Source: Chloroflexota bacterium (GTDB lineage: Bacteria > Chloroflexota > Dormibacteria > Dormibacterales > Dormibacteraceae). Taken from it: a DNA stretch of 64,000 bases. The notes under the pieces were generated by a model. It was given only the letters and a program-made list of their open reading frames with translations. It was not told the origin of the DNA and made no database searches. Shown here piece after piece: positions 1 to 64,000 of the stretch (position 1 is its first letter; each line of letters starts with the position of its first letter). Both the position numbers and the translations under genes were made by a program. The stretch covers positions 1 through 64,000 of the forward strand of contig VBGP01000012.1 of NCBI GenBank assembly GCA_005880795.1. The letters run 5' to 3'.

Positions 1-113
1 TGAGTGGTGATCTGCCCCGCCGAGGGCGACGCCACCTGGTGAGCGACCGGGGCGCCGCTCGACTGCGAGCAGGCCGCGACCAGGACGGCAAGCAACGCCA
101 ACCACCGGCTCAT
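1..113 (-). CDS. putative lipoprotein, N-terminal fragment truncated by window edge
   Basis: Minus-strand reading from ATG at 113 gives MSRWLALLAVLVAACSQSSGAPVAHQ..., a signal peptide with a VAAC lipobox; SD-like GGAAAGGTGAG upstream; open to window start. Confidence 0.6.
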   Translation of the reverse strand, partial: MSRWLALLAVLVAACSQSSGAPVAHQVASPSAGQITT

Positions 114-163
114 CTCACCTTTCCAACGTCGGTCGAGCGCGAAGGTTTCGGGGTCGCGGCGAG

Positions 164-412
164 ATGACGCGGTTGCTGAAACCACCTGTCTTGATCGATG
201 TCACGCTCGACCACGGCTGCGCGCCGATTGCCATCTCGGGCGCCTTCACCGGGTCGATCGATCCTATCGCCCGCTGGAAGGTCGAGACGTCGTGGTGGAA
301 CAGGCCGGTCGTCCGCGAGTACTGGAAGGCCGTGCTCAACAACAACCTGCTGTGCGAGCTGTACCACGACCTCTCGACCAACGAGTGGTTCCTCGAGCGG
401 GTCTACGATTGA
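164..412 (+). CDS. short DUF6504-like protein
   Basis: 82 aa, ...RPVVREYWKAVLNNNLLCELYHDLSTNEWFLERVYD, resembles the small protein often found in ImuB/DnaE2 loci; directly upstream of dnaE2. Confidence 0.6.
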   Translation: MTRLLKPPVLIDVTLDHGCAPIAISGAFTGSIDPIARWKVETSWWNRPVVREYWKAVLNNNLLCELYHDLSTNEWFLERVYD

Positions 413-484
413 AAGTGCGCCCTGCGCGCGCCCGGCGGACTGAGATTCGGCACGTTTTGCGCAGAAAGCTCGCTTGGGACCAAT

Positions 485-500
485 CGAAACGTGCGTTTTG
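485..500 (+). promoter_or_regulatory. possible LexA-like operator upstream of dnaE2
   Basis: CGAAAC-GTGC-GTTTTG, an imperfect inverted repeat with 4-nt spacer, 48 nt upstream of the dnaE2 start; resembles CGAACNNNNGTTCG-type SOS boxes but is not a clean match. Confidence 0.25.
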
Positions 501-548
501 TGCAAAGCGCGCCTTTCCGAGTCTGGCCGCAAGTCAGAAGGCTGAACG

Positions 549-3500
549 GTGACGCCTTACGTCGAGCTCCACTGCCACTCCAACTTCTCGTTCCTGGACG
601 GTGGCTCGCATCCGGCCGAGCTTGCCATGCGCGCCGCCGAGCTCGAGATGCCCGCCCTCGCCCTCACCGACCGCGGCGGCGTCTACGGGGCGGTCCGTCA
701 CCTCCAGGCCTGCCGCAAGCTCGGCGTCAAACCCATCATCGGCAGCGCCCTCGAGGTGGATGGGGACGAGCTGATCCTCATCGCGCGCAACCTCAAGGGC
801 TACTCGAACCTGTGCCGGCTGCTCAGTCTCGCCCACGCCGACCAGCCGAAGGGCGAAGCGAGGACGACGCTCGCCACCGTGGCCGAACATCGAGGTGACC
901 TCTTCTATCTCAGCCCAACCGACAGCGAGTCGCGGCTGCGTGACGTCCAGGCCGCGCTGGGCAAAGAGAGCGTCTTCAGCGAGCTGCACCATCACATGCG
1001 GCCCGAGGATCCATGGATCCTGGAAGGCCGAGCCGCGATGGCAAAGCGATGCGGCGCGCAGATCGTCGCCACCAACCAGGTCCACTATCACCTCCCCGCC
1101 AGGCGCAGGCTGCATGACGTCCTGGTCGCGATCCGGCATCGCGCCACCCTCGATGAAGCGCGCGAGCACCTATTCCCCAACTCGGAGCACCACCTCAAAG
1201 GCGGCTCGGAGATGCGTCCGCTCTTCAAGGGATATGAGGAGGCGCTGGCCACGCCCTGGGACATCACGCAGGAGTGCGATGTCGACCTCGACTTCCGCAA
1301 GGTCCGCTTTCCCGGATACCCGGTGCCCGCCGGCGAGACGCCATTCTCCTTCCTCTACAAGCTGTGCTTCGAAGGTCTCCGCGAACGGTATCGGCCCATC
1401 ACGTCGGCCGTCACGCGCCGCCTGCAGCACGAGCTGGAGGTCATCGAGAAGACGGGCCTTGCCGAGTTCTTCCTCATCAACTGGGATCTCATGCGGTTCG
1501 CCAAAGAGAGAGGAGTGCCCGGGCAGGGCCGCGGTTCGGCGGCCGACTCGATCGTCGCCTACGTCCTCGGCATCACACGCGTCGACCCCATCGAGCACAA
1601 CCTGCTCTTCGAGCGGTTCCTGCACGAAGAGATGACCAGCACGCCCGACATCGACATCGACTTCTCCACCGAACACCGCGAGCAGGTCATCCAGTACATC
1701 TACGAGAAGTACGGGTGGGAACGGACCGGGATGGTTTGCAACGTCGTCACCTTCCAGCCGCGGATGGCGATCCGGCAGGTTGGCAAGGCGCTCGGCTTCT
1801 CCGCCGAGCTGCTCGACCGGCTCGCCAAAGGTGTCGACCGCTGGTTCACCGAAGACGTCGAGGACTCGATGCTGTGGGCCGTTCCACCTCCCGACATGCG
1901 CCCGCAGAGCTGGCAGCAGTTCCTCGAGCTCTGCAGGGAGGTGATCGAGTTCCCGCGCCACCTCTCGATCCACAACGGAGGCATGCTCGTCACCGGCGAG
2001 CCGCTGGTTGACATCGCGCCGGTCGAGCCGGCCGCGATGGAGGGACGACGGGTCGTCCAGTTCAACAAGGACGACGTCGAGGACCTCGGCCTCATCAAGA
2101 TGGACATGCTCGGTCTACGCACGCTTTCGGTCGTCGCCGAGGCGCTGGACCTGATCAAGGACACGACCGGCACCAGGCCAGACCTCGACCAGCTGCAGCT
2201 GAAAGACCCGGCCGTGTTCGAGATGTGCAGCGCGGCGGACACGATCGGCGTATTCCAGATCGAGTCTCGCGCACAGATGCAGACGCTGCCCCGGACCCGG
2301 CCTCAGACCTTCAACGACCTGGTCGTCGAGGTGGCGATCATCCGGCCGGGCCCGATCCAGGGCAACGCCGTCCATCCCTACATCAGGCGCAAGCAGGGCC
2401 GTGAGCCGGTCACCTACGCGCATCCGCTGCTCGAGCCGATCCTCAAAGACACGCTGGGGGTGATCCTCTACCAGGAGCAGATCATCGAGATCGCGATGTA
2501 TGTCGCGGGCATGAGACCTGGTCACGCCGACGGTTTTCGCCGAGCGATGACGCGACACCTCAACCGGGTCGAGATGTCCTCGCTCGAAGATGAGTTCGTC
2601 GGCGGGTGCCTTGCCAACGGTGTCCCGCGCGAGGTTGCGGACCAGCTGTTCGCGGCGGTGCAGGGCTTTGCCGTCTACGGCTTCTGCCGGTCGCACGCCG
2701 CCGCTTTCGCCCGCACGTCTTACGAAACCGCCTGGATGAAGCTGCATCATCCCGTCGAGTTCGGATGCGGCCTGCTGAACAACCAGCCGATGGGTTTTTA
2801 CCACCCGAGCGTGCTGGTCGAGGACCTGAAGCGCCATGGTTTGAAGGCGCTGCCGGTCGACATCAACGTCTCCGACGTCCGATGCCTGCCCGAGCGCATC
2901 GACACCGGTCATGCCATGCGAATCGGTTTCAACTACGTCCGCGACCTCGGCGAAGAGGGTCGCAAGGCGATCGTCATCGAACGCGCCAACCAGGGACCCT
3001 ACAAATCCTTCGACGACTTTCTGGGCCGCCTCCGGGGCGGACCGATCGGTCCGAAGGCCGTCCGCAACCTGGTCATGGTGGGCGCCTTTGACGGCCTCGA
3101 GCAGCCGCGTCGCGAGCTGCTCTGGGGATGGCAGGAAAGGTGGCACGGCAAAGGCCTGCGGCGGGGCATCGACAAACAGTCCGAGCTGCGTCTCGATGGG
3201 ACCCCGCCCGCCCTACCTCACATCGACGACTTCGACGCCAACCAGCTCGAGTACCGGATCTCCGACCTCTCGACTGGACACCACCTCATCCACTTCTGCC
3301 GCGACCGTTTGCGCGAGATGGGAGCGCTGGAAAGCAACAAGCTCCCATCGATTCGCAACAATCAGCCGGTGCGGGTCGCCGGGCTCGTCATCACGCGCCA
3401 GGCGCCGAGCACGGCGAAGAAGATTCGGTTCTTCACCCTCGAAGATGAGTTCGGCCAGGTCAACGTGACGATCAAACCCGACGTCTACGAGCGATACCGT

Positions 3501-3641
3501 CAGGTCGCCAACCGGCAACCGATCCTCATCATCGACGGGGTGATGCAGCGCCAGGACGGCGTCCATTCGGTGCTGGCGACGCACATCCAGGCCCTCGCCG
3601 GCGTCCCCCGACCGACCCAGCGATCGCACGACTACCGCTGA
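549..3641 (+). CDS. dnaE2: error-prone DNA polymerase III alpha subunit (DnaE2/ImuC-type)
   Basis: 1030 aa; PHP start YVELHCHSNFSFLDGGSHP, PDIDIDFSTEHREQVIQYIYEKYG, GVFQIESRAQMQTLPRTRP, C-terminal OB region; length typical of DnaE2. Confidence 0.9.
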   Translation: MTPYVELHCHSNFSFLDGGSHPAELAMRAAELEMPALALTDRGGVYGAVRHLQACRKLGVKPIIGSALEVDGDELILIARNLKGYSNLCRLLSLAHADQPKGEARTTLATVAEHRGDLFYLSPTDSESRLRDVQAALGKESVFSELHHHMRPEDPWILEGRAAMAKRCGAQIVATNQVHYHLPARRRLHDVLVAIRHRATLDEAREHLFPNSEHHLKGGSEMRPLFKGYEEALATPWDITQECDVDLDFRKVRFPGYPVPAGETPFSFLYKLCFEGLRERYRPITSAVTRRLQHELEVIEKTGLAEFFLINWDLMRFAKERGVPGQGRGSAADSIVAYVLGITRVDPIEHNLLFERFLHEEMTSTPDIDIDFSTEHREQVIQYIYEKYGWERTGMVCNVVTFQPRMAIRQVGKALGFSAELLDRLAKGVDRWFTEDVEDSMLWAVPPPDMRPQSWQQFLELCREVIEFPRHLSIHNGGMLVTGEPLVDIAPVEPAAMEGRRVVQFNKDDVEDLGLIKMDMLGLRTLSVVAEALDLIKDTTGTRPDLDQLQLKDPAVFEMCSAADTIGVFQIESRAQMQTLPRTRPQTFNDLVVEVAIIRPGPIQGNAVHPYIRRKQGREPVTYAHPLLEPILKDTLGVILYQEQIIEIAMYVAGMRPGHADGFRRAMTRHLNRVEMSSLEDEFVGGCLANGVPREVADQLFAAVQGFAVYGFCRSHAAAFARTSYETAWMKLHHPVEFGCGLLNNQPMGFYHPSVLVEDLKRHGLKALPVDINVSDVRCLPERIDTGHAMRIGFNYVRDLGEEGRKAIVIERANQGPYKSFDDFLGRLRGGPIGPKAVRNLVMVGAFDGLEQPRRELLWGWQERWHGKGLRRGIDKQSELRLDGTPPALPHIDDFDANQLEYRISDLSTGHHLIHFCRDRLREMGALESNKLPSIRNNQPVRVAGLVITRQAPSTAKKIRFFTLEDEFGQVNVTIKPDVYERYRQVANRQPILIIDGVMQRQDGVHSVLATHIQALAGVPRPTQRSHDYR

Positions 3642-3660
3642 CCCGCAATGATGGGAGGTC

Positions 3661-4380
3661 ATGTCGCGCAAACACTGGGAAAGCCAGGCGTCGAATTGGG
3701 CGGCGTGGGCGCGCACGCCTGACTTCGACGCTTACTGGAAATACGCGCCGGCCTTTTTCGAGCTGGTGCCCCCGCCGCGAGGACGAACGCTGGAGGTCGG
3801 ATGTGGCGAGGGCCGGGTCAGCCGAGACCTCGCCAACCGCGGCCACAACGTGGTAGCGGTCGACACGTCGACCGAGTTGATCGGGCTCGCGCGCAACGCC
3901 GACCATAAAAGCGCCTACCTGCGCTGCGATGCGGCCGCGCTGCCCTTTGACACGGAATCGTTCGACCTCGCGGTCTTCTACAACTCCCTGATGGACATCG
4001 ATGACATGGAGCGCGCGGTCGTGGAGGCTGCTCGGGTCCTCCGGGTTGGTGGGACGCTCTGCGCCTGCGTCACGCATCCCACCGCAGACGCGGGTCGCTT
4101 TGAGTCGCACCTACCCAACGCTCGCTTTGTCATCGACGGCAGCTACCTTGGACCACGGCGGTGGTTCGAGGGGAAGATGGAGCGAGAGGGCTTGCGAATG
4201 CACTTCGCCGGTTGGGCTTACTCGCTGGAGGGCTATTTCGGCGCCCTCGAGCGCGCCGGTTTTGGCATCCAGGCGGTCCGTGAGCCGGCTATCGACGAGG
4301 GCAGCGTGGTCCTGCATCCGAGCGAAGAACGCTGGCGGCGCATCCCGAACTTCCTGATGTGGAAGGCTGTCAAGGCCTAA
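3661..4380 (+). CDS. class I SAM-dependent methyltransferase
   Basis: LEVGCGEGRVSRDLANRGHNVVAVDTS motif I; SD GGGAGG upstream. Confidence 0.85.
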   Translation: MSRKHWESQASNWAAWARTPDFDAYWKYAPAFFELVPPPRGRTLEVGCGEGRVSRDLANRGHNVVAVDTSTELIGLARNADHKSAYLRCDAAALPFDTESFDLAVFYNSLMDIDDMERAVVEAARVLRVGGTLCACVTHPTADAGRFESHLPNARFVIDGSYLGPRRWFEGKMEREGLRMHFAGWAYSLEGYFGALERAGFGIQAVREPAIDEGSVVLHPSEERWRRIPNFLMWKAVKA

Positions 4381-4478
4381 ATCCCTTACTTTCTGTAGCC
4401 AGTTAGGGGCCCGATGCGCCAAGCTATTCAGCTACAGCCGAGCTTCATCGCAGCAACCCCAGAGGAAAAGGCCCCGAA

Positions 4479-5054
4479 ATGTCGATCGCCCGAGAAATCG
4501 AAGACATCGCCCGCGACCTGATCAAGCACCAGCACGACCATCCGCCGGTCCGCGATCTCAACCGCGAGGTGGAGCGCCGCCTCACCTTCGCCGACCGGGT
4601 CGCGGACGACTTTTCCCGATTGGTCGGCAGCTGGATCTTCGTCCTCGTCCAGGTCGGGATCATGGTCATCTGGATCGGGCTCAACGCGCTCAACCTGATC
4701 CACCCATGGGACAGGTACCCGTTCTTGTTCCTCAACTTCATCCTCAGCCTCGAGGTCGCGGTGTGGGTCTCAGTCGTGCTGATGGCGCTCAACCGCCTCT
4801 CGGACCGCGATCGCATCCGCGCCCAGCACGACTTCGAGCTCGACATCAAGGCCGAGGAGGAGCTCAAGGCGCTGATGAATCACCTGATGCACCAGGACGA
4901 GATCCTGCTGCAGATCGTGAACCGTCTCGACCGCGGCGACCGCGAGATGAAGCGCCTGGCGCGCCGGCTCGAGCAAGCGATCGAGTCAACCGAGCCTCCG
5001 GCCGCAAAGCCGGGCCCGACCGAGCGACCTCCGATCAGCGTCCCGGCGCCGTAG
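4479..5054 (+). CDS. DUF1003 family membrane protein
   Basis: FADRVADDFSRLVGSWIFVLVQVGIMVIWIGLNAL followed by NFILSLEVAVWVSVVLMALNR, typical of DUF1003. Confidence 0.85.
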   Translation: MSIAREIEDIARDLIKHQHDHPPVRDLNREVERRLTFADRVADDFSRLVGSWIFVLVQVGIMVIWIGLNALNLIHPWDRYPFLFLNFILSLEVAVWVSVVLMALNRLSDRDRIRAQHDFELDIKAEEELKALMNHLMHQDEILLQIVNRLDRGDREMKRLARRLEQAIESTEPPAAKPGPTERPPISVPAP

Positions 5055-6465
5055 CTAGAACCTTCGCGCCCATCTCGCGCACGACCTCGACGATGAGGTC
5101 GACGTCCCTCTCAGTCGTAAGCCAGTTCACGATCGCGGGCCTGAACGCAACCTTGCCGGCGTACTCCGTCGTGCCGAAGTAGACGCGGCCGTCCTCGAGC
5201 ACCATCGCGCCGATCCGGCGGTTGAGCTCATCCAGCTCGGCCTCCGGAACGTCCGGTGGATGGAACCGGAAGCAGACCACGTTCAGCGGCACCTCGGCCA
5301 GCCGCTCCAGTTCACTCGCGTCGTCGACCTGCCGCGCCACCCGCTTCGCCAGCTCGAGATGCCGCTCCACCATCGCCCGGTAACCATCGCGGCCGTAAGC
5401 CCGCAACGTGGCCCAGACCGGAAGCGCGCGAGCTCGGCGCGACATCTCGGGCACCAGGTTGCCAAACACCGGCCGCGCCAAGGCCTCTCGGCCGAGATAA
5501 GCCGCGCTCTGTGAGAACGGGCCCGCGTGCAGGCTGGCATCGCGCACGAAGACGAACCCGGTGTCATAGGGCACGTTGAGCCACTTGTGGCCGTCGACCG
5601 CCACCGAGTCGGCCTGATCGACCCCATCGACGAGATGGCGCGTCAAAGGACTCAGGGCGGCGAACAACCCGAAGGCGCCGTCGACGTGCAGCCACGCGCC
5701 GTGGTCATGAGCCAGCTCGCTTATCTCGCGCAAAGGATCGAAATCGCCAGTGTTGACGTCGCCGGCGGTTGCGATCACGATCGCGGGCTTGCCACCCAAC
5801 TGATCGAGAGCCGCTCGCAGCGCGACCAGGTCGATGCGGCCAGCAGAGTCGCGGGTCAGGATCTGCACCCTGTCTCTTCCCAAACCCAGCATCCCAAGGG
5901 CCTTGACAGCGCTCGCATGCAGGTAACCGCTCGCGAACACCGGCACCGGGGGAACGCCCCACAGGCCGTCGGCGTCGACGTCGACACCGTGCTGCAGACC
6001 GAACCACCGCCGCGCGGCCGCGAGTCCGACAAAGTTTGCGATGGTCGTGCCGGTGGTGATCACGGCGCTCCAATCGGAGGGCAGGCCGAACATCTCCTTC
6101 AGCCAGCGGGTGCTGATCTGCTCCAGGCGCGACGCCAGCGTCGAGGATGTCCAGTTGTAGGCCATCTGGTCGAGCGTCGAGGTGAGCCAATCCGCCCCAA
6201 GCGCAGCGGGCGTCACACCGCCGGTGACGAAGTGAAAGTAACGCGGCCCACTCGAGCGAACGGCGCCTTCGACCGACACCGCGACCAGCTCCGAGAGGGC
6301 GCGGAGCGATCCGACCCCCTCCTCCGGCAGCGCTTCATCCAGCTCGGGTTGTCCCGGGGCTCGCGCCGGCGAGTCGTCTAGCGACCCGAGATATTCCTCG
6401 GCCTCTCTTTCGATCAGCCGCACGGCGGCAGCGAGCTCGTCGCGATCGATCAGCGGGTCAGCCAT
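5035..6465 (-). CDS. pyridoxal phosphate-dependent decarboxylase/aminotransferase family protein
   Basis: ITTGTTIANFVGLAAARRWFG, HDHGAWLHVDGAFGLFA, ADSVAVDGHKWLNVPYDTGFVFVRD (PLP lysine motif). Start taken at MADPLIDRDEL. Confidence 0.85.
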   Translation of the reverse strand: MADPLIDRDELAAAVRLIEREAEEYLGSLDDSPARAPGQPELDEALPEEGVGSLRALSELVAVSVEGAVRSSGPRYFHFVTGGVTPAALGADWLTSTLDQMAYNWTSSTLASRLEQISTRWLKEMFGLPSDWSAVITTGTTIANFVGLAAARRWFGLQHGVDVDADGLWGVPPVPVFASGYLHASAVKALGMLGLGRDRVQILTRDSAGRIDLVALRAALDQLGGKPAIVIATAGDVNTGDFDPLREISELAHDHGAWLHVDGAFGLFAALSPLTRHLVDGVDQADSVAVDGHKWLNVPYDTGFVFVRDASLHAGPFSQSAAYLGREALARPVFGNLVPEMSRRARALPVWATLRAYGRDGYRAMVERHLELAKRVARQVDDASELERLAEVPLNVVCFRFHPPDVPEAELDELNRRIGAMVLEDGRVYFGTTEYAGKVAFRPAIVNWLTTERDVDLIVEVVREMGAKVLATAPGR

Positions 6466-8476
6466 TCGCGACACGGTACACCGCGTAGTCACCGTCGTCG
6501 TAGACCCTCGTGCCATGCGCGTCCCAGTACGCGCGACTTGCGCCCCGCGGTATCTCCTGCGGGCCGATCATCACGTAGTCCACGCGGTATTTGCGGACAA
6601 GGTCCATCGCCGTAGGGTCGCCGTCGAGGATCTTCTTGTCGTCCGCACTCTTCTGCACGTAGTCGGCAAGCCCATAGGTCCACAGCCAGCCGGGGTAGCC
6701 GATGAGCTCGCGACGGCCGGCCAGCGTCGGGATGGGGCTGTTGTGCTCGTCGGCGACAGCGAAGAGCGCATCTGACTTCGTGTTGTGCCGCACCCAGTCC
6801 GCGACCTTGAGGCCGCCGGCGTCGGTGAACTGAACTTTGCTCACTTCGAAGTCGGACGCTCTGTAGAGATCAAGCGCTCCTGAGAATCCGAGCAGCACCA
6901 TCACGGTGACCGCGACGATGGCCGTACCCGGACCACGCTGCAGCATTCCGGCCAGCACACCGCCGACGAGCATGCTGCCGAGCAAAGCCCAGAAGATGAA
7001 GAACTTGGTGTTGTCCCACACCCACGGCTGCAGCACGATGACGTTCGGCACGAGAAACCACAGCCACATCGGCGAGAACCAGTTGGGAAACGCGGTCGGA
7101 ATCCACCGCATCAGGCCGTGGGCCGCGAGCATCGCCGGCAGCAGGAGCGACGTGTTCCAGATCCAGAACCAGGCGAAGTCAATCGGAAACAGCCACACCC
7201 CGTAGCGCTGCCAATCCGTGAACGAGAGCCAGCCCGGTTGGATGCAGTAGCGGTCGATCGACGGCAGGTCTCCGCAGACGCTCGTGTTGTCGGGCGGCCA
7301 CATCCACAACAGGATCGGAACGCCGGCCACAAGCGCGGGCACAAAGAACGCGAGCCACTCGCGCCGCCGGTTGAACAGGGCCCAGAACACCGGCAGCGCA
7401 AGCACGGTCCCGTATGCGTGCACGTGGTAGACGGGCATGACCGCGGCGATCAGCCCGGCGAATAGGAACGGCTGCCAGCCAAGCCGCTCACGCACGGCGA
7501 TCCACAACAGGACGAGCACGATCAGTGCGAGGCTGAAACCGAAAAGGGTCGAACGCTGGGGCACGATGTAGGCGAGCACGGGGTTGAGCCACTGGAGGTT
7601 GACGTTCCGGTTCAAGGTGTACTCGCGCGGCAGATGGACCAGGGCCGACATGCCGTACTGCTGAAGATCCCCCAGCAGGTAGACAAAACCAAGCCCGCCG
7701 CCCAGCAAGAAGACGAACACGGCGATGGCCGCGGCGAGACGCCCCGATGTGAAGCGGAGCGCGGCCAGGTAAATCACCCCAGGCAAGGCGAGACCCAGAG
7801 CGGCGCTGGTCGCGGTGACGGCCTGCGTGAGCGACAGCCCGAGCGGGATCAGGTCCGCTGCGAGGAAGTCGATCATGAACGGGTAGCCGAGGCGATGCCC
7901 GGGGTCGACCGGGAACTGGGGCGGAAAGTTGTGCCCGTAGGCGAACGACCCCGCAAAGCTCAGGTGCGCGGCCCAGTCGCCCCAGATGTTGACGTAGCCC
8001 GCGTACAGCCCGCTTGGCGTGTAGACCCACGCCTGGTGGAGCAGGTGGACGGTCCACGCGCCGCACACGAGCATGACGGCCAGCAGCGGCCACGGATGGC
8101 CGTTGACGCGAAGCGATGACGCCCAACGGCGTCGCGCCTCGGTCCAGTCGGAGGCGAGGCGCGCTCGCGCGATAAACAGGCCCACCGCGCCACCGACGAC
8201 CGTGACCAGGAAGCCAAGTGAGACCGTGAGCACCGTGACGTCACGCGCCAGCAGCGACACGGCGAAGCTGGTCGCGGCGACCACCATCGGACCGACGACG
8301 GCGCCGAATACGATCCGCTCTTCAAACCTGAACGGCACCCCAGAGAGATACGTGATGCCGAACCCTGCCGCCGCGCTCGCCGCGAGGAAAGCGGCGGCCG
8401 CTAGTTCCAACAGAACAGCTGCGCATGCGAGGGAGGCAGGTTCTTGCAGTTGGCGAGCCAGATCTTCGGTCCCCAC
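6458..8476 (-). CDS. multi-pass membrane protein, possibly a glycosyltransferase-like integral protein
   Basis: 672 aa, many TM segments and a C-terminal soluble domain; start uncertain. Confidence 0.6.
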   Translation of the reverse strand: MGTEDLARQLQEPASLACAAVLLELAAAAFLAASAAAGFGITYLSGVPFRFEERIVFGAVVGPMVVAATSFAVSLLARDVTVLTVSLGFLVTVVGGAVGLFIARARLASDWTEARRRWASSLRVNGHPWPLLAVMLVCGAWTVHLLHQAWVYTPSGLYAGYVNIWGDWAAHLSFAGSFAYGHNFPPQFPVDPGHRLGYPFMIDFLAADLIPLGLSLTQAVTATSAALGLALPGVIYLAALRFTSGRLAAAIAVFVFLLGGGLGFVYLLGDLQQYGMSALVHLPREYTLNRNVNLQWLNPVLAYIVPQRSTLFGFSLALIVLVLLWIAVRERLGWQPFLFAGLIAAVMPVYHVHAYGTVLALPVFWALFNRRREWLAFFVPALVAGVPILLWMWPPDNTSVCGDLPSIDRYCIQPGWLSFTDWQRYGVWLFPIDFAWFWIWNTSLLLPAMLAAHGLMRWIPTAFPNWFSPMWLWFLVPNVIVLQPWVWDNTKFFIFWALLGSMLVGGVLAGMLQRGPGTAIVAVTVMVLLGFSGALDLYRASDFEVSKVQFTDAGGLKVADWVRHNTKSDALFAVADEHNSPIPTLAGRRELIGYPGWLWTYGLADYVQKSADDKKILDGDPTAMDLVRKYRVDYVMIGPQEIPRGASRAYWDAHGTRVYDDGDYAVYRVANG

Positions 8477-10059
8477 GGCGGCGTCCCGGAGCTCTCGAAG
8501 TAAGCGGACTCAGAGATCGGCACCCCTGTCCAAACCGGATAGAAATAGCCGAAGAACAAGACCGCCATCGCAAGGTGTCCCGCGACGAGGAGCTGGCGGT
8601 TGGGTCGCGGCAGCTTCTCCGCCAGGTAAACGAGGACGAAAGCAAGAGCCAGGACCATGAAAATCAGGCCGCCGAACATGTGGTACATGAAAAGCACCCG
8701 CGTGATCGGCCACCACGGCGCGTATTGAGTGATGAATCCGAGCAGGATCACCGCGGCCGGGAAGCTGCGGTGGCGAATGATGAAATAGGGCAGCGACGCG
8801 ACGCACGGCAGGCTCGTCCACCAGATCCATGGATTGCCCAGGTTCGACATGCGCGCGATCAGCGGCTGGCCCGTGAAGACGTCGGTCCCGAGGTTCGAAT
8901 ACTCGGCGTAGTAGAGGACCGGCCGCGACAGGATGGGCCAGGACCAGGCGGGCGAGCCGTACGGATGCGTCGCGACCAGGTTCTTGTGGTAGTTGTACGA
9001 CTCCACCTGGTAATTGAGCAGGTCCGTCATGTTGTGGAACTGCCCGCGCGCGAAGAACGGATACCACGACACGACATAGATGCCGAGCGGGATGATCACC
9101 AGCGCGATCACAGCGACAGCGAGGTAAGTGGGCCAGAACACGCCTGCCATCGTTGAGCCGGAGTCCCGCCGCCACGACAGGAAAGGCCAGCCGGGCGGCC
9201 CGAACTCGACGTTCAGGCTGCGCAGCACGATCCGCAAAACCAGAAAGAAGACGATGCTTGCCCACGCGGCAAGAACGATCCATTTCGCCGCGATGCCGAT
9301 GCCCAGCACAAAGCCCAGGCCGATCAGCGAGATCATCGACGAGTTGAAAGACTTGCTCTGGATGTGCACCAGGAAGAGGAAGTACGCGCTAAGGATGAAG
9401 AAGATCGGGAAGATGTCGATCATCCCGATGCGCGATTGGATGAAAAACATCCCGTCAAAGCAGGCGAGGGTCGCTGCCGCGATCGCAAACAAGCGATTCG
9501 GCCAGAGGCGGCGCGCGAGCAGGTACATCATCGGGACGCACAGCGTCCCGAAGAGGGCGGCCGCGATTCGCCAACCGAAGGTGTTGAACCCAAGGTCGAT
9601 GTAGTCGCCGCTCGCGCCCTGGAAGTGGGCGCGATACCAGCCGTACCCCCACTCCCCGGCCGCGATGATCTCCTTCGCCAGCGGCGGCTCAGGATCGAAA
9701 TAGTTGTAGCGGCAGAGTGGTGTCGTCGGGCGGCACTGCTCAATGCCCTTGACGTCGTCGCGCGCGTCGACCGGGAAATAAACCTCGTCGAAGACCTGGC
9801 CGTTCGGTGGCGAGAGCACGCCGTTCGTGTCGGGGTAGCCTCGGTTGAAGGGGTATGCAAGGCCGCAGATCGTCCCTGGGTCGCCCTTCGGATCGATGGG
9901 AGTGCTCGAGACGCAGTTCGTGAGCCAGGGTCCCGAGTTCGGGTGGACGAAGAAGTCGGGGAGGATGGGGCTGAAAAGGCGCAGCACGCCGGCCACGACC
10001 GTGAGGGAGAGCACCGCGACCAGGTCCCACCGGTCGAAGTACCGCCGGACCTCGGTCAC
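8401..10059 (-). CDS. dolichyl-phosphate-mannose--protein mannosyltransferase (PMT/GT39)-like membrane protein
   Basis: DEVYFPVDARDD...DPEPPLAKEIIAAGEWGYGW...FGTLCVPMMYLLARRLW and C-terminal WWPITRVLFMYHMFGG. Start GTG at 10059; upstream ORF extension rejected. Confidence 0.75.
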   Translation of the reverse strand: MTEVRRYFDRWDLVAVLSLTVVAGVLRLFSPILPDFFVHPNSGPWLTNCVSSTPIDPKGDPGTICGLAYPFNRGYPDTNGVLSPPNGQVFDEVYFPVDARDDVKGIEQCRPTTPLCRYNYFDPEPPLAKEIIAAGEWGYGWYRAHFQGASGDYIDLGFNTFGWRIAAALFGTLCVPMMYLLARRLWPNRLFAIAAATLACFDGMFFIQSRIGMIDIFPIFFILSAYFLFLVHIQSKSFNSSMISLIGLGFVLGIGIAAKWIVLAAWASIVFFLVLRIVLRSLNVEFGPPGWPFLSWRRDSGSTMAGVFWPTYLAVAVIALVIIPLGIYVVSWYPFFARGQFHNMTDLLNYQVESYNYHKNLVATHPYGSPAWSWPILSRPVLYYAEYSNLGTDVFTGQPLIARMSNLGNPWIWWTSLPCVASLPYFIIRHRSFPAAVILLGFITQYAPWWPITRVLFMYHMFGGLIFMVLALAFVLVYLAEKLPRPNRQLLVAGHLAMAVLFFGYFYPVWTGVPISESAYFESSGTPPWGPKIWLANCKNLPPSHAQLFCWN

Positions 10060-10664
10060 CGACGACGTTTGCGCCGCCTGGCTCCGCCCTGGTTCTGTCC
10101 GAGACGCTCCGGCAGGTGGGCGTTGATCTCCCACACGACGGCGTCCGCGTCGGGCACGGGAATGGCGATGGTGTCCTCGTACATCAAACGGCCGCGAAAG
10201 ATTCCGAGGCGTTTCTTGATCGCCGCAAGCTGCGTTTCGTCGCCCCGGATCCTGAGAAAGACCGCGGGCTTGTCGATGTGCTGCTTCATGATCGGCGCGA
10301 TCATTCGACTCCGGCGCTCCTGGAAATGCTGGCGGAGGGGAAGCGCCTTGACCGACTTGATCGAGTCGTAGTCGATGACCACGTTCGACATGACGCTCGA
10401 GATCTTCACGCCACCGTCGAGCACCCGCACATCGCTCCTCTGCCTGAAGATGAGGACTGCTCCGCCGAGCAGGATGCCGACCGGGATGTAGACCGTCCAC
10501 ACGGCAAAACCTGCCGAAAAGAGCTGATGCTGATAGATCGAGAGGCCCGTCGCGATCACACCCACGGCGAGCAGCATGCCCGCGAAGAAACGCTGCTGCA
10601 TCCAGAGGTGATGCGCGTACAGGTTCTGATGCCTGGAGGGTCGTGAGGGGGCTTCGGTGCTCAT
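10056..10664 (-). CDS. membrane protein with PH-like domain
   Basis: Two TM segments then a PH-like region (VIDYDSIKSVKALPLRQHFQERR); overlaps the next gene start by 4 bp. Confidence 0.5.
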   Translation of the reverse strand: MSTEAPSRPSRHQNLYAHHLWMQQRFFAGMLLAVGVIATGLSIYQHQLFSAGFAVWTVYIPVGILLGGAVLIFRQRSDVRVLDGGVKISSVMSNVVIDYDSIKSVKALPLRQHFQERRSRMIAPIMKQHIDKPAVFLRIRGDETQLAAIKKRLGIFRGRLMYEDTIAIPVPDADAVVWEINAHLPERLGQNQGGARRRKRRR

Positions 10665-10689
10665 CGGACTACTGATTATCCGGTAGCGA

Positions 10690-12165
10690 CTATTCAGGTA
10701 GCTCCCAGGCGCGGCTGCGTTCTACGGCCCGGCGCCATCGCGACTGCATGGCGTCCGCCTGGTCGCGGGACATCCGCGGCTCGAACTCGCGGTCCAGTTT
10801 CCAGAGCTGCGCGAGGTCGGCGTCAGACCAGACACCGGCGCCAAGGCCGGCCAGGAAGGCAGCTCCCAAAGCGGTCGTCTCGGTCTGGCGGGGCCGGCGC
10901 ACCGGAATGCCCAGCAGGTCGGCCTGGAGCTGGCACAGCACGTCCATCACGGCGGCCCCGCCGTCGACGCGCAGCTCTTTCAGTGGCTGTCCGGTGTCGT
11001 GCTGCATCGCCTCTACGACGTCGCGCGTCTGATACGCCATGGCTTCGACCGCGGCACGAACGATGTGGGCGCGTGTGCTGCCGCGCGTGAGGCCCACGAG
11101 CGTGCCGCGCGCGTACGGATCCCAGTAGGGCGCACCGAGGCCCACGAAGGCCGGCACGAGGAACACACCGCCCGCGTCGGGCACAGACGAAGCCAGAGGG
11201 CCCGCCTCCGCCGCGCTGGAGATGATGCCGAGGCCGTCGCGCAGCCACTGCAGCGCGGCGCCGGTGACGAAGATGGCCCCTTCAAGCGCATAGCTCAGCC
11301 CGCCCTCACGACGCCACGCGACCGTGGTCAGCATTCCCGACGCCGAGATGACCCGGTGCGAGCCCGTCTGCATCAGGACGAATGAGCCGGTGCCGTAGGT
11401 GTTCTTCGCCATGCCGTTGGTCGTGCAAGCCTGGCCGAAGAGAGCGGCCTGCTGGTCGCCCGCCACCCCGGCGATCGGCGCCATGATCCCGCCCAGTGAC
11501 TGCGCAGACGATATGCGGCCGCACGAGTCGACGACCCGAGGCAGGTTGCGGAGCGAGACGCCGAACAACTCGGCCATCTCCTCGCTCCATGCGCCGAGAC
11601 CGATGTCGAACAGGAGGGTTCGCGACGCGTTCGATGCATCGGTTACGTGGTCGGCGCCTCCCGAGAGCCGAGCGATCAACCACGAGTCGACTGTGCCCAC
11701 CGCCGCATCGCTCGCGCCGTCGATGTTCTTGAGCGCCCACGCGAGCTTGGTGGCCGTGAAGTAGGGGTCGAGGACCAGGCCGGTGACGTCACGGACGCGC
11801 GGTTCATGCCCGGCCGCCCGCAGCCGAGCACATTCATCGGCCGTGCGCCGGTCCTGCCAGACGATTGCGGGCGCGATCGGCTCGAGGGTGTCGCGATCCC
11901 ATAAGACGAGGGTCTCGCGCTGATTCGTGATCCCAACGGCCCTCACGTCGCGCGCGCCTGCGCCCGCGGCCTCCAACGCAAGCTTCGCGCTCGCCTGCAC
12001 GGCGGACCAGATCTCGTTGGGGTCGTGCTCGACCCAACCGGGCCGCGGGTAGTGCTGGGTGATCTCCTCGTAGCCCTTGCCGCGAACCTCACCATCCATC
12101 CCAACGGCAACGGCCGTCGCCCCGGAGGTTCCTTCGTCGAGGCTGAGAACTACTGGGTGTGCCAG
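10690..12165 (-). CDS. glpK: glycerol kinase
   Basis: LSLDEGTSGATAVAVG, GITNQRETLVLWDRDTLEPIAPAIVWQDRRTADEC, RVDGGAAVMDVLCQLQADLLGIPVRRP. Start approximate, overlapping the larE end. Confidence 0.9.
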   Translation of the reverse strand: MAHPVVLSLDEGTSGATAVAVGMDGEVRGKGYEEITQHYPRPGWVEHDPNEIWSAVQASAKLALEAAGAGARDVRAVGITNQRETLVLWDRDTLEPIAPAIVWQDRRTADECARLRAAGHEPRVRDVTGLVLDPYFTATKLAWALKNIDGASDAAVGTVDSWLIARLSGGADHVTDASNASRTLLFDIGLGAWSEEMAELFGVSLRNLPRVVDSCGRISSAQSLGGIMAPIAGVAGDQQAALFGQACTTNGMAKNTYGTGSFVLMQTGSHRVISASGMLTTVAWRREGGLSYALEGAIFVTGAALQWLRDGLGIISSAAEAGPLASSVPDAGGVFLVPAFVGLGAPYWDPYARGTLVGLTRGSTRAHIVRAAVEAMAYQTRDVVEAMQHDTGQPLKELRVDGGAAVMDVLCQLQADLLGIPVRRPRQTETTALGAAFLAGLGAGVWSDADLAQLWKLDREFEPRMSRDQADAMQSRWRRAVERSRAWELPE

Positions 12166-12971
12166 GTTCGGTTCAGCCGCCCGGTTTCGTATCCCTCGAG
12201 GTCGGCGGCAACGAACTTGTAGCCCGCTTGCCGCACGGCATCCGTCACACGCTCCCGCTGCTCGAGGAGTCGCGCGATATCCGTCTGGTCGACCTCGATC
12301 CGCGCTACGTCGCCGTGGTGGCGAACCCGCACCTGTTTGAACCCGAGGGCCTTGAGCGCGTCCTCCGCGGCCTCGATCTGCCGCAGCGCCGCCACGGTCA
12401 CCGGCGTGCCGTGAGGGATACGAGAGGAGAGGCAGGCAAACGACGGTTTGTTCCAGTTGGCCAGGCCGAGGGCGCGTGCCGCGGCGCGGATCTCGGACTT
12501 GGCCATGCCCGCCTCGAGCAGCGGGAAACGCACGCCGCGGCGCACCGCGGAGCCATGTCCGGGCCGGTGGTCGCCCGCGTCGTCGGCGGTCGCCCCATAC
12601 GCGAGATGCGCGAGACCCAGCTCGCGCTGAACCGGCTCCAGCGTGTCGAAGAGCTCTTCCTTGCAGTGAAAGCACCGGTCGGGATTGTTCCGCGCGTAAG
12701 CCTCGAGCTCGACCTCGTCAGTCGTGACCTCGACCACACGCGCCCCCATGTCGCGAGCCATCTCACGCGCCGCCGCCTGCTCCGACTCGGGATACGCAGG
12801 CGAGCTAGCCAGCACGGCCACTGCGCTCTCGCCCAGCTCGTCCATTGCAAGCTTCAGAAGGAGGGTCGAGTCGACTCCGCCCGAGTACGCGACAAGCACC
12901 GAGCCCAGGTCGCGCACGATGCCGCGCGCCGACTTCAGTCGAATCGCGTCAAACGAGTCGAGCTGGATCAC
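12150..12971 (-). CDS. larE: ATP-dependent sacrificial sulfur transferase LarE-like
   Basis: VLVAYSGGVDSTLLLKLA PP-loop, NPDRCFHCKEELFDTL, FACLSSRIPHGTPVT. Confidence 0.85.
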   Translation of the reverse strand: MIQLDSFDAIRLKSARGIVRDLGSVLVAYSGGVDSTLLLKLAMDELGESAVAVLASSPAYPESEQAAAREMARDMGARVVEVTTDEVELEAYARNNPDRCFHCKEELFDTLEPVQRELGLAHLAYGATADDAGDHRPGHGSAVRRGVRFPLLEAGMAKSEIRAAARALGLANWNKPSFACLSSRIPHGTPVTVAALRQIEAAEDALKALGFKQVRVRHHGDVARIEVDQTDIARLLEQRERVTDAVRQAGYKFVAADLEGYETGRLNRTWHTQ

Positions 12972-12983
12972 TCCAGCACGAGA

Positions 12984-13829
12984 TTAGCTCGCGCGGGCTT
13001 CGGAAGGCTCCATCGCGGGAGTGCCGCACCACGCCTCGTAGTCGATGAGCGAATCGACCGTCGGGTTCTCACCGCACAGCGGGCAGGCCTTGTTCTGACG
13101 CAGCTTGAGCTCGCGGAACGTCATGTCTTCGCCTTCGAACAGCAAGTAGCGGCCGATCATCGGGCGCCCGATGTCGAGCAGGTACTTGATCGTCTCGAAC
13201 GCCATCATGCTGCCGATGATCCCAGGCAGCACGCCGAACACGCCGGCCTCGGCGCAGCTCTGCACGCTGCCTGGAGGTGGCGGCTCGGGGAACAGGCAGC
13301 GGTAGCAACCCGTGCCCTTGGCCGAGTCGAACAACGCCAGCCGGCCTTCGAAACGGAAGATGCTGCCGTGCACCAGCGGCTTGGCGAGGAAGTGCGCCGC
13401 GTCGTTGGCCAGGTAGCGGGTGGGGAAGTTGTCAGTGCCGTCCACGATCACGTCGTAGGGCGCAAAGATCCGCATCGCGGTCTCGGAGTTCAGATGCTCG
13501 TTGATCGGGACCACCTCGACGTCAGGGTTCAGGTTGCGGAGCGTCTCGGCGGCTGACTCGACCTTGGGCCGGCCAATGTCGTCGTGGCCGTGCAGAAGCT
13601 GGCGCTGAAGGTTGGAGGCGTCGACCACGTCGAAGTCGACGATGCCAATCTTGCCGACTCCGGCCGCCGCGAGGTACATGGCGGCAGGTGAACCCAGCCC
13701 GCCGGCGCCCAGGAGCAGCACGCTCGAGTTGAGCAGCTTGCGCTGGCCGGCGCCGCCGACCTCGGGCAAAATGAGGTGGCGAGCGTAGCGGGCGACCTGG
13801 TCTGGGGTGAAGCTTCGGGTTTGAGCCAT
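12984..13829 (-). CDS. HesA/MoeB/ThiF family adenylyltransferase
   Basis: RYARHLILPEVGGAGQRKLLNSSVLLLGAGGLGSPAAMYLAAAGVG, VDGTDNFPTRYLANDAA, GCYRCLFPEPP. Confidence 0.9.
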   Translation of the reverse strand: MAQTRSFTPDQVARYARHLILPEVGGAGQRKLLNSSVLLLGAGGLGSPAAMYLAAAGVGKIGIVDFDVVDASNLQRQLLHGHDDIGRPKVESAAETLRNLNPDVEVVPINEHLNSETAMRIFAPYDVIVDGTDNFPTRYLANDAAHFLAKPLVHGSIFRFEGRLALFDSAKGTGCYRCLFPEPPPPGSVQSCAEAGVFGVLPGIIGSMMAFETIKYLLDIGRPMIGRYLLFEGEDMTFRELKLRQNKACPLCGENPTVDSLIDYEAWCGTPAMEPSEARAS

Positions 13830-13881
13830 CTGCTAGGACTATACCCAGGGCCGGTTGGCGGTTATTCCTATGAGACCTGCT

Positions 13882-14039
13882 GGGAGCCCTCGGCGAGCGA
13901 TTCGGCGCCGAGGTGGTCCAGCTGCAAGGCGCGGCCGAGCACCGCAGCGAGCGCATCCGTTGATGCGTGAGCGAGGAGCGGAGGCCGCAACGCAGCAGAT
14001 GGGCCGCATTCGGCGTCGAAGCGCCGTCGAGGGTCTCCC
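13882..14039. repeat. long-hairpin dispersed repeat, copy A (~158 bp)
   Basis: Recognisably homologous to 63394-63552 over its full length; ends GGGAGCCCTCG / CGAGGGTCTCCC are inverted repeats; arms pair inward to central CGCAT-ccgttg-ATGCG. Confidence 0.8.
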
Positions 14040-14066
14040 GGCGGGTCTCATATAGTGGGGAGGCCG

Positions 14067-14954
14067 ATGGAAACTGAATATCTCGATGAAGAGGCGGTGA
14101 TCTCCCTCTACAACAAGGTCCGGACCGGCAAGAAGACCTGGCCGACCGGTATCTGGACCTCTCCCGCCGCCCTCCAGTACGCGGTCACGGTGTTCGATTA
14201 CTGGATCCACAACGTGATGGGCTGGAAGGGTTGGCCCGACGCCCGCGGCAAGGTCACCCCCGCCCTGCTGGAGGAGCACCGCCTGGCGGACCTCGTCGAG
14301 AGCGTCTTCGTGCCCGAGTTCGGCGATGACTGGCTGGACTTCGAGGTCGTGCTCAACGAGAGCATGCGGCTGTCGGAGGACGAGGGCTGGTCGCCTGACC
14401 TTTCAGACCGCCAGGAGCGCGTCGAGGCCGCGTTCGAGCACGCTTTCGAGAAGCTGATCGGGTCGCCCAAACAGCAGCCGAAGCTGCTCCCGACCTACCA
14501 CCGCTTTCGCAATCACCTGCTGCGCATGTGGAGCGCTTTCCAGGAGGCGCAGGCCGAGCACGACAAGGCGGAGCGCGAGTCGGCCGAGCGTTTCTGGGCG
14601 CAGCTGCGTTTGGTGAGGAGCAGCCGCGGCCAGGCGGCCGAGGCGTGGTCGATCGTCAACAGCGACGACGAACGGCGCGGCGAGGTGGTGGTGGTCTGGG
14701 GCGAGCCCCATCCGTATTGCGTCGTCGTGCTGGACGACGATGTGGAGGCCGGCGGGTGGGAGCAGGTCATCTACCGGCTCGAGCAGGAGATCCTCGTCGA
14801 GGAGCCGGGCGTGGTCAGCTACGCGGTCTGGCAGAAAGGATTCGTCGGCGAGTACTACCGCTGCGCGGATTGCGGCGAGCTGCACAGCCAGTTCGACGAA
14901 GACACAAGCAACGGCCTACGCCTGGACGACCTGGAGCCGCCAGAAGAGAAATAG
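14067..14954 (+). CDS. hypothetical protein with C-terminal zinc-knuckle-like CADCGELH motif
   Basis: METEYLDEEAVISLYNKVRTGKKTWPTGIWTSPAALQYAV...; SD GGGGAGG; no family recognised. Confidence 0.75.
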   Translation: METEYLDEEAVISLYNKVRTGKKTWPTGIWTSPAALQYAVTVFDYWIHNVMGWKGWPDARGKVTPALLEEHRLADLVESVFVPEFGDDWLDFEVVLNESMRLSEDEGWSPDLSDRQERVEAAFEHAFEKLIGSPKQQPKLLPTYHRFRNHLLRMWSAFQEAQAEHDKAERESAERFWAQLRLVRSSRGQAAEAWSIVNSDDERRGEVVVVWGEPHPYCVVVLDDDVEAGGWEQVIYRLEQEILVEEPGVVSYAVWQKGFVGEYYRCADCGELHSQFDEDTSNGLRLDDLEPPEEK

Positions 14955-14962
14955 ATTGTTGT

Positions 14963-15014
14963 TTCACCTCCCCGCTAGCCGGGGAGGTCGGCGGCGAAGC
15001 CGCCGGGTGGGGAG
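14963..15014. repeat. double-hairpin repeat (TSPLAGEV-encoding family), copy 1, between convergent genes
   Basis: TTCACCTCCCCGCTAGCCGGGGAGGTCGGCGGCGAAGCCGCCGGGTGGGGAG; near-identical to the reverse complement of 41201-41250; two hairpins (CCTCCCCG/CGGGGAGG and CGGCGGC/GCCGCCG). Confidence 0.85.
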
Positions 15015-15026
15015 TCGCAAACCCTT

Positions 15027-17270
15027 TCATTCGACCGTCAGCGAGAAATTCCTCCCCTCCCACCCCGTCATGTAGTGAGCGGTCCAGGAGAACTCCGCCC
15101 CGGCAGCAAGCCTGTTGCACGGAACATCGGCAATCCACACCCCAAGCGTCGTGTCCGAAGCGTCGAGCTCGATGTGCGACTGCCAGCCGTCGAACGTGTA
15201 GTGCACTGATGCGGGTCGAGGCAGCTGAACGCGCAGCCGTCTACCCGCCGCAATGCGCGTGATCTGGTGCTTGTGCGACCAAACATAGGCAGGCTCGAGC
15301 GCCGGCCCTTCGGTGTAGCGCCGCCGAGCGGGGGTCACGATGTCGGGGAAGCCGGCGAGGGCGATCGTGACCAGGAGCTCGAGGTATTCAGCGTGCGCCC
15401 AGCCGAGCGGACACGCAGATCCATTTGGCTTGCCGAACTGGAGGCGCTGACCAGGCAGGTCGGGCCCGTCCCAGAGCTGCTCGGGTAACGCCAGACCCTG
15501 GCCTGCGAATCCCTCCAGAGTCCGCACCAGCTCCGCCGCGGGCAGGCCCATGGAGAAGAAGTGCCTCGCCCGCTCGCCGGTCAGAACTGGCCACGCTCGG
15601 CCGCGGCCCCTGCCATCCCACGGCGCACCGTCCTCTTGCTCCCCGTACTGGTCGCCGACGTAACGCCGCCAGCTGGGTCCGGCGGGAAGGCTGACCTTGA
15701 GCGACGTATCGACGCCCTGCAGGCTGCGCAGCACGCGGTCGTCCTTGGGCCGGCGGAGGCCGTACCGAACCAGCTCGAGAAATTCGGGAGCGATCGCGCC
15801 CTCGGCCGGACGCCGATCGGGATCTGAAGCGAGGCGGACGTACTGTCCGTTGGGCATCGAGCACCAGGACTCGACCCGGTCGTTCCAGTAATCGGCCACG
15901 GAGCGGAGATGGCTCGCGGCGACATGCTCACCCGCATCATTCGCGAACTCCGACGCGACGACGAGCGCCGCTATGCAGGTCGCGAGGGTCGAAGGGGAGA
16001 GCCCACCCGCGTCCTCCCATCGGTCGAGCTGCGTGGACGGACCGTCGCGGATGATGAACTGCGCCGCCGGTCGCACCATCGTCGGGTAGGGGTCGTGGTC
16101 GAGGCATCCGGCGACGCCGAGTCGCCACGCAAGGAGGATGGGCAGGGCGACCTGGTCGAGCTCGGTCGACTGCCAATGCGGAGTGCCGTCGAGAAACCAG
16201 TTCTGATACCAGCCTCCGTCGGGGCGCTGCTGCGACTGGAGGTGTCGGAATGCGCGGAGTGCCGCATCGCTGTCACCCGCATCAAGCAACGCGGTTGCGA
16301 TGCGACAGAGGTCTCGCGGCCAAACCAGGTGATAGACGTGGTTGCCGTCGTGGATGGTCTCGCCCCATGGGGCGGCCGGCGCGGCGATGAACGCGCCCGC
16401 GTGCGACTTGTCCTCGAGACAGTGGAGCAGCGCGAATGAGGCGCGAGCCAGGTTGCCCTCGTCACCGCTGACCTTGCCGAGAGCTTGTGGAATCTCTGGT
16501 TGCGCGCGCCACGCGCGTTCGAATGTCTGGCGCACGGTGCCGGCGCCCTTTTGCAATGCGGCGCGGGCCACCTCCTCCGCGTCAGCGCGGGAATGCGCAA
16601 ATCCGATCGCCAGCTGAAAGGACCCGGCGCGGACGCCGATCTCGCCGCCGACCGCCACGTTGCCAGGGCCCGCCCGGTCATACAGGTGGGTCAGCTGGCC
16701 GTCGGCATCGCTGAGGTCGATATGGATGTCGGAGCTGCGGAAGTACCCGACCGTGGCCCGGCTGAAGGGACCGACGATGCAGATCCAGATGTCCTGCTGT
16801 TGCAGCAGGAGGGCCGGCGGATGAGTGTCGATTACGCTGCCGAAATTTCCGTCGGTGCCAGGCTGCCAGTGGGCGGAGGCCTGCAGGTAGAGGCGCAGGT
16901 CGGGGAGCTCGGGGGTGAAGGTTGCCGCCAGCAGCAGAGCGTTTTCCTCGGGGTCGGAGAAGAATTCCTTGGTCAGCCGGTATTCGTGGTGAGTCGTCTC
17001 GACGCGGAAGGCCGGCACGCCTGGGCTGAGCCAGCTGACGGCATGCTGGCCGTCGGCCGAATCGTCAACCGGCGGCGCGCCGCCGGCGGAGACGAAAAAA
17101 CGAAGCTCGTGGAGGGCGACATGGTCGAGAAAAGGGAAAAAGACCTCGCTGAGCGAGCCGTCTGCCAGCGTGTACCAGACTTTGCTCCTCGGACCGGGCG
17201 CCGTACCGAACGCCATCTTGCGTCCAGGCCCCCACATCGGGGGCGCGCCTGGTCCGCCGGGGGCTTCCAT
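15027..17270 (-). CDS. glycoside hydrolase family 15 protein (glucoamylase-like)
   Basis: N-terminal GPGRKMAFGTAPGPRSKVWYTLADGSLSEVFFP and IHDGNHVYHLVWPRDLCRIATALL, RPDGGWYQNWFLDGTPHWQSTELDQVALPILLAWRLG. Confidence 0.9.
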   Translation of the reverse strand: MEAPGGPGAPPMWGPGRKMAFGTAPGPRSKVWYTLADGSLSEVFFPFLDHVALHELRFFVSAGGAPPVDDSADGQHAVSWLSPGVPAFRVETTHHEYRLTKEFFSDPEENALLLAATFTPELPDLRLYLQASAHWQPGTDGNFGSVIDTHPPALLLQQQDIWICIVGPFSRATVGYFRSSDIHIDLSDADGQLTHLYDRAGPGNVAVGGEIGVRAGSFQLAIGFAHSRADAEEVARAALQKGAGTVRQTFERAWRAQPEIPQALGKVSGDEGNLARASFALLHCLEDKSHAGAFIAAPAAPWGETIHDGNHVYHLVWPRDLCRIATALLDAGDSDAALRAFRHLQSQQRPDGGWYQNWFLDGTPHWQSTELDQVALPILLAWRLGVAGCLDHDPYPTMVRPAAQFIIRDGPSTQLDRWEDAGGLSPSTLATCIAALVVASEFANDAGEHVAASHLRSVADYWNDRVESWCSMPNGQYVRLASDPDRRPAEGAIAPEFLELVRYGLRRPKDDRVLRSLQGVDTSLKVSLPAGPSWRRYVGDQYGEQEDGAPWDGRGRGRAWPVLTGERARHFFSMGLPAAELVRTLEGFAGQGLALPEQLWDGPDLPGQRLQFGKPNGSACPLGWAHAEYLELLVTIALAGFPDIVTPARRRYTEGPALEPAYVWSHKHQITRIAAGRRLRVQLPRPASVHYTFDGWQSHIELDASDTTLGVWIADVPCNRLAAGAEFSWTAHYMTGWEGRNFSLTVE

Positions 17271-17330
17271 CGGATGCTAAGTATGGAGAGACCATGGGCT
17301 CGATAGAATCGAGCGGCGGTCCGCCTTGTC

Positions 17331-17423
17331 GGGGAGGTGGCTGAGTGGCCGAAAGCACCCGCCTGCTAAGCGGGTAGGGGGTGTAAAGCTCCCTCGAGGG
17401 TTCGAATCCCTCCCTTCCCGCCA
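17331..17423 (+). tRNA. tRNA-Ser(GCT)
   Basis: Acceptor GGGGAGG/CCTTCCC, long variable arm, anticodon loop CTGCTAA (GCT), T-arm GAGGGTTCGAATCCCTC, G discriminator and encoded CCA. Confidence 0.95.
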
Positions 17424-17917
17424 TTCCGAGGGGGACGCGCAGCCGCGACTGTGCACTCTGTTCGGTATCCGATGCGTGCGATACCTAACAGACCGCACAT
17501 CCGGCGATCGGGGTCAGGTCGACGCGTAGCCTGAACCAAGTTGTACAAGCGCGCGGTGGCGTATAGGGCGAGCAGGACACCGATCGCGAAGAACGCCCAA
17601 GACCAACGCTTTACCGCGGCGACAATCACCGCCATCGCGATCGCGACGGTTAGGACCGTGCGGCCGTATATGTCGAGCGACTCCAGCAGGACGTCATGCA
17701 GCGAGCCTGGCGCCGGGAGCGGCCACCCCCACCAATGGACTTGCGGACCTCCCGGGTTGACCATGTTGTCCCACCAGTTCCATGCCGAGGCTACCCAGTA
17801 CGGATAGCTCACGGAATAAAGGACCTGGGCCATGGCGAGGGCGATCACGGCGACCTGCAACGGCCTGGTCCAGGATGTTGCGCTGCGCACCATTCGCGTA
17901 GCGTTCACATTAGCCAT
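17366..17917 (-). CDS. hypothetical membrane protein; C-terminus runs antisense into tRNA-Ser
   Basis: TM-rich 183 aa ORF with SD GGAGG; last residues (GGIRTLEGALHPLPA) are the antisense of the tRNA. Confidence 0.5.
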   Translation of the reverse strand: MANVNATRMVRSATSWTRPLQVAVIALAMAQVLYSVSYPYWVASAWNWWDNMVNPGGPQVHWWGWPLPAPGSLHDVLLESLDIYGRTVLTVAIAMAVIVAAVKRWSWAFFAIGVLLALYATARLYNLVQATRRPDPDRRMCGLLGIARIGYRTECTVAAARPPRNGGKGGIRTLEGALHPLPA

Positions 17918-17957
17918 CGGTGCCTCCGTTTAACCGAGTGCGCTCTCCCAATCCCCG

Positions 17958-18016
17958 GATAGTCCGGACTATCGAGAACTTCCCGCGGTCCGATGCACGG
18001 ATAGTCCGGAGTATCC
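17958..18016. promoter_or_regulatory. tandem palindromic operator candidate in divergent promoter region
   Basis: Perfect 16-bp palindrome GATAGTCCGGACTATC (17958-17973) and near-palindrome GGATAGTCCGGAGTATCC (17999-18016), centres 42 bp apart. Confidence 0.6.
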
Positions 18017-18079
18017 GACGCACTAGGGCGAGCTTTAGGGCCAAATCGCTCAGAAAGGCCTCCCGGTAGACTGCGGATC

Positions 18080-19549
18080 GTGACGCGCCGGGTCTGGGGG
18101 TTCATGGTGCTCGTCGCGCTCCTTCTGGCGGCCTGCACCCTGAAGAGCCCGGTCGCGACGCATAGCCCCACTCCCTCTCACGCGGCCGGCAAGGTCGCGT
18201 GGAGCGATTGCGGTGGCGGATTCCAGTGCGGAACCCTTCAGGTCCCACTCGATTACTCGCAGGCCGGTGGGCGGACCATACCTCTCGCCTTGATCCGCAA
18301 GCGGGCGACAGGCTCGAACCGCATCGGATCGATGTTGCTCAACCCCGGTGGCCCCGGTGAGTCCGGGGTTCAGTTCTTGCGTGAGGACATCACGTCCCTC
18401 GCCAATCTGAATCGCCGCTTTGACGTGGTCGCATGGGATCCACGAGGCGTCGGTGCCAGCACCCCCGTGACGTGCGTCGACGCTTCGAAGATGGACACGT
18501 ATCTCTCCCTCGACGCGGTGCTCGACGACCCGCAAGAAAAGCAAGCGGCAATCCAGGCCGACAAAGACTTTGCCGCCGGGTGCGAGAGCCGAAGCGGAGA
18601 TCTCCTGCCCTTCATGGACTCCGCGAGCACGGCGAGGGACATGGACCAGATCCGCGCCGCGGTCGGCGACACGAAGCTCACGTATCTCGGCTTTTCCTAT
18701 GGCACGTACATCGGCCAGTGGTATGCCCACCTGTTTCCCACTCACGTCCGGGCCCTTTCATTGGATGGGGTCGTGGATCCCGCGGTGAACGCCAACGACA
18801 GCCTTCTCGGACAGCTGGTCGGCTTTGAGCAGAACCTGCAGGCCTTTCTTACCGACTGCAAGGCAAGGTCGAACTGTCTGTACAACAAGGCAGGGGATCC
18901 GGCGAGCAAGCTGACTGCCCTCATGAGCCGGCTCGACACCACCCCTATGCAAGTCGGCAACCGGCTGCTGACACGGTCGCTGGCCATGACTGGCGTGCTC
19001 CAGGCGCTTTACAGCCAGAGCCTGTGGAACGCGCTTGACCAGGGACTCACGGCCGCCGATCGAGGCGATGGGCGGATCCTGTTGCTGATCGCCGACGCTT
19101 ACAACCAGCGCAACTCGGATGGCACGTACGGCAACCTGTTCAACGGCGCCTTCGGCGCCGCGTACTGCCTCGACTTTCCATCCTCGCCGGACATCGCGAC
19201 CTACGACGCACTCGGTACCGCGTACACGAAGGCATCGCCGTTTTTTGGGCCGTGGAGCCAGTACTCGAACCTGCAGTGCGGGTTGTGGCCGGCCAAACCG
19301 AAAAACAAGCAGGGACCTCTGACCGCCGAGGGGGCACCACCCATTCTTCTGGTCGGAGGCACGAACGACCCCGCCACGCCGTACGTGGACGCGCAGGCGG
19401 TGAACAGACAGATCGCGGGCTCTGTTTTGCTTACGCGCCAGGGCAACGGCCACACGTCATACGACTCGAGCATGTGCTCTCACGCGGCCGAGGACAGTTA
19501 CCTGATCGACCTCACGCTGCCTGCTGCGGGAACGATCTGTTCTAGTTAG
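18080..19549 (+). CDS. secreted alpha/beta hydrolase lipoprotein (tripeptidyl aminopeptidase-like)
   Basis: Lipobox [54 protein letters not shown]-like C-terminus. Confidence 0.85.
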
Positions 19550-22137
19550 GCGACTGAGGCGCCGGCGCGAGCCCTTGCTTTGGCGAAGACCAGCTCGCCA
19601 CCCCTGGCATCGACGTCGATTACGTCGCCGTCGCTGAACTGACCTTCGAGCAGCTGCATCGCGAGCGGATCCTGCACGAGACGCTGAATCGTCCGCTTCA
19701 ACGGCCGCGCTCCGTAAACCGGATCCCAGCCGCGCTCGATGAGAAGCCTGCGTGCCGGCTCCGTGAGGACCAGGATGATCTTGCGCTCGTCGAGGCGCTT
19801 CTGCAGCCGCGCGAGCTGGATGTCCACGATCGCGCCGAGCTGATCCTGGGTCAGAGGCTTGAACACGATGATGTCGTCGACGCGGTTCAAGAACTCGGGC
19901 CGGAAGTGGTCGCGCAGCACCCCCATGACCGCCTCGCGCACCTCGTCGAACGGCCGGTTCGCCATCTCCTGGATCAGCTGGCCTCCAAGGTTGGAGGTCA
20001 TGATCAAGACCGCGTTGCGAAAGTCGACCGTACGGCCCTGACCGTCGGTCAGGCGTCCGTCGTCGAGGATCTGCAGCAAAACGTTGAACACGTCGGGGTG
20101 CGCCTTCTCGATCTCGTCGAACAGCACCACCGAGTACGGCCTGCGCCGCACCGCCTCGGTCAGCTGGCCGCCTTCGTCGTACCCGACGTAGCCGGGCGGC
20201 GCACCGATCATGCGGGCCACGGTGTGCTTCTCCTGGTACTCCGACATGTCGAGCCGGATCAGCGCCTGCTCGTCATCGAACAGGAACTCCGCCAGAGCGC
20301 GCGCGAGCTCGGTCTTGCCGACGCCGGTTGGGCCGAGGAAGATGAAGGAGCCGACGGGCCGGTTCGGGTCGGCAAGACCTGAGCGCGATCGACGGACAGC
20401 GTTGGCCACGGCGGTGACCGCTTCGTCCTGGCCGATCACGCGGTCGTGCAGGCGCGCCTCCATCTGGATGAGCTTCGCGACCTCGCCTTCCATCAGCCTC
20501 GAGACAGGGATGCCCGTCCACTTGGCGACGATCTGCGCGATGTCCTCCTCGCTCACCTCTTCCTTCAGCAGCGGGTGTCCGGCCTGCAGCTGGCCGAGCC
20601 GGCGGTTCGCCTCCTCGAGCTGCTTTTCGATCTCGACCGCCTTGCCGTAGCGAAGCTCGGCGGCCTTTGCGAAGTCCGCGGCCCGCTCCGCGCGTTCCGC
20701 GTCCGCGCGGACCTCTTCGAGCTTGGCCTTGAGGCTGCGGATCTTGGCAATGACCTCTTTCTCCTGGTTCCAGCGAGAGCGAAGCGCGGTTCGTTCCTCG
20801 GAGAGACCTGCCAGCTGCTTTTCGATGCCGGCCAGGCGATCCTTGGATGCCCGGTCGGTCTCCTTCTTCAGCGCCTGGCGCTCGATCTCGAGCTGGCGGA
20901 TCTGGCGCTCGAGCTCGTCGAGCTCGGCGGGCATGGAGTCGATCTCAGTGCGGAGACGGGCCGCCGCCTCGTCGATGAGGTCGATTGCCTTGTCAGGGAG
21001 GAAGCGATCGGTGATGTAGCGGTTCGAGAGCACGGCGGCCGCCACGATGGCCGTGTCCTTGATCCGGACACCGTGGTGGACCTCGTACTTCTCGCGCAGG
21101 CCGCGCAGGATGCTGACCGTGTCCTCGACGGACGGCTGGTCGACGAGGACCGGCTGGAAACGGCGCTCGAGCGCCGCGTCCTTCTCAATGTGCTTGCGGT
21201 ACTCGTCGAGAGTGGTCGCGCCGATGGCACGCAGATCGCCGCGGGCCAGGGCGGGCTTGAGTAGGCTGGCGGCGTCGATCGCTCCTTCCGCGGCGCCGGC
21301 TCCGACCAGAGTGTGCAGCTCGTCGATGAACAGCACGACCTGGCCGTTTGAGCCCTCGATCTCCTTCAGGACGGCTTTCAGGCGGTCTTCGAACTCGCCT
21401 CGAAACTTCGTGCCGGCGACGAGCGCGCCGAGGTCGAGCGCGATGACCCGCTTGCCTTTCAACCCCTCGGGCACGTCGCCCTGGGCGATGCGCTGCGCGA
21501 GGCCCTCTGCGATTGCCGTCTTGCCGACGCCGGGCTCGCCGATGAGGACTGGGTTGTTCTTGGTCCGCCGGGAGAGCACCTGGATGACGCGCCGGATCTC
21601 CTCGTCACGGCCGATGACCGGGTCGAGCTTGCCTTCCCGGGCCAGCTTGGTCAGGTCGCGGCCGTACTTCTCCAGCGCCTGGTACTTGGACTCCGGGTTC
21701 TGGTCGGTGACCCGCTGGTTTCCCCTGACCTCGCGCAGCGCGCGGAGCAGGTTCTCGTGGGTCGCGCCGGCGTCTTTGAGGATCTGCCGGTCGGCGAGCG
21801 CGAGAAGCAGGTGCTCGGTCGAGATGTACTCGTCCTTGAGACGACCGGCTTCACGCTCCGCCTGCTCGAGGTGCTTGCTCAGCGCCTCACCCAGGTAGGG
21901 GTTTCCACCGCCGCTGACCTTGGGGAATCGCTCGATGGCCGAGACCAGCGCCGGCTGAAGGGCCTGCGCCGACGCGCCGGCACGCTCGAGGATCGTGCGA
22001 GCGACACCCTCGTCCTGCCGGATCAGTGCGAGCAGGAGATGCTCGGGCTCCACGGCCTGGTTTCCGGTTTCGCGCGCGAGCTCGGCAGCCTGCTGCAGAG
22101 CCTCGAGTGCCTTTTCCGTGAACCTTTCTTGTCTCAC
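19546..22137 (-). CDS. clpB: ATP-dependent chaperone ClpB
   Basis: Start [20 protein letters not shown]; Clp_N repeats, two Walker A motifs ([30 protein letters not shown]), M-domain coiled coil. Confidence 0.97.
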
Positions 22138-22195
22138 GTAAGGAGTTATCCCAAGCCTTTTCTGGGCCCAAACAGACTTTCCGTATCTTGACGGC

Positions 22196-23023
22196 ATGCC
22201 TGAGCTGCCCGAACTGGAGGCCCTCCGTATCCGGATCGGACCTCGCGTCGAGGGGAAGCTGATCACCGCCGCCACGGTCAACCCGAAGAAGGCGCACCTG
22301 CTGCGCTACCCCGTGGATAATTTCGCGCTCGAGCTGCCCGCGCGCCGCATCACCTCGCTCACGCGCCGCGGCAAGCACATGGTGTTCGCGACCGAGCTGG
22401 GCGGCGGAGGGTCTCCGCGATGGCTCGTCATCAACCCGATGCTCGGCGGTCGATTCCAGGTGGCCGGCGGCGAGACACCGGTTCCGGCCACCGAGGTTTT
22501 CACGCTTCGGATCGAGGGCAAGACCGAGCTCCGCTACCTGGACTTCCGGGACATGGGCCGCATCTACTGGGTCCAGGATTGCGCGCGCGAGGTGCCGGCC
22601 TGGGAGGGGCAGGGGCCGGAAGCGGACTCGGTCGCCGCGATGGGCCTCGACGTGTTTCGCAAGCGGCTGCGGCGGTTTCGCGACGAGCTGAAGGACCTGC
22701 TGCGGAACCAAGAGTTCCTGGCGGGGATCGGCAATGCGTACTCGGACGAGATCCTGTTCGAGGCGCGGTTGCTGCCATTACGGCGGCGGGCGTCGGTGAA
22801 ACCGGAAGAGGAGGAGGCGCTGTTTCGCGCGATTCCACTCGTGCTATCCCGAGCGGTGGAGGCGATTCTGGCCAACCCCAATTACGAGGAGTCGAAGCAG
22901 GACCGCTCGTTCATGGCCGTGCACATGAAAGGTGGAAAGACCTGCCCGCGGTGCGGGCACCGGATCAGCCAGCTGGGTTCGAACCGCGAGCCGCTGAACT
23001 TCTGCCGGGGCTGCCAGCTCTAA
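22196..23023 (+). CDS. Fpg/Nei family DNA glycosylase (formamidopyrimidine-type)
   Basis: [37 protein letters not shown]-terminal zinc finger [25 protein letters not shown]. Confidence 0.9.
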
Positions 23024-23107
23024 ACGATTCGGTTCGTTTTGCGCGAAACCGTCCTTTCGAGTCGCGCGAAAGGAGCCTTCTGCGCAAAAGGCACGTAATT
23101 CCGCCGG

Positions 23108-23326
23108 TTAGGCGTGGTGTCCGGCCAGGTTCCCCGCGACGCTCGCCAGCAGGCGTTGCGAAGCGACCGCGATCTCGTCGACCGCCTTCTCGAACGCCGC
23201 CTCGTGGCGGGTCGACGGCTTTCCAAACCCGCTCACCTTGCGTACGAACTGGCGCGCGGCGGCGCGGATCTCGTCATCGGTGGCTACGACGTCGGCGTGA
23301 CGGAGGGTCTTGATGCTTCGGCACAT
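23108..23326 (-). CDS. DUF2277 family protein
   Basis: MCRSIKTLRHADVVATDDEIRAAARQFVRKVSGFGKPSTRHEAAFEKAVDEIA. Confidence 0.85.
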   Translation of the reverse strand: MCRSIKTLRHADVVATDDEIRAAARQFVRKVSGFGKPSTRHEAAFEKAVDEIAVASQRLLASVAGNLAGHHA

Positions 23327-23348
23327 GGTCCACAACGATAGAGAGCGC

Positions 23349-24023
23349 TCACCCGCCGCGGTGCGGCGGCAGCTCAGGAAGGTCGGGCGGCGCAAGCCGC
23401 GTCGGGTCGATCCCCGCCCGCTTCAGCATCGCGGTAGCGAGGCGGTCGTACCGGTGCTCGGCCAGGTCGCCCACCGGGTCGGGCGAAGCGCGCATGAGCT
23501 GACGGAAGCTCAGGGAAGAGACCGCGCGATAGGCCAACACCGCACGCGCCGCGTCAGCCCGCCCCGTCATCGAAGCGATCCGGACGAAGGCCAGCGCCGC
23601 CCCGGTCTCGCGCATGTCGCTCCAGCGCCAGCCGGCATAGGGTGCCAGCACGAGAAGGATCGGCGGCAACGCCACGAGTAGGGCCAGGATGATCGCGACC
23701 TTGATGATCGCGTCATGGATGTTCTGGCCTGCTGCGACCAGCGGGTCGCCGGAGTAATGGCGCAGCGTGTCAGCGGTGTCCTGCAGGAACTTGGTCAGGA
23801 TCGGGATCCCGCCTGGGACGGCCTTGCGGAAGGCGGCGATCCACTGGTTGAACGTCATGCCTGTGTTCTTGATCCCGTCGGCGATCACCTCGAGGCCCAT
23901 CACCGTCTGGTAGATCAGAAAACCGAGGTACGCCCAGGCGACCGTCCACACGAACACGGTCGTATCGGCCACGACGCGCAGGAAGGCGGGCCAGCGCCGG
24001 TCCGGGTAGACCTTGAGCATCAT
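23349..24023 (-). CDS. hypothetical membrane protein
   Basis: Two TM segments, coherent 224 aa ORF with SD-like GGGGGGAG upstream. Confidence 0.6.
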   Translation of the reverse strand: MMLKVYPDRRWPAFLRVVADTTVFVWTVAWAYLGFLIYQTVMGLEVIADGIKNTGMTFNQWIAAFRKAVPGGIPILTKFLQDTADTLRHYSGDPLVAAGQNIHDAIIKVAIILALLVALPPILLVLAPYAGWRWSDMRETGAALAFVRIASMTGRADAARAVLAYRAVSSLSFRQLMRASPDPVGDLAEHRYDRLATAMLKRAGIDPTRLAPPDLPELPPHRGG

Positions 24024-24063
24024 CTCCCCCCGGACGATAAGTCACCGGCGAGAAAAGCGAGCC

Positions 24064-24804
24064 TTAACCGATCGCGAAATCGACCTCGACGGTGACCTGG
24101 ACCTCCAGCTGCCCCACGGGGACCTGCGACGGAGCCGTCTGAGCGGCGCCCGCGTAGGCGATCGGGTAAGGACTCCGGCTGGTCGACGAGAGGTCGCTGA
24201 CCTGGATCACCTGGCCCAGCCTCACCCCGGCCGCGGAAGCCATGGCGGTCGCCTTGGCTCGAGCGTCGGCGATGGCCAGCGATCGGGCCTCGGCTTGCGC
24301 GGGCTTCCAATCAGCCAGGCCGAAGCCGACCGAGATGTTGGTCGCGCCGCCCTCCTGCACGATCGCATCCAGAGCCTTCCCGACCGTATCGACGTTGTGC
24401 CACTTCACGGCGAGCTGTTCGCTCGCGCGGTACCCGGTGATGGCCTGTCCCTGCGGCGCGTAGACAGGTCCGATCCAATAGCCGGTCGTGTTGACGTCCG
24501 CATCTGGGACGCCGAGTGCCTTGATCCGCGCGATCAACTTGGCCGCTTTCCCGGCCAGGTCGGCCTGTGCGGCGGAGGCGGTCGAACCGTTCGATTCGAT
24601 GGCGGCCGCGACAACAGCCAGGTCGGGCTTCTTCGACACGATCCCGTCGCCGCTGGTCAGGACCGCCGGCTGGCTGGTCGAAGACGACGTCGACAGCGAC
24701 GGCGAGCTGGTCAAAACAACTGGCCGGCCGAAAGTGATTACAAGCGCCGCAACGATCACGGAGCAAGTGACGGCGATTCCGAGCGGGACGAGGTTGACTC
24801 GCAT
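24064..24804 (-). CDS. SIMPL domain (DUF541) protein
   Basis: LIARIKALGVPDADVNTTGYWIGPVY...ARSLAIADARAKATAMASAAGVRLGQVIQVSD, typical SIMPL core. Confidence 0.85.
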   Translation of the reverse strand: MRVNLVPLGIAVTCSVIVAALVITFGRPVVLTSSPSLSTSSSTSQPAVLTSGDGIVSKKPDLAVVAAAIESNGSTASAAQADLAGKAAKLIARIKALGVPDADVNTTGYWIGPVYAPQGQAITGYRASEQLAVKWHNVDTVGKALDAIVQEGGATNISVGFGLADWKPAQAEARSLAIADARAKATAMASAAGVRLGQVIQVSDLSSTSRSPYPIAYAGAAQTAPSQVPVGQLEVQVTVEVDFAIG

Positions 24805-24856
24805 CTCGCCGACACAACGATCCTCGCGAGCCCGAGGTAACACATACTCGTCGGTG

Positions 24857-25492
24857 ATGTCCGGCGCGGACTGGATCAGCGCAGCGAGGCTGCTGCTGGT
24901 CCCGATCTTGTGGCCTCTCGCCGTTACCGGCCACGGCCGCCTGGTCGGAGTTGGGCTGCTGGTGGCGGGCCTGACCGACTTCCTGGACGGGCGGGTGGCG
25001 CGCCGCTCAGGCCATGAGTCGCGACACGGGGCCCGACTCGACGCGATCGCCGACACCTTGCTGCTGGTCTCGGCGGCCGCCTGGCTGCAGATCCTCCATC
25101 CCGAGATCCTGCGCGACAACCGCGCTCTGCTCGCGGCCACCGCCGCCATCTATAGCGCCGCGATCGCCGCCAACCTCATTGCTTTTCGCCGGCTGGTCGA
25201 CACGAAACAGCTTTCGGCGAAGGTCGCGGGCGGGCTGCTCTACGCGTTCGCCCTGATCACGCTGTTGACCGGCGCCTACGAGCCGCTGCTTCTCGCCGTC
25301 GCCGCGCTGGCCCTCGCGGTGTCGTCGACCGAAGGCATCGTGGCCGCAATCACGACCATCCACGAGAGGGCCAGCGCAAGCAGGACGCGTTGCCAGGCGC
25401 CCCAGGCGTTGAATGAAGTCGCGTTCAGCATGGGCGCGGAGAGCAGCAAAGCGGCCTCGGCCGCGCCGGCCGTCAGTGAGATCCGCCGGTAG
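24857..25492 (+). CDS. CDP-alcohol phosphatidyltransferase family protein
   Basis: MSGADWISAARLLLVPILWPL...TDFLDGRVARRSGHESRHGARLDAIADTLLL; CDP-OH-P motif DGx2ARx8Gx3Dx3D. Confidence 0.8.
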   Translation: MSGADWISAARLLLVPILWPLAVTGHGRLVGVGLLVAGLTDFLDGRVARRSGHESRHGARLDAIADTLLLVSAAAWLQILHPEILRDNRALLAATAAIYSAAIAANLIAFRRLVDTKQLSAKVAGGLLYAFALITLLTGAYEPLLLAVAALALAVSSTEGIVAAITTIHERASASRTRCQAPQALNEVAFSMGAESSKAASAAPAVSEIRR

Positions 25493-25899
25493 CCGCCTGG
25501 CAGGAGGAACGGTGCGGCGCAGAGTCCGAGCACGGCTGCGCCAGAGGCGATGCGGTGGAGGGAGCTCGTGTCGGGCGACGCCGGGTCGAGATGAATGACC
25601 GCCGCGGCGATGAACGCCACACCCGAGATGGACAGCGCAGCCCGACACAATCGCGCACCGGGCACCAAAGCGAACGCGAGTGAGAGGCAGGTCAGTGCCA
25701 CCAGCAACATCGCAAGATCGACGGCGAGGGCGGCGGGCTTTCCAGGAATTGCGAGCCGGCTGATCGTGAGCGACGCCGGGTCATAGCCCGGCGTGATCGC
25801 GCCAGCGAACAACACGATCACCGCGGCGATCGGCGGTGATGCCATCGCCATCGCACGACAGACGCGGTTCATTCCTCTGGCCATGAGGGCGGATCCCAC
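25276..25899 (-). CDS. DUF998-like membrane protein
   Basis: TM-rich 207 aa; ITPGYDPASLTISRLAIPGKPAALAV; overlaps the convergent gene by 217 bp. Confidence 0.7.
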   Translation of the reverse strand: MGSALMARGMNRVCRAMAMASPPIAAVIVLFAGAITPGYDPASLTISRLAIPGKPAALAVDLAMLLVALTCLSLAFALVPGARLCRAALSISGVAFIAAAVIHLDPASPDTSSLHRIASGAAVLGLCAAPFLLPGGYRRISLTAGAAEAALLLSAPMLNATSFNAWGAWQRVLLALALSWMVVIAATMPSVDDTARASAATARSSGS

Positions 25900-26183
25900 C
25901 CGACGTTCGGCACGCTGCCGGTGCGCCAGTACACGCTGCGGCGGCGCTGCATGATCTCCTCGTCGACCAGGAACCGGCGAAGCGCAGCGAAATCGGGATG
26001 CCGTCGCGAGATGATGCGGTTCACCTCAGCCTCCGAGTACAGCCGGGCAGGCTGGAAATCTTCGACCAGCCAGCGCAGTACCGCGAGCCGCTTCTTGCGC
26101 TGGACCGGAATGCTGCTGAGCCTGCCCGCCTCGTCGACGAAGTTTTCGAGCACGCGGGAATCATCGGAGGGAACCCCTGACAT
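25869..26183 (-). CDS. DUF2087 domain protein
   Basis: IPVQRKKRLAVLRWLVEDFQPARLYSEAEVNRIISRRHPDFAALRRFLVDEEIMQRRRSVYWRTG. Confidence 0.9.
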   Translation of the reverse strand: MSGVPSDDSRVLENFVDEAGRLSSIPVQRKKRLAVLRWLVEDFQPARLYSEAEVNRIISRRHPDFAALRRFLVDEEIMQRRRSVYWRTGSVPNVGWDPPSWPEE

Positions 26184-26207
26184 CTGTCTGACGAGAAAGA
26201 AATTACG

Positions 26208-27764
26208 TCAGCAGCCGGAGCGGCGCGCCGCCGCGGCCTGGGCGTCCGACCAGTTGAGCGCCGCGGGCGGCGCCGAATACGTATGTGGACCGGCGCACGC
26301 GGCTTGATCTACCTGGCTTCGCAGCGCCTGCTCAAGCGAAGCCCGAGATGCAAGCAGCGCGGGCGTCGCGTCGCTTGACAGCTCCGCCAGGTATTGGCTG
26401 TCGATCTTGTGCGCGGTTTGGGCGTGGTTTGTGTTGAACGCCACGACGAGAGCCTCGGGATTGACGAAGTTCAAGCCAAGCAAGACCACCAGCGCGGAGC
26501 CGATCGTGGCACCCACGAACCACCGGCGCCGCGACCACAGCCCGAGGAAGTCGGCGGCCAGCAACAGGAACACCACGGCGACCCATACCGCAAACACGTG
26601 GCTGTAGAGGCGCAGCATGGTGAAGCCGTAGGCCTCTTCGTAGAGGCTCAAGCGGCGAAACGCGACCACGTCGACCATCAATGTGAGGGCGATGGCGCAT
26701 TCGGCCAGCACCATGAATGCGAGCGCGTTCCTGCGGTTGGAGAACCGGCTGATGCGGCTGAACAGGAACAACACCGCCAGCGTGATCCCGCTGACCCATA
26801 ACAGCTGGAAGAAACCCGAGCGGGCATAGTCGGCGTAGGTCACGCCTGCCGACCTCAAGGTGTCAGCGGCGGCACCGGTGGCGGCGAGGACCTGGGCGAT
26901 GGCGAACGCGGCGAACACCGCGTCGAGAATGGCCAGCACGACCAGGGCTTCAGTCCCACCCAGGCGCCAGGCCGGACCATCCACCCTGTCGACGGGTTCC
27001 GACGCGGCCAACCGCAGCAGTCCCGCCGCACAGAGCGATCCGAACGCGATGAAAAGGACATCGAGCAGCAGCCGCCCGACGTCGATGTTCAAGTTGAAGA
27101 ACGAGGCGAACACCGGGTCGGCCGACGCCAGGAGCCCGGCGACGAGGGCGGCGATGGGAATGGCGATGAGCACACCGCGCAGATAGGGCACGGCGGAGGC
27201 GATCCGCCCGCGCGTTTTGAGAAGCGGTCGCACCACAAACCCTGCGCCGGCCGCGAGCTGGACCAGGCCCTGAATCCCCCGTGCGGCCAGCTCAGCCGCG
27301 CCCAGGTCGAGGATCGACCCCCTCACCGCCAGCGAGGCGGCAATGCCAAGCAGCGACAGCGCCGCGACCAGGTCGGGCCACAGCAACCACGGGCTGGCGC
27401 GGACGGTGAACCAGCATGCAAACAGCGCTGCGCCTCCGACCAGCACTCGTGAATCGACTCGTTCCAGCCGGCCCACTCGAACCACGGCGACGGCTCCGAT
27501 CAAGAAAGCGAGCGAGGCCGCCACGCCGAAGGTCCCCGTTCGAATCCATTGATCGACGACGAGTCCAATCAGCAGGGCAGAGGCGGCGGCAGCCGATGTG
27601 ACGGTGAATCGAGTGCTCGGTCTCGCCCACACGGGGACGGTCCATCCAATGGCGACGGGTTCCCACGCAGTTCCGTCCCAGCGCCACCGTCCGTCCGCGG
27701 ACAGCTGACCCACGTGAGCAGGAGTGACGTCCGCCACTGGAGTTACAACCAGAAAGCCTCGCAA
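26208..27764 (-). CDS. DUF4153/DUF4173-like multi-pass membrane protein
   Basis: N-terminal LSADGRWRWDGTAWEP motif followed by many TM helices; SEAYGFT-like LYEEAYGFTMLRLYSHVFAVWVAVVFLLL. Confidence 0.75.
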   Translation of the reverse strand: MRGFLVVTPVADVTPAHVGQLSADGRWRWDGTAWEPVAIGWTVPVWARPSTRFTVTSAAAASALLIGLVVDQWIRTGTFGVAASLAFLIGAVAVVRVGRLERVDSRVLVGGAALFACWFTVRASPWLLWPDLVAALSLLGIAASLAVRGSILDLGAAELAARGIQGLVQLAAGAGFVVRPLLKTRGRIASAVPYLRGVLIAIPIAALVAGLLASADPVFASFFNLNIDVGRLLLDVLFIAFGSLCAAGLLRLAASEPVDRVDGPAWRLGGTEALVVLAILDAVFAAFAIAQVLAATGAAADTLRSAGVTYADYARSGFFQLLWVSGITLAVLFLFSRISRFSNRRNALAFMVLAECAIALTLMVDVVAFRRLSLYEEAYGFTMLRLYSHVFAVWVAVVFLLLAADFLGLWSRRRWFVGATIGSALVVLLGLNFVNPEALVVAFNTNHAQTAHKIDSQYLAELSSDATPALLASRASLEQALRSQVDQAACAGPHTYSAPPAALNWSDAQAAAARRSGC

Positions 27765-27793
27765 ACGTTACGCGCGGCTAAGACCGTGGACCG

Positions 27794-28315
27794 TTATGCG
27801 GCCCCCGCGTCGGATACAAGTTGGACGATGAAGACGAGCGTCGTGTTCGGGGGCACGACGTAGACGCCGGATGCGTTCGCCACGCCACGGTCGCCGTAGG
27901 CGAGATTCGGCGGAATGACCAGGCGGCGAGTTCCCCCGACCGCCATTCCCGGGACGCCCTCCTCCCATCCCTGGATGACCATCCCGGTGCCAAGGGTGAA
28001 CTTGAACGGCGAGCCCGATGCATCGCTTGAGTCCGCCTGCCTGGCGTCACTCAACCACATGATGTAGCGCACGGTCAGCAGGTCCCCTGTCCGCGCGACC
28101 GTTCCGCTCCCTGTTTCGACGTCGCTGATCTGCAGGCCGTCCGCCGTCGTCCTGTGCGGTTTGTCGGCGCCAGTCGCGAACGACGCCCAGGAAGCGTTGA
28201 CCTTGGGTGATGCAATTGCGATACCCGGCGTTGCTGCGCCTCGCGCGGGATGCGAAGGGGACCCCGCTGTCGGAGTGCAGGCAACGCTGAGGCAAACGAT
28301 TGATACAAACAACAT
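27794..28315 (-). CDS. FKBP-type peptidyl-prolyl isomerase, lipoprotein
   Basis: Lipobox LSVAC; GDLLTVRYIMWLSDARQADSSDASGSPFKFTLGTGMVIQGWEEGVPGMAVGGTRRLVIPPNLAYGDRG. Confidence 0.9.
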   Translation of the reverse strand: MLFVSIVCLSVACTPTAGSPSHPARGAATPGIAIASPKVNASWASFATGADKPHRTTADGLQISDVETGSGTVARTGDLLTVRYIMWLSDARQADSSDASGSPFKFTLGTGMVIQGWEEGVPGMAVGGTRRLVIPPNLAYGDRGVANASGVYVVPPNTTLVFIVQLVSDAGAA

Positions 28316-28385
28316 GCCGACGAACCTCAATGTGTTGCGCCGGCCGGCATGGCGGCGAAGCCTACCAGCGTCGTATTCGATCCGG

Positions 28386-28477
28386 TGGCGGAGGGGCTGG
28401 GATTTGAACCCAGGATAGGCTTGCACCTATAACAGTTTTCAAGACTGTCGCCATCAACCGGACTCGGCCACCCCTCC
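28386..28477 (-). tRNA. tRNA-Ser(TGA)
   Basis: Reverse strand GGAGGGGTGGCCGAG...CAGTCTTGAAAACTG...GGGTTCAAATCCCAGCCCCTCCGCCA; anticodon TGA, long variable arm, encoded CCA. Confidence 0.95.
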
Positions 28478-28492
28478 GTAGGGCGAAAGCGA

Positions 28493-29755
28493 TTATCGCG
28501 CGCCGATCAGCTCTACCCCGCCCATGTACGGCTTCAACACGTCCGGCACCGTGATCATCCCGTCCGATCGCTGGTACGTCTCCATGATCGCGTCGATCGT
28601 CCTCGGCAGCGCGAGTCCGGACCCGTTGATCGTGTGCGCGAACTTCGGTGGCGCCCCGCGGCTCGGGCGATACCGAATGTTGGCCCGCCGAGCCTGGAAA
28701 TCGTTGAACACGGAGCATGACGACACCTCGAGGTAGCGATCCAGGCCCGGCGCCCACGCATTCAGGTCGTATTTCTTGTATTGCGCGAAACCCATGTCCC
28801 CGGTGCACATCGCGAGCACGTTGTAGTGGAGCCCAAGTCGCTGCAGGATGTCCTCTGCGTCGCGGGTCAGCTTCTCGAACTCGTCCAGTGAGGTCTCGAC
28901 GGTGGTGACCTTGACCAGCTCGACCTTGGAGAACTGGTGCATGCGGATGAAGCCCCGCGTGTCTTTACCCGCCGCGCCGGCCTCGGTGCGCCATGACGGT
29001 GCGTACGACACGTACTTCAGCGGCAACCGCTCGCCATCCAGGATCTCCTCGCGGTGCAGGTTGGTGACCGGAACCTCCGCGGTCGGTATCAGCCAGAGGT
29101 CTCGGTCCTCGACTTTGAAGGCCTGGTCCGCGAACTTGGGGAGGTTCGCTGTCCCCACCATGGCGGCAGAGCTCACCAGCATTGGCGACCAGACCTCGAC
29201 ATAGCCGTGCTCGCGCGTATGGACGTCGAGCATGAACTGCACCAGCGCGCGCTCGAGCCGAGCGCCCTCCGCGATCAAGAAGGCGAACCGTGAGCCTGAG
29301 ACTCGCGCCGCTCGTTCGAAGTCCATCACTCCCAGCGCCTCACCGAGGTCGAAATGCGTGCGCGGCACAAAACCCAGATCCGGTTTGGTCCCCCACTCCC
29401 TGATCACGACGTTCTCGGCCTCGGTCTCACCGACGGGCACCGATTCGTGAAATACGTTCGGCACGCGCAGGAGAAGGTCGTCGAGCTCGCGCTTCACGGC
29501 GTCCGCGACCGACAGCTCGGTCTTGGCGGTGCTCGCCATCTCGCGGAGTCGCTCCTTGAGTGACTCGTCGCGCGTCTCGGCAAACTGTTTCGAGAGCTTG
29601 TTCTGCTCCTCTCTGATGGTCTCGGCGCGGTGCTGATGCCCGCGCCAGACCCCATCCAGCCGCAGGATCTCGTCCACCGGCGCGGCCTCGCCCTTCAGCT
29701 CGCCGGCGCGCCGGACGGCATCCGGGTTCGCGCGGATGAATTCCAGCGACAGCAT
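28493..29755 (-). CDS. serS: seryl-tRNA synthetase
   Basis: MLSLEFIRANPDAVRRAGELKGEAAPVDEIL..., RTEAGAAGKDTRGFIRMHQFSKVELV, EVSSCSVFNDFQARRANIRYR. Confidence 0.97.
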   Translation of the reverse strand: MLSLEFIRANPDAVRRAGELKGEAAPVDEILRLDGVWRGHQHRAETIREEQNKLSKQFAETRDESLKERLREMASTAKTELSVADAVKRELDDLLLRVPNVFHESVPVGETEAENVVIREWGTKPDLGFVPRTHFDLGEALGVMDFERAARVSGSRFAFLIAEGARLERALVQFMLDVHTREHGYVEVWSPMLVSSAAMVGTANLPKFADQAFKVEDRDLWLIPTAEVPVTNLHREEILDGERLPLKYVSYAPSWRTEAGAAGKDTRGFIRMHQFSKVELVKVTTVETSLDEFEKLTRDAEDILQRLGLHYNVLAMCTGDMGFAQYKKYDLNAWAPGLDRYLEVSSCSVFNDFQARRANIRYRPSRGAPPKFAHTINGSGLALPRTIDAIMETYQRSDGMITVPDVLKPYMGGVELIGAR

Positions 29756-31137
29756 CACGCCTCCGGCTTCATCACCGGGAACAGGATCACGTCCCGGATC
29801 GATGGCTGATCCATCACGAGCATGACCAACCGGTCCAGGCCGACGCCCATGCCCCCGCACGGCGGCAGCCCATATTCGACCGCGCGCAAGAAGTCCTCGT
29901 CCATCGGATGCGCCTCGACATTTCCCGCGGCCCGCATCGCCGCCTGCGCCTCGAACCGCGCCCGCTGGTCGATTGGGTCGGTGAGCTCAGTGAATGCGTT
30001 GGCGTATTCGCGACCGAGGATGACCAGCTCGAAGCGCTCGACAAACCGCGGGTCGTCCTCTCGGGGACGAGCCAGAGGCGAGACCTCGACTGGGTAATCC
30101 AGCACGAAGGTCGGCTGGCGCAGCCGAGGCTGGACGTGTTCCTCGAACAGGTCGTTGAGCTCTTCACCGGCAGCGTGCTTGCCCGTGTACTCGAGCACGA
30201 GATCCGCCATGCGTTCGCGCCGGTAAGGGGGCGTCAGGTTGACCGCCTCCCCTTCATATGACGTCTCGAGCGGCCGGTTCGCGGCCATCGCGGAACAGAC
30301 AAGAATGTCTTCGGCCAGCTGCATCATGTCCTCATAGTCGGCGTACGCCTGGTAGCACTCCATCAGCGTGAACTCGGGGTTGTGGCGCGGAGAGAGTCCC
30401 TCATTCCGAAAGACGCGACCGACCTCATACACGCGCTCAAACCCACCGACCAGAAGCCGCTTCAGATGCAGCTCCAGCGCGATGCGTAAGTAAAGGTCGC
30501 GGCCAAGCGCGTTGTGGTGCGTCTGGAAAGGCCTCGCGTGCCCCCCGCCTGGCACCTCCTGCAGCACCGGCGTCTCCACGTCGATGAAGCCGCGCTCGTC
30601 GAGGAGCCCGCGGATCGCGGTGATGATCTGCGTCCGCGCCCGAAACACCTCGCGCACCTGCGGGTTGGCGAGCAGGTCGACGTAGCGCTGCCGGTAACGG
30701 ATCTCAACGTCCTTCAGGCCGTGCCACTTTTCCGGCAACGGGCGTAAGGATTTGGTCAGCAGTTGGAAAGAGTTGACTTCGAGCGTGATCTCGCCGCGTT
30801 TCGTGCGGAAGATCGGTCCGCTGACGCCGACGATGTCGCCCAGGTCGAGGTCCGCGAATCGCCCGAACTCCTCATCGCCGAGGATGCTGCGGTTCGCCAT
30901 CAGCTGGATCCGGCCGTGCCCATCCTGCAGGTCGGCGAAAACGAGCCCGCCCTGCTGGCGCTTGACCATCAGGCGGCCGGCCACGGCGACCGGCGGCGTC
31001 CGTTCCGCCTCGCCGAGCAGCGCCTTGGCCGCCTCGCTGCTGTGGGTCGGCTGAAATCCGCGGGAGTAGGGGTCGACGCCGGCCGCGCGCAGGCGGTGGA
31101 CTTTCTCCAGCCGCTCGCGCATGAACTCTTCCGTCAC
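29755..31137 (-). CDS. lysS: lysyl-tRNA synthetase (class II)
   Basis: RYRQRYVDLLANPQVREVFRART, FRNEGLSPRHNPEFTLMECYQAYADYEDMM, GLPPCGGMGVGLDRLVMLV. Confidence 0.97.
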   Translation of the reverse strand: MTEEFMRERLEKVHRLRAAGVDPYSRGFQPTHSSEAAKALLGEAERTPPVAVAGRLMVKRQQGGLVFADLQDGHGRIQLMANRSILGDEEFGRFADLDLGDIVGVSGPIFRTKRGEITLEVNSFQLLTKSLRPLPEKWHGLKDVEIRYRQRYVDLLANPQVREVFRARTQIITAIRGLLDERGFIDVETPVLQEVPGGGHARPFQTHHNALGRDLYLRIALELHLKRLLVGGFERVYEVGRVFRNEGLSPRHNPEFTLMECYQAYADYEDMMQLAEDILVCSAMAANRPLETSYEGEAVNLTPPYRRERMADLVLEYTGKHAAGEELNDLFEEHVQPRLRQPTFVLDYPVEVSPLARPREDDPRFVERFELVILGREYANAFTELTDPIDQRARFEAQAAMRAAGNVEAHPMDEDFLRAVEYGLPPCGGMGVGLDRLVMLVMDQPSIRDVILFPVMKPEA

Positions 31138-31156
31138 GATCGGAAAAGGTTAGCCG

Positions 31157-32005
31157 CTAAAGAGCCAGCTCCTGCTCTTCGGCAGCCGGGAAGGAGTTCA
31201 CATCCGCTCCGCCCGACGCGCGGTGATTGCCGAGGGCTTGCTCGATCAGAGCATCCACTTCGATGTCGGAATGCAGTGGGTCGTGGTGAAAGAACGCGAG
31301 CTCTTTGACGCCCGCCTGCTCGGCCAGCGACAGCGCCTCCTCGTAGGTCGAATGTCCGAACCCTGCACGCGTCTTGTATTCCTCGGCGCTGTACTGCGCG
31401 TCGTGGACCAGGAGGTCTGAGTCGCGGCACCAGTTGGCCAGGTCTTTCACAGTTCCGTTCGTGCCATTGGCAAACAGTGCGATCTCGTTGTCGGTCGCGA
31501 AGGTGAAGCGCGAGGAACCCTCGTCGATGCGATAGCCGAAGGTCGGGATCGGATGCATCAACAGATGCGGCGTGATGCGGAGCGCGCCGACCTCAAACGT
31601 CTCGCCCGGGTTTCGCTCGATGAACTCCATCTCGGCAGGCATGTGGCTCAGCTGAACCGGGAAGTACGCCGGGTCGGTCTGGTCGGCAAACGCGGCCTGC
31701 AGCGACTTGGCCGAGCCGGCGGGCCCGACGATGGTGAGCGTGGTCCCCGGCACGAACGCGGGCAGAAAAAACGGGAAGCCCTGGATGTGGTCGAGGTGTG
31801 TGTGAGTGATCAGGAGGTGCGCCTGCAGCGGCTCCGTCGGACTGCATGCGTTGCCCAGCTCCGCGATTCCAGAGCCCGAGTCGATGATGAGCATGTTGTT
31901 TTCCCGGTCGCGCACCTCGATGCACGTCGTGTTGCCGCCGTAGCGAAGCGTCCGGCGGCCTGGTGTCGGCCGTGTCCCGCGCGTGCCCCAGAACTTGATC
32001 CTCAT
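31157..32005 (-). CDS. MBL-fold metallohydrolase (RNase Z/PhnP-like)
   Basis: FWGTRGTRPTPGRRTLRYGGNTTCIEV, LLITHTHLDHIQGFPFF, LLVHDAQYSAEEY. Confidence 0.85.
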   Translation of the reverse strand: MRIKFWGTRGTRPTPGRRTLRYGGNTTCIEVRDRENNMLIIDSGSGIAELGNACSPTEPLQAHLLITHTHLDHIQGFPFFLPAFVPGTTLTIVGPAGSAKSLQAAFADQTDPAYFPVQLSHMPAEMEFIERNPGETFEVGALRITPHLLMHPIPTFGYRIDEGSSRFTFATDNEIALFANGTNGTVKDLANWCRDSDLLVHDAQYSAEEYKTRAGFGHSTYEEALSLAEQAGVKELAFFHHDPLHSDIEVDALIEQALGNHRASGGADVNSFPAAEEQELAL

Positions 32006-33825
32006 CGGGTGGCCGAGGGCTCATAGATCTTCTTCGCGATGAAAATCTCGAGCAGGTCACGGTCGAGCTTTCCCTGATTCGCCTCTTCATGCAGGATGTC
32101 GAGCGCGGTCGTCGTGGCAACCGCCCTCTTGTAGGGGCGGTCTTGCGCCGTGAGGGCGTCGTAAATGTCGGAGATCGTCATCATCCGAGCCTGCAGCGGG
32201 ATCTGGTCGCCGGTCAGCCCTCGCGGGTATCCCGAACCATCCAGCTTTTCATGATGACCATATGCGATCTCTGGGATGCCTCTCATAACCGGCGTCCACG
32301 GGATCTTGGTCAGGAAGTGAAAGCTGTGCGTGACGTGTGACTCCATCTCGAGCCGCTCTTGCGGGTCGAGGGTTCCCTTTCGAATGCTCAGGAAACGAAA
32401 CTCCTGCGGTTCGAGCATCGGGTGCGGCCGGCCTGCGATGTCGAAGTAAGTCTGCTGCGCCAGGAACTCGATAGTCGATGCCTTGTCCTCCGGCATGACG
32501 CTTGGCTCGTTGGCCACGACGATGCTGTCGACCCACCGGTCGAGCTGAGCCATCTCCTCTTCTAAACGTCGATCGATGTCGGTCAGGTCCGGGCCGTTCT
32601 GGCCAGAACGCATCGCCTCGAGCTTCTCCATCGCGTACTTGACCTGCACCGACCGTTCGATGAACTCAAAACGTGACTGGATCACCTCGAGCTGGCCCGG
32701 AATCAGCTTCTTGGCTTTGATGAGAATGTGCTCGCGCACGCCGACCTTCCCAAAGTCGTGGAGCAGGCATGCGTAGCGCAGCTCCTTGAATTGATCGTCC
32801 GTCAGCTGAACGTCTCGATACTTTCCAACCCCGATCTCCGTCACCGCCCTGGCGAGCGATGTTGTGAGACCCTCGACCCGGCCCGAGTGACCGGCGGTGC
32901 TCGGGTCTCGTTGCTCGATCGCGGTCACGCTCGCCTGCACGAAGCCGTCGAACAGCGCCTGTATCGAGTCGATCAAATTCTTGTTGTCGAGCGCGACGGC
33001 GGCCTGGCTGGCGATCGATTCGATCATCTCCACGTCGTCGGGCTGGAAGCTGACGACCTCCGCCTCCACGGTGTCGACCGTGAGGCGTGTCTCGAGCCGG
33101 CGCTTGGCATTGATGAGCTGCACGGCGCCGACGACCTCGTTGTTGTAGTTGCGCATCGGCACCGTCAACATCGATTTCGTCCGGTAACCGAACTGCGAGT
33201 CGAAGCTCTTGCCGCCGGCCGGTTTTCCAGGCGGCGGTTTGTACGCGTCGTCGTAGATCTGGCTGGTGCCCATCGAAACCGTGTAGCCCACCACCGTCTT
33301 GTCATCGACCGGCACCTTGAATGCGGAGTACGTGCTCTTGTCGATCGAGTGATTCTGGCTCGACGCGAGGAACAGCTTCGGGACGCCGTCTTCCTCCATC
33401 TTCAGCCACAGGCTTGCGCCATCCGCGTGCGTCAGCTGACGCATCGTCGTGAGGATGAACGACTGCAACCGGTCGATGTCCTTCTCGGCCGACAGCGCGA
33501 TTCCGATCCGGTTGAGCTCGCGGAACTGGCGGTGGCGCCGGTGCGCCTCGACTTCCAGCTCGGTGACCTGCTGTTTCAGCGCGACGTTCTCCATCGCGAC
33601 CCGAACCAGCTCTCGCAGGGCGGCAGGTGAGGCGTCCGGCGGCAGCTCGATGGCCATCCCCGCCAGCGGCTCGGGCGCCTGCTGGCCCGGCCCGAGCAGG
33701 ATCAGCGCAGGCTGTTCGATCCGGGCCGGGTCGGTCAGCTTCTCGGTTTGGAGCCCGGTCGCGGCCAGGCCGCTGGGCTGGTCATGATCGAGCACGTAGA
33801 GATGAAACCGAGGCGCTGTCTTCAT
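32002..33825 (-). CDS. GAF plus HD-GYP domain protein (putative c-di-GMP phosphodiesterase)
   Basis: GAF region then YACLLHDFGKVGVREHIL and GHHEKLDGSGYPRGLTGDQIPLQARMMTISDIYDALTAQDRPYK. Confidence 0.85.
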   Translation of the reverse strand: MKTAPRFHLYVLDHDQPSGLAATGLQTEKLTDPARIEQPALILLGPGQQAPEPLAGMAIELPPDASPAALRELVRVAMENVALKQQVTELEVEAHRRHRQFRELNRIGIALSAEKDIDRLQSFILTTMRQLTHADGASLWLKMEEDGVPKLFLASSQNHSIDKSTYSAFKVPVDDKTVVGYTVSMGTSQIYDDAYKPPPGKPAGGKSFDSQFGYRTKSMLTVPMRNYNNEVVGAVQLINAKRRLETRLTVDTVEAEVVSFQPDDVEMIESIASQAAVALDNKNLIDSIQALFDGFVQASVTAIEQRDPSTAGHSGRVEGLTTSLARAVTEIGVGKYRDVQLTDDQFKELRYACLLHDFGKVGVREHILIKAKKLIPGQLEVIQSRFEFIERSVQVKYAMEKLEAMRSGQNGPDLTDIDRRLEEEMAQLDRWVDSIVVANEPSVMPEDKASTIEFLAQQTYFDIAGRPHPMLEPQEFRFLSIRKGTLDPQERLEMESHVTHSFHFLTKIPWTPVMRGIPEIAYGHHEKLDGSGYPRGLTGDQIPLQARMMTISDIYDALTAQDRPYKRAVATTTALDILHEEANQGKLDRDLLEIFIAKKIYEPSATR

Positions 33826-33834
33826 CGGAGGGTC

Positions 33835-34614
33835 TTATCTAGCACCCCCGTCGGAGTTTTGAGCGTAGATAAGGCGTAAACCCTCGAGAGTCAGCAGCGG
33901 GTCGGTGGTTTCTATGACGTGGGTCAGGCCGGCGACGAGCGACGCCTGGCCGCCGGTCGCCACCACCCTCGCCTGGCCGCCCAGCTCGTCGACCATCCGT
34001 TTGACCATCCCCTCGACCTGGGCGACGAAGCCCCAGACCAGGCCGGACTGGATCGAGGCCACCGTGTTGCGGCCGATCACCGAGTCGGGCGCCACCGGCT
34101 CGACCCTCCGCAGCATCGCGGTCTGCGAGACCAGCGCGTCGAGCGAGATCTCGACCCCGGGGGCTATGGCGCCACCGAGGTAATCGCCCTCGGCGTTGAT
34201 CGCGTCATAGGTCACCGCTGTGCCGAAGTCGATCACGACGACCGGGCCGCCGTACTTCGAGTAGGCGGCCAGCGCGTTGGCGATACGGTCGGCGCCGACG
34301 TCTTTCGGGTTGTCGTACCGGATGCGGACGCTGGTCTTGACGCCTGGTCCGACCATCACGGGCTCGCACTTCAGGTAGCGGCGGGAGGCCTCGACCAGGG
34401 CCGGATTGATCGTGGGCACCACGCTGGATATGACGACCCCGGTGACCACCTCGAGCTCAAAGCCGCGAAGCTCGAACAGCTGGCGCAGCTCGACCGCCAG
34501 CTCGTCGGCCGTCCACTCGCGTCGGGAGGTCAGGCGCCAGTCGGCGGCCAGCCGCTCCCCGTCGAACAGAGCCAGCGTCACGTTTGTGTTGCCGACGTCG
34601 ACCGCAAGCAGCAT
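33835..34614 (-). CDS. coaX: type III pantothenate kinase
   Basis: MLLAVDVGNTNVTLALFDGERL, GADRIANALAAYSKYGGPVVVIDFGTAVTYDAI. Confidence 0.95.
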   Translation of the reverse strand: MLLAVDVGNTNVTLALFDGERLAADWRLTSRREWTADELAVELRQLFELRGFELEVVTGVVISSVVPTINPALVEASRRYLKCEPVMVGPGVKTSVRIRYDNPKDVGADRIANALAAYSKYGGPVVVIDFGTAVTYDAINAEGDYLGGAIAPGVEISLDALVSQTAMLRRVEPVAPDSVIGRNTVASIQSGLVWGFVAQVEGMVKRMVDELGGQARVVATGGQASLVAGLTHVIETTDPLLTLEGLRLIYAQNSDGGAR

Positions 34615-34627
34615 GGGCGCCCGAACT

Positions 34628-35953
34628 CTACTTGGTCGTACGCCGCAACGAAGCCGCTTCCCGGCGCAGGGCGCGAGCCCGGGAGGTGACCTGTCGCCGG
34701 CCCGGACCCCCTACGAGATCGCGCTTGGCGACCGACGCCTTCGCGTTCCAGGGGGCGGCAAACTCGCCATCCCGAACCTGGCGGCCGATCTTCTCGTGGG
34801 CCCGGCGGAACGGCGTACCTGACCGCACGAGGGCTTCCGCCGCGTCTGTGGCGAGCAAAAGGGGATCGGCGGCCGCCGCCGAAAGGCGGTCGCGGTCGAA
34901 CTCGAGATGCTCGACGAGGAGCGCAGCGGCGGTCAGCGAGTCGAGCACGTTCTCGACCGCGGCGAACAGGGCGGGCTTGTCCTCCTGGAGGTCCCGGTCA
35001 TAAGCCAGGGGAAGGCCTTTGAGCACAGTGGCAAGCGCAACGAATCCCCCCAACGACCTGCCCGCCCGGCCGCGCAAGAGCTCGGCGATGTCCGGGTTCT
35101 TCTTCTGCGGCATGAGGCTGGAGCCGGTCGCGATCTCGTCGGCCAGCTTGACGAAACCGAACTCTGAGCTCGCCCAGAGCACAACGTCCTCGCCAAGCCT
35201 GCTGAGGTGAAGGGACGTGGAAACGCACGCGTACGCGATGTCCAGCGCGAAATCGCGGTCCGAGACGGCGTCCATGCTGTTCTCGGTGAGGGCCGGAATC
35301 CGAAGCTCTCGCGCCACCGCCTGCCGCGCCAGCGGCAGAGTCGAGCCGGCCAGTGCCCCCGACCCCAGCGGCATGGTTCCGGCGGAGTCAAACGCGATGC
35401 GGAATCGCCGGGCGTCACGGAGCAGCGGCTCGGCGTGCGCGAGCAGGTGATGGCCGACCGTCACCGGCTGCGCGCGCTGAAGGTGCGTGTATCCGGGCAT
35501 GAGCCATGCGGCATGCGCCGCCGCCTTTGCGGAGAGCACATCGATCAGCCGGGCAAGGCCTGCGATCGCCTCAGTCGCCGCGTCGCGGCAGTACAGCCTC
35601 AGGTCGAGCGCGACCTGGTCGTTGCGCGACCGGCCCGCGTGAAGGGCCGCTCCGGCGGGCGTGATCTCGGTGAGACGGCGCTCGATGGCGGTGTGGATGT
35701 CCTCGTCTGACGCTTGGAACTTGAAGTCGCCGGCGTCGAGCTCGCGCCTGATCCGGCGCAGGCCGCGCTCGATGGCGGTCAGCTGCGACGCCGAAAGCAG
35801 CCCCGCGGCTTTGAGCCCACGGGCGTGCGCGACGCTCCCCTCGATGTCGTATGGGTATAGCTCGTAGTCAGTCTCGAGCGAAGATGAAAAGCGCTCGAGC
35901 TCCGGCAGCAGGCCGCGCTTGAAGCGCCCGCTCCAGAGCTTTCCCGTTTTCTC
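34628..35953 (-). CDS. argH: argininosuccinate lyase; no canonical start codon found
   Basis: Manual minus-strand translation gives EKTGKLWSGRF...LETDYELYPYDIEGSVAHARG...ALHAGRSRNDQVALDLRLYCRDAATEAIAGLARLIDV, continuous with ORF 34628-35539 (TGSSLMPQKKNPDIAELLRGR). Confidence 0.9.
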   Translation of the reverse strand, partial: EKTGKLWSGRFKRGLLPELERFSSSLETDYELYPYDIEGSVAHARGLKAAGLLSASQLTAIERGLRRIRRELDAGDFKFQASDEDIHTAIERRLTEITPAGAALHAGRSRNDQVALDLRLYCRDAATEAIAGLARLIDVLSAKAAAHAAWLMPGYTHLQRAQPVTVGHHLLAHAEPLLRDARRFRIAFDSAGTMPLGSGALAGSTLPLARQAVARELRIPALTENSMDAVSDRDFALDIAYACVSTSLHLSRLGEDVVLWASSEFGFVKLADEIATGSSLMPQKKNPDIAELLRGRAGRSLGGFVALATVLKGLPLAYDRDLQEDKPALFAAVENVLDSLTAAALLVEHLEFDRDRLSAAAADPLLLATDAAEALVRSGTPFRRAHEKIGRQVRDGEFAAPWNAKASVAKRDLVGGPGRRQVTSRARALRREAASLRRTTK

Positions 35954-35985
35954 TGTAGAGCGCCCTGCGCGCGCCCGGCGCTTTC

Positions 35986-37233
35986 CTATTTGGTCAGCCT
36001 CTTAGCGTCGCCCAGCAGACGGCCGAAATCGCGCGCGTGAAGCTGCCCCTGCACGCGCGCGGACGTGCGCAGGCCCATGCCCCAGAGCTTGATGAAGCCG
36101 GCGGCCGCCGACTGGTCGAACTCGTCCCCCTTGCCGTAGGTCGCCAGGGACAGCTGGTAGAGCTGGTCCGGCGACTTCCTCCCGACCACCTGCGACGACC
36201 CCTTATAGAGCTTCAACCGCACGTCGCCTGTGACATGGCGCTGCGTCTCGGCGACGAATGCATAGAGGGCGTCACGCAGCGGGCTGAACCAGAGGCCGTC
36301 GTAGACCATCTGGGCCCACTGCTGGGCGACGAGGTCTTTGAACCTCGCGACCTCTTTGGGGAGCGTGATGTCCTCGAGCGCCTGGTGGGCCTGGAGCAAG
36401 AGCACGGCGGCCGGAGCCTCGTAGATCTCGCGTGACTTGATGCCGATCAGGCGGTTCTCGAGATGGTCGATCCGGCCCACTCCGTTCTCGCCACCGAGCC
36501 CATTCAAGGTCGTGACGATCTCGAGCGCGGGGGCCGGCTTGCCGTCGAGCGCCACCGGAACCCCCTCCTTGAAGCCGATCTCAACGTACATCGGCTCGTC
36601 CGGGCACTGTCGGGGGTCGCGCGTCCATGCGTAAACATCCTTGGGCGGTTCCGCCCACGGGTCTTCCAGTGCGCCGGCCTCGATCGATCGGCCCCATAGG
36701 TTTTCGTCTGTCGAGTAGGGCTCGCGGACGGTGGCCGGCACCTCGATCCCATGCTGCTTCGCGTAGTCGATCTCGTCGTCGCGGTTCATCCCCCACTCCC
36801 TCACCGGCGCGACGACCTGGAGGTCGGGCGCGAGCGCGGCGGTGGCGACGTCGAAACGAACCTGGTCGTTGCCCTTGCCCGTGCATCCGTGCGCCACGGC
36901 GTCGGCGCCTTCGCGGCGTGCGACTTCGACCATCATCGCGGCGATGAGCGGCCGGCCCAGCGCTGTGGCCAGGGGGTATTCCTTTTCATACACCGCGCCC
37001 GCCTGCAAGGACGGCCAGACGAAAAGCTGGAGAAACGGAAGCTTGCCGTCGGCCACGTAGGCAGCCGAGGCACCGGTCTTCAGAGCGCGGGCCTGGATCG
37101 CGTCGAGGTCCTTCTTCTCGCCCAGGTCGACCGTGAAGGCGATGACGTCCCACCCCTGGTCTTTCAGCCAGCGGATTGCGACCGAGGTGTCGAGTCCCCC
37201 CGAATATGCCAGTACGAGCTTCCTAGCGGGCAT
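35986..37233 (-). CDS. argG: argininosuccinate synthase
   Basis: MPARKLVLAYSGGLDTSVAIRWLKDQGWDVIAFTVDLGEKKDL...AHGCTGKGNDQVRF. Confidence 0.97.
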   Translation of the reverse strand: MPARKLVLAYSGGLDTSVAIRWLKDQGWDVIAFTVDLGEKKDLDAIQARALKTGASAAYVADGKLPFLQLFVWPSLQAGAVYEKEYPLATALGRPLIAAMMVEVARREGADAVAHGCTGKGNDQVRFDVATAALAPDLQVVAPVREWGMNRDDEIDYAKQHGIEVPATVREPYSTDENLWGRSIEAGALEDPWAEPPKDVYAWTRDPRQCPDEPMYVEIGFKEGVPVALDGKPAPALEIVTTLNGLGGENGVGRIDHLENRLIGIKSREIYEAPAAVLLLQAHQALEDITLPKEVARFKDLVAQQWAQMVYDGLWFSPLRDALYAFVAETQRHVTGDVRLKLYKGSSQVVGRKSPDQLYQLSLATYGKGDEFDQSAAAGFIKLWGMGLRTSARVQGQLHARDFGRLLGDAKRLTK

Positions 37234-37638
37234 TGGCGAGGAGCTCTTTGAGGGCTCGGCTTGCGCCGGGTTTGCGGAGCACGGCGATGATCGTGTCGTC
37301 GCCGGCCACCGTGCCGGCGATGCCGGGCAGAGAAGCCTCATCGATTCGGCGCGCCACCAGGTTGGCGGTGCCGGGCGGAGTCCTGATCACCGCCATCGGC
37401 GCGATGACTTCGATCGAGAGGACCAGCTCACTGACGAGCGCAGCCGAGCTGCGGTAGCCATTGCCAGCGCGAACCAGGCCCAGCTCCTGGATGTCGCGCG
37501 AGATCGTCGCCTGCGTCGCGCGCATGCCGCGCCTCGCGAGGGCGGCCGCGATGTCCTGCTGCGTATGCACCGACCCGCGTCCTGGGCCGCGATTGACAAG
37601 ATCGAGGATCGCGCTGTGACGCGAGGCCTTGGTCGCAG

Positions 37639-37642
<4 letters not shown>
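37223..37642 (-). CDS. argR: arginine repressor
   Basis: VHTQQDIAAALARRGMRATQATISRDIQELGLVRAGNGY, C-terminal GTVAGDDTIIAVLR. Confidence 0.95.
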
Positions 37643-38802
<1,160 letters not shown>

Positions 38803-38807
38803 CGATT

Positions 38808-39644
38808 TCAAGGCGTGACCATGGTCCCGATCCCGGCTTCGGTGAAGAGTTCGAGCAGCAGCGCGTGCTTGGTCCGTCCGTCCACGATGTGCGCGAACGG
38901 CACTCCATCGAGCGCCCGCAGGCACGCCTCGAGCTTGGGGATCATGCCGCCTGTCACCTCACCCTTCTCGATGCGCTGGCGCGCGTCATCCTTGGAAAGC
39001 ACGGCGACCACGTTCCCGTCCACGCCCTGGACTCCCGCCACGTCAGTGAGGAGGATCACCTTCGCCGCCTTGAGCGCGACCGCGATCTCCGCCGCCACCG
39101 TGTCGGCGTTGATGTTGTAGGCGTGGCCGTCGTAACCGAGGCCGATCGAGGCGATGACCGGGATGTACCCCCGCGCCAGCAAGGCGGTGATCGGCTCCTT
39201 GTTCACCTGCGTGACGCGGCCCACGAAGCCCATCGACTCATCGAGCGGCTCGGCGATGATCGTCGGCCCGTCCTCGCCGCTCATCCCGACCGCCTGTCCA
39301 CCGAGGCGGTGGATCGCGGCGACCAGGTCGGGGCTGACCTTGCCGGTCAGCACCATCTTCACGACCTCCATCGTGTTTTCGTCGGTGATCCGCAGCCCGT
39401 TCTTGAACTCGGCCTTCAGCCCGAGCCGTTCGCTCATCGCGGTGATCTCAGGACCCCCGCCGTGGATGAGCACCGGCTGCATGCCCACATAGCGCAGCAG
39501 CACCACGTCGAGCAGCGTCTCGTCGCGGGCGTGCTCGATCGCGTTGCCCCCGACCTTGATCACGACGATCTGTCCGTGGAATCGCTTGATATAAGGCAGC
39601 GCCTCGACGAGGACTTTCGCGCGCTCCTCGACTGTCAGCGTCAT
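38808..39644 (-). CDS. argB: acetylglutamate kinase
   Basis: IVVIKVGGNAIEHARDETLLDVVLLRYVGMQPVLIHGGGPEITAMSERLGLKAEFKNGLRITDENTMEVV. Confidence 0.97.
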   Translation of the reverse strand: MTLTVEERAKVLVEALPYIKRFHGQIVVIKVGGNAIEHARDETLLDVVLLRYVGMQPVLIHGGGPEITAMSERLGLKAEFKNGLRITDENTMEVVKMVLTGKVSPDLVAAIHRLGGQAVGMSGEDGPTIIAEPLDESMGFVGRVTQVNKEPITALLARGYIPVIASIGLGYDGHAYNINADTVAAEIAVALKAAKVILLTDVAGVQGVDGNVVAVLSKDDARQRIEKGEVTGGMIPKLEACLRALDGVPFAHIVDGRTKHALLLELFTEAGIGTMVTP

Positions 39645-40852
39645 GTGGTGTAGTCGGCGTTGATTCGCACGTATTCCTCCGATAGGTCACATCCCCACGC
39701 CTCAGCGCTGCCTTCGCCGAGTCCAAGCGTGGCCACGATCTCAATTTCCGGCTGCTCGAAGGCCCGCCGTACGGCCGTCAGGTCGACGTTCACTCCAGAA
39801 CCGCGCTCGAACACGACCAGGCCTCCGATCGTCAGGTGCAGCCTGTCGAGCGCAAGCTCGGCGCCACTGTATCCGAGAGCACACACGATCCGGCCCCAGT
39901 TCGGATCGCCGCCGTGCACGGCCGTCTTGACCAGGCTCGACGACGCTACGGCGCGGGCTGCGGTCCTGGCCTCGCCGTCCGAAGTCGCTCCCACGACTTT
40001 CACCGTGATCAGCCTCGTCGCGCCTTCGCCGTCCCGCGCGATGGCGCGCGAAAGCTCCCGGGCGACCTGCTCCATCGCGGCCTTGAGCTCTTCGGCCTCC
40101 GCGCTCCCGGCCTGGATGGGGTCGTTGCCGGCAGCTCCGTTTGCGAGCACCAGGAAGCTGTCGTTGGTCGAGCTGTCTCCGTCGACCGTGACCTGGTTGA
40201 AGCTGCGATCCGCGATGGATCTGACGAGCTTTGACATCAAGCCGGGCTCGACCGCGGCGTCGGTCGTGATGTAGGCGAGCATGGTCGCCATGTTGGGGTG
40301 GATCATGCCGGACCCCTTGCACATTCCCCCCACCCGAACGGTGGCGCCGGCGACGTCGAGGTCGACCTGCGCGGTCTTGGGGACGGTGTCGGTGGTCATG
40401 ATCGCGCGCGCGGCGGCCACGCCTTGCTCGGCGCTCAGACTCCCGCACGCCTGCGCGATGCCTGACCTGATCGCGTCCATCGGCAGGTAGCGCCCGATCA
40501 CGCCGGTCGAGCTGACCAGGACCTGGTCCGGGTCGAGGTCGAGCCGGTCGGCCGAAAGCTTCGCCATGAGCAGCGCATCTTTGAACCCCTGTGCTCCGGT
40601 GCACGCGTTCGCGTTGCCGGAATTGATGGTCAAGGCCTGCACCCGGTTGCGCTGCAGGTGAAGCTGGTCGATCACAACAGATGCCGACTTCACCTTGTTG
40701 GTCGTGAACACGCCGCCTGTATCGCACGCGTATGCGGAGTGGATCACACAGAGATCGTCCTTCTGGCCGCTCGGCATGGCCGATGCGCCGGCGGTGAAGG
40801 CCTTGATCCCGCACGCCGCCGTCCCGGCCCGAAACCCTCGGGCGTAGGTCAC
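39641..40852 (-). CDS. argJ: bifunctional ornithine acetyltransferase/N-acetylglutamate synthase
   Basis: VTYARGFRAGTAACGIK, DTGGVFTTNKVKSASVV, ATMLAYITTDAAVEP, TVDGDSSTNDSFLVLANGAAGN. GTG start overlapping the argC stop. Confidence 0.95.
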   Translation of the reverse strand: MTYARGFRAGTAACGIKAFTAGASAMPSGQKDDLCVIHSAYACDTGGVFTTNKVKSASVVIDQLHLQRNRVQALTINSGNANACTGAQGFKDALLMAKLSADRLDLDPDQVLVSSTGVIGRYLPMDAIRSGIAQACGSLSAEQGVAAARAIMTTDTVPKTAQVDLDVAGATVRVGGMCKGSGMIHPNMATMLAYITTDAAVEPGLMSKLVRSIADRSFNQVTVDGDSSTNDSFLVLANGAAGNDPIQAGSAEAEELKAAMEQVARELSRAIARDGEGATRLITVKVVGATSDGEARTAARAVASSSLVKTAVHGGDPNWGRIVCALGYSGAELALDRLHLTIGGLVVFERGSGVNVDLTAVRRAFEQPEIEIVATLGLGEGSAEAWGCDLSEEYVRINADYTT

Positions 40853-41910
40853 GGCCACTGCACCGGGCCTTCGAGCGCCGTCTTCCGTTCGAAGCCGAAC
40901 GCGATGTTGAAGCACTCGACCCCCTGCCCCGAGGCGCCTTTGACCAGGTTGTCGAGAGCTGCCGTGACCACCGCCTTGCGGCCCTGCACGGCTACGTTGA
41001 CCAGGCAGAGGTTCGAATGTGTGGCGAGCTTGGTCGCCGGCGTGTGGTCGATCACTCTCGTGAAGGGCTGGCCGGCGTAGAACTCGCGGTACGCGTCCTG
41101 GAGCTCCGCCGGCGACCCCTTGAGGTCGAAGTAACAGGTGGCGAGGATGCCGCGAGTCATGGGAACGAGATGCGGCACAAACGTGATGGAAAGGTCGTGG
41201 CTCCCCACCCGGCGCTTCGCGCCGACCTCCCCGGCAAGCGGGGAGGTGAAGCCAAGCGCGGAGAGTTCCTGCACGATTTCCGGAAGGTGGCGGTGGCCGT
41301 CGATCGCGTACGCGCTCAGCGATTCGTTCACCTCGCTGAAGTGGACGCCGATCCCGGGCGAGCGCCCGGAGCCGCTGACGCCGGACTTGGCGTCGACCAC
41401 GATGTCCGAGCCGACGAGCCCCGCCGAAACGGCCGGCGCGAGGGCGAGGATGGCGGCGGTCGAGTAGCAACCGGGGACGGCGACCAGCTCAGCGCCTTTG
41501 AGCTCGGCCTCGTGCAGCTCAGGCAAGCCGAGGACCGCCTTTGCTAGAAGATTGGCGGCGGGGTGCGGCTGGCGATACCACCTCGGGTACAGCGACGCGT
41601 CGTGCAGCCGGAAATCGGCGCTCATGTCGATGACTCGTACGCCCGCCTCGAGCCATCCCTCCACCCTGGCCGCGCCGACGTTGTGCGGGAGGCAGCTGAA
41701 GATGACATCGACGCCGTCGATCGAAGGTTCGGGCGAGAATTCGCCCTTCAGCTCGAGGAGCGGAAAGACCTCCGCGTAGGGCTTACCCGCATACGAGCGT
41801 GACGTGAGCTGCGTGAGCTCGACGTCCGGGTGGCGCGCCAGAAGATGCACAGCAGTCATCCCGGCGTAGCCGTTGGCGCCCGCCACGGCCGCGCGAACCT
41901 TGTTTTCCAA
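40849..41910 (-). CDS. argC: N-acetyl-gamma-glutamyl-phosphate reductase, containing an in-frame repeat-derived insertion
   Basis: AAVAGANGYAGMTAVHLLARHPDVELTQLTSRSYAGK, AVPGCYSTAAILALAP, HRHLPEIVQELSALG[FTSPLAGEVGAKRRVGSH]DLSITFVPHLVPMTRGILATCY. TTG start. Confidence 0.95.
   Translation of the reverse strand: MENKVRAAVAGANGYAGMTAVHLLARHPDVELTQLTSRSYAGKPYAEVFPLLELKGEFSPEPSIDGVDVIFSCLPHNVGAARVEGWLEAGVRVIDMSADFRLHDASLYPRWYRQPHPAANLLAKAVLGLPELHEAELKGAELVAVPGCYSTAAILALAPAVSAGLVGSDIVVDAKSGVSGSGRSPGIGVHFSEVNESLSAYAIDGHRHLPEIVQELSALGFTSPLAGEVGAKRRVGSHDLSITFVPHLVPMTRGILATCYFDLKGSPAELQDAYREFYAGQPFTRVIDHTPATKLATHSNLCLVNVAVQGRKAVVTAALDNLVKGASGQGVECFNIAFGFERKTALEGPVQWP
41201..41250. repeat. double-hairpin repeat (TSPLAGEV-encoding family), copy 2, inside argC
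   Basis: Reverse complement TTCACCTCCCCGCTTGCCGGGGAGGTCGGCGCGAAGCGCCGGGTGGGGAG, matching 14963-15014 except one substitution and a 2-nt length difference. Confidence 0.85.
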
Positions 41911-41940
41911 GAGCGCATGAGTATACAGGAAACTGCATAA

Positions 41941-42465
41941 CTATTCCCCGGCGTGGTGGGTCCAGTAGTAGAGATCGCGGAGGTAGCCGATTATTCCGCC
42001 GTGCAAAGCGTCGTGGTCGGTCATCGCCCAGAAGATCCGCCAAGCCGGCCAGATCTCTCCCCAGTTGGTCTTGCGCGGTCCGTCCAATTGCGACTCCGAC
42101 GTGCCCTGGAGATCGAGTCGAAGCAGTCTGTGGCCCTCATCCAACAGGTCGAGGCCGCCCGCCGCTGTGTGTGGGACGTCTAGTTCGGGAAATGTGAGGC
42201 GAGCAGCGCCATATGCCCACTCGTGGTACATGACCTTGCACATCCCAAGGTGGACGAGCTGCCAGCCGACTGTAGTCGTCGGGGCCGGACTAGGATCTGG
42301 AATGGCGTAGTGGTATGTCCAGTGGCCGGGCTTATCTTCATGAATGGTCCAGGTCTCGGGGACCGGCTGCCAGAAGAACTCCTCATCAGTAAGCCGGTCC
42401 AAGCGTGCCCGCAACCTGGCATAGGCCTCGTCCATCGTCGTCATGAGGAGTTCCCCCCTCGACAT
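41941..42465 (-). CDS. DinB-like family protein
   Basis: FWQPVPETWTIHEDKPGHWTYHYAIPDPSPAPTTTVGWQLVHLGMCKVMYHEWAYG ... AMTDHDALHGGIIGYLRDLYYW. Confidence 0.75.
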   Translation of the reverse strand: MSRGELLMTTMDEAYARLRARLDRLTDEEFFWQPVPETWTIHEDKPGHWTYHYAIPDPSPAPTTTVGWQLVHLGMCKVMYHEWAYGAARLTFPELDVPHTAAGGLDLLDEGHRLLRLDLQGTSESQLDGPRKTNWGEIWPAWRIFWAMTDHDALHGGIIGYLRDLYYWTHHAGE

Positions 42466-42554
42466 GGGACAATTCTGCGCCCGCGTGACCCGAGGGCAAT
42501 GCTCGCGGGCGCGTGCACGCAGCGCACGACACTAACGTACCTCTGCGACGCCGA

Positions 42555-42857
42555 TCAGTCCGCCTCGTTGAAAAAGCACGACTCGGCGCCGGTGTGGCAC
42601 GCCGGCCCTGCCGGATTGACCCGGAGCAGCACGGTGTCTGCGTCGCAGTCGAGACGTACCTCCACGACCTCCATCGTGTTGCCTGAGGTGGCTCCTTTCT
42701 CCCACAGGCCTCGCTCGCGCGAGCGAAACCAGGCTCGTCTCGTCTCGCGCGTCTTCTGCCACGCCTCTTCATCCATGTAGGCCAGCATCAGGACCTTGCC
42801 GGTCTCTGCGTTCTGCACCACCGCGGGGACGAGGCCTTTCGAAAAGTCTGGACTCAC
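42555..42857 (-). CDS. hisI: phosphoribosyl-AMP cyclohydrolase (HisI only, no HisE domain)
   Basis: [75 protein letters not shown]. Confidence 0.97.
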
Positions 42858-43615
42858 TCCCTTACCTCCAGGCCCATGGCCACCAGCTCTTGCTTGACGG
42901 CCGGAATCGTCAGCTCGCCGAAATGAAACACCGACGCCGCCAGGGCCGCGTCGGCGCCGCCCTCGGTCAGCGCCTCGTACATGTGCCGCGCCGAGCCGGC
43001 TCCGCCCGACGCGATCACTGGAAGACGGACCGCGCCGCGCACCGCACGCAACAGCTCGATGTCGTAGCCCTCATGCGTCCCGTCGAAGTCCATCGACGTG
43101 AGCAGGATCTCCCCCGCTCCCAGGTGCTCGCCGAGCGACGCCCACTCCACCGCGTCGCGGCCGGTCGCGTGCCGGCCCCCGTGGCTGAACACCTCCCAGC
43201 CCGGCTCGTCGGTGCGTTTGCGCGCATCGATCGCAAGCACCACGCATTGGGTTCCAAAGACCTCGGCGCATCGCGTGACCAGCGAAGGGTCACCCAGCGC
43301 GGCCGTGTTGACCGACACCTTGTCCGCCCCGTGCGTCAGCAGCTCCGCCATGTCGTCCACGCTGCGCACGCCGCCACCCACGGCGAGCGGGATGAACACC
43401 TGGTTCGCCGTCCGCTCCACAGCGTCGAGCAGGATCTTCCGCGCATCCGATGATGCCGTGATGTCGAGGAACACGATCTCGTCAGCGCCCTCGCGGTCGT
43501 AGGCTGCGGCGAGCTCCGCCGGGTCGCCTGCGTCCCTCAGGTCCTGGAAGCGCACACCCTTCACGACGCGCCCTTCGGTGACGTCGAGGCACGGGATCAC
43601 CCGTTTGGCCGGCAT
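42854..43615 (-). CDS. hisF: imidazole glycerol phosphate synthase cyclase subunit
   Basis: [53 protein letters not shown]. Confidence 0.97.
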
Positions 43616-44208
43616 CACGCGCACAGGGCCACGAAGTTGGCGTAGACACGCAGGCCATCGGCGCCGCTCTTCTCAGGATGGAACTGCGTTCCCATCACGC
43701 TGCCCTTCGATGCGGCCGCGGCGGGCGAGTGGTCGGTGCAGCCGATCCCCTCGGAGGTGGCCTCAGGGGTGAACGAGTGCACGAAGTAGAAGTAGGAGAG
43801 ATCGTCGATCCCGTCCCACAACTTCGATGGCCCAGTCTGCGTGGTGCGGCACCACCCGATCACAGGGAGACGCTCGCTGCCGGTCACCCCGACCACGCGC
43901 CCGGGCAGCAGTCCAAGCCCTTCGTGCCGGCCGTGCTCCGACGACTCTTCGAACAGAAGCTGGTATCCGAGGCAGACGCCCAGCACCGGCTTGCCCCGTC
44001 GTGCCAGCTCCACCACGTGGCGACCGAGCCCACGTTTCGAGAGCTTGGCCAGCGCGGGGGCGAATGCGCCGACGCCCGGCAGCACGATGCCGTCCGCCAG
44101 TGTCAGCTCATCTGCATCGGCCGTGAGGCGAGCCTCCGCGCCGACCTGCACCAGCGCGCGCTCGACCGATCGGATGTTGCCCACGCCGTAATCGACGATG
44201 GCGATCAT
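43615..44208 (-). CDS. hisH: imidazole glycerol phosphate synthase amidotransferase subunit
   Basis: [61 protein letters not shown]. Confidence 0.97.
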
Positions 44209-44792
44209 CCGAGCAGTCCCTTCGATGAGGGCACTCCGGGACCGCCGCCTGGAGCGACGGCCTCGCGCAAGGCCAGGCCCAGAGCCTTGAACGTGGCTTC
44301 CGCGACGTGGTGGCGGTTACGGCCGCGGATCAGGTCGACGTGGATGGTGGCGCCGAGGTGAATCGACAGCGCGCGCCAGAACTCCTCCAGCACCTCCGAC
44401 TCGAGCGTGCCGATGCGTCCCCGCAGCTCCACGTTGTAGGAGAGGTACGGCCTCCGGCCCAGGTCGACCACCACGCGCGCGAGGGACTCGTCGAGCGGCG
44501 CGTAGGCGGAACCGTAACGCGCGATGCCGGCGCGGTCGCCCAGCGCCTGCGATAGCGCCTGGCCCAGCACGATCCCGGTGTCCTCGACGAGGTGATGCGG
44601 ATCGACGTGCAGGTCGCCGGCTCCGTGCAGCACCAGGTCGAAGCCCGCATACCGCGCGACCTGCTCCAGCATGTGGTCCAGAAAAGCGAGTCCGGTCGAG
44701 ACGTTGATCCGTCCGCGGCCGGCGAGCTTGATGGTGGCGGAGAGCTGCGTCTCCTTGCTCTTCCGCGTGACCCCGGCCTTCTTCTTACTCAA
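44205..44792 (-). CDS. hisB: imidazoleglycerol-phosphate dehydratase
   Basis: STGLAFLDHMLEQVARYAGFDLVLHGAGDLHVDPHHLVEDTGIVLGQAL; TTG start overlapping hisD. Confidence 0.95.
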   Translation of the reverse strand: MSKKKAGVTRKSKETQLSATIKLAGRGRINVSTGLAFLDHMLEQVARYAGFDLVLHGAGDLHVDPHHLVEDTGIVLGQALSQALGDRAGIARYGSAYAPLDESLARVVVDLGRRPYLSYNVELRGRIGTLESEVLEEFWRALSIHLGATIHVDLIRGRNRHHVAEATFKALGLALREAVAPGGGPGVPSSKGLLG

Positions 44793-46056
44793 GCCGCACC
44801 TCGATTGCGTGGGCGTGTGCGCCAAGCCCTTCCATCTCCGCGAGCCGGACGCTTGCTTCGCGCAGAGTCTCCAGGTCGCCTCGGTTCAGGCTCAAGACGC
44901 TGGTGCGCTTGAGAAACGTGTACACACCAAGTGGGGACGCGAAGCGCGCCGCGCCTGAGGTGGGCAGCGTGTGGTTCGGACCAGCAGCGTAATCCCCGAG
45001 CGGCACAGTGGCGTACGCACCGACGAAGACCGCGCCCGCATTGCGCACCTGCGCGGCCAGCCGTTCCGCATCGGCGGCGACGATCAGCAGGTGCTCCGGC
45101 GCGAAGTCGTTGGCCAGGCTGAGCGCCTGGTCCATGTCATCGGCGACGATGACGCAGCAGGTGGCCTGGCGGATGATTGCCGCCCGCTCCAGCCCAAGCA
45201 ACAGGCTCTCCAGCTCCTCATCGACGCGGTCGGCGAGCTGGGGCGAATCCGTGATGAGGACGCCCCAGGCGAGTGGGTCGTGCTCGAGCTGCGCCGCGAG
45301 GTCCGCGGCGACGAAGTCGGGTCGCGCACCTGCATCGGCCACCACGACGACTTCGGTCGGTCCGGCGATCCCGTCGACGCCGACCGACCCGAACACCTCT
45401 TTCTTGGCGAGCGTGACATAGATGTTGCCCGGGCCGGCGACTACATCCACGCGAGGGATGCTCGCCGTCCCATAGGCGAGCGCGGCGATTGCCTGTGCGC
45501 CGCCTACCCTGTAGACCGCATCGACGCCCGCCAGGTGCGCCGCCGCGAGGATGGCCGAAGGAACGCTTCCGTCTGAGCGTGGAGGGGTCGCCAGCACGAC
45601 CTCCTCGACCTTCGCCACGCGCGCCGGGATGACGGTCATGAGGACGGTCGAGGGATACGCGGCCCGCCCGCCAGGCGCATAGACGCCCGCCCGCCGCACC
45701 GGTCGCGTAAGCAGCTTCAGGCCCGGCGATCCGACCGCCGCCGCCTGGACCTGGCGCTCATGAAACTCGCGGATGCGCCGCGCGGCGAACTCGAGCGCAG
45801 AACGATCCGCAGGTGCCAGCCGATCAAGCGCGGCCTTCAGCTCCGGTTTGGGCACCTCGAACGACTCGGCCGCCCCAGGCGCCCACCCATCGAATCGCTT
45901 GCCCAGATCGCGGAGCGCCTGGTCCCCCTCGGTCATCACGCGCGCGCAGATCTCCGCAACCGTCGCGCGCTCCTCGACGAACCTCGACAGATCCATCCGG
46001 CGCCGCGAAAGCGGTGAGTCGAGCCACGAGGCGGCGTCGAATCGCTTAACGGTCAC
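44785..46056 (-). CDS. hisD: histidinol dehydrogenase
   Basis: RRAGVYAPGGRAAYPSTVLMTVIPARVAKVEEVVLATPP, VDGIAGPTEVVVVADAGARPDFVAADLAAQLEHDP. Confidence 0.97.
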   Translation of the reverse strand: MTVKRFDAASWLDSPLSRRRMDLSRFVEERATVAEICARVMTEGDQALRDLGKRFDGWAPGAAESFEVPKPELKAALDRLAPADRSALEFAARRIREFHERQVQAAAVGSPGLKLLTRPVRRAGVYAPGGRAAYPSTVLMTVIPARVAKVEEVVLATPPRSDGSVPSAILAAAHLAGVDAVYRVGGAQAIAALAYGTASIPRVDVVAGPGNIYVTLAKKEVFGSVGVDGIAGPTEVVVVADAGARPDFVAADLAAQLEHDPLAWGVLITDSPQLADRVDEELESLLLGLERAAIIRQATCCVIVADDMDQALSLANDFAPEHLLIVAADAERLAAQVRNAGAVFVGAYATVPLGDYAAGPNHTLPTSGAARFASPLGVYTFLKRTSVLSLNRGDLETLREASVRLAEMEGLGAHAHAIEVRLE

Positions 46057-46696
46057 CGCCGGATGCCTCCCTGAGCTTCGACACTACCGACTGCACCGCG
46101 GCGCTTCGCGTCTTGAGGCTCGCCTGGTTGGCGATCAGCCTTGCGGTCGAGGTGCCGAGGACCGCTGTGATGCGCAGACGGTTCTCCTTGAGCGTCCGGC
46201 CGGTCGCGGTCAGGTCGACTATCCCGTCGACCAGGCCGACCTGCGGCGCCAGCTCGACCGAACCGTGCAGGCGCACGACCTCGACCGCCTGCCCGTGCGC
46301 CTCGAACCAGGAAGTCGCGGTGCGCGGGTACTTGGTCGCGACGCGGATCATCGGCGGCCAGGTGTCCGGCCCGTTGAGCCTCGAGGCGTCGGGCACCGCG
46401 AGCACTAGCCTGCAGCCTCCGAAACGCAGGTCGACCAGCTCGTAATGCGAGCCTGGCGATTCCCAGAGGATGTCCTTGCCGACGATGCCGAGGTCAGCCG
46501 CGCCGTGATCCACGTAAGCGGGCACGTCGCTCGGGCGGACCATGATGACCCTCACCACGTCCCGGTCGATGAGCAGCTGACGGCCCAGCTCGTCGGCCGT
46601 CAGCCGAGCCAGCCCGGACTCTGCCAGCACGCCGAGCGCGCCGCTCAGCAGGGCGCCCGTGGGAACGGCGATCGACAGCTTGTCTTCCTGGGTCAT
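46046..46696 (-). CDS. hisG: ATP phosphoribosyltransferase (short form)
   Basis: LSIAVPTGALLSGALGVLAESG, VRVIMVRPSDVPAYVDHGAADLGIVGKDIL. Confidence 0.95.
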   Translation of the reverse strand: MTQEDKLSIAVPTGALLSGALGVLAESGLARLTADELGRQLLIDRDVVRVIMVRPSDVPAYVDHGAADLGIVGKDILWESPGSHYELVDLRFGGCRLVLAVPDASRLNGPDTWPPMIRVATKYPRTATSWFEAHGQAVEVVRLHGSVELAPQVGLVDGIVDLTATGRTLKENRLRITAVLGTSTARLIANQASLKTRSAAVQSVVSKLREASGGDR

Positions 46697-47961
46697 GTGA
46701 CGCCGCCGGCGAGCCGTCCGGCCACCTGCTCCGGGGGTAGGGACCTGGTGCGCTGCCCATCTGAAGACCACGAGACCGTGGCCTCGCTGCGGCAGTGAAC
46801 CAGGTTTGCGGCACCGATCGCGCGCCACCACGCTTTGGCTTCGGCCTGGCTGCGCGCCTGGGTGTCGACGACCGCCCGCATGCCGAACAGCCGCAGCGTC
46901 GACCCGAGCCTCAGCGCGGTGCTCAGCCCGGACTCGTTCCAGGCGAGCGCCGCGTCGATCCGCGGCAGCGCTGGCGGCCGTTGGGACCGGGTGAGCATCT
47001 CGGACACCAGGTCGAGCTGGATCATGAAACCGGTCGCCGGCGCCGGCCGGCCGAATCGCGCGAGCAAAGCGTCGTAACGCCCGCCCTGGGCGATGGGCCG
47101 TCCGAAATCGGGCCCGTATCCCTCGAAGATGACGCCTGTGTAGTAGTCGAAGTCGCGGATCGCGCCGAGGTCGAGCACCACGACGTCGCCGATGCCGTGC
47201 GCGACCAGGAGCTCGCGCACGCGCGCCAGCTCTGCCAGTGCAGCCTCCGAGCGGCGGTTGCGCACCAGCCCGCGGGCCGCCTCGAGGATCTCCGGTCCGC
47301 CGCGTAGGGCCGGAAAACGGAGCAGCAGCTCGTGCTCAGCCGATTTCAACGGCGTCCCTTCGAGCAACGACTCGAGTGCGACGAAGTCCCGCGCCACGAG
47401 TGCATGGCGTACGGCGGCCTTGACCTCGTCGGGCAGCTTGACGGCGTCCATGATCCCGTGGAAGAACTCGGCGTGGCCGACGTCGATCTGATAGCGACGG
47501 ATGCCGGTCGCCTCCATGCATCGCGCGGCAAGCGCGATCACCTCGGCATCCGCAACCGGGCCCGAGGCACCGATCAGCTCCGCCCCCACCTGGTAGGTCT
47601 CGCGACGCTGCTGGAAACGGCCCTCGTCCGTGGACAGGACCGGTCCCGAGTAGCAAAGCCGCAGAGGAAGGGCGGCAGATCGAAGCTTGCCCGCGACAAG
47701 TCGCGCCACCGGGACGGTCCTTTCGCCGACCAGCGCCACGACATCACCTCGCGCGTCGGTGAACTTGAAGAGCCTGCGCCGCTGCTCCAGCCCAAGCCCG
47801 GTGTCCAGCACGTCCATGTTCTCGACCAGCGGCGTGATGACGTGGCGGTAGCCCCAGCGCCGCATCTCGGCCAGCAGCGATTCCTGCGCCTCGCGGAGGA
47901 TCTCCGCCTCCAGAGGGAGCAGGTCGCGAAATCCGGGGACACCGCCCAGCTGCGGTGTCAT
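46693..47961 (-). CDS. hisZ: ATP phosphoribosyltransferase regulatory subunit
   Basis: Class II HisRS-like GVPGFRDLLPLEAEILREAQESLLAEMRRWGYRHVITPLVENMDVL; adjacent to short-form hisG. Confidence 0.93.
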   Translation of the reverse strand: MTPQLGGVPGFRDLLPLEAEILREAQESLLAEMRRWGYRHVITPLVENMDVLDTGLGLEQRRRLFKFTDARGDVVALVGERTVPVARLVAGKLRSAALPLRLCYSGPVLSTDEGRFQQRRETYQVGAELIGASGPVADAEVIALAARCMEATGIRRYQIDVGHAEFFHGIMDAVKLPDEVKAAVRHALVARDFVALESLLEGTPLKSAEHELLLRFPALRGGPEILEAARGLVRNRRSEAALAELARVRELLVAHGIGDVVVLDLGAIRDFDYYTGVIFEGYGPDFGRPIAQGGRYDALLARFGRPAPATGFMIQLDLVSEMLTRSQRPPALPRIDAALAWNESGLSTALRLGSTLRLFGMRAVVDTQARSQAEAKAWWRAIGAANLVHCRSEATVSWSSDGQRTRSLPPEQVAGRLAGGVT

Positions 47962-48011
47962 AGGCGGGCTAGCGGAGGTGAAGAAACCTCCGGGCCGCGG
48001 CCTCGGGAATG

Positions 48012-48881
48012 CTAGCTTTCGTCTTCATCCTCATCCTCTGAATCTCCGTCGGCCTCCTCCGAGAAGTCGATCGCCTCTCCCTCGTCCTCGACGGCGTGCA
48101 TGCCCTCTTCGATGTCGTCGCTCGCCGGTGCCGCGACCAGCGTCTCTTCCTCTTCCTCCTCCCCCGCGAAGACCTCGACCTCGCGGCTGAGGAGGCTCTC
48201 CTTGGTGTAGGGACGGAACTCCACCTCTCGCTTGCGCCGCATCGGAAAGCTCGGCTTGCCCGCGAAATGGGCGTCCTGATATGTCTCGCGGACGATCAGC
48301 TTGACGGTGTTGCCGTCGCACGAGGTGACGCCGGCCTGGTAGCGATTGCCGCCACGCATGAACTTGATCAGGCGGCGGGCCAGCTTCGCCTCCAGGAGGC
48401 CGAGCCGCACGCCGCGCGAGGTCTCGACCGCGATGCCGTCACCCTCGACGCGAAGCTCAGCGACGTCGCCGGCAGCGACCTTGGAGCAGATGTCGTCCTT
48501 GGGCGGTGAGTCCACGGTGGTGATGACGGTCTTCCCCATCTCCTCGACGAAGAGGTTGAGATCGACCCTGGTGCCACCGACTTTGAGTCCTTCTTTCTGA
48601 TGCAGCAGCGCGTTGATGCGCGCCGCGTTCTTCTTGGCGATGGAGTTCATCGGATTGATCTTCAGCGCCGCCTCGTAGGACGCCTTCGCCTCCTTCAGCT
48701 TGCCGAGCTCGGAGAGCGATTTACCCAGGCGGTTCTGCGTCTCTTCGTCGGCGCCGAAGTTTTCAATGATGAATTTGTTGAGCTTGACGGCCTCATCCCA
48801 CTTGCCGGCGATGGCGAGCTGCACAGCATCCTCCGCGTATTGCGAGCGGGGCTTGAGGTGTTCGCTGGTCTCGGTTTTCAA
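48012..48881 (-). CDS. TPR-repeat protein with central beta-rich domain and acidic C-terminal tail
   Basis: TPR: AVQLAIAGKWDEAVKLNKFIIENFGADEETQNRLGKSLSELGKLKEAKASYEAALKINPMN; tail GEEEEEETL...DSEDEDEDES. Confidence 0.8.
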   Translation of the reverse strand: MKTETSEHLKPRSQYAEDAVQLAIAGKWDEAVKLNKFIIENFGADEETQNRLGKSLSELGKLKEAKASYEAALKINPMNSIAKKNAARINALLHQKEGLKVGGTRVDLNLFVEEMGKTVITTVDSPPKDDICSKVAAGDVAELRVEGDGIAVETSRGVRLGLLEAKLARRLIKFMRGGNRYQAGVTSCDGNTVKLIVRETYQDAHFAGKPSFPMRRKREVEFRPYTKESLLSREVEVFAGEEEEEETLVAAPASDDIEEGMHAVEDEGEAIDFSEEADGDSEDEDEDES

Positions 48882-48973
48882 AGAGGCGCGCTCCTATGGT
48901 CGGCTGAAGGGCTTGAGGGGATGCTGAGTATACGGAGTGTCGTACCTGCCGCAACGAATGTCATCCTCTCCGC

Positions 48974-50281
48974 GTGGGCAGACCGGAGTCACTCGCAGCA
49001 ATGGCCGTCCTGTTGGTTTCGGCAGCCTGCGCCGGCGGCGCGCCCGCCACCCCTCCTGGGCCGGCCCTCCACCTCGGCGTCGACCTGCCGCTGACCGGCC
49101 GGGAAGCTCGCGGCGCGGTGCCGGCGCTGAACGGAGTGCGCTTTTTCGTCCAGACCCATCCGACGCTCGACGGCTTCAGCGTGAGCTTGACGACGGCGGA
49201 CGATGCGTCGGGCGGCGCGCCGAACCCGAATCGGGGCGCCTCGAACGTCCTCGGGTTCCTCCCCGATCCCAACCTTGTCGCGATGATCGGACCCTTTGAC
49301 TCGGCGGTGGCCCGCCTTGAGATCCCGATCGCCAACGCCGCAGGGCTCGCGATGGTGAGTCCCGCCACCAGCAATCCCTGCCTGACCCGGAACGTGTTCA
49401 CACCCGCCCTGCTCAACCCAGCGCGCACCGAGATCAGCTGCAAAGCGGCCGGGCTGCCCTCGGCGGCCGACCTCCGGCCGGCGCACACCAACACCTTTTT
49501 CAGGCTGACGACCACGGACGACCTGCAGGGCGCGGCGGCCGCCGACTACGCCTTCCACAAGCTCCACCTCCTGCGGGTGGCGGTCATCTCGGACCACGAG
49601 AGCTACGGGCAGGGTCTGGCGTATGCGTTCGCTGCCCGATTCACGACCGCGGGTGGCAGCATCGTGGGCCGCTTCGACATCGGTCCGAAAAGCCGGGACG
49701 CGACGAACTTTCTGAGCAGCGCCAGGGCGGCCGGCGCGCAGGCCGTGTACTACGGCGGCGACACGCGACCGGGCGGTTGCGAGATCCGGGCCGAGATGGG
49801 GGCTCTGTTTCCGGCCGGCGAGGCGGCTCCGTTCCTGGGTGGCGACGGCATAGCAGAAGATCCCGCCTGCGTCGCCGCGGCCGGCGCGAACAGCTCGGGG
49901 ATCTTCGCCAGCGTCCCGTTTGTCAACGCCAATTCGAGGCCGGGCGCAGCGAGCACAATCCACGACTTCAGGCAGAGCTATGGCAGCACAACGGATTACG
50001 GGCCGTACACGCTCCTCGCCTACGACGCCACCGCGGTCCTTTACGCCGCGCTCGACCGGGCGATTCGAAGCGCCGGCGGCCGGCTGCCCTCCCGGGCTGA
50101 CGTGACCCACGAGGTGGCCCAGACCTCAGGCCTGGCGGGGGTAACCGGGCCGCTAGGCTTCGATGCGGCCGGGGACACGACCAACCGCACCGTCTCGATT
50201 TTCGAGGCCGTTGGCGCCAATCCCCGGGCGCCGTGGAGGCTGGTTGACGCGATCGACTACAGCGCCCGGCTTCCTTATTGA
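48974..50281 (+). CDS. branched-chain amino acid-type ABC transporter substrate-binding protein (paralog 1)
   Basis: Lipobox VSAAC; periplasmic binding fold (NLVAMIGPFDSAVARLEIPIANAAGLAMVSPATSNPCLT). Confidence 0.85.
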   Translation: MGRPESLAAMAVLLVSAACAGGAPATPPGPALHLGVDLPLTGREARGAVPALNGVRFFVQTHPTLDGFSVSLTTADDASGGAPNPNRGASNVLGFLPDPNLVAMIGPFDSAVARLEIPIANAAGLAMVSPATSNPCLTRNVFTPALLNPARTEISCKAAGLPSAADLRPAHTNTFFRLTTTDDLQGAAAADYAFHKLHLLRVAVISDHESYGQGLAYAFAARFTTAGGSIVGRFDIGPKSRDATNFLSSARAAGAQAVYYGGDTRPGGCEIRAEMGALFPAGEAAPFLGGDGIAEDPACVAAAGANSSGIFASVPFVNANSRPGAASTIHDFRQSYGSTTDYGPYTLLAYDATAVLYAALDRAIRSAGGRLPSRADVTHEVAQTSGLAGVTGPLGFDAAGDTTNRTVSIFEAVGANPRAPWRLVDAIDYSARLPY

Positions 50282-50498
50282 TGAGGGTGCACCGCGGCTG
50301 AAGTCAAGAGCGACTTGACTTCGGGGGCCCTCCGAGTCGATAGTGTGCCTCGGAGTAGCAGTTCGGCCATCCCATGTGGCCGCATTCGCCGCCGGCGCAC
50401 TCTCGCCCCGACACGAGTTGGGAAGAGGGCGGCAAGTGATGGGAGGCGTCAGGTGTGGTGTTGCGCATTTGCCTCCCAACCAGCACAAGGGGGAACCT

Positions 50499-51800
50499 AT
50501 GGTTCGAGCTAGGGGACTCGTAGTCCTCTCGATGGCGCTTATGGTCGCGTTTGCCTGCGGCGGAAGCAGCCCAGGCACCAGCGGGAGCAAGGGGACGATC
50601 AAGATCGGCTCCGATTTCCCGGTTTGCACGACCGGCGGCCAGTCGACCTCCAACGGCGTGAAGTTCGCCGTCGACCAGAAGAACGCTGCGGGAGGGGTCG
50701 AGGGCTTCAAGATCGTGTACCAGAGCTTTGACGACTGTCGCCAGGGCTCATACAACGCTGACGCCGGCGTAGCCAACGTCCGGCAGATGCTCGACGACAG
50801 CGCCTTTATGGGCATGATCGGCCCGTATAACTCTGCGGTCGCGAAGGCCGAGATTCCGATCGCAGCCCCGAAGAACTTCGTGATGATCAGCCCGGCGAAC
50901 ACGAACCCGTGCCTGACCAAGGACATTCCTTCGTGCAGCACGGCTTACCACCCGCAGGACCTCCGCGGGAGCAACCCAAACAACTACTGGCGCGTCGTCA
51001 CCACCGACGACTACCAGGGCCCTGCGATGGCCGACTACATGTTCAAGCAGGCGAACATCAAAACCGTCGCGATCCTTGACGACAGCACTGTGTTCGGCGT
51101 GGGCATCTCCGGCGCCTTTGAGGCGGAGTTCAAGAAGCTCGGCGGCACGGTGGTCAAGCACCAGGAATACAAAAAGGACCAGCAGGGCACACAGTTCCAG
51201 TCCCTGCTCCAGTCCATGCGGACGGCCTCAGCGCTGTACGTCGGGGGCACCGACGACCAGAACATCTGCATTCCGCGCGCGCAGATGAAGCAGATCGGCT
51301 GGACGGCGCCTTTCGGCGGCGGCGACGGCATCGAGACGACCGACTGCATCGACCAGGCGTCAGGCAATGAGACGGGCATCCTGGCCACATCGGCCGGTGC
51401 GGACGCCACGCAGGTACCGGGGGCCAAGGACACCATCGCGAAGTTCCGCCAGGCCTTCACCGGCGCGAACGACTTCGGCGGTTACACCATGCAGGCCTAC
51501 GACGCGGCCAACATCTTGATGACCGCGATCGGCAACGCCATCAAGTCCAACGGCGGCAGCATGCCGACGCGCAAGCAGGTCCGCGACGCCATGGCGAAGA
51601 TCACGACCTTTCAGGGCGTGATCGGCAACTACGGGTTTGACCAGAACGGCGACACGACGCTCAAGATCGTGTCGATCTACGAGGTCAAGACCGGCCTGAG
51701 CGACGCCGACGTCAAGAGCTCGACGGGCGTCTGCGGCAAGAAGCTCGCCAACGCGTGCTTCGTCTGGAAGACTCAGTTCGACTTCGCCACGAGCAGTTAA
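50499..51800 (+). CDS. branched-chain amino acid-type ABC transporter substrate-binding protein (paralog 2)
   Basis: Lipobox VAFACGG; IKIGSDFPVCTTGGQSTSNGVKFAVDQKNAAGGV; collinear with paralog 1. Confidence 0.92.
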   Translation: MVRARGLVVLSMALMVAFACGGSSPGTSGSKGTIKIGSDFPVCTTGGQSTSNGVKFAVDQKNAAGGVEGFKIVYQSFDDCRQGSYNADAGVANVRQMLDDSAFMGMIGPYNSAVAKAEIPIAAPKNFVMISPANTNPCLTKDIPSCSTAYHPQDLRGSNPNNYWRVVTTDDYQGPAMADYMFKQANIKTVAILDDSTVFGVGISGAFEAEFKKLGGTVVKHQEYKKDQQGTQFQSLLQSMRTASALYVGGTDDQNICIPRAQMKQIGWTAPFGGGDGIETTDCIDQASGNETGILATSAGADATQVPGAKDTIAKFRQAFTGANDFGGYTMQAYDAANILMTAIGNAIKSNGGSMPTRKQVRDAMAKITTFQGVIGNYGFDQNGDTTLKIVSIYEVKTGLSDADVKSSTGVCGKKLANACFVWKTQFDFATSS

Positions 51801-51929
51801 TCTTTAGCCCAAGTTCCAGCGAGGAGGCCGGCACCGGCCTCCTCGCCACCCTTTAGCTCTCAAGGAGGGGAAGCACTGGACGCGGGCACGGTCGAGAAAA
51901 GAGCCACCGCCCTGAGGCGGTTCCGCGCA

Positions 51930-52931
51930 ATGCAGGTGGCCGGCATGAGCCTCCCCGACTACGGCTTCTACATCTTGTGCGGAACCGCGGTCATCCTCCT
52001 CCTGACCGAGGCGGTCAGGGATACAACCAACTTCGCTCAGACCCTTGTGTTCGGCCTGACCCAGGGCGCCATCTTTGCGCTAGTCGCGCTGGGCTACACG
52101 ATGGTTTACGGCATCATCGAGCTGATCAACTTCGCCCACGGGGACGTTTTCACACTCAGCGCGTACGTCGGCACGACGATCCTCGGACTGTTCGCGGTCA
52201 ACGAGGGATCCTTTACGGCTCTCAACCTGGCAGTCCTCGTGATCATCTTCCCGGTCGTCATGCTGATCATGGGCGGGATCAACGTGGCGATCGAGCGCGT
52301 CGCCTACCGGCCGCTGCGCAACGCGCCCCGCCTGGCCCCCCTGATCACCGCGATCGGCATGTCATTCTTCCTCGAGGGTGTGATGTTCCTCTGGAAGGGC
52401 CCTGCGACCGTCCACTTCCCCAACATCTTGCCGCAGTGGACAACGACCGTCGCCGGCGTGTTTTTCGGCTTCAAGGACATCTTCGTCATCGTCACCGCCG
52501 CGATCCTGGTTGCGCTGCTGGCGTTCTTCATCAACCGCACCAGGCTCGGCAAGGCGATGCGAGCCACGGCCCAGGACCGGGACGCCGCGCAGCTGATGGG
52601 AATCGACATCAACCGCACGATCGCCGCAACGTTCTTCATCGGCGCCCTTCTCGCCGGCGCCGGGGGAATCATCTATGGCCTTTACTACGGGACCGTGTAC
52701 TACCAGCTGGGCTTCCGCACCGGGCTCATCGCTTTCACGGCTGCTGTGTTCGGTGGCATCGGCAACATCCCAGGCGCGGCGATCGGGGGCCTGATCATCG
52801 GCCTGACAGCGGCGTTCAGCGACATCTACATCGGCGGCAGGTGGACGCAGGTCGTGATCTTCGGCATCTTGATCGGCGTACTGGTGTTCAGGCCTACAGG
52901 GCTCCTGGGAATGCGGGTGCCCGAGAAGTGA
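51930..52931 (+). CDS. livH: branched-chain amino acid ABC transporter permease (LivH-type)
   Basis: GLTQGAIFALVALGYTMVYGIIELINFAHGDVF, FGGIGNIPGAAIGGLIIGLTAAF. Confidence 0.93.
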   Translation: MQVAGMSLPDYGFYILCGTAVILLLTEAVRDTTNFAQTLVFGLTQGAIFALVALGYTMVYGIIELINFAHGDVFTLSAYVGTTILGLFAVNEGSFTALNLAVLVIIFPVVMLIMGGINVAIERVAYRPLRNAPRLAPLITAIGMSFFLEGVMFLWKGPATVHFPNILPQWTTTVAGVFFGFKDIFVIVTAAILVALLAFFINRTRLGKAMRATAQDRDAAQLMGIDINRTIAATFFIGALLAGAGGIIYGLYYGTVYYQLGFRTGLIAFTAAVFGGIGNIPGAAIGGLIIGLTAAFSDIYIGGRWTQVVIFGILIGVLVFRPTGLLGMRVPEK

Positions 52932-54160
52932 GCAATGCGGCTGGGGCGCGGCCGTCCTTGCGCGAACGGCTGAACATCCGCCAGCGGATTCGCGACCGCG
53001 ACACGGCGGTCTACGGCGTCTTGATCATCGTCGCGCTCCTGTTTCCCCTGGTGACGATCTATGCGACCGGTGGCACAGCCCTCGTCTCCCACGCGACGCG
53101 CGCCGGTTACTGGGTGCTGCTCGCAATCGGACTCAACGTGGTGGTCGGCTTCGCGGGTCTGCTCGACCTCGGGTACGCGGCGTTCTTCGCAATCGGCGCG
53201 TACACGTACGCGCTGCTGGCGTCGCCGCAGCTGGCGTCATCCCCTGCCCACCACGCGATTCACATCAACTTCTGGATCCTGATCTTCGGTTCACTGCTCA
53301 TGGCGGCCCTCTTCGGCGCCGTCCTCGGGTTCCCCACGCTCCGCCTACGAGGTGATTACCTCGCCATCGTCACCCTCGGGTTCGGGGAGATCGTGCCCCA
53401 GCTCTTCTACAACTTCGACCAGTGGACGGGCGGGATCAACGCCGTCGGCCTCATCGACCAGCCCCTGCTGCCGGCTTGGATCCAGGGTCCGTGGTCGGGC
53501 GACGGCGACTTCAAGGTCGTGTCGCCGTTCAATTTCAATACGGACCCCGTCGCTTACTACGTGCTTGTCTGCTTTCTGATCGCAATCGCCGTCCTCCTCG
53601 TCACCAACCTCTACCGCTCGCGCCTGGGACGGGCCTGGATGGCGATTCGCGAGGATGAGGTCGCGGCCGCCGCGATGGGAATCAACACGGTCACCACAAA
53701 GCTGCTGGCGTTCGGCATCGGGGCCTCGTTCAGCGGCTTCGCCGGCGCCTACTACGCAGCGGACGTCGCCCTGGTGAGTCCGGACAACTTCCTGTTCATC
53801 GTGTCGATCACGGTGCTGGTGATGGTGGTGCTCGGCGGTATGGGCAACATCACAGGCGTCATCGTCGGTGCGCTCGTGATGTATTACCTCGTCTTCTACT
53901 TGATCCCCGGTTTGCCGGAGAATGCCACCTCGCTCGCCAGCAGCATCGGACTTGGCTCGCTGAACCAGAGCAGTGGCGACTGGCCCGGCCTCGGCGAGGA
54001 GACGCAGCGCCTGAACTTCATCATCTACGGCGCCATCCTCGTGGGCATGATGCTGCTGCGGCCGCAGGGTCTGCTGCCGAGCCGCGTCCGCGAGCAGGAG
54101 CTCAAGCACGCCGCGGTGCAGGAAGAAGAGGCCGCAGTCGAGCAGCTGCACGCGACATGA
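52928..54160 (+). CDS. livM: branched-chain amino acid ABC transporter permease (LivM-type)
   Basis: GYWVLLAIGLNVVVGFAGLLDLGYAAFFAIGAYTYALLASP, LRLRGDYLAIVTLGFGEIV; GTG start overlapping the livH stop. Confidence 0.93.
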   Translation: MSNAAGARPSLRERLNIRQRIRDRDTAVYGVLIIVALLFPLVTIYATGGTALVSHATRAGYWVLLAIGLNVVVGFAGLLDLGYAAFFAIGAYTYALLASPQLASSPAHHAIHINFWILIFGSLLMAALFGAVLGFPTLRLRGDYLAIVTLGFGEIVPQLFYNFDQWTGGINAVGLIDQPLLPAWIQGPWSGDGDFKVVSPFNFNTDPVAYYVLVCFLIAIAVLLVTNLYRSRLGRAWMAIREDEVAAAAMGINTVTTKLLAFGIGASFSGFAGAYYAADVALVSPDNFLFIVSITVLVMVVLGGMGNITGVIVGALVMYYLVFYLIPGLPENATSLASSIGLGSLNQSSGDWPGLGEETQRLNFIIYGAILVGMMLLRPQGLLPSRVREQELKHAAVQEEEAAVEQLHAT

Positions 54161-54936
54161 GCGATCAACCAGCAGGCAACATCCTCGAGCTGACCAACCT
54201 CACCAAGCGATTTGGCGGCCTTGTGGCTGTTGACAACGTGAGCCTTCACATCAAGCGCGGCGAGGTCTTCGCGCTGATCGGGCCCAACGGCGCCGGCAAG
54301 ACAACCCTCTTCAACAACGTCACCGGCCTCTACCAGCCCACCAGCGGCGCTGTCGTGTTCGACGGCAAGGACATCACGGGTTTCAAGCCTCACCAGGTCG
54401 CGCGCTACGGCATCGCGCGCACGTTCCAGAACATCCGCCTCTTCGACTACATGAGCTGCCTCGACAACGTGCGCGTCGGCCGCCATGTCCGGATGAAGGC
54501 CAAGGTCTGGGACTCGCTCTTCAAGCTTCCTCGCGAACGCCGCGAGGAGGAGCGCGTGACAGAGGAGGCGATGGAGCTGCTTCGCTTTGTCGGTATCGCC
54601 AAGCACGCGAGCCAGTACGCGCGAAATCTTGCGTACGGCCAGCAGCGACGGCTCGAGATCGCCCGCGCCCTCGCCACGGATCCCAAGCTGCTCCTGCTCG
54701 ACGAGCCGGCCGCCGGCTTCACACCCCAGGAGAAGGTCGAGCTCATGGCGCTCGTGAAAAGGATCCTGACCCGCGGGATCACCGTATTCCTCATCGAGCA
54801 CGACATGAAGGTGGTCATGGGGATCTCGGAGCGGATCGTGGTCCTCGACCACGGCGAGAAGATCGCGGAGGGCAGTCCGGACGAGGTCCGCAAAGACGCC
54901 CGCGTGATCGAAGCGTATCTGGGAAAGTCGGCCTAG
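54157..54936 (+). CDS. livG: branched-chain amino acid ABC transporter ATP-binding protein (LivG-type)
   Basis: LTKRFGGLVAVDNVSLHIKRGEVFALIGPNGAGKTTLFNNVTG, GIARTFQNIRLF. Confidence 0.95.
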   Translation: MSDQPAGNILELTNLTKRFGGLVAVDNVSLHIKRGEVFALIGPNGAGKTTLFNNVTGLYQPTSGAVVFDGKDITGFKPHQVARYGIARTFQNIRLFDYMSCLDNVRVGRHVRMKAKVWDSLFKLPRERREEERVTEEAMELLRFVGIAKHASQYARNLAYGQQRRLEIARALATDPKLLLLDEPAAGFTPQEKVELMALVKRILTRGITVFLIEHDMKVVMGISERIVVLDHGEKIAEGSPDEVRKDARVIEAYLGKSA

Positions 54937-54940
54937 CCCT

Positions 54941-55651
54941 GTGGCACTACTCGAGCTGGATGGTGTCGACGCCTTATACGGCCGCATCCAGGCACTGCGC
55001 AAGGTTTCGATCACGGTCGACAAGGGCGAGGTCGTGGCCCTCATCGGGTCCAACGGGGCGGGCAAGACGACGACTCTGCGCACGATCTCGGGCCTCATGC
55101 ACCCCGCCTCAGGAACGATCAAGTTCGACGGCCGCGAGATCACCACGACCCGTCCCTCGAAGATCGTCGAGCTCGGGATCTGCCAGTCGCCTGAGGGACG
55201 GCGCCTGTTTCCGCGGATGACCGTGGTCGACAACCTGGTCATGGGCGCCTACACGCGCAACGACAAGCCGGCCATCGCCTCCGACATGGACCGCGTGTTC
55301 ACGCTCTTCCCCCGGCTGAAGGAACGCCGGACGCAGATCGCGGGCACCCTGTCCGGCGGCGAGCAGCAGATGCTCGCGATGGGCCGGGCGCTGATGGCGC
55401 GGCCGAAGCTGATGATGCTCGACGAGCCGTCGCTGGGCCTGGCGCCGATCCTGATCGAGACGATCTTCAGCATCGTGCGCGAGATCAACTCGCAGGGCAC
55501 CACCGTCCTGCTCGTGGAGCAAAACGCGAACAAGGCGCTGGAGGTGGCGAATCGCGCATATGTGCTGGAGACCGGCGTGATCGTCCAGGAGGGATCGGGC
55601 CGCGAACTGCTCGCGTCCGAGGCAGTGCAGAAAGCCTACCTGGGCATGTAG
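54941..55651 (+). CDS. livF: branched-chain amino acid ABC transporter ATP-binding protein (LivF-type)
   Basis: VDALYGRIQALRKVSITVDKGEVVALIGSNGAGKTTTLRTISGL, LSGGEQQMLAMGRALMARPKLMMLDEPSLGLAP. Confidence 0.95.
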   Translation: MALLELDGVDALYGRIQALRKVSITVDKGEVVALIGSNGAGKTTTLRTISGLMHPASGTIKFDGREITTTRPSKIVELGICQSPEGRRLFPRMTVVDNLVMGAYTRNDKPAIASDMDRVFTLFPRLKERRTQIAGTLSGGEQQMLAMGRALMARPKLMMLDEPSLGLAPILIETIFSIVREINSQGTTVLLVEQNANKALEVANRAYVLETGVIVQEGSGRELLASEAVQKAYLGM

Positions 55652-55657
55652 CCCCAG

Positions 55658-56482
55658 TCAGCGGCTTGGCTGGTAGCTCACGACGAACATGTAGACCAGC
55701 ACGATCGCGAAGGCTCCGTACTCGAGGACTACGTTTCTGGTGAAGCTGTCCTCGACCGTGTGGCGCACCAGGCCGCGGTTGATGTACCAGGCGATGAGGA
55801 GCATCGCCGCGAACCAGCCATCGGCCACGTAGAGGTAGAGCGACAACGCGGTGATCGCCCAGGCCAGGAAGGTGACGACCTGGGCCACGAAGATGGCGAA
55901 GATGAATGCGCGTCGCGGCGTGATCGCCACGCCGTTGATGCGGAAGCTCCGATACGAGGCGAAGAACGTGATGGTGAAGATCCACAACAGCCTCAGGATC
56001 GAGTTGAACGGAAGGGCCACCACGACGAGGTAAGCACCAGACAGGACGAGGATCAGAATCGCTTCCTGGAGAATGAGGTGGCCGCGCTTTTCCGCCTCGC
56101 GCAGCCGCAGGTAATCGAGCCGCGCCGCGATGATGAAGCCCGTGCCGAACACCGCCGTGAGGAGGAGGTACTTCCAGAGCTCGGGCACCAGGAGCGAGAG
56201 GCCCGCCAGCGTGATCGCTCCGAGCGCGACCGGGATGTAGTGCTCGATGCGCGGAAACTCTTCGGTTCCGCGTAGGTATCCCAGCAGCGCGGGGGCCGCG
56301 AGCACCACCAGGCCCAACGCCAGGGCCCAGACCTGGCCCGGCCCGAGGAGCTCCGACTTGAATCCCAACCCGATCGCCATGAGCACGACGGCGGCGAAGA
56401 TCAGGAAGCTTCGATCCCGCTCTAACCTGGCCGCGGACGCGGCCGGCACGACCCTCTCCGCCAGGACTGGTGGCAGTTTCAT
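55658..56482 (-). CDS. hypothetical multi-pass membrane protein
   Basis: 274 aa with about 8 predicted TM segments by eye. Confidence 0.75.
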   Translation of the reverse strand: MKLPPVLAERVVPAASAARLERDRSFLIFAAVVLMAIGLGFKSELLGPGQVWALALGLVVLAAPALLGYLRGTEEFPRIEHYIPVALGAITLAGLSLLVPELWKYLLLTAVFGTGFIIAARLDYLRLREAEKRGHLILQEAILILVLSGAYLVVVALPFNSILRLLWIFTITFFASYRSFRINGVAITPRRAFIFAIFVAQVVTFLAWAITALSLYLYVADGWFAAMLLIAWYINRGLVRHTVEDSFTRNVVLEYGAFAIVLVYMFVVSYQPSR

Positions 56483-56497
56483 AGTGGCCCCGGCATT

Positions 56498-56866
56498 CTA
56501 AACACGGCCGTACCTATCTTCCAAGCGAACAACGTCGTCGACCTCGGGCGTCGAGACCTCGAATATGTCGGTGTCCTCCACCGCGGTGAGGCGATGCCGC
56601 GTTCGGGGCGTGATGTGCAGGGTGTCTCCGGCGCTCATGCGGCGCGTCGTCAGGGCGCCGTCCGCCCCTCCGATCTCCATGTCGACGCTGCCCCGCATCA
56701 CGTACTGGTACTCGTCTTTCTGCTCGTGGTACTGCAGCGAGAGCGCCTCTCCCTGCCTGATGTGAAGAATCTTGCCCGCATAGCGATCCGTGGTCGCCCA
56801 ACGGAGCTCGTAGCCCCATGGCTTCTCGACCTTATGGGCGTCAACGCGCCCGAACTCAGGACGCAC
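56498..56866 (-). CDS. cupin, mannose-6-phosphate isomerase type II-like
   Basis: VEKPWGYELRWATTDRYAGKILHIRQGEALSLQYHEQKDEYQYVMRGSVDMEIG...GDTLHITPRTRHRLTAVEDTDIFEVSTPE. Confidence 0.9.
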   Translation of the reverse strand: MRPEFGRVDAHKVEKPWGYELRWATTDRYAGKILHIRQGEALSLQYHEQKDEYQYVMRGSVDMEIGGADGALTTRRMSAGDTLHITPRTRHRLTAVEDTDIFEVSTPEVDDVVRLEDRYGRV

Positions 56867-58295
56867 CGGCGTGCTGCCTGATCCCCACGACGTCCTCGAG
56901 CGCGCGAAGCCGCGCCTCCACCCCCTCGCCGTCCGGCGCCTCGGAGTAGATCCGGATCAGAGGTTCGGTCCCGCTGGCGCGCAGGAGGACCCAGCTCCCG
57001 TCGGCGAGGTAGAACTTGAACCCGTCGTCGGAGCGGACGCGCTGCACCGCGACGCCGGCGATCTCCTGCGGCTCGTTCTTCTCCAGCGTGTCGAGGATTC
57101 GCTTGCGGTCGGCGTCGTACGACTCGCGCGCGAGATGAATGTCGTGCCGCGCGTATGCATGCGGGCCCACGCGCTGCTCGAGGACGGCGAGGAGCTGTGA
57201 GATCGTCTTGTCCGACTTCACCATCATGTCGGCGAAAAGCAAGCCGATCAAGATGCCATCGCGCTCGGGGATGTGACCACGCACCGCGAACCCGCCGGAC
57301 TCCTCGCCGCCGAGCAAAGCGTTGGTCTCCATCATCTTCGGCGCGACGTTTTTGAACCCGACCGGGACCTCGTACACGCGCTCGCCGAACTCAGCGCCAA
57401 GCTTGTCCACCATCGCGGTCATGTTCACCGTCTTGATCACAGGGCCGCGCATGCCCCGCGCCTCGAACATGTAGAGCATCAGGAGCGCGAAGACCTGGAG
57501 CTGGTTGATGAACCGCCCTGTCTCGTCGATGATGCCCACCCGGTCCGCGTCGCCGTCCGTGCAGATGCACAGGTCCTGGCCGCCGACCTTCATGAATGAG
57601 ATCGTCGAGTCGATGTTGGGCGGGATCGGTTCCGGGTTCATGCCGCCAAACAGCGGGTTGCGCTGGTTGTGCAGCTCCGTCACGGTCGTTCGACCGCCAC
57701 CTATCATCTCGGCGATGTAGCCGTAGCCCGATCCATACATGCACTCGTGGACGATGCGCAGCCCGGCGTCCTTGATCGCATCCACGTCGACCATGCGGGC
57801 GACCTGTGCGTAGTACGGCTGGCGAGGGTCGTAAGACGAGACGAGGCCGTGCGCGACGCTGTGCTCCGGGGCAGGGACGTCGTCGAGGGCCGCGATGTTG
57901 CGCTCCAGCTCGGCGATCACGTCCGAGGGCACCGCGCTTCCGGTCTCGGTCTTGTACTTGTAGCCGTTGAACTGATACGGGTTGTGGCTCGCGGTGATCA
58001 CTGCAGCGCCGGTGGCCTTGCGATCGATGACCGTCCACGACGCGACCTGGGTAGGTGATGGCCGGTCGAACACGAGTGTCTTGATGCCGTTGCTTGCGAA
58101 CACGTCGGACACCGCCTGCGCGAAGTCTTCAGACGCGAACCTGCAGTCGTAACCCACGATCGCCAGCGGGTCGTTGGACCGTGACTTCATGTACTGGGCT
58201 GTGGCTTGCGCGACGCGGCGCACGTTGCCGAACGTGAAGTCATCGGCGACGATGCCACGCCAGCCATCCGTGCCGAACTTGATCGGGGTGGGCAC
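56856..58295 (-). CDS. phosphoglucomutase/phosphomannomutase family protein
   Basis: IKFGTDGWRGIVADDFT, AAVITASHNPYQFNGYKYKTETG, CTDGDADRVGIIDETG, GGEESGGFAVRGHIPERDGI. Confidence 0.95.
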   Translation of the reverse strand: MPTPIKFGTDGWRGIVADDFTFGNVRRVAQATAQYMKSRSNDPLAIVGYDCRFASEDFAQAVSDVFASNGIKTLVFDRPSPTQVASWTVIDRKATGAAVITASHNPYQFNGYKYKTETGSAVPSDVIAELERNIAALDDVPAPEHSVAHGLVSSYDPRQPYYAQVARMVDVDAIKDAGLRIVHECMYGSGYGYIAEMIGGGRTTVTELHNQRNPLFGGMNPEPIPPNIDSTISFMKVGGQDLCICTDGDADRVGIIDETGRFINQLQVFALLMLYMFEARGMRGPVIKTVNMTAMVDKLGAEFGERVYEVPVGFKNVAPKMMETNALLGGEESGGFAVRGHIPERDGILIGLLFADMMVKSDKTISQLLAVLEQRVGPHAYARHDIHLARESYDADRKRILDTLEKNEPQEIAGVAVQRVRSDDGFKFYLADGSWVLLRASGTEPLIRIYSEAPDGEGVEARLRALEDVVGIRQHAGAS

Positions 58296-58299
58296 TGGC

Positions 58300-64000: not shown

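Follow-up and report, generated by a model that had tools for sequence, protein, structure and literature searches.

The IS200/IS605 elements, IS608 among them, are recognized as folded single-stranded DNA in a strand-specific manner, and base pairing between element and target takes part in their target recognition; insertion of the IS608 type leaves no target duplication. REPINs, with their RAYT/TnpA_REP transposases, form within-genome populations of small, dispersed, intergenic hairpins, and the form recognized is likely a folded single strand (PMC3116915, PMC8049555, PMC8266576). ERIC, RU-1/RU-2, the Rickettsia palindromic elements and bcr1 of Bacillus cereus are MITE-like palindromic repeats: non-coding, intergenic sequences of 100–180 bp with traits of mobility and a stable end-to-end fold (PMC2229807, PMC2759123, PMC10969869, PMC3446304).

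The element described here resembles both of the latter groups in these respects. It is a non-coding sequence of ~180 nt that folds end to end into one long hairpin and is present in multiple copies in genomes of uncultured soil bacteria. Two copies, A and B, lie in the window, that is, the whole 64,000-nt stretch of DNA that was analysed. We read it, with a probability of roughly 60%, as a non-autonomous, palindromic mobile element (a ‘foldback’ element) in Dormibacterota and their relatives, a folded single strand being the form in which it is recognized and moved.

Anatomy and distribution of the hairpin

Both copies lie where the preliminary description had placed them (13882–14039 and 63394–63552) and are homologous over their full length, with 86% identity; the lengths given there were slightly short, as the stems reach further on both sides: that of copy A opens with GAGACC at 13872 and closes with GGTCTC at 14049, and that of copy B opens with GAAGTC at 63384 and closes with GACTTC, the last base of which is 63562 (Table 1). 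The single end-to-end hairpin proposed for copy A has a z score of −7.5 relative to dinucleotide shuffles, with 0 of 200 shuffles as good. The outermost arms of the two copies are almost wholly different in sequence, yet paired within each copy.

Table 1. Coordinates of the two element copies, their target duplications and their conserved parts in the window
Feature	Position	Strand	Remarks
TAT, left target duplication of copy A	13869–13871		Empty site TTATTCCTAT-AGTGG compared with filled site
Copy A of the element	13872–14050	+	Stem GAGACC...GGTCTC paired end to end; empty orthologous sites in ~15 relatives
Conserved inner part of copy A	13902–14019	+	Covariance model R1, 125.5 bits; apex with two predicted tandem G.A motifs
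TAT, right target duplication of copy A	14051–14053		Starts a TATAGT box, restored by the duplication
GAAGTC, target bases (apt-like coding sequence) forming the stem base of copy B	63384–63389	+	
GTCA, left target duplication of copy B	63387–63390		Empty site GAAGTCATACG in G010
Copy B of the element	63391–63566 (whole extent ~63384–63566)	+	Between NAD-epimerase stop codon and GTG start of apt-like gene
Conserved inner part of copy B	63415–63531	+	Covariance model R1, 137.8 bits
GACTTC, right-arm end of copy B	63557–63562	+	Complementary to target bases 63384–63389
GTCA, right target duplication of copy B	63566–63569		Includes epimerase stop codon (TCA, 63567–63569)

The conserved inner part of the element terminates in CGAGCANCGNAGCGAGCGCATC-loop-GATGCGTGAGCGAGNAGCGNAG; beyond the tip stem follow GA/AG, GC/GC and GA/AG pairs which, judged from their sequence, would form two tandem G.A motifs. 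Per base of the left arm, mean entropy falls from 1.00 in the outer stem through 0.56 in the middle to 0.49 in the core, and copies with near-identical cores (4–7 differences in ~142) have clearly different outer arms, each of them self-complementary. The conserved parts are the apical core and the paired stem; the outer stem is free to change in sequence but stays paired.

Further copies were sought in the host genome, as the preliminary description had proposed, and are present: in G000 (3.2 Mb, 217 contigs), blastn finds 10 and covariance model R1 finds 13. With the same model, 34 of the 37 genomes of the host’s own family hold 2–47 copies each, and carriage is patchy in two other families of the same class, with at least 60 copies in G046. 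A sample of 301 genomes from the phylum added as carriers only ten genomes of one other family (f21), and an exact core pattern run over 85,462 species genomes matched 25 stretches, all from Candidatus Dormiibacterota or ‘Chloroflexi’ soil MAGs. In outline, the element occurs in family f1 outside genus g12, in G046 and in the carriers of f21. The copies in f21 (L344–L353), which belongs to another class of the phylum, have the same apical core on a shorter stem. In contrast to the single copies elsewhere, cores can be tandem in G046, at a spacing of ~130 nt; L358 (C223) has four matches (see also L356 and L348). At L026 (G013) and L189 (G011), the cores are identical (0/144) and the flanks only 85–92% identical, which reflects either strong conservation or recent conversion or transfer. 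The earlier failure to recognize any named family holds for Rfam, where there is no match at the gathering score and the best score at a relaxed threshold is 13.1 bits, compared with a cut-off of 268; there was also no match among phages, plasmids or viral contigs, and the literature on repeats of these hosts yielded nothing relevant. The repeat family is abundant in its lineage of uncultured soil bacteria and apparently has no name.

Insertion into intact sites and the arm–target match

The suspected mobility of the element is borne out by precise empty orthologous sites and short target duplications. At the copy A site, ~15 relatives are empty (TTATTCCTAT-AGTGG), G000 and G014 are filled (TTATTCC-TAT-element-TAT-AGTGG) and G013 has a relic from which the centre is deleted. 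In G010 and others, stop and start overlap at the copy B site (GTCGT-ATGA-CTTC, gene strand); in G000 and G016 the element lies between two copies of (G)TCA, with the result that the epimerase stop is retained and the apt-like gene gains a GTG start. These two flanking genes are both on the minus strand, and the left GTCA shares bases with the region of the apt-like gene’s start codon (CAC, 63389–63391). purB and purC overlap in most relatives, have the element in G015 and G018, and have a relic in G013; the duplication at L006 is TAG, and other loci also give empty and filled orthologous sites. A blind scan of 94 copies found the same 4-mer at one fixed spacing in 11 (1.5 expected), nearly always GTCA or ATCA. 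The element inserts into intact sites with target duplications of 3–5 bp, often at overlapping stop/start codons (ATGA). Because insertion and duplication at ATGA spare both genes, they suffice to account for placement between genes without a regulatory role. Any one site is occupied in few genomes (for copies A and B, 2 of ~20), and relics left by deletion occur frequently (L103, L268, L270 and L322).

The gene adjoining copy A (14067–14954) encodes a conserved protein without a Pfam match and is 91–98% identical in most family genomes. Between it and moeB/thiF lies a divergent intergenic region (13835–13871 and 14050–14067) that shows strong conservation within the genus (ACTATACCC...TTATTCCTATAGT-ATG). 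Each of the two starts has a TATAGT box a few bases upstream, an arrangement that suggests leaderless divergent transcripts; copy A splits one of these boxes, and the target duplication restores it. Elsewhere in the window, tRNA genes (Rfam) lie at 17331–17420 and 28389–28477. At copy B, the element’s minus strand reads open, in frame with the apt-like gene, and the two together give a 295-aa ORF (62867–63754) with a false N-terminus, and such N-termini are also found at L015 and L175. The open minus strand is thus an annotation hazard that adds false N-termini to real genes.

In the 18 ATGA-type copies, inserted at TCA or a near variant of it, the right-arm end is complementary to target bases on the left side of the duplication: in 18/18, 18/18, 17/18 (plus one G.T) and 18/18 copies at positions 1–4, in 9/18 at position 5, and at background (~0.2) at positions 6–8. 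When the arm of one copy is set against the flank of another, the corresponding values at positions 1–4 are 0.46, 0.47, 0.29 and 0.50. The outermost 4 bp of the stem in these 18 copies are formed by the arm paired with the target’s own bases. The target bases at purC are found in empty relatives too and therefore predate the insertion. Either the target bases are copied on insertion, or a matching target is chosen, or selection re-matches the arm.

Codon 2 at the L003 locus is AGC in most empty relatives; G016 also has AGC, with the arm GAGCGCG, and G000 and G007 have ATC, with the arm GATCGCG. These combinations of codon and arm imply that one or more compensatory double changes followed insertion. 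Target selection by a guide already present in the arm is not favoured, as the empty relatives at L003 are without the GATCGC seen in filled ones. An inverted target copy of 10 nt, suggested by L237 and by copy B compared with G010 (9/10 each), is no general rule, positions 6–8 being at background in the 18 copies.

Pairing constrained on the + strand

Covariation had been guessed from two copies; tested on 32, 97.3% of cells are paired, with double changes at 37 of 55 pairs, and the covariation score is 0.414, compared with 0.141 for shuffled and at most 0.071 for slid alignments. Over 99 distinct copies, 97.2% are paired, as opposed to 25–40% in out-of-register columns, and the check on arm mutations over many copies, also proposed in the preliminary description, found pairing kept far more often than broken. 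Mismatches at consensus pairs in these 99 copies, read on one strand, comprise 385 G.T and 25 A.C; those in the outer and middle arms, from an alignment that gave G.T and A.C equal score, comprise 282 and 23. At some positions G.T is preferred, as at model pairs 81–98 (83/99) and 44–136 (68/96).

Relative to the element, the neighbouring genes of ~98 copies are oriented −− in 57, ++ in 21, −+ in 11 and +− in 8. The G.T:A.C skew is 172:14 where both neighbours run against the element and 51:6 where both run with it: pairing is constrained on the + strand of the element only, whatever the direction of the neighbouring genes. Since G.T exceeds A.C on one strand in every gene context, it is the folded + strand, as ssDNA or RNA, that is selected, and not the flanking mRNA; and since both neighbours run against the structured strand in most copies, the element does not behave as an mRNA-borne regulator of these neighbours. 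Two related candidates fall on the same data. A cis-regulatory mRNA element was rejected because neighbour orientation is not constant and the G.T skew is alike in all contexts, and translational coupling, in which a hairpin joins stop and start in the mRNA, fits the geometry but is contradicted by the strand polarity of the antisense copies.

Complementary arms could also arise without selection on the fold if hairpin-templated repair or template switching copied one arm onto the other. Near-identical cores with very different, self-complementary outer arms (L007/L026 and L187/L192) are what arm-to-arm copying would give. Such repair should, however, erase mismatches and internal loops, both of which are kept across copies, and it should not retain G.T while removing A.C in every context. 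We consider this concerted evolution of the palindrome very improbable.

Among 18 pairs of copies that share a site, joint changes in the two arms number 85 (20.8 expected), of which 74 are compensatory (8.8 expected). The core tree separates many of these pairs, for example L001/L009, which implies repeated insertion at one site or replacement, and unrelated copies recur at one site, as do copy A and L009. Sister pairs alone give 16 double changes compared with ~4 expected, seven of the 16 coming from L023/L147, and some orthologues (L172/L175) decay without compensation. In view of the pairs that lie apart in the core tree, the smaller number of changes left in sister pairs, the decay and the relics, we read the covariation as having accrued mostly along active lineages, with a smaller part arising in place.

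The strand specificity could instead be that of a dispersed functional structured RNA, the host keeping the copies for a + strand transcript that acts in trans or in cis. G.T-tolerant, strand-specific pairing and conserved G.A loops are typical of RNA, compensatory change in sister copies is above expectation, and the core is more conserved than the flanking genes at some loci (L026/L189). By contrast, the 57 copies antisense to both neighbours have no evident + strand promoter there, sites are occupied in few genomes, deletion relics are common, and the decay at L172/L175 is that of true orthologues. We regard a structured RNA as possible, if unlikely, and a host function is not required by the data. 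Counting against the foldback reading, the extra compensation in sister pairs and the changes at L003 are unexplained by selection for transposition alone. Also against it, the searches for a mobilizing gene, described below, yielded none.

Mobilizing enzyme, proposed mechanism and known systems

Among the genomes searched, PF01797 (Y1) scores above cut-off only in G027, with control genomes positive. A REPIN/RAYT system is excluded, a Y1 (RAYT/TnpA_REP) gene being absent from every element-bearing genome, and there are no GTAG/CGTC-type tags of paired short REPs, the element’s ends varying from copy to copy. The element is missing from few genomes of the family; G027 (L204 and L206–L215) is among these and alone has Y1 transposases (11 matches). 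RVT_1 occurs sporadically, in 12 of 61 genomes, and is absent from G000, on which grounds a retron or group II intron derivative, or an RT-borne element, was rejected. No transposase-like family recurs beside the copies.

A classical MITE would derive by deletion from a DDE insertion sequence and move as duplex DNA through a transposase bound to its terminal inverted repeats. In favour of this reading, the mobile sequence is short, non-coding and multi-copy and makes short target duplications that include TAG, TCA and TGA, as occur in some IS5-like groups. However, there are no conserved terminal inverted repeats, the outer arms differing even between near-identical cores; the skew of G.T over A.C is not predicted by duplex recognition; and neither a half or autonomous element nor a related insertion sequence was seen in the 0.9 Mb examined around the copies. 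A classical MITE therefore appears quite improbable.

In the foldback reading that we prefer, a folded single strand, either ssDNA or RNA made from the element, would be the form that is recognized and moved. The apical core would be the recognition site and the stem would set where the element is cut and joined; on insertion, the end of the right arm would come to match the target flank, by copying of target bases or by target choice. Y1/RAYT transposases are excluded as the moving enzyme, which is probably not a reverse transcriptase either. Tentatively, and as a proposal that we rate well short of likely, this could be an undescribed mode of transposition in which a short target, such as an overlapping stop/start codon, is cut and the folded strand joined there, its arm end extended on the target flank or chosen by pairing with it, with the apex and not the ends recognized and an enzyme that is neither Y1 nor RT; each copy’s arm would then be matched to its own site. 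The 4-bp match between hairpin base and target is a specific, testable clue to the integration enzyme, and the ~100 copies examined, with hundreds more located, form a natural data set on a mobile element whose defining feature is the folding of a single strand and not its ends.

The preliminary description had suggested a MITE/REPIN-like mobile hairpin or an unnamed structured RNA; mobility and a maintained fold have stood, whereas identity with REPINs or with a classical MITE has not. The element is not accounted for by any known transposon family or mobilizing enzyme. A REPIN consists of two short REPs with tagged ends, whereas the element is a single long hairpin with a conserved apex, makes target duplications and has carriers without a Y1/RAYT gene. 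The ends of the ERIC, RU, Rickettsia and bcr1 repeats differ from those of the element, which are variable and compensated, and in which the outermost stem uses target bases; no sequence relation of the element to such repeats was seen in plasmids, phages or Rfam. To our knowledge, no measurement comparable to the strand-specific G.T skew is available for these repeats. With IS200/IS605 the element shares a strand-specific folded strand and element–target base pairing (see PMC6006769), but unlike IS608 it makes duplications of 3–5 bp, and its carriers are without the Y1 enzyme. Compared with MITEs, it is likewise short, non-coding, multi-copy and target-duplicating, with variable ends in place of conserved terminal inverted repeats. 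It is therefore REPIN-like as a dispersed population of hairpins and MITE-like as a short, target-duplicating sequence, and departs from each in a defining feature.
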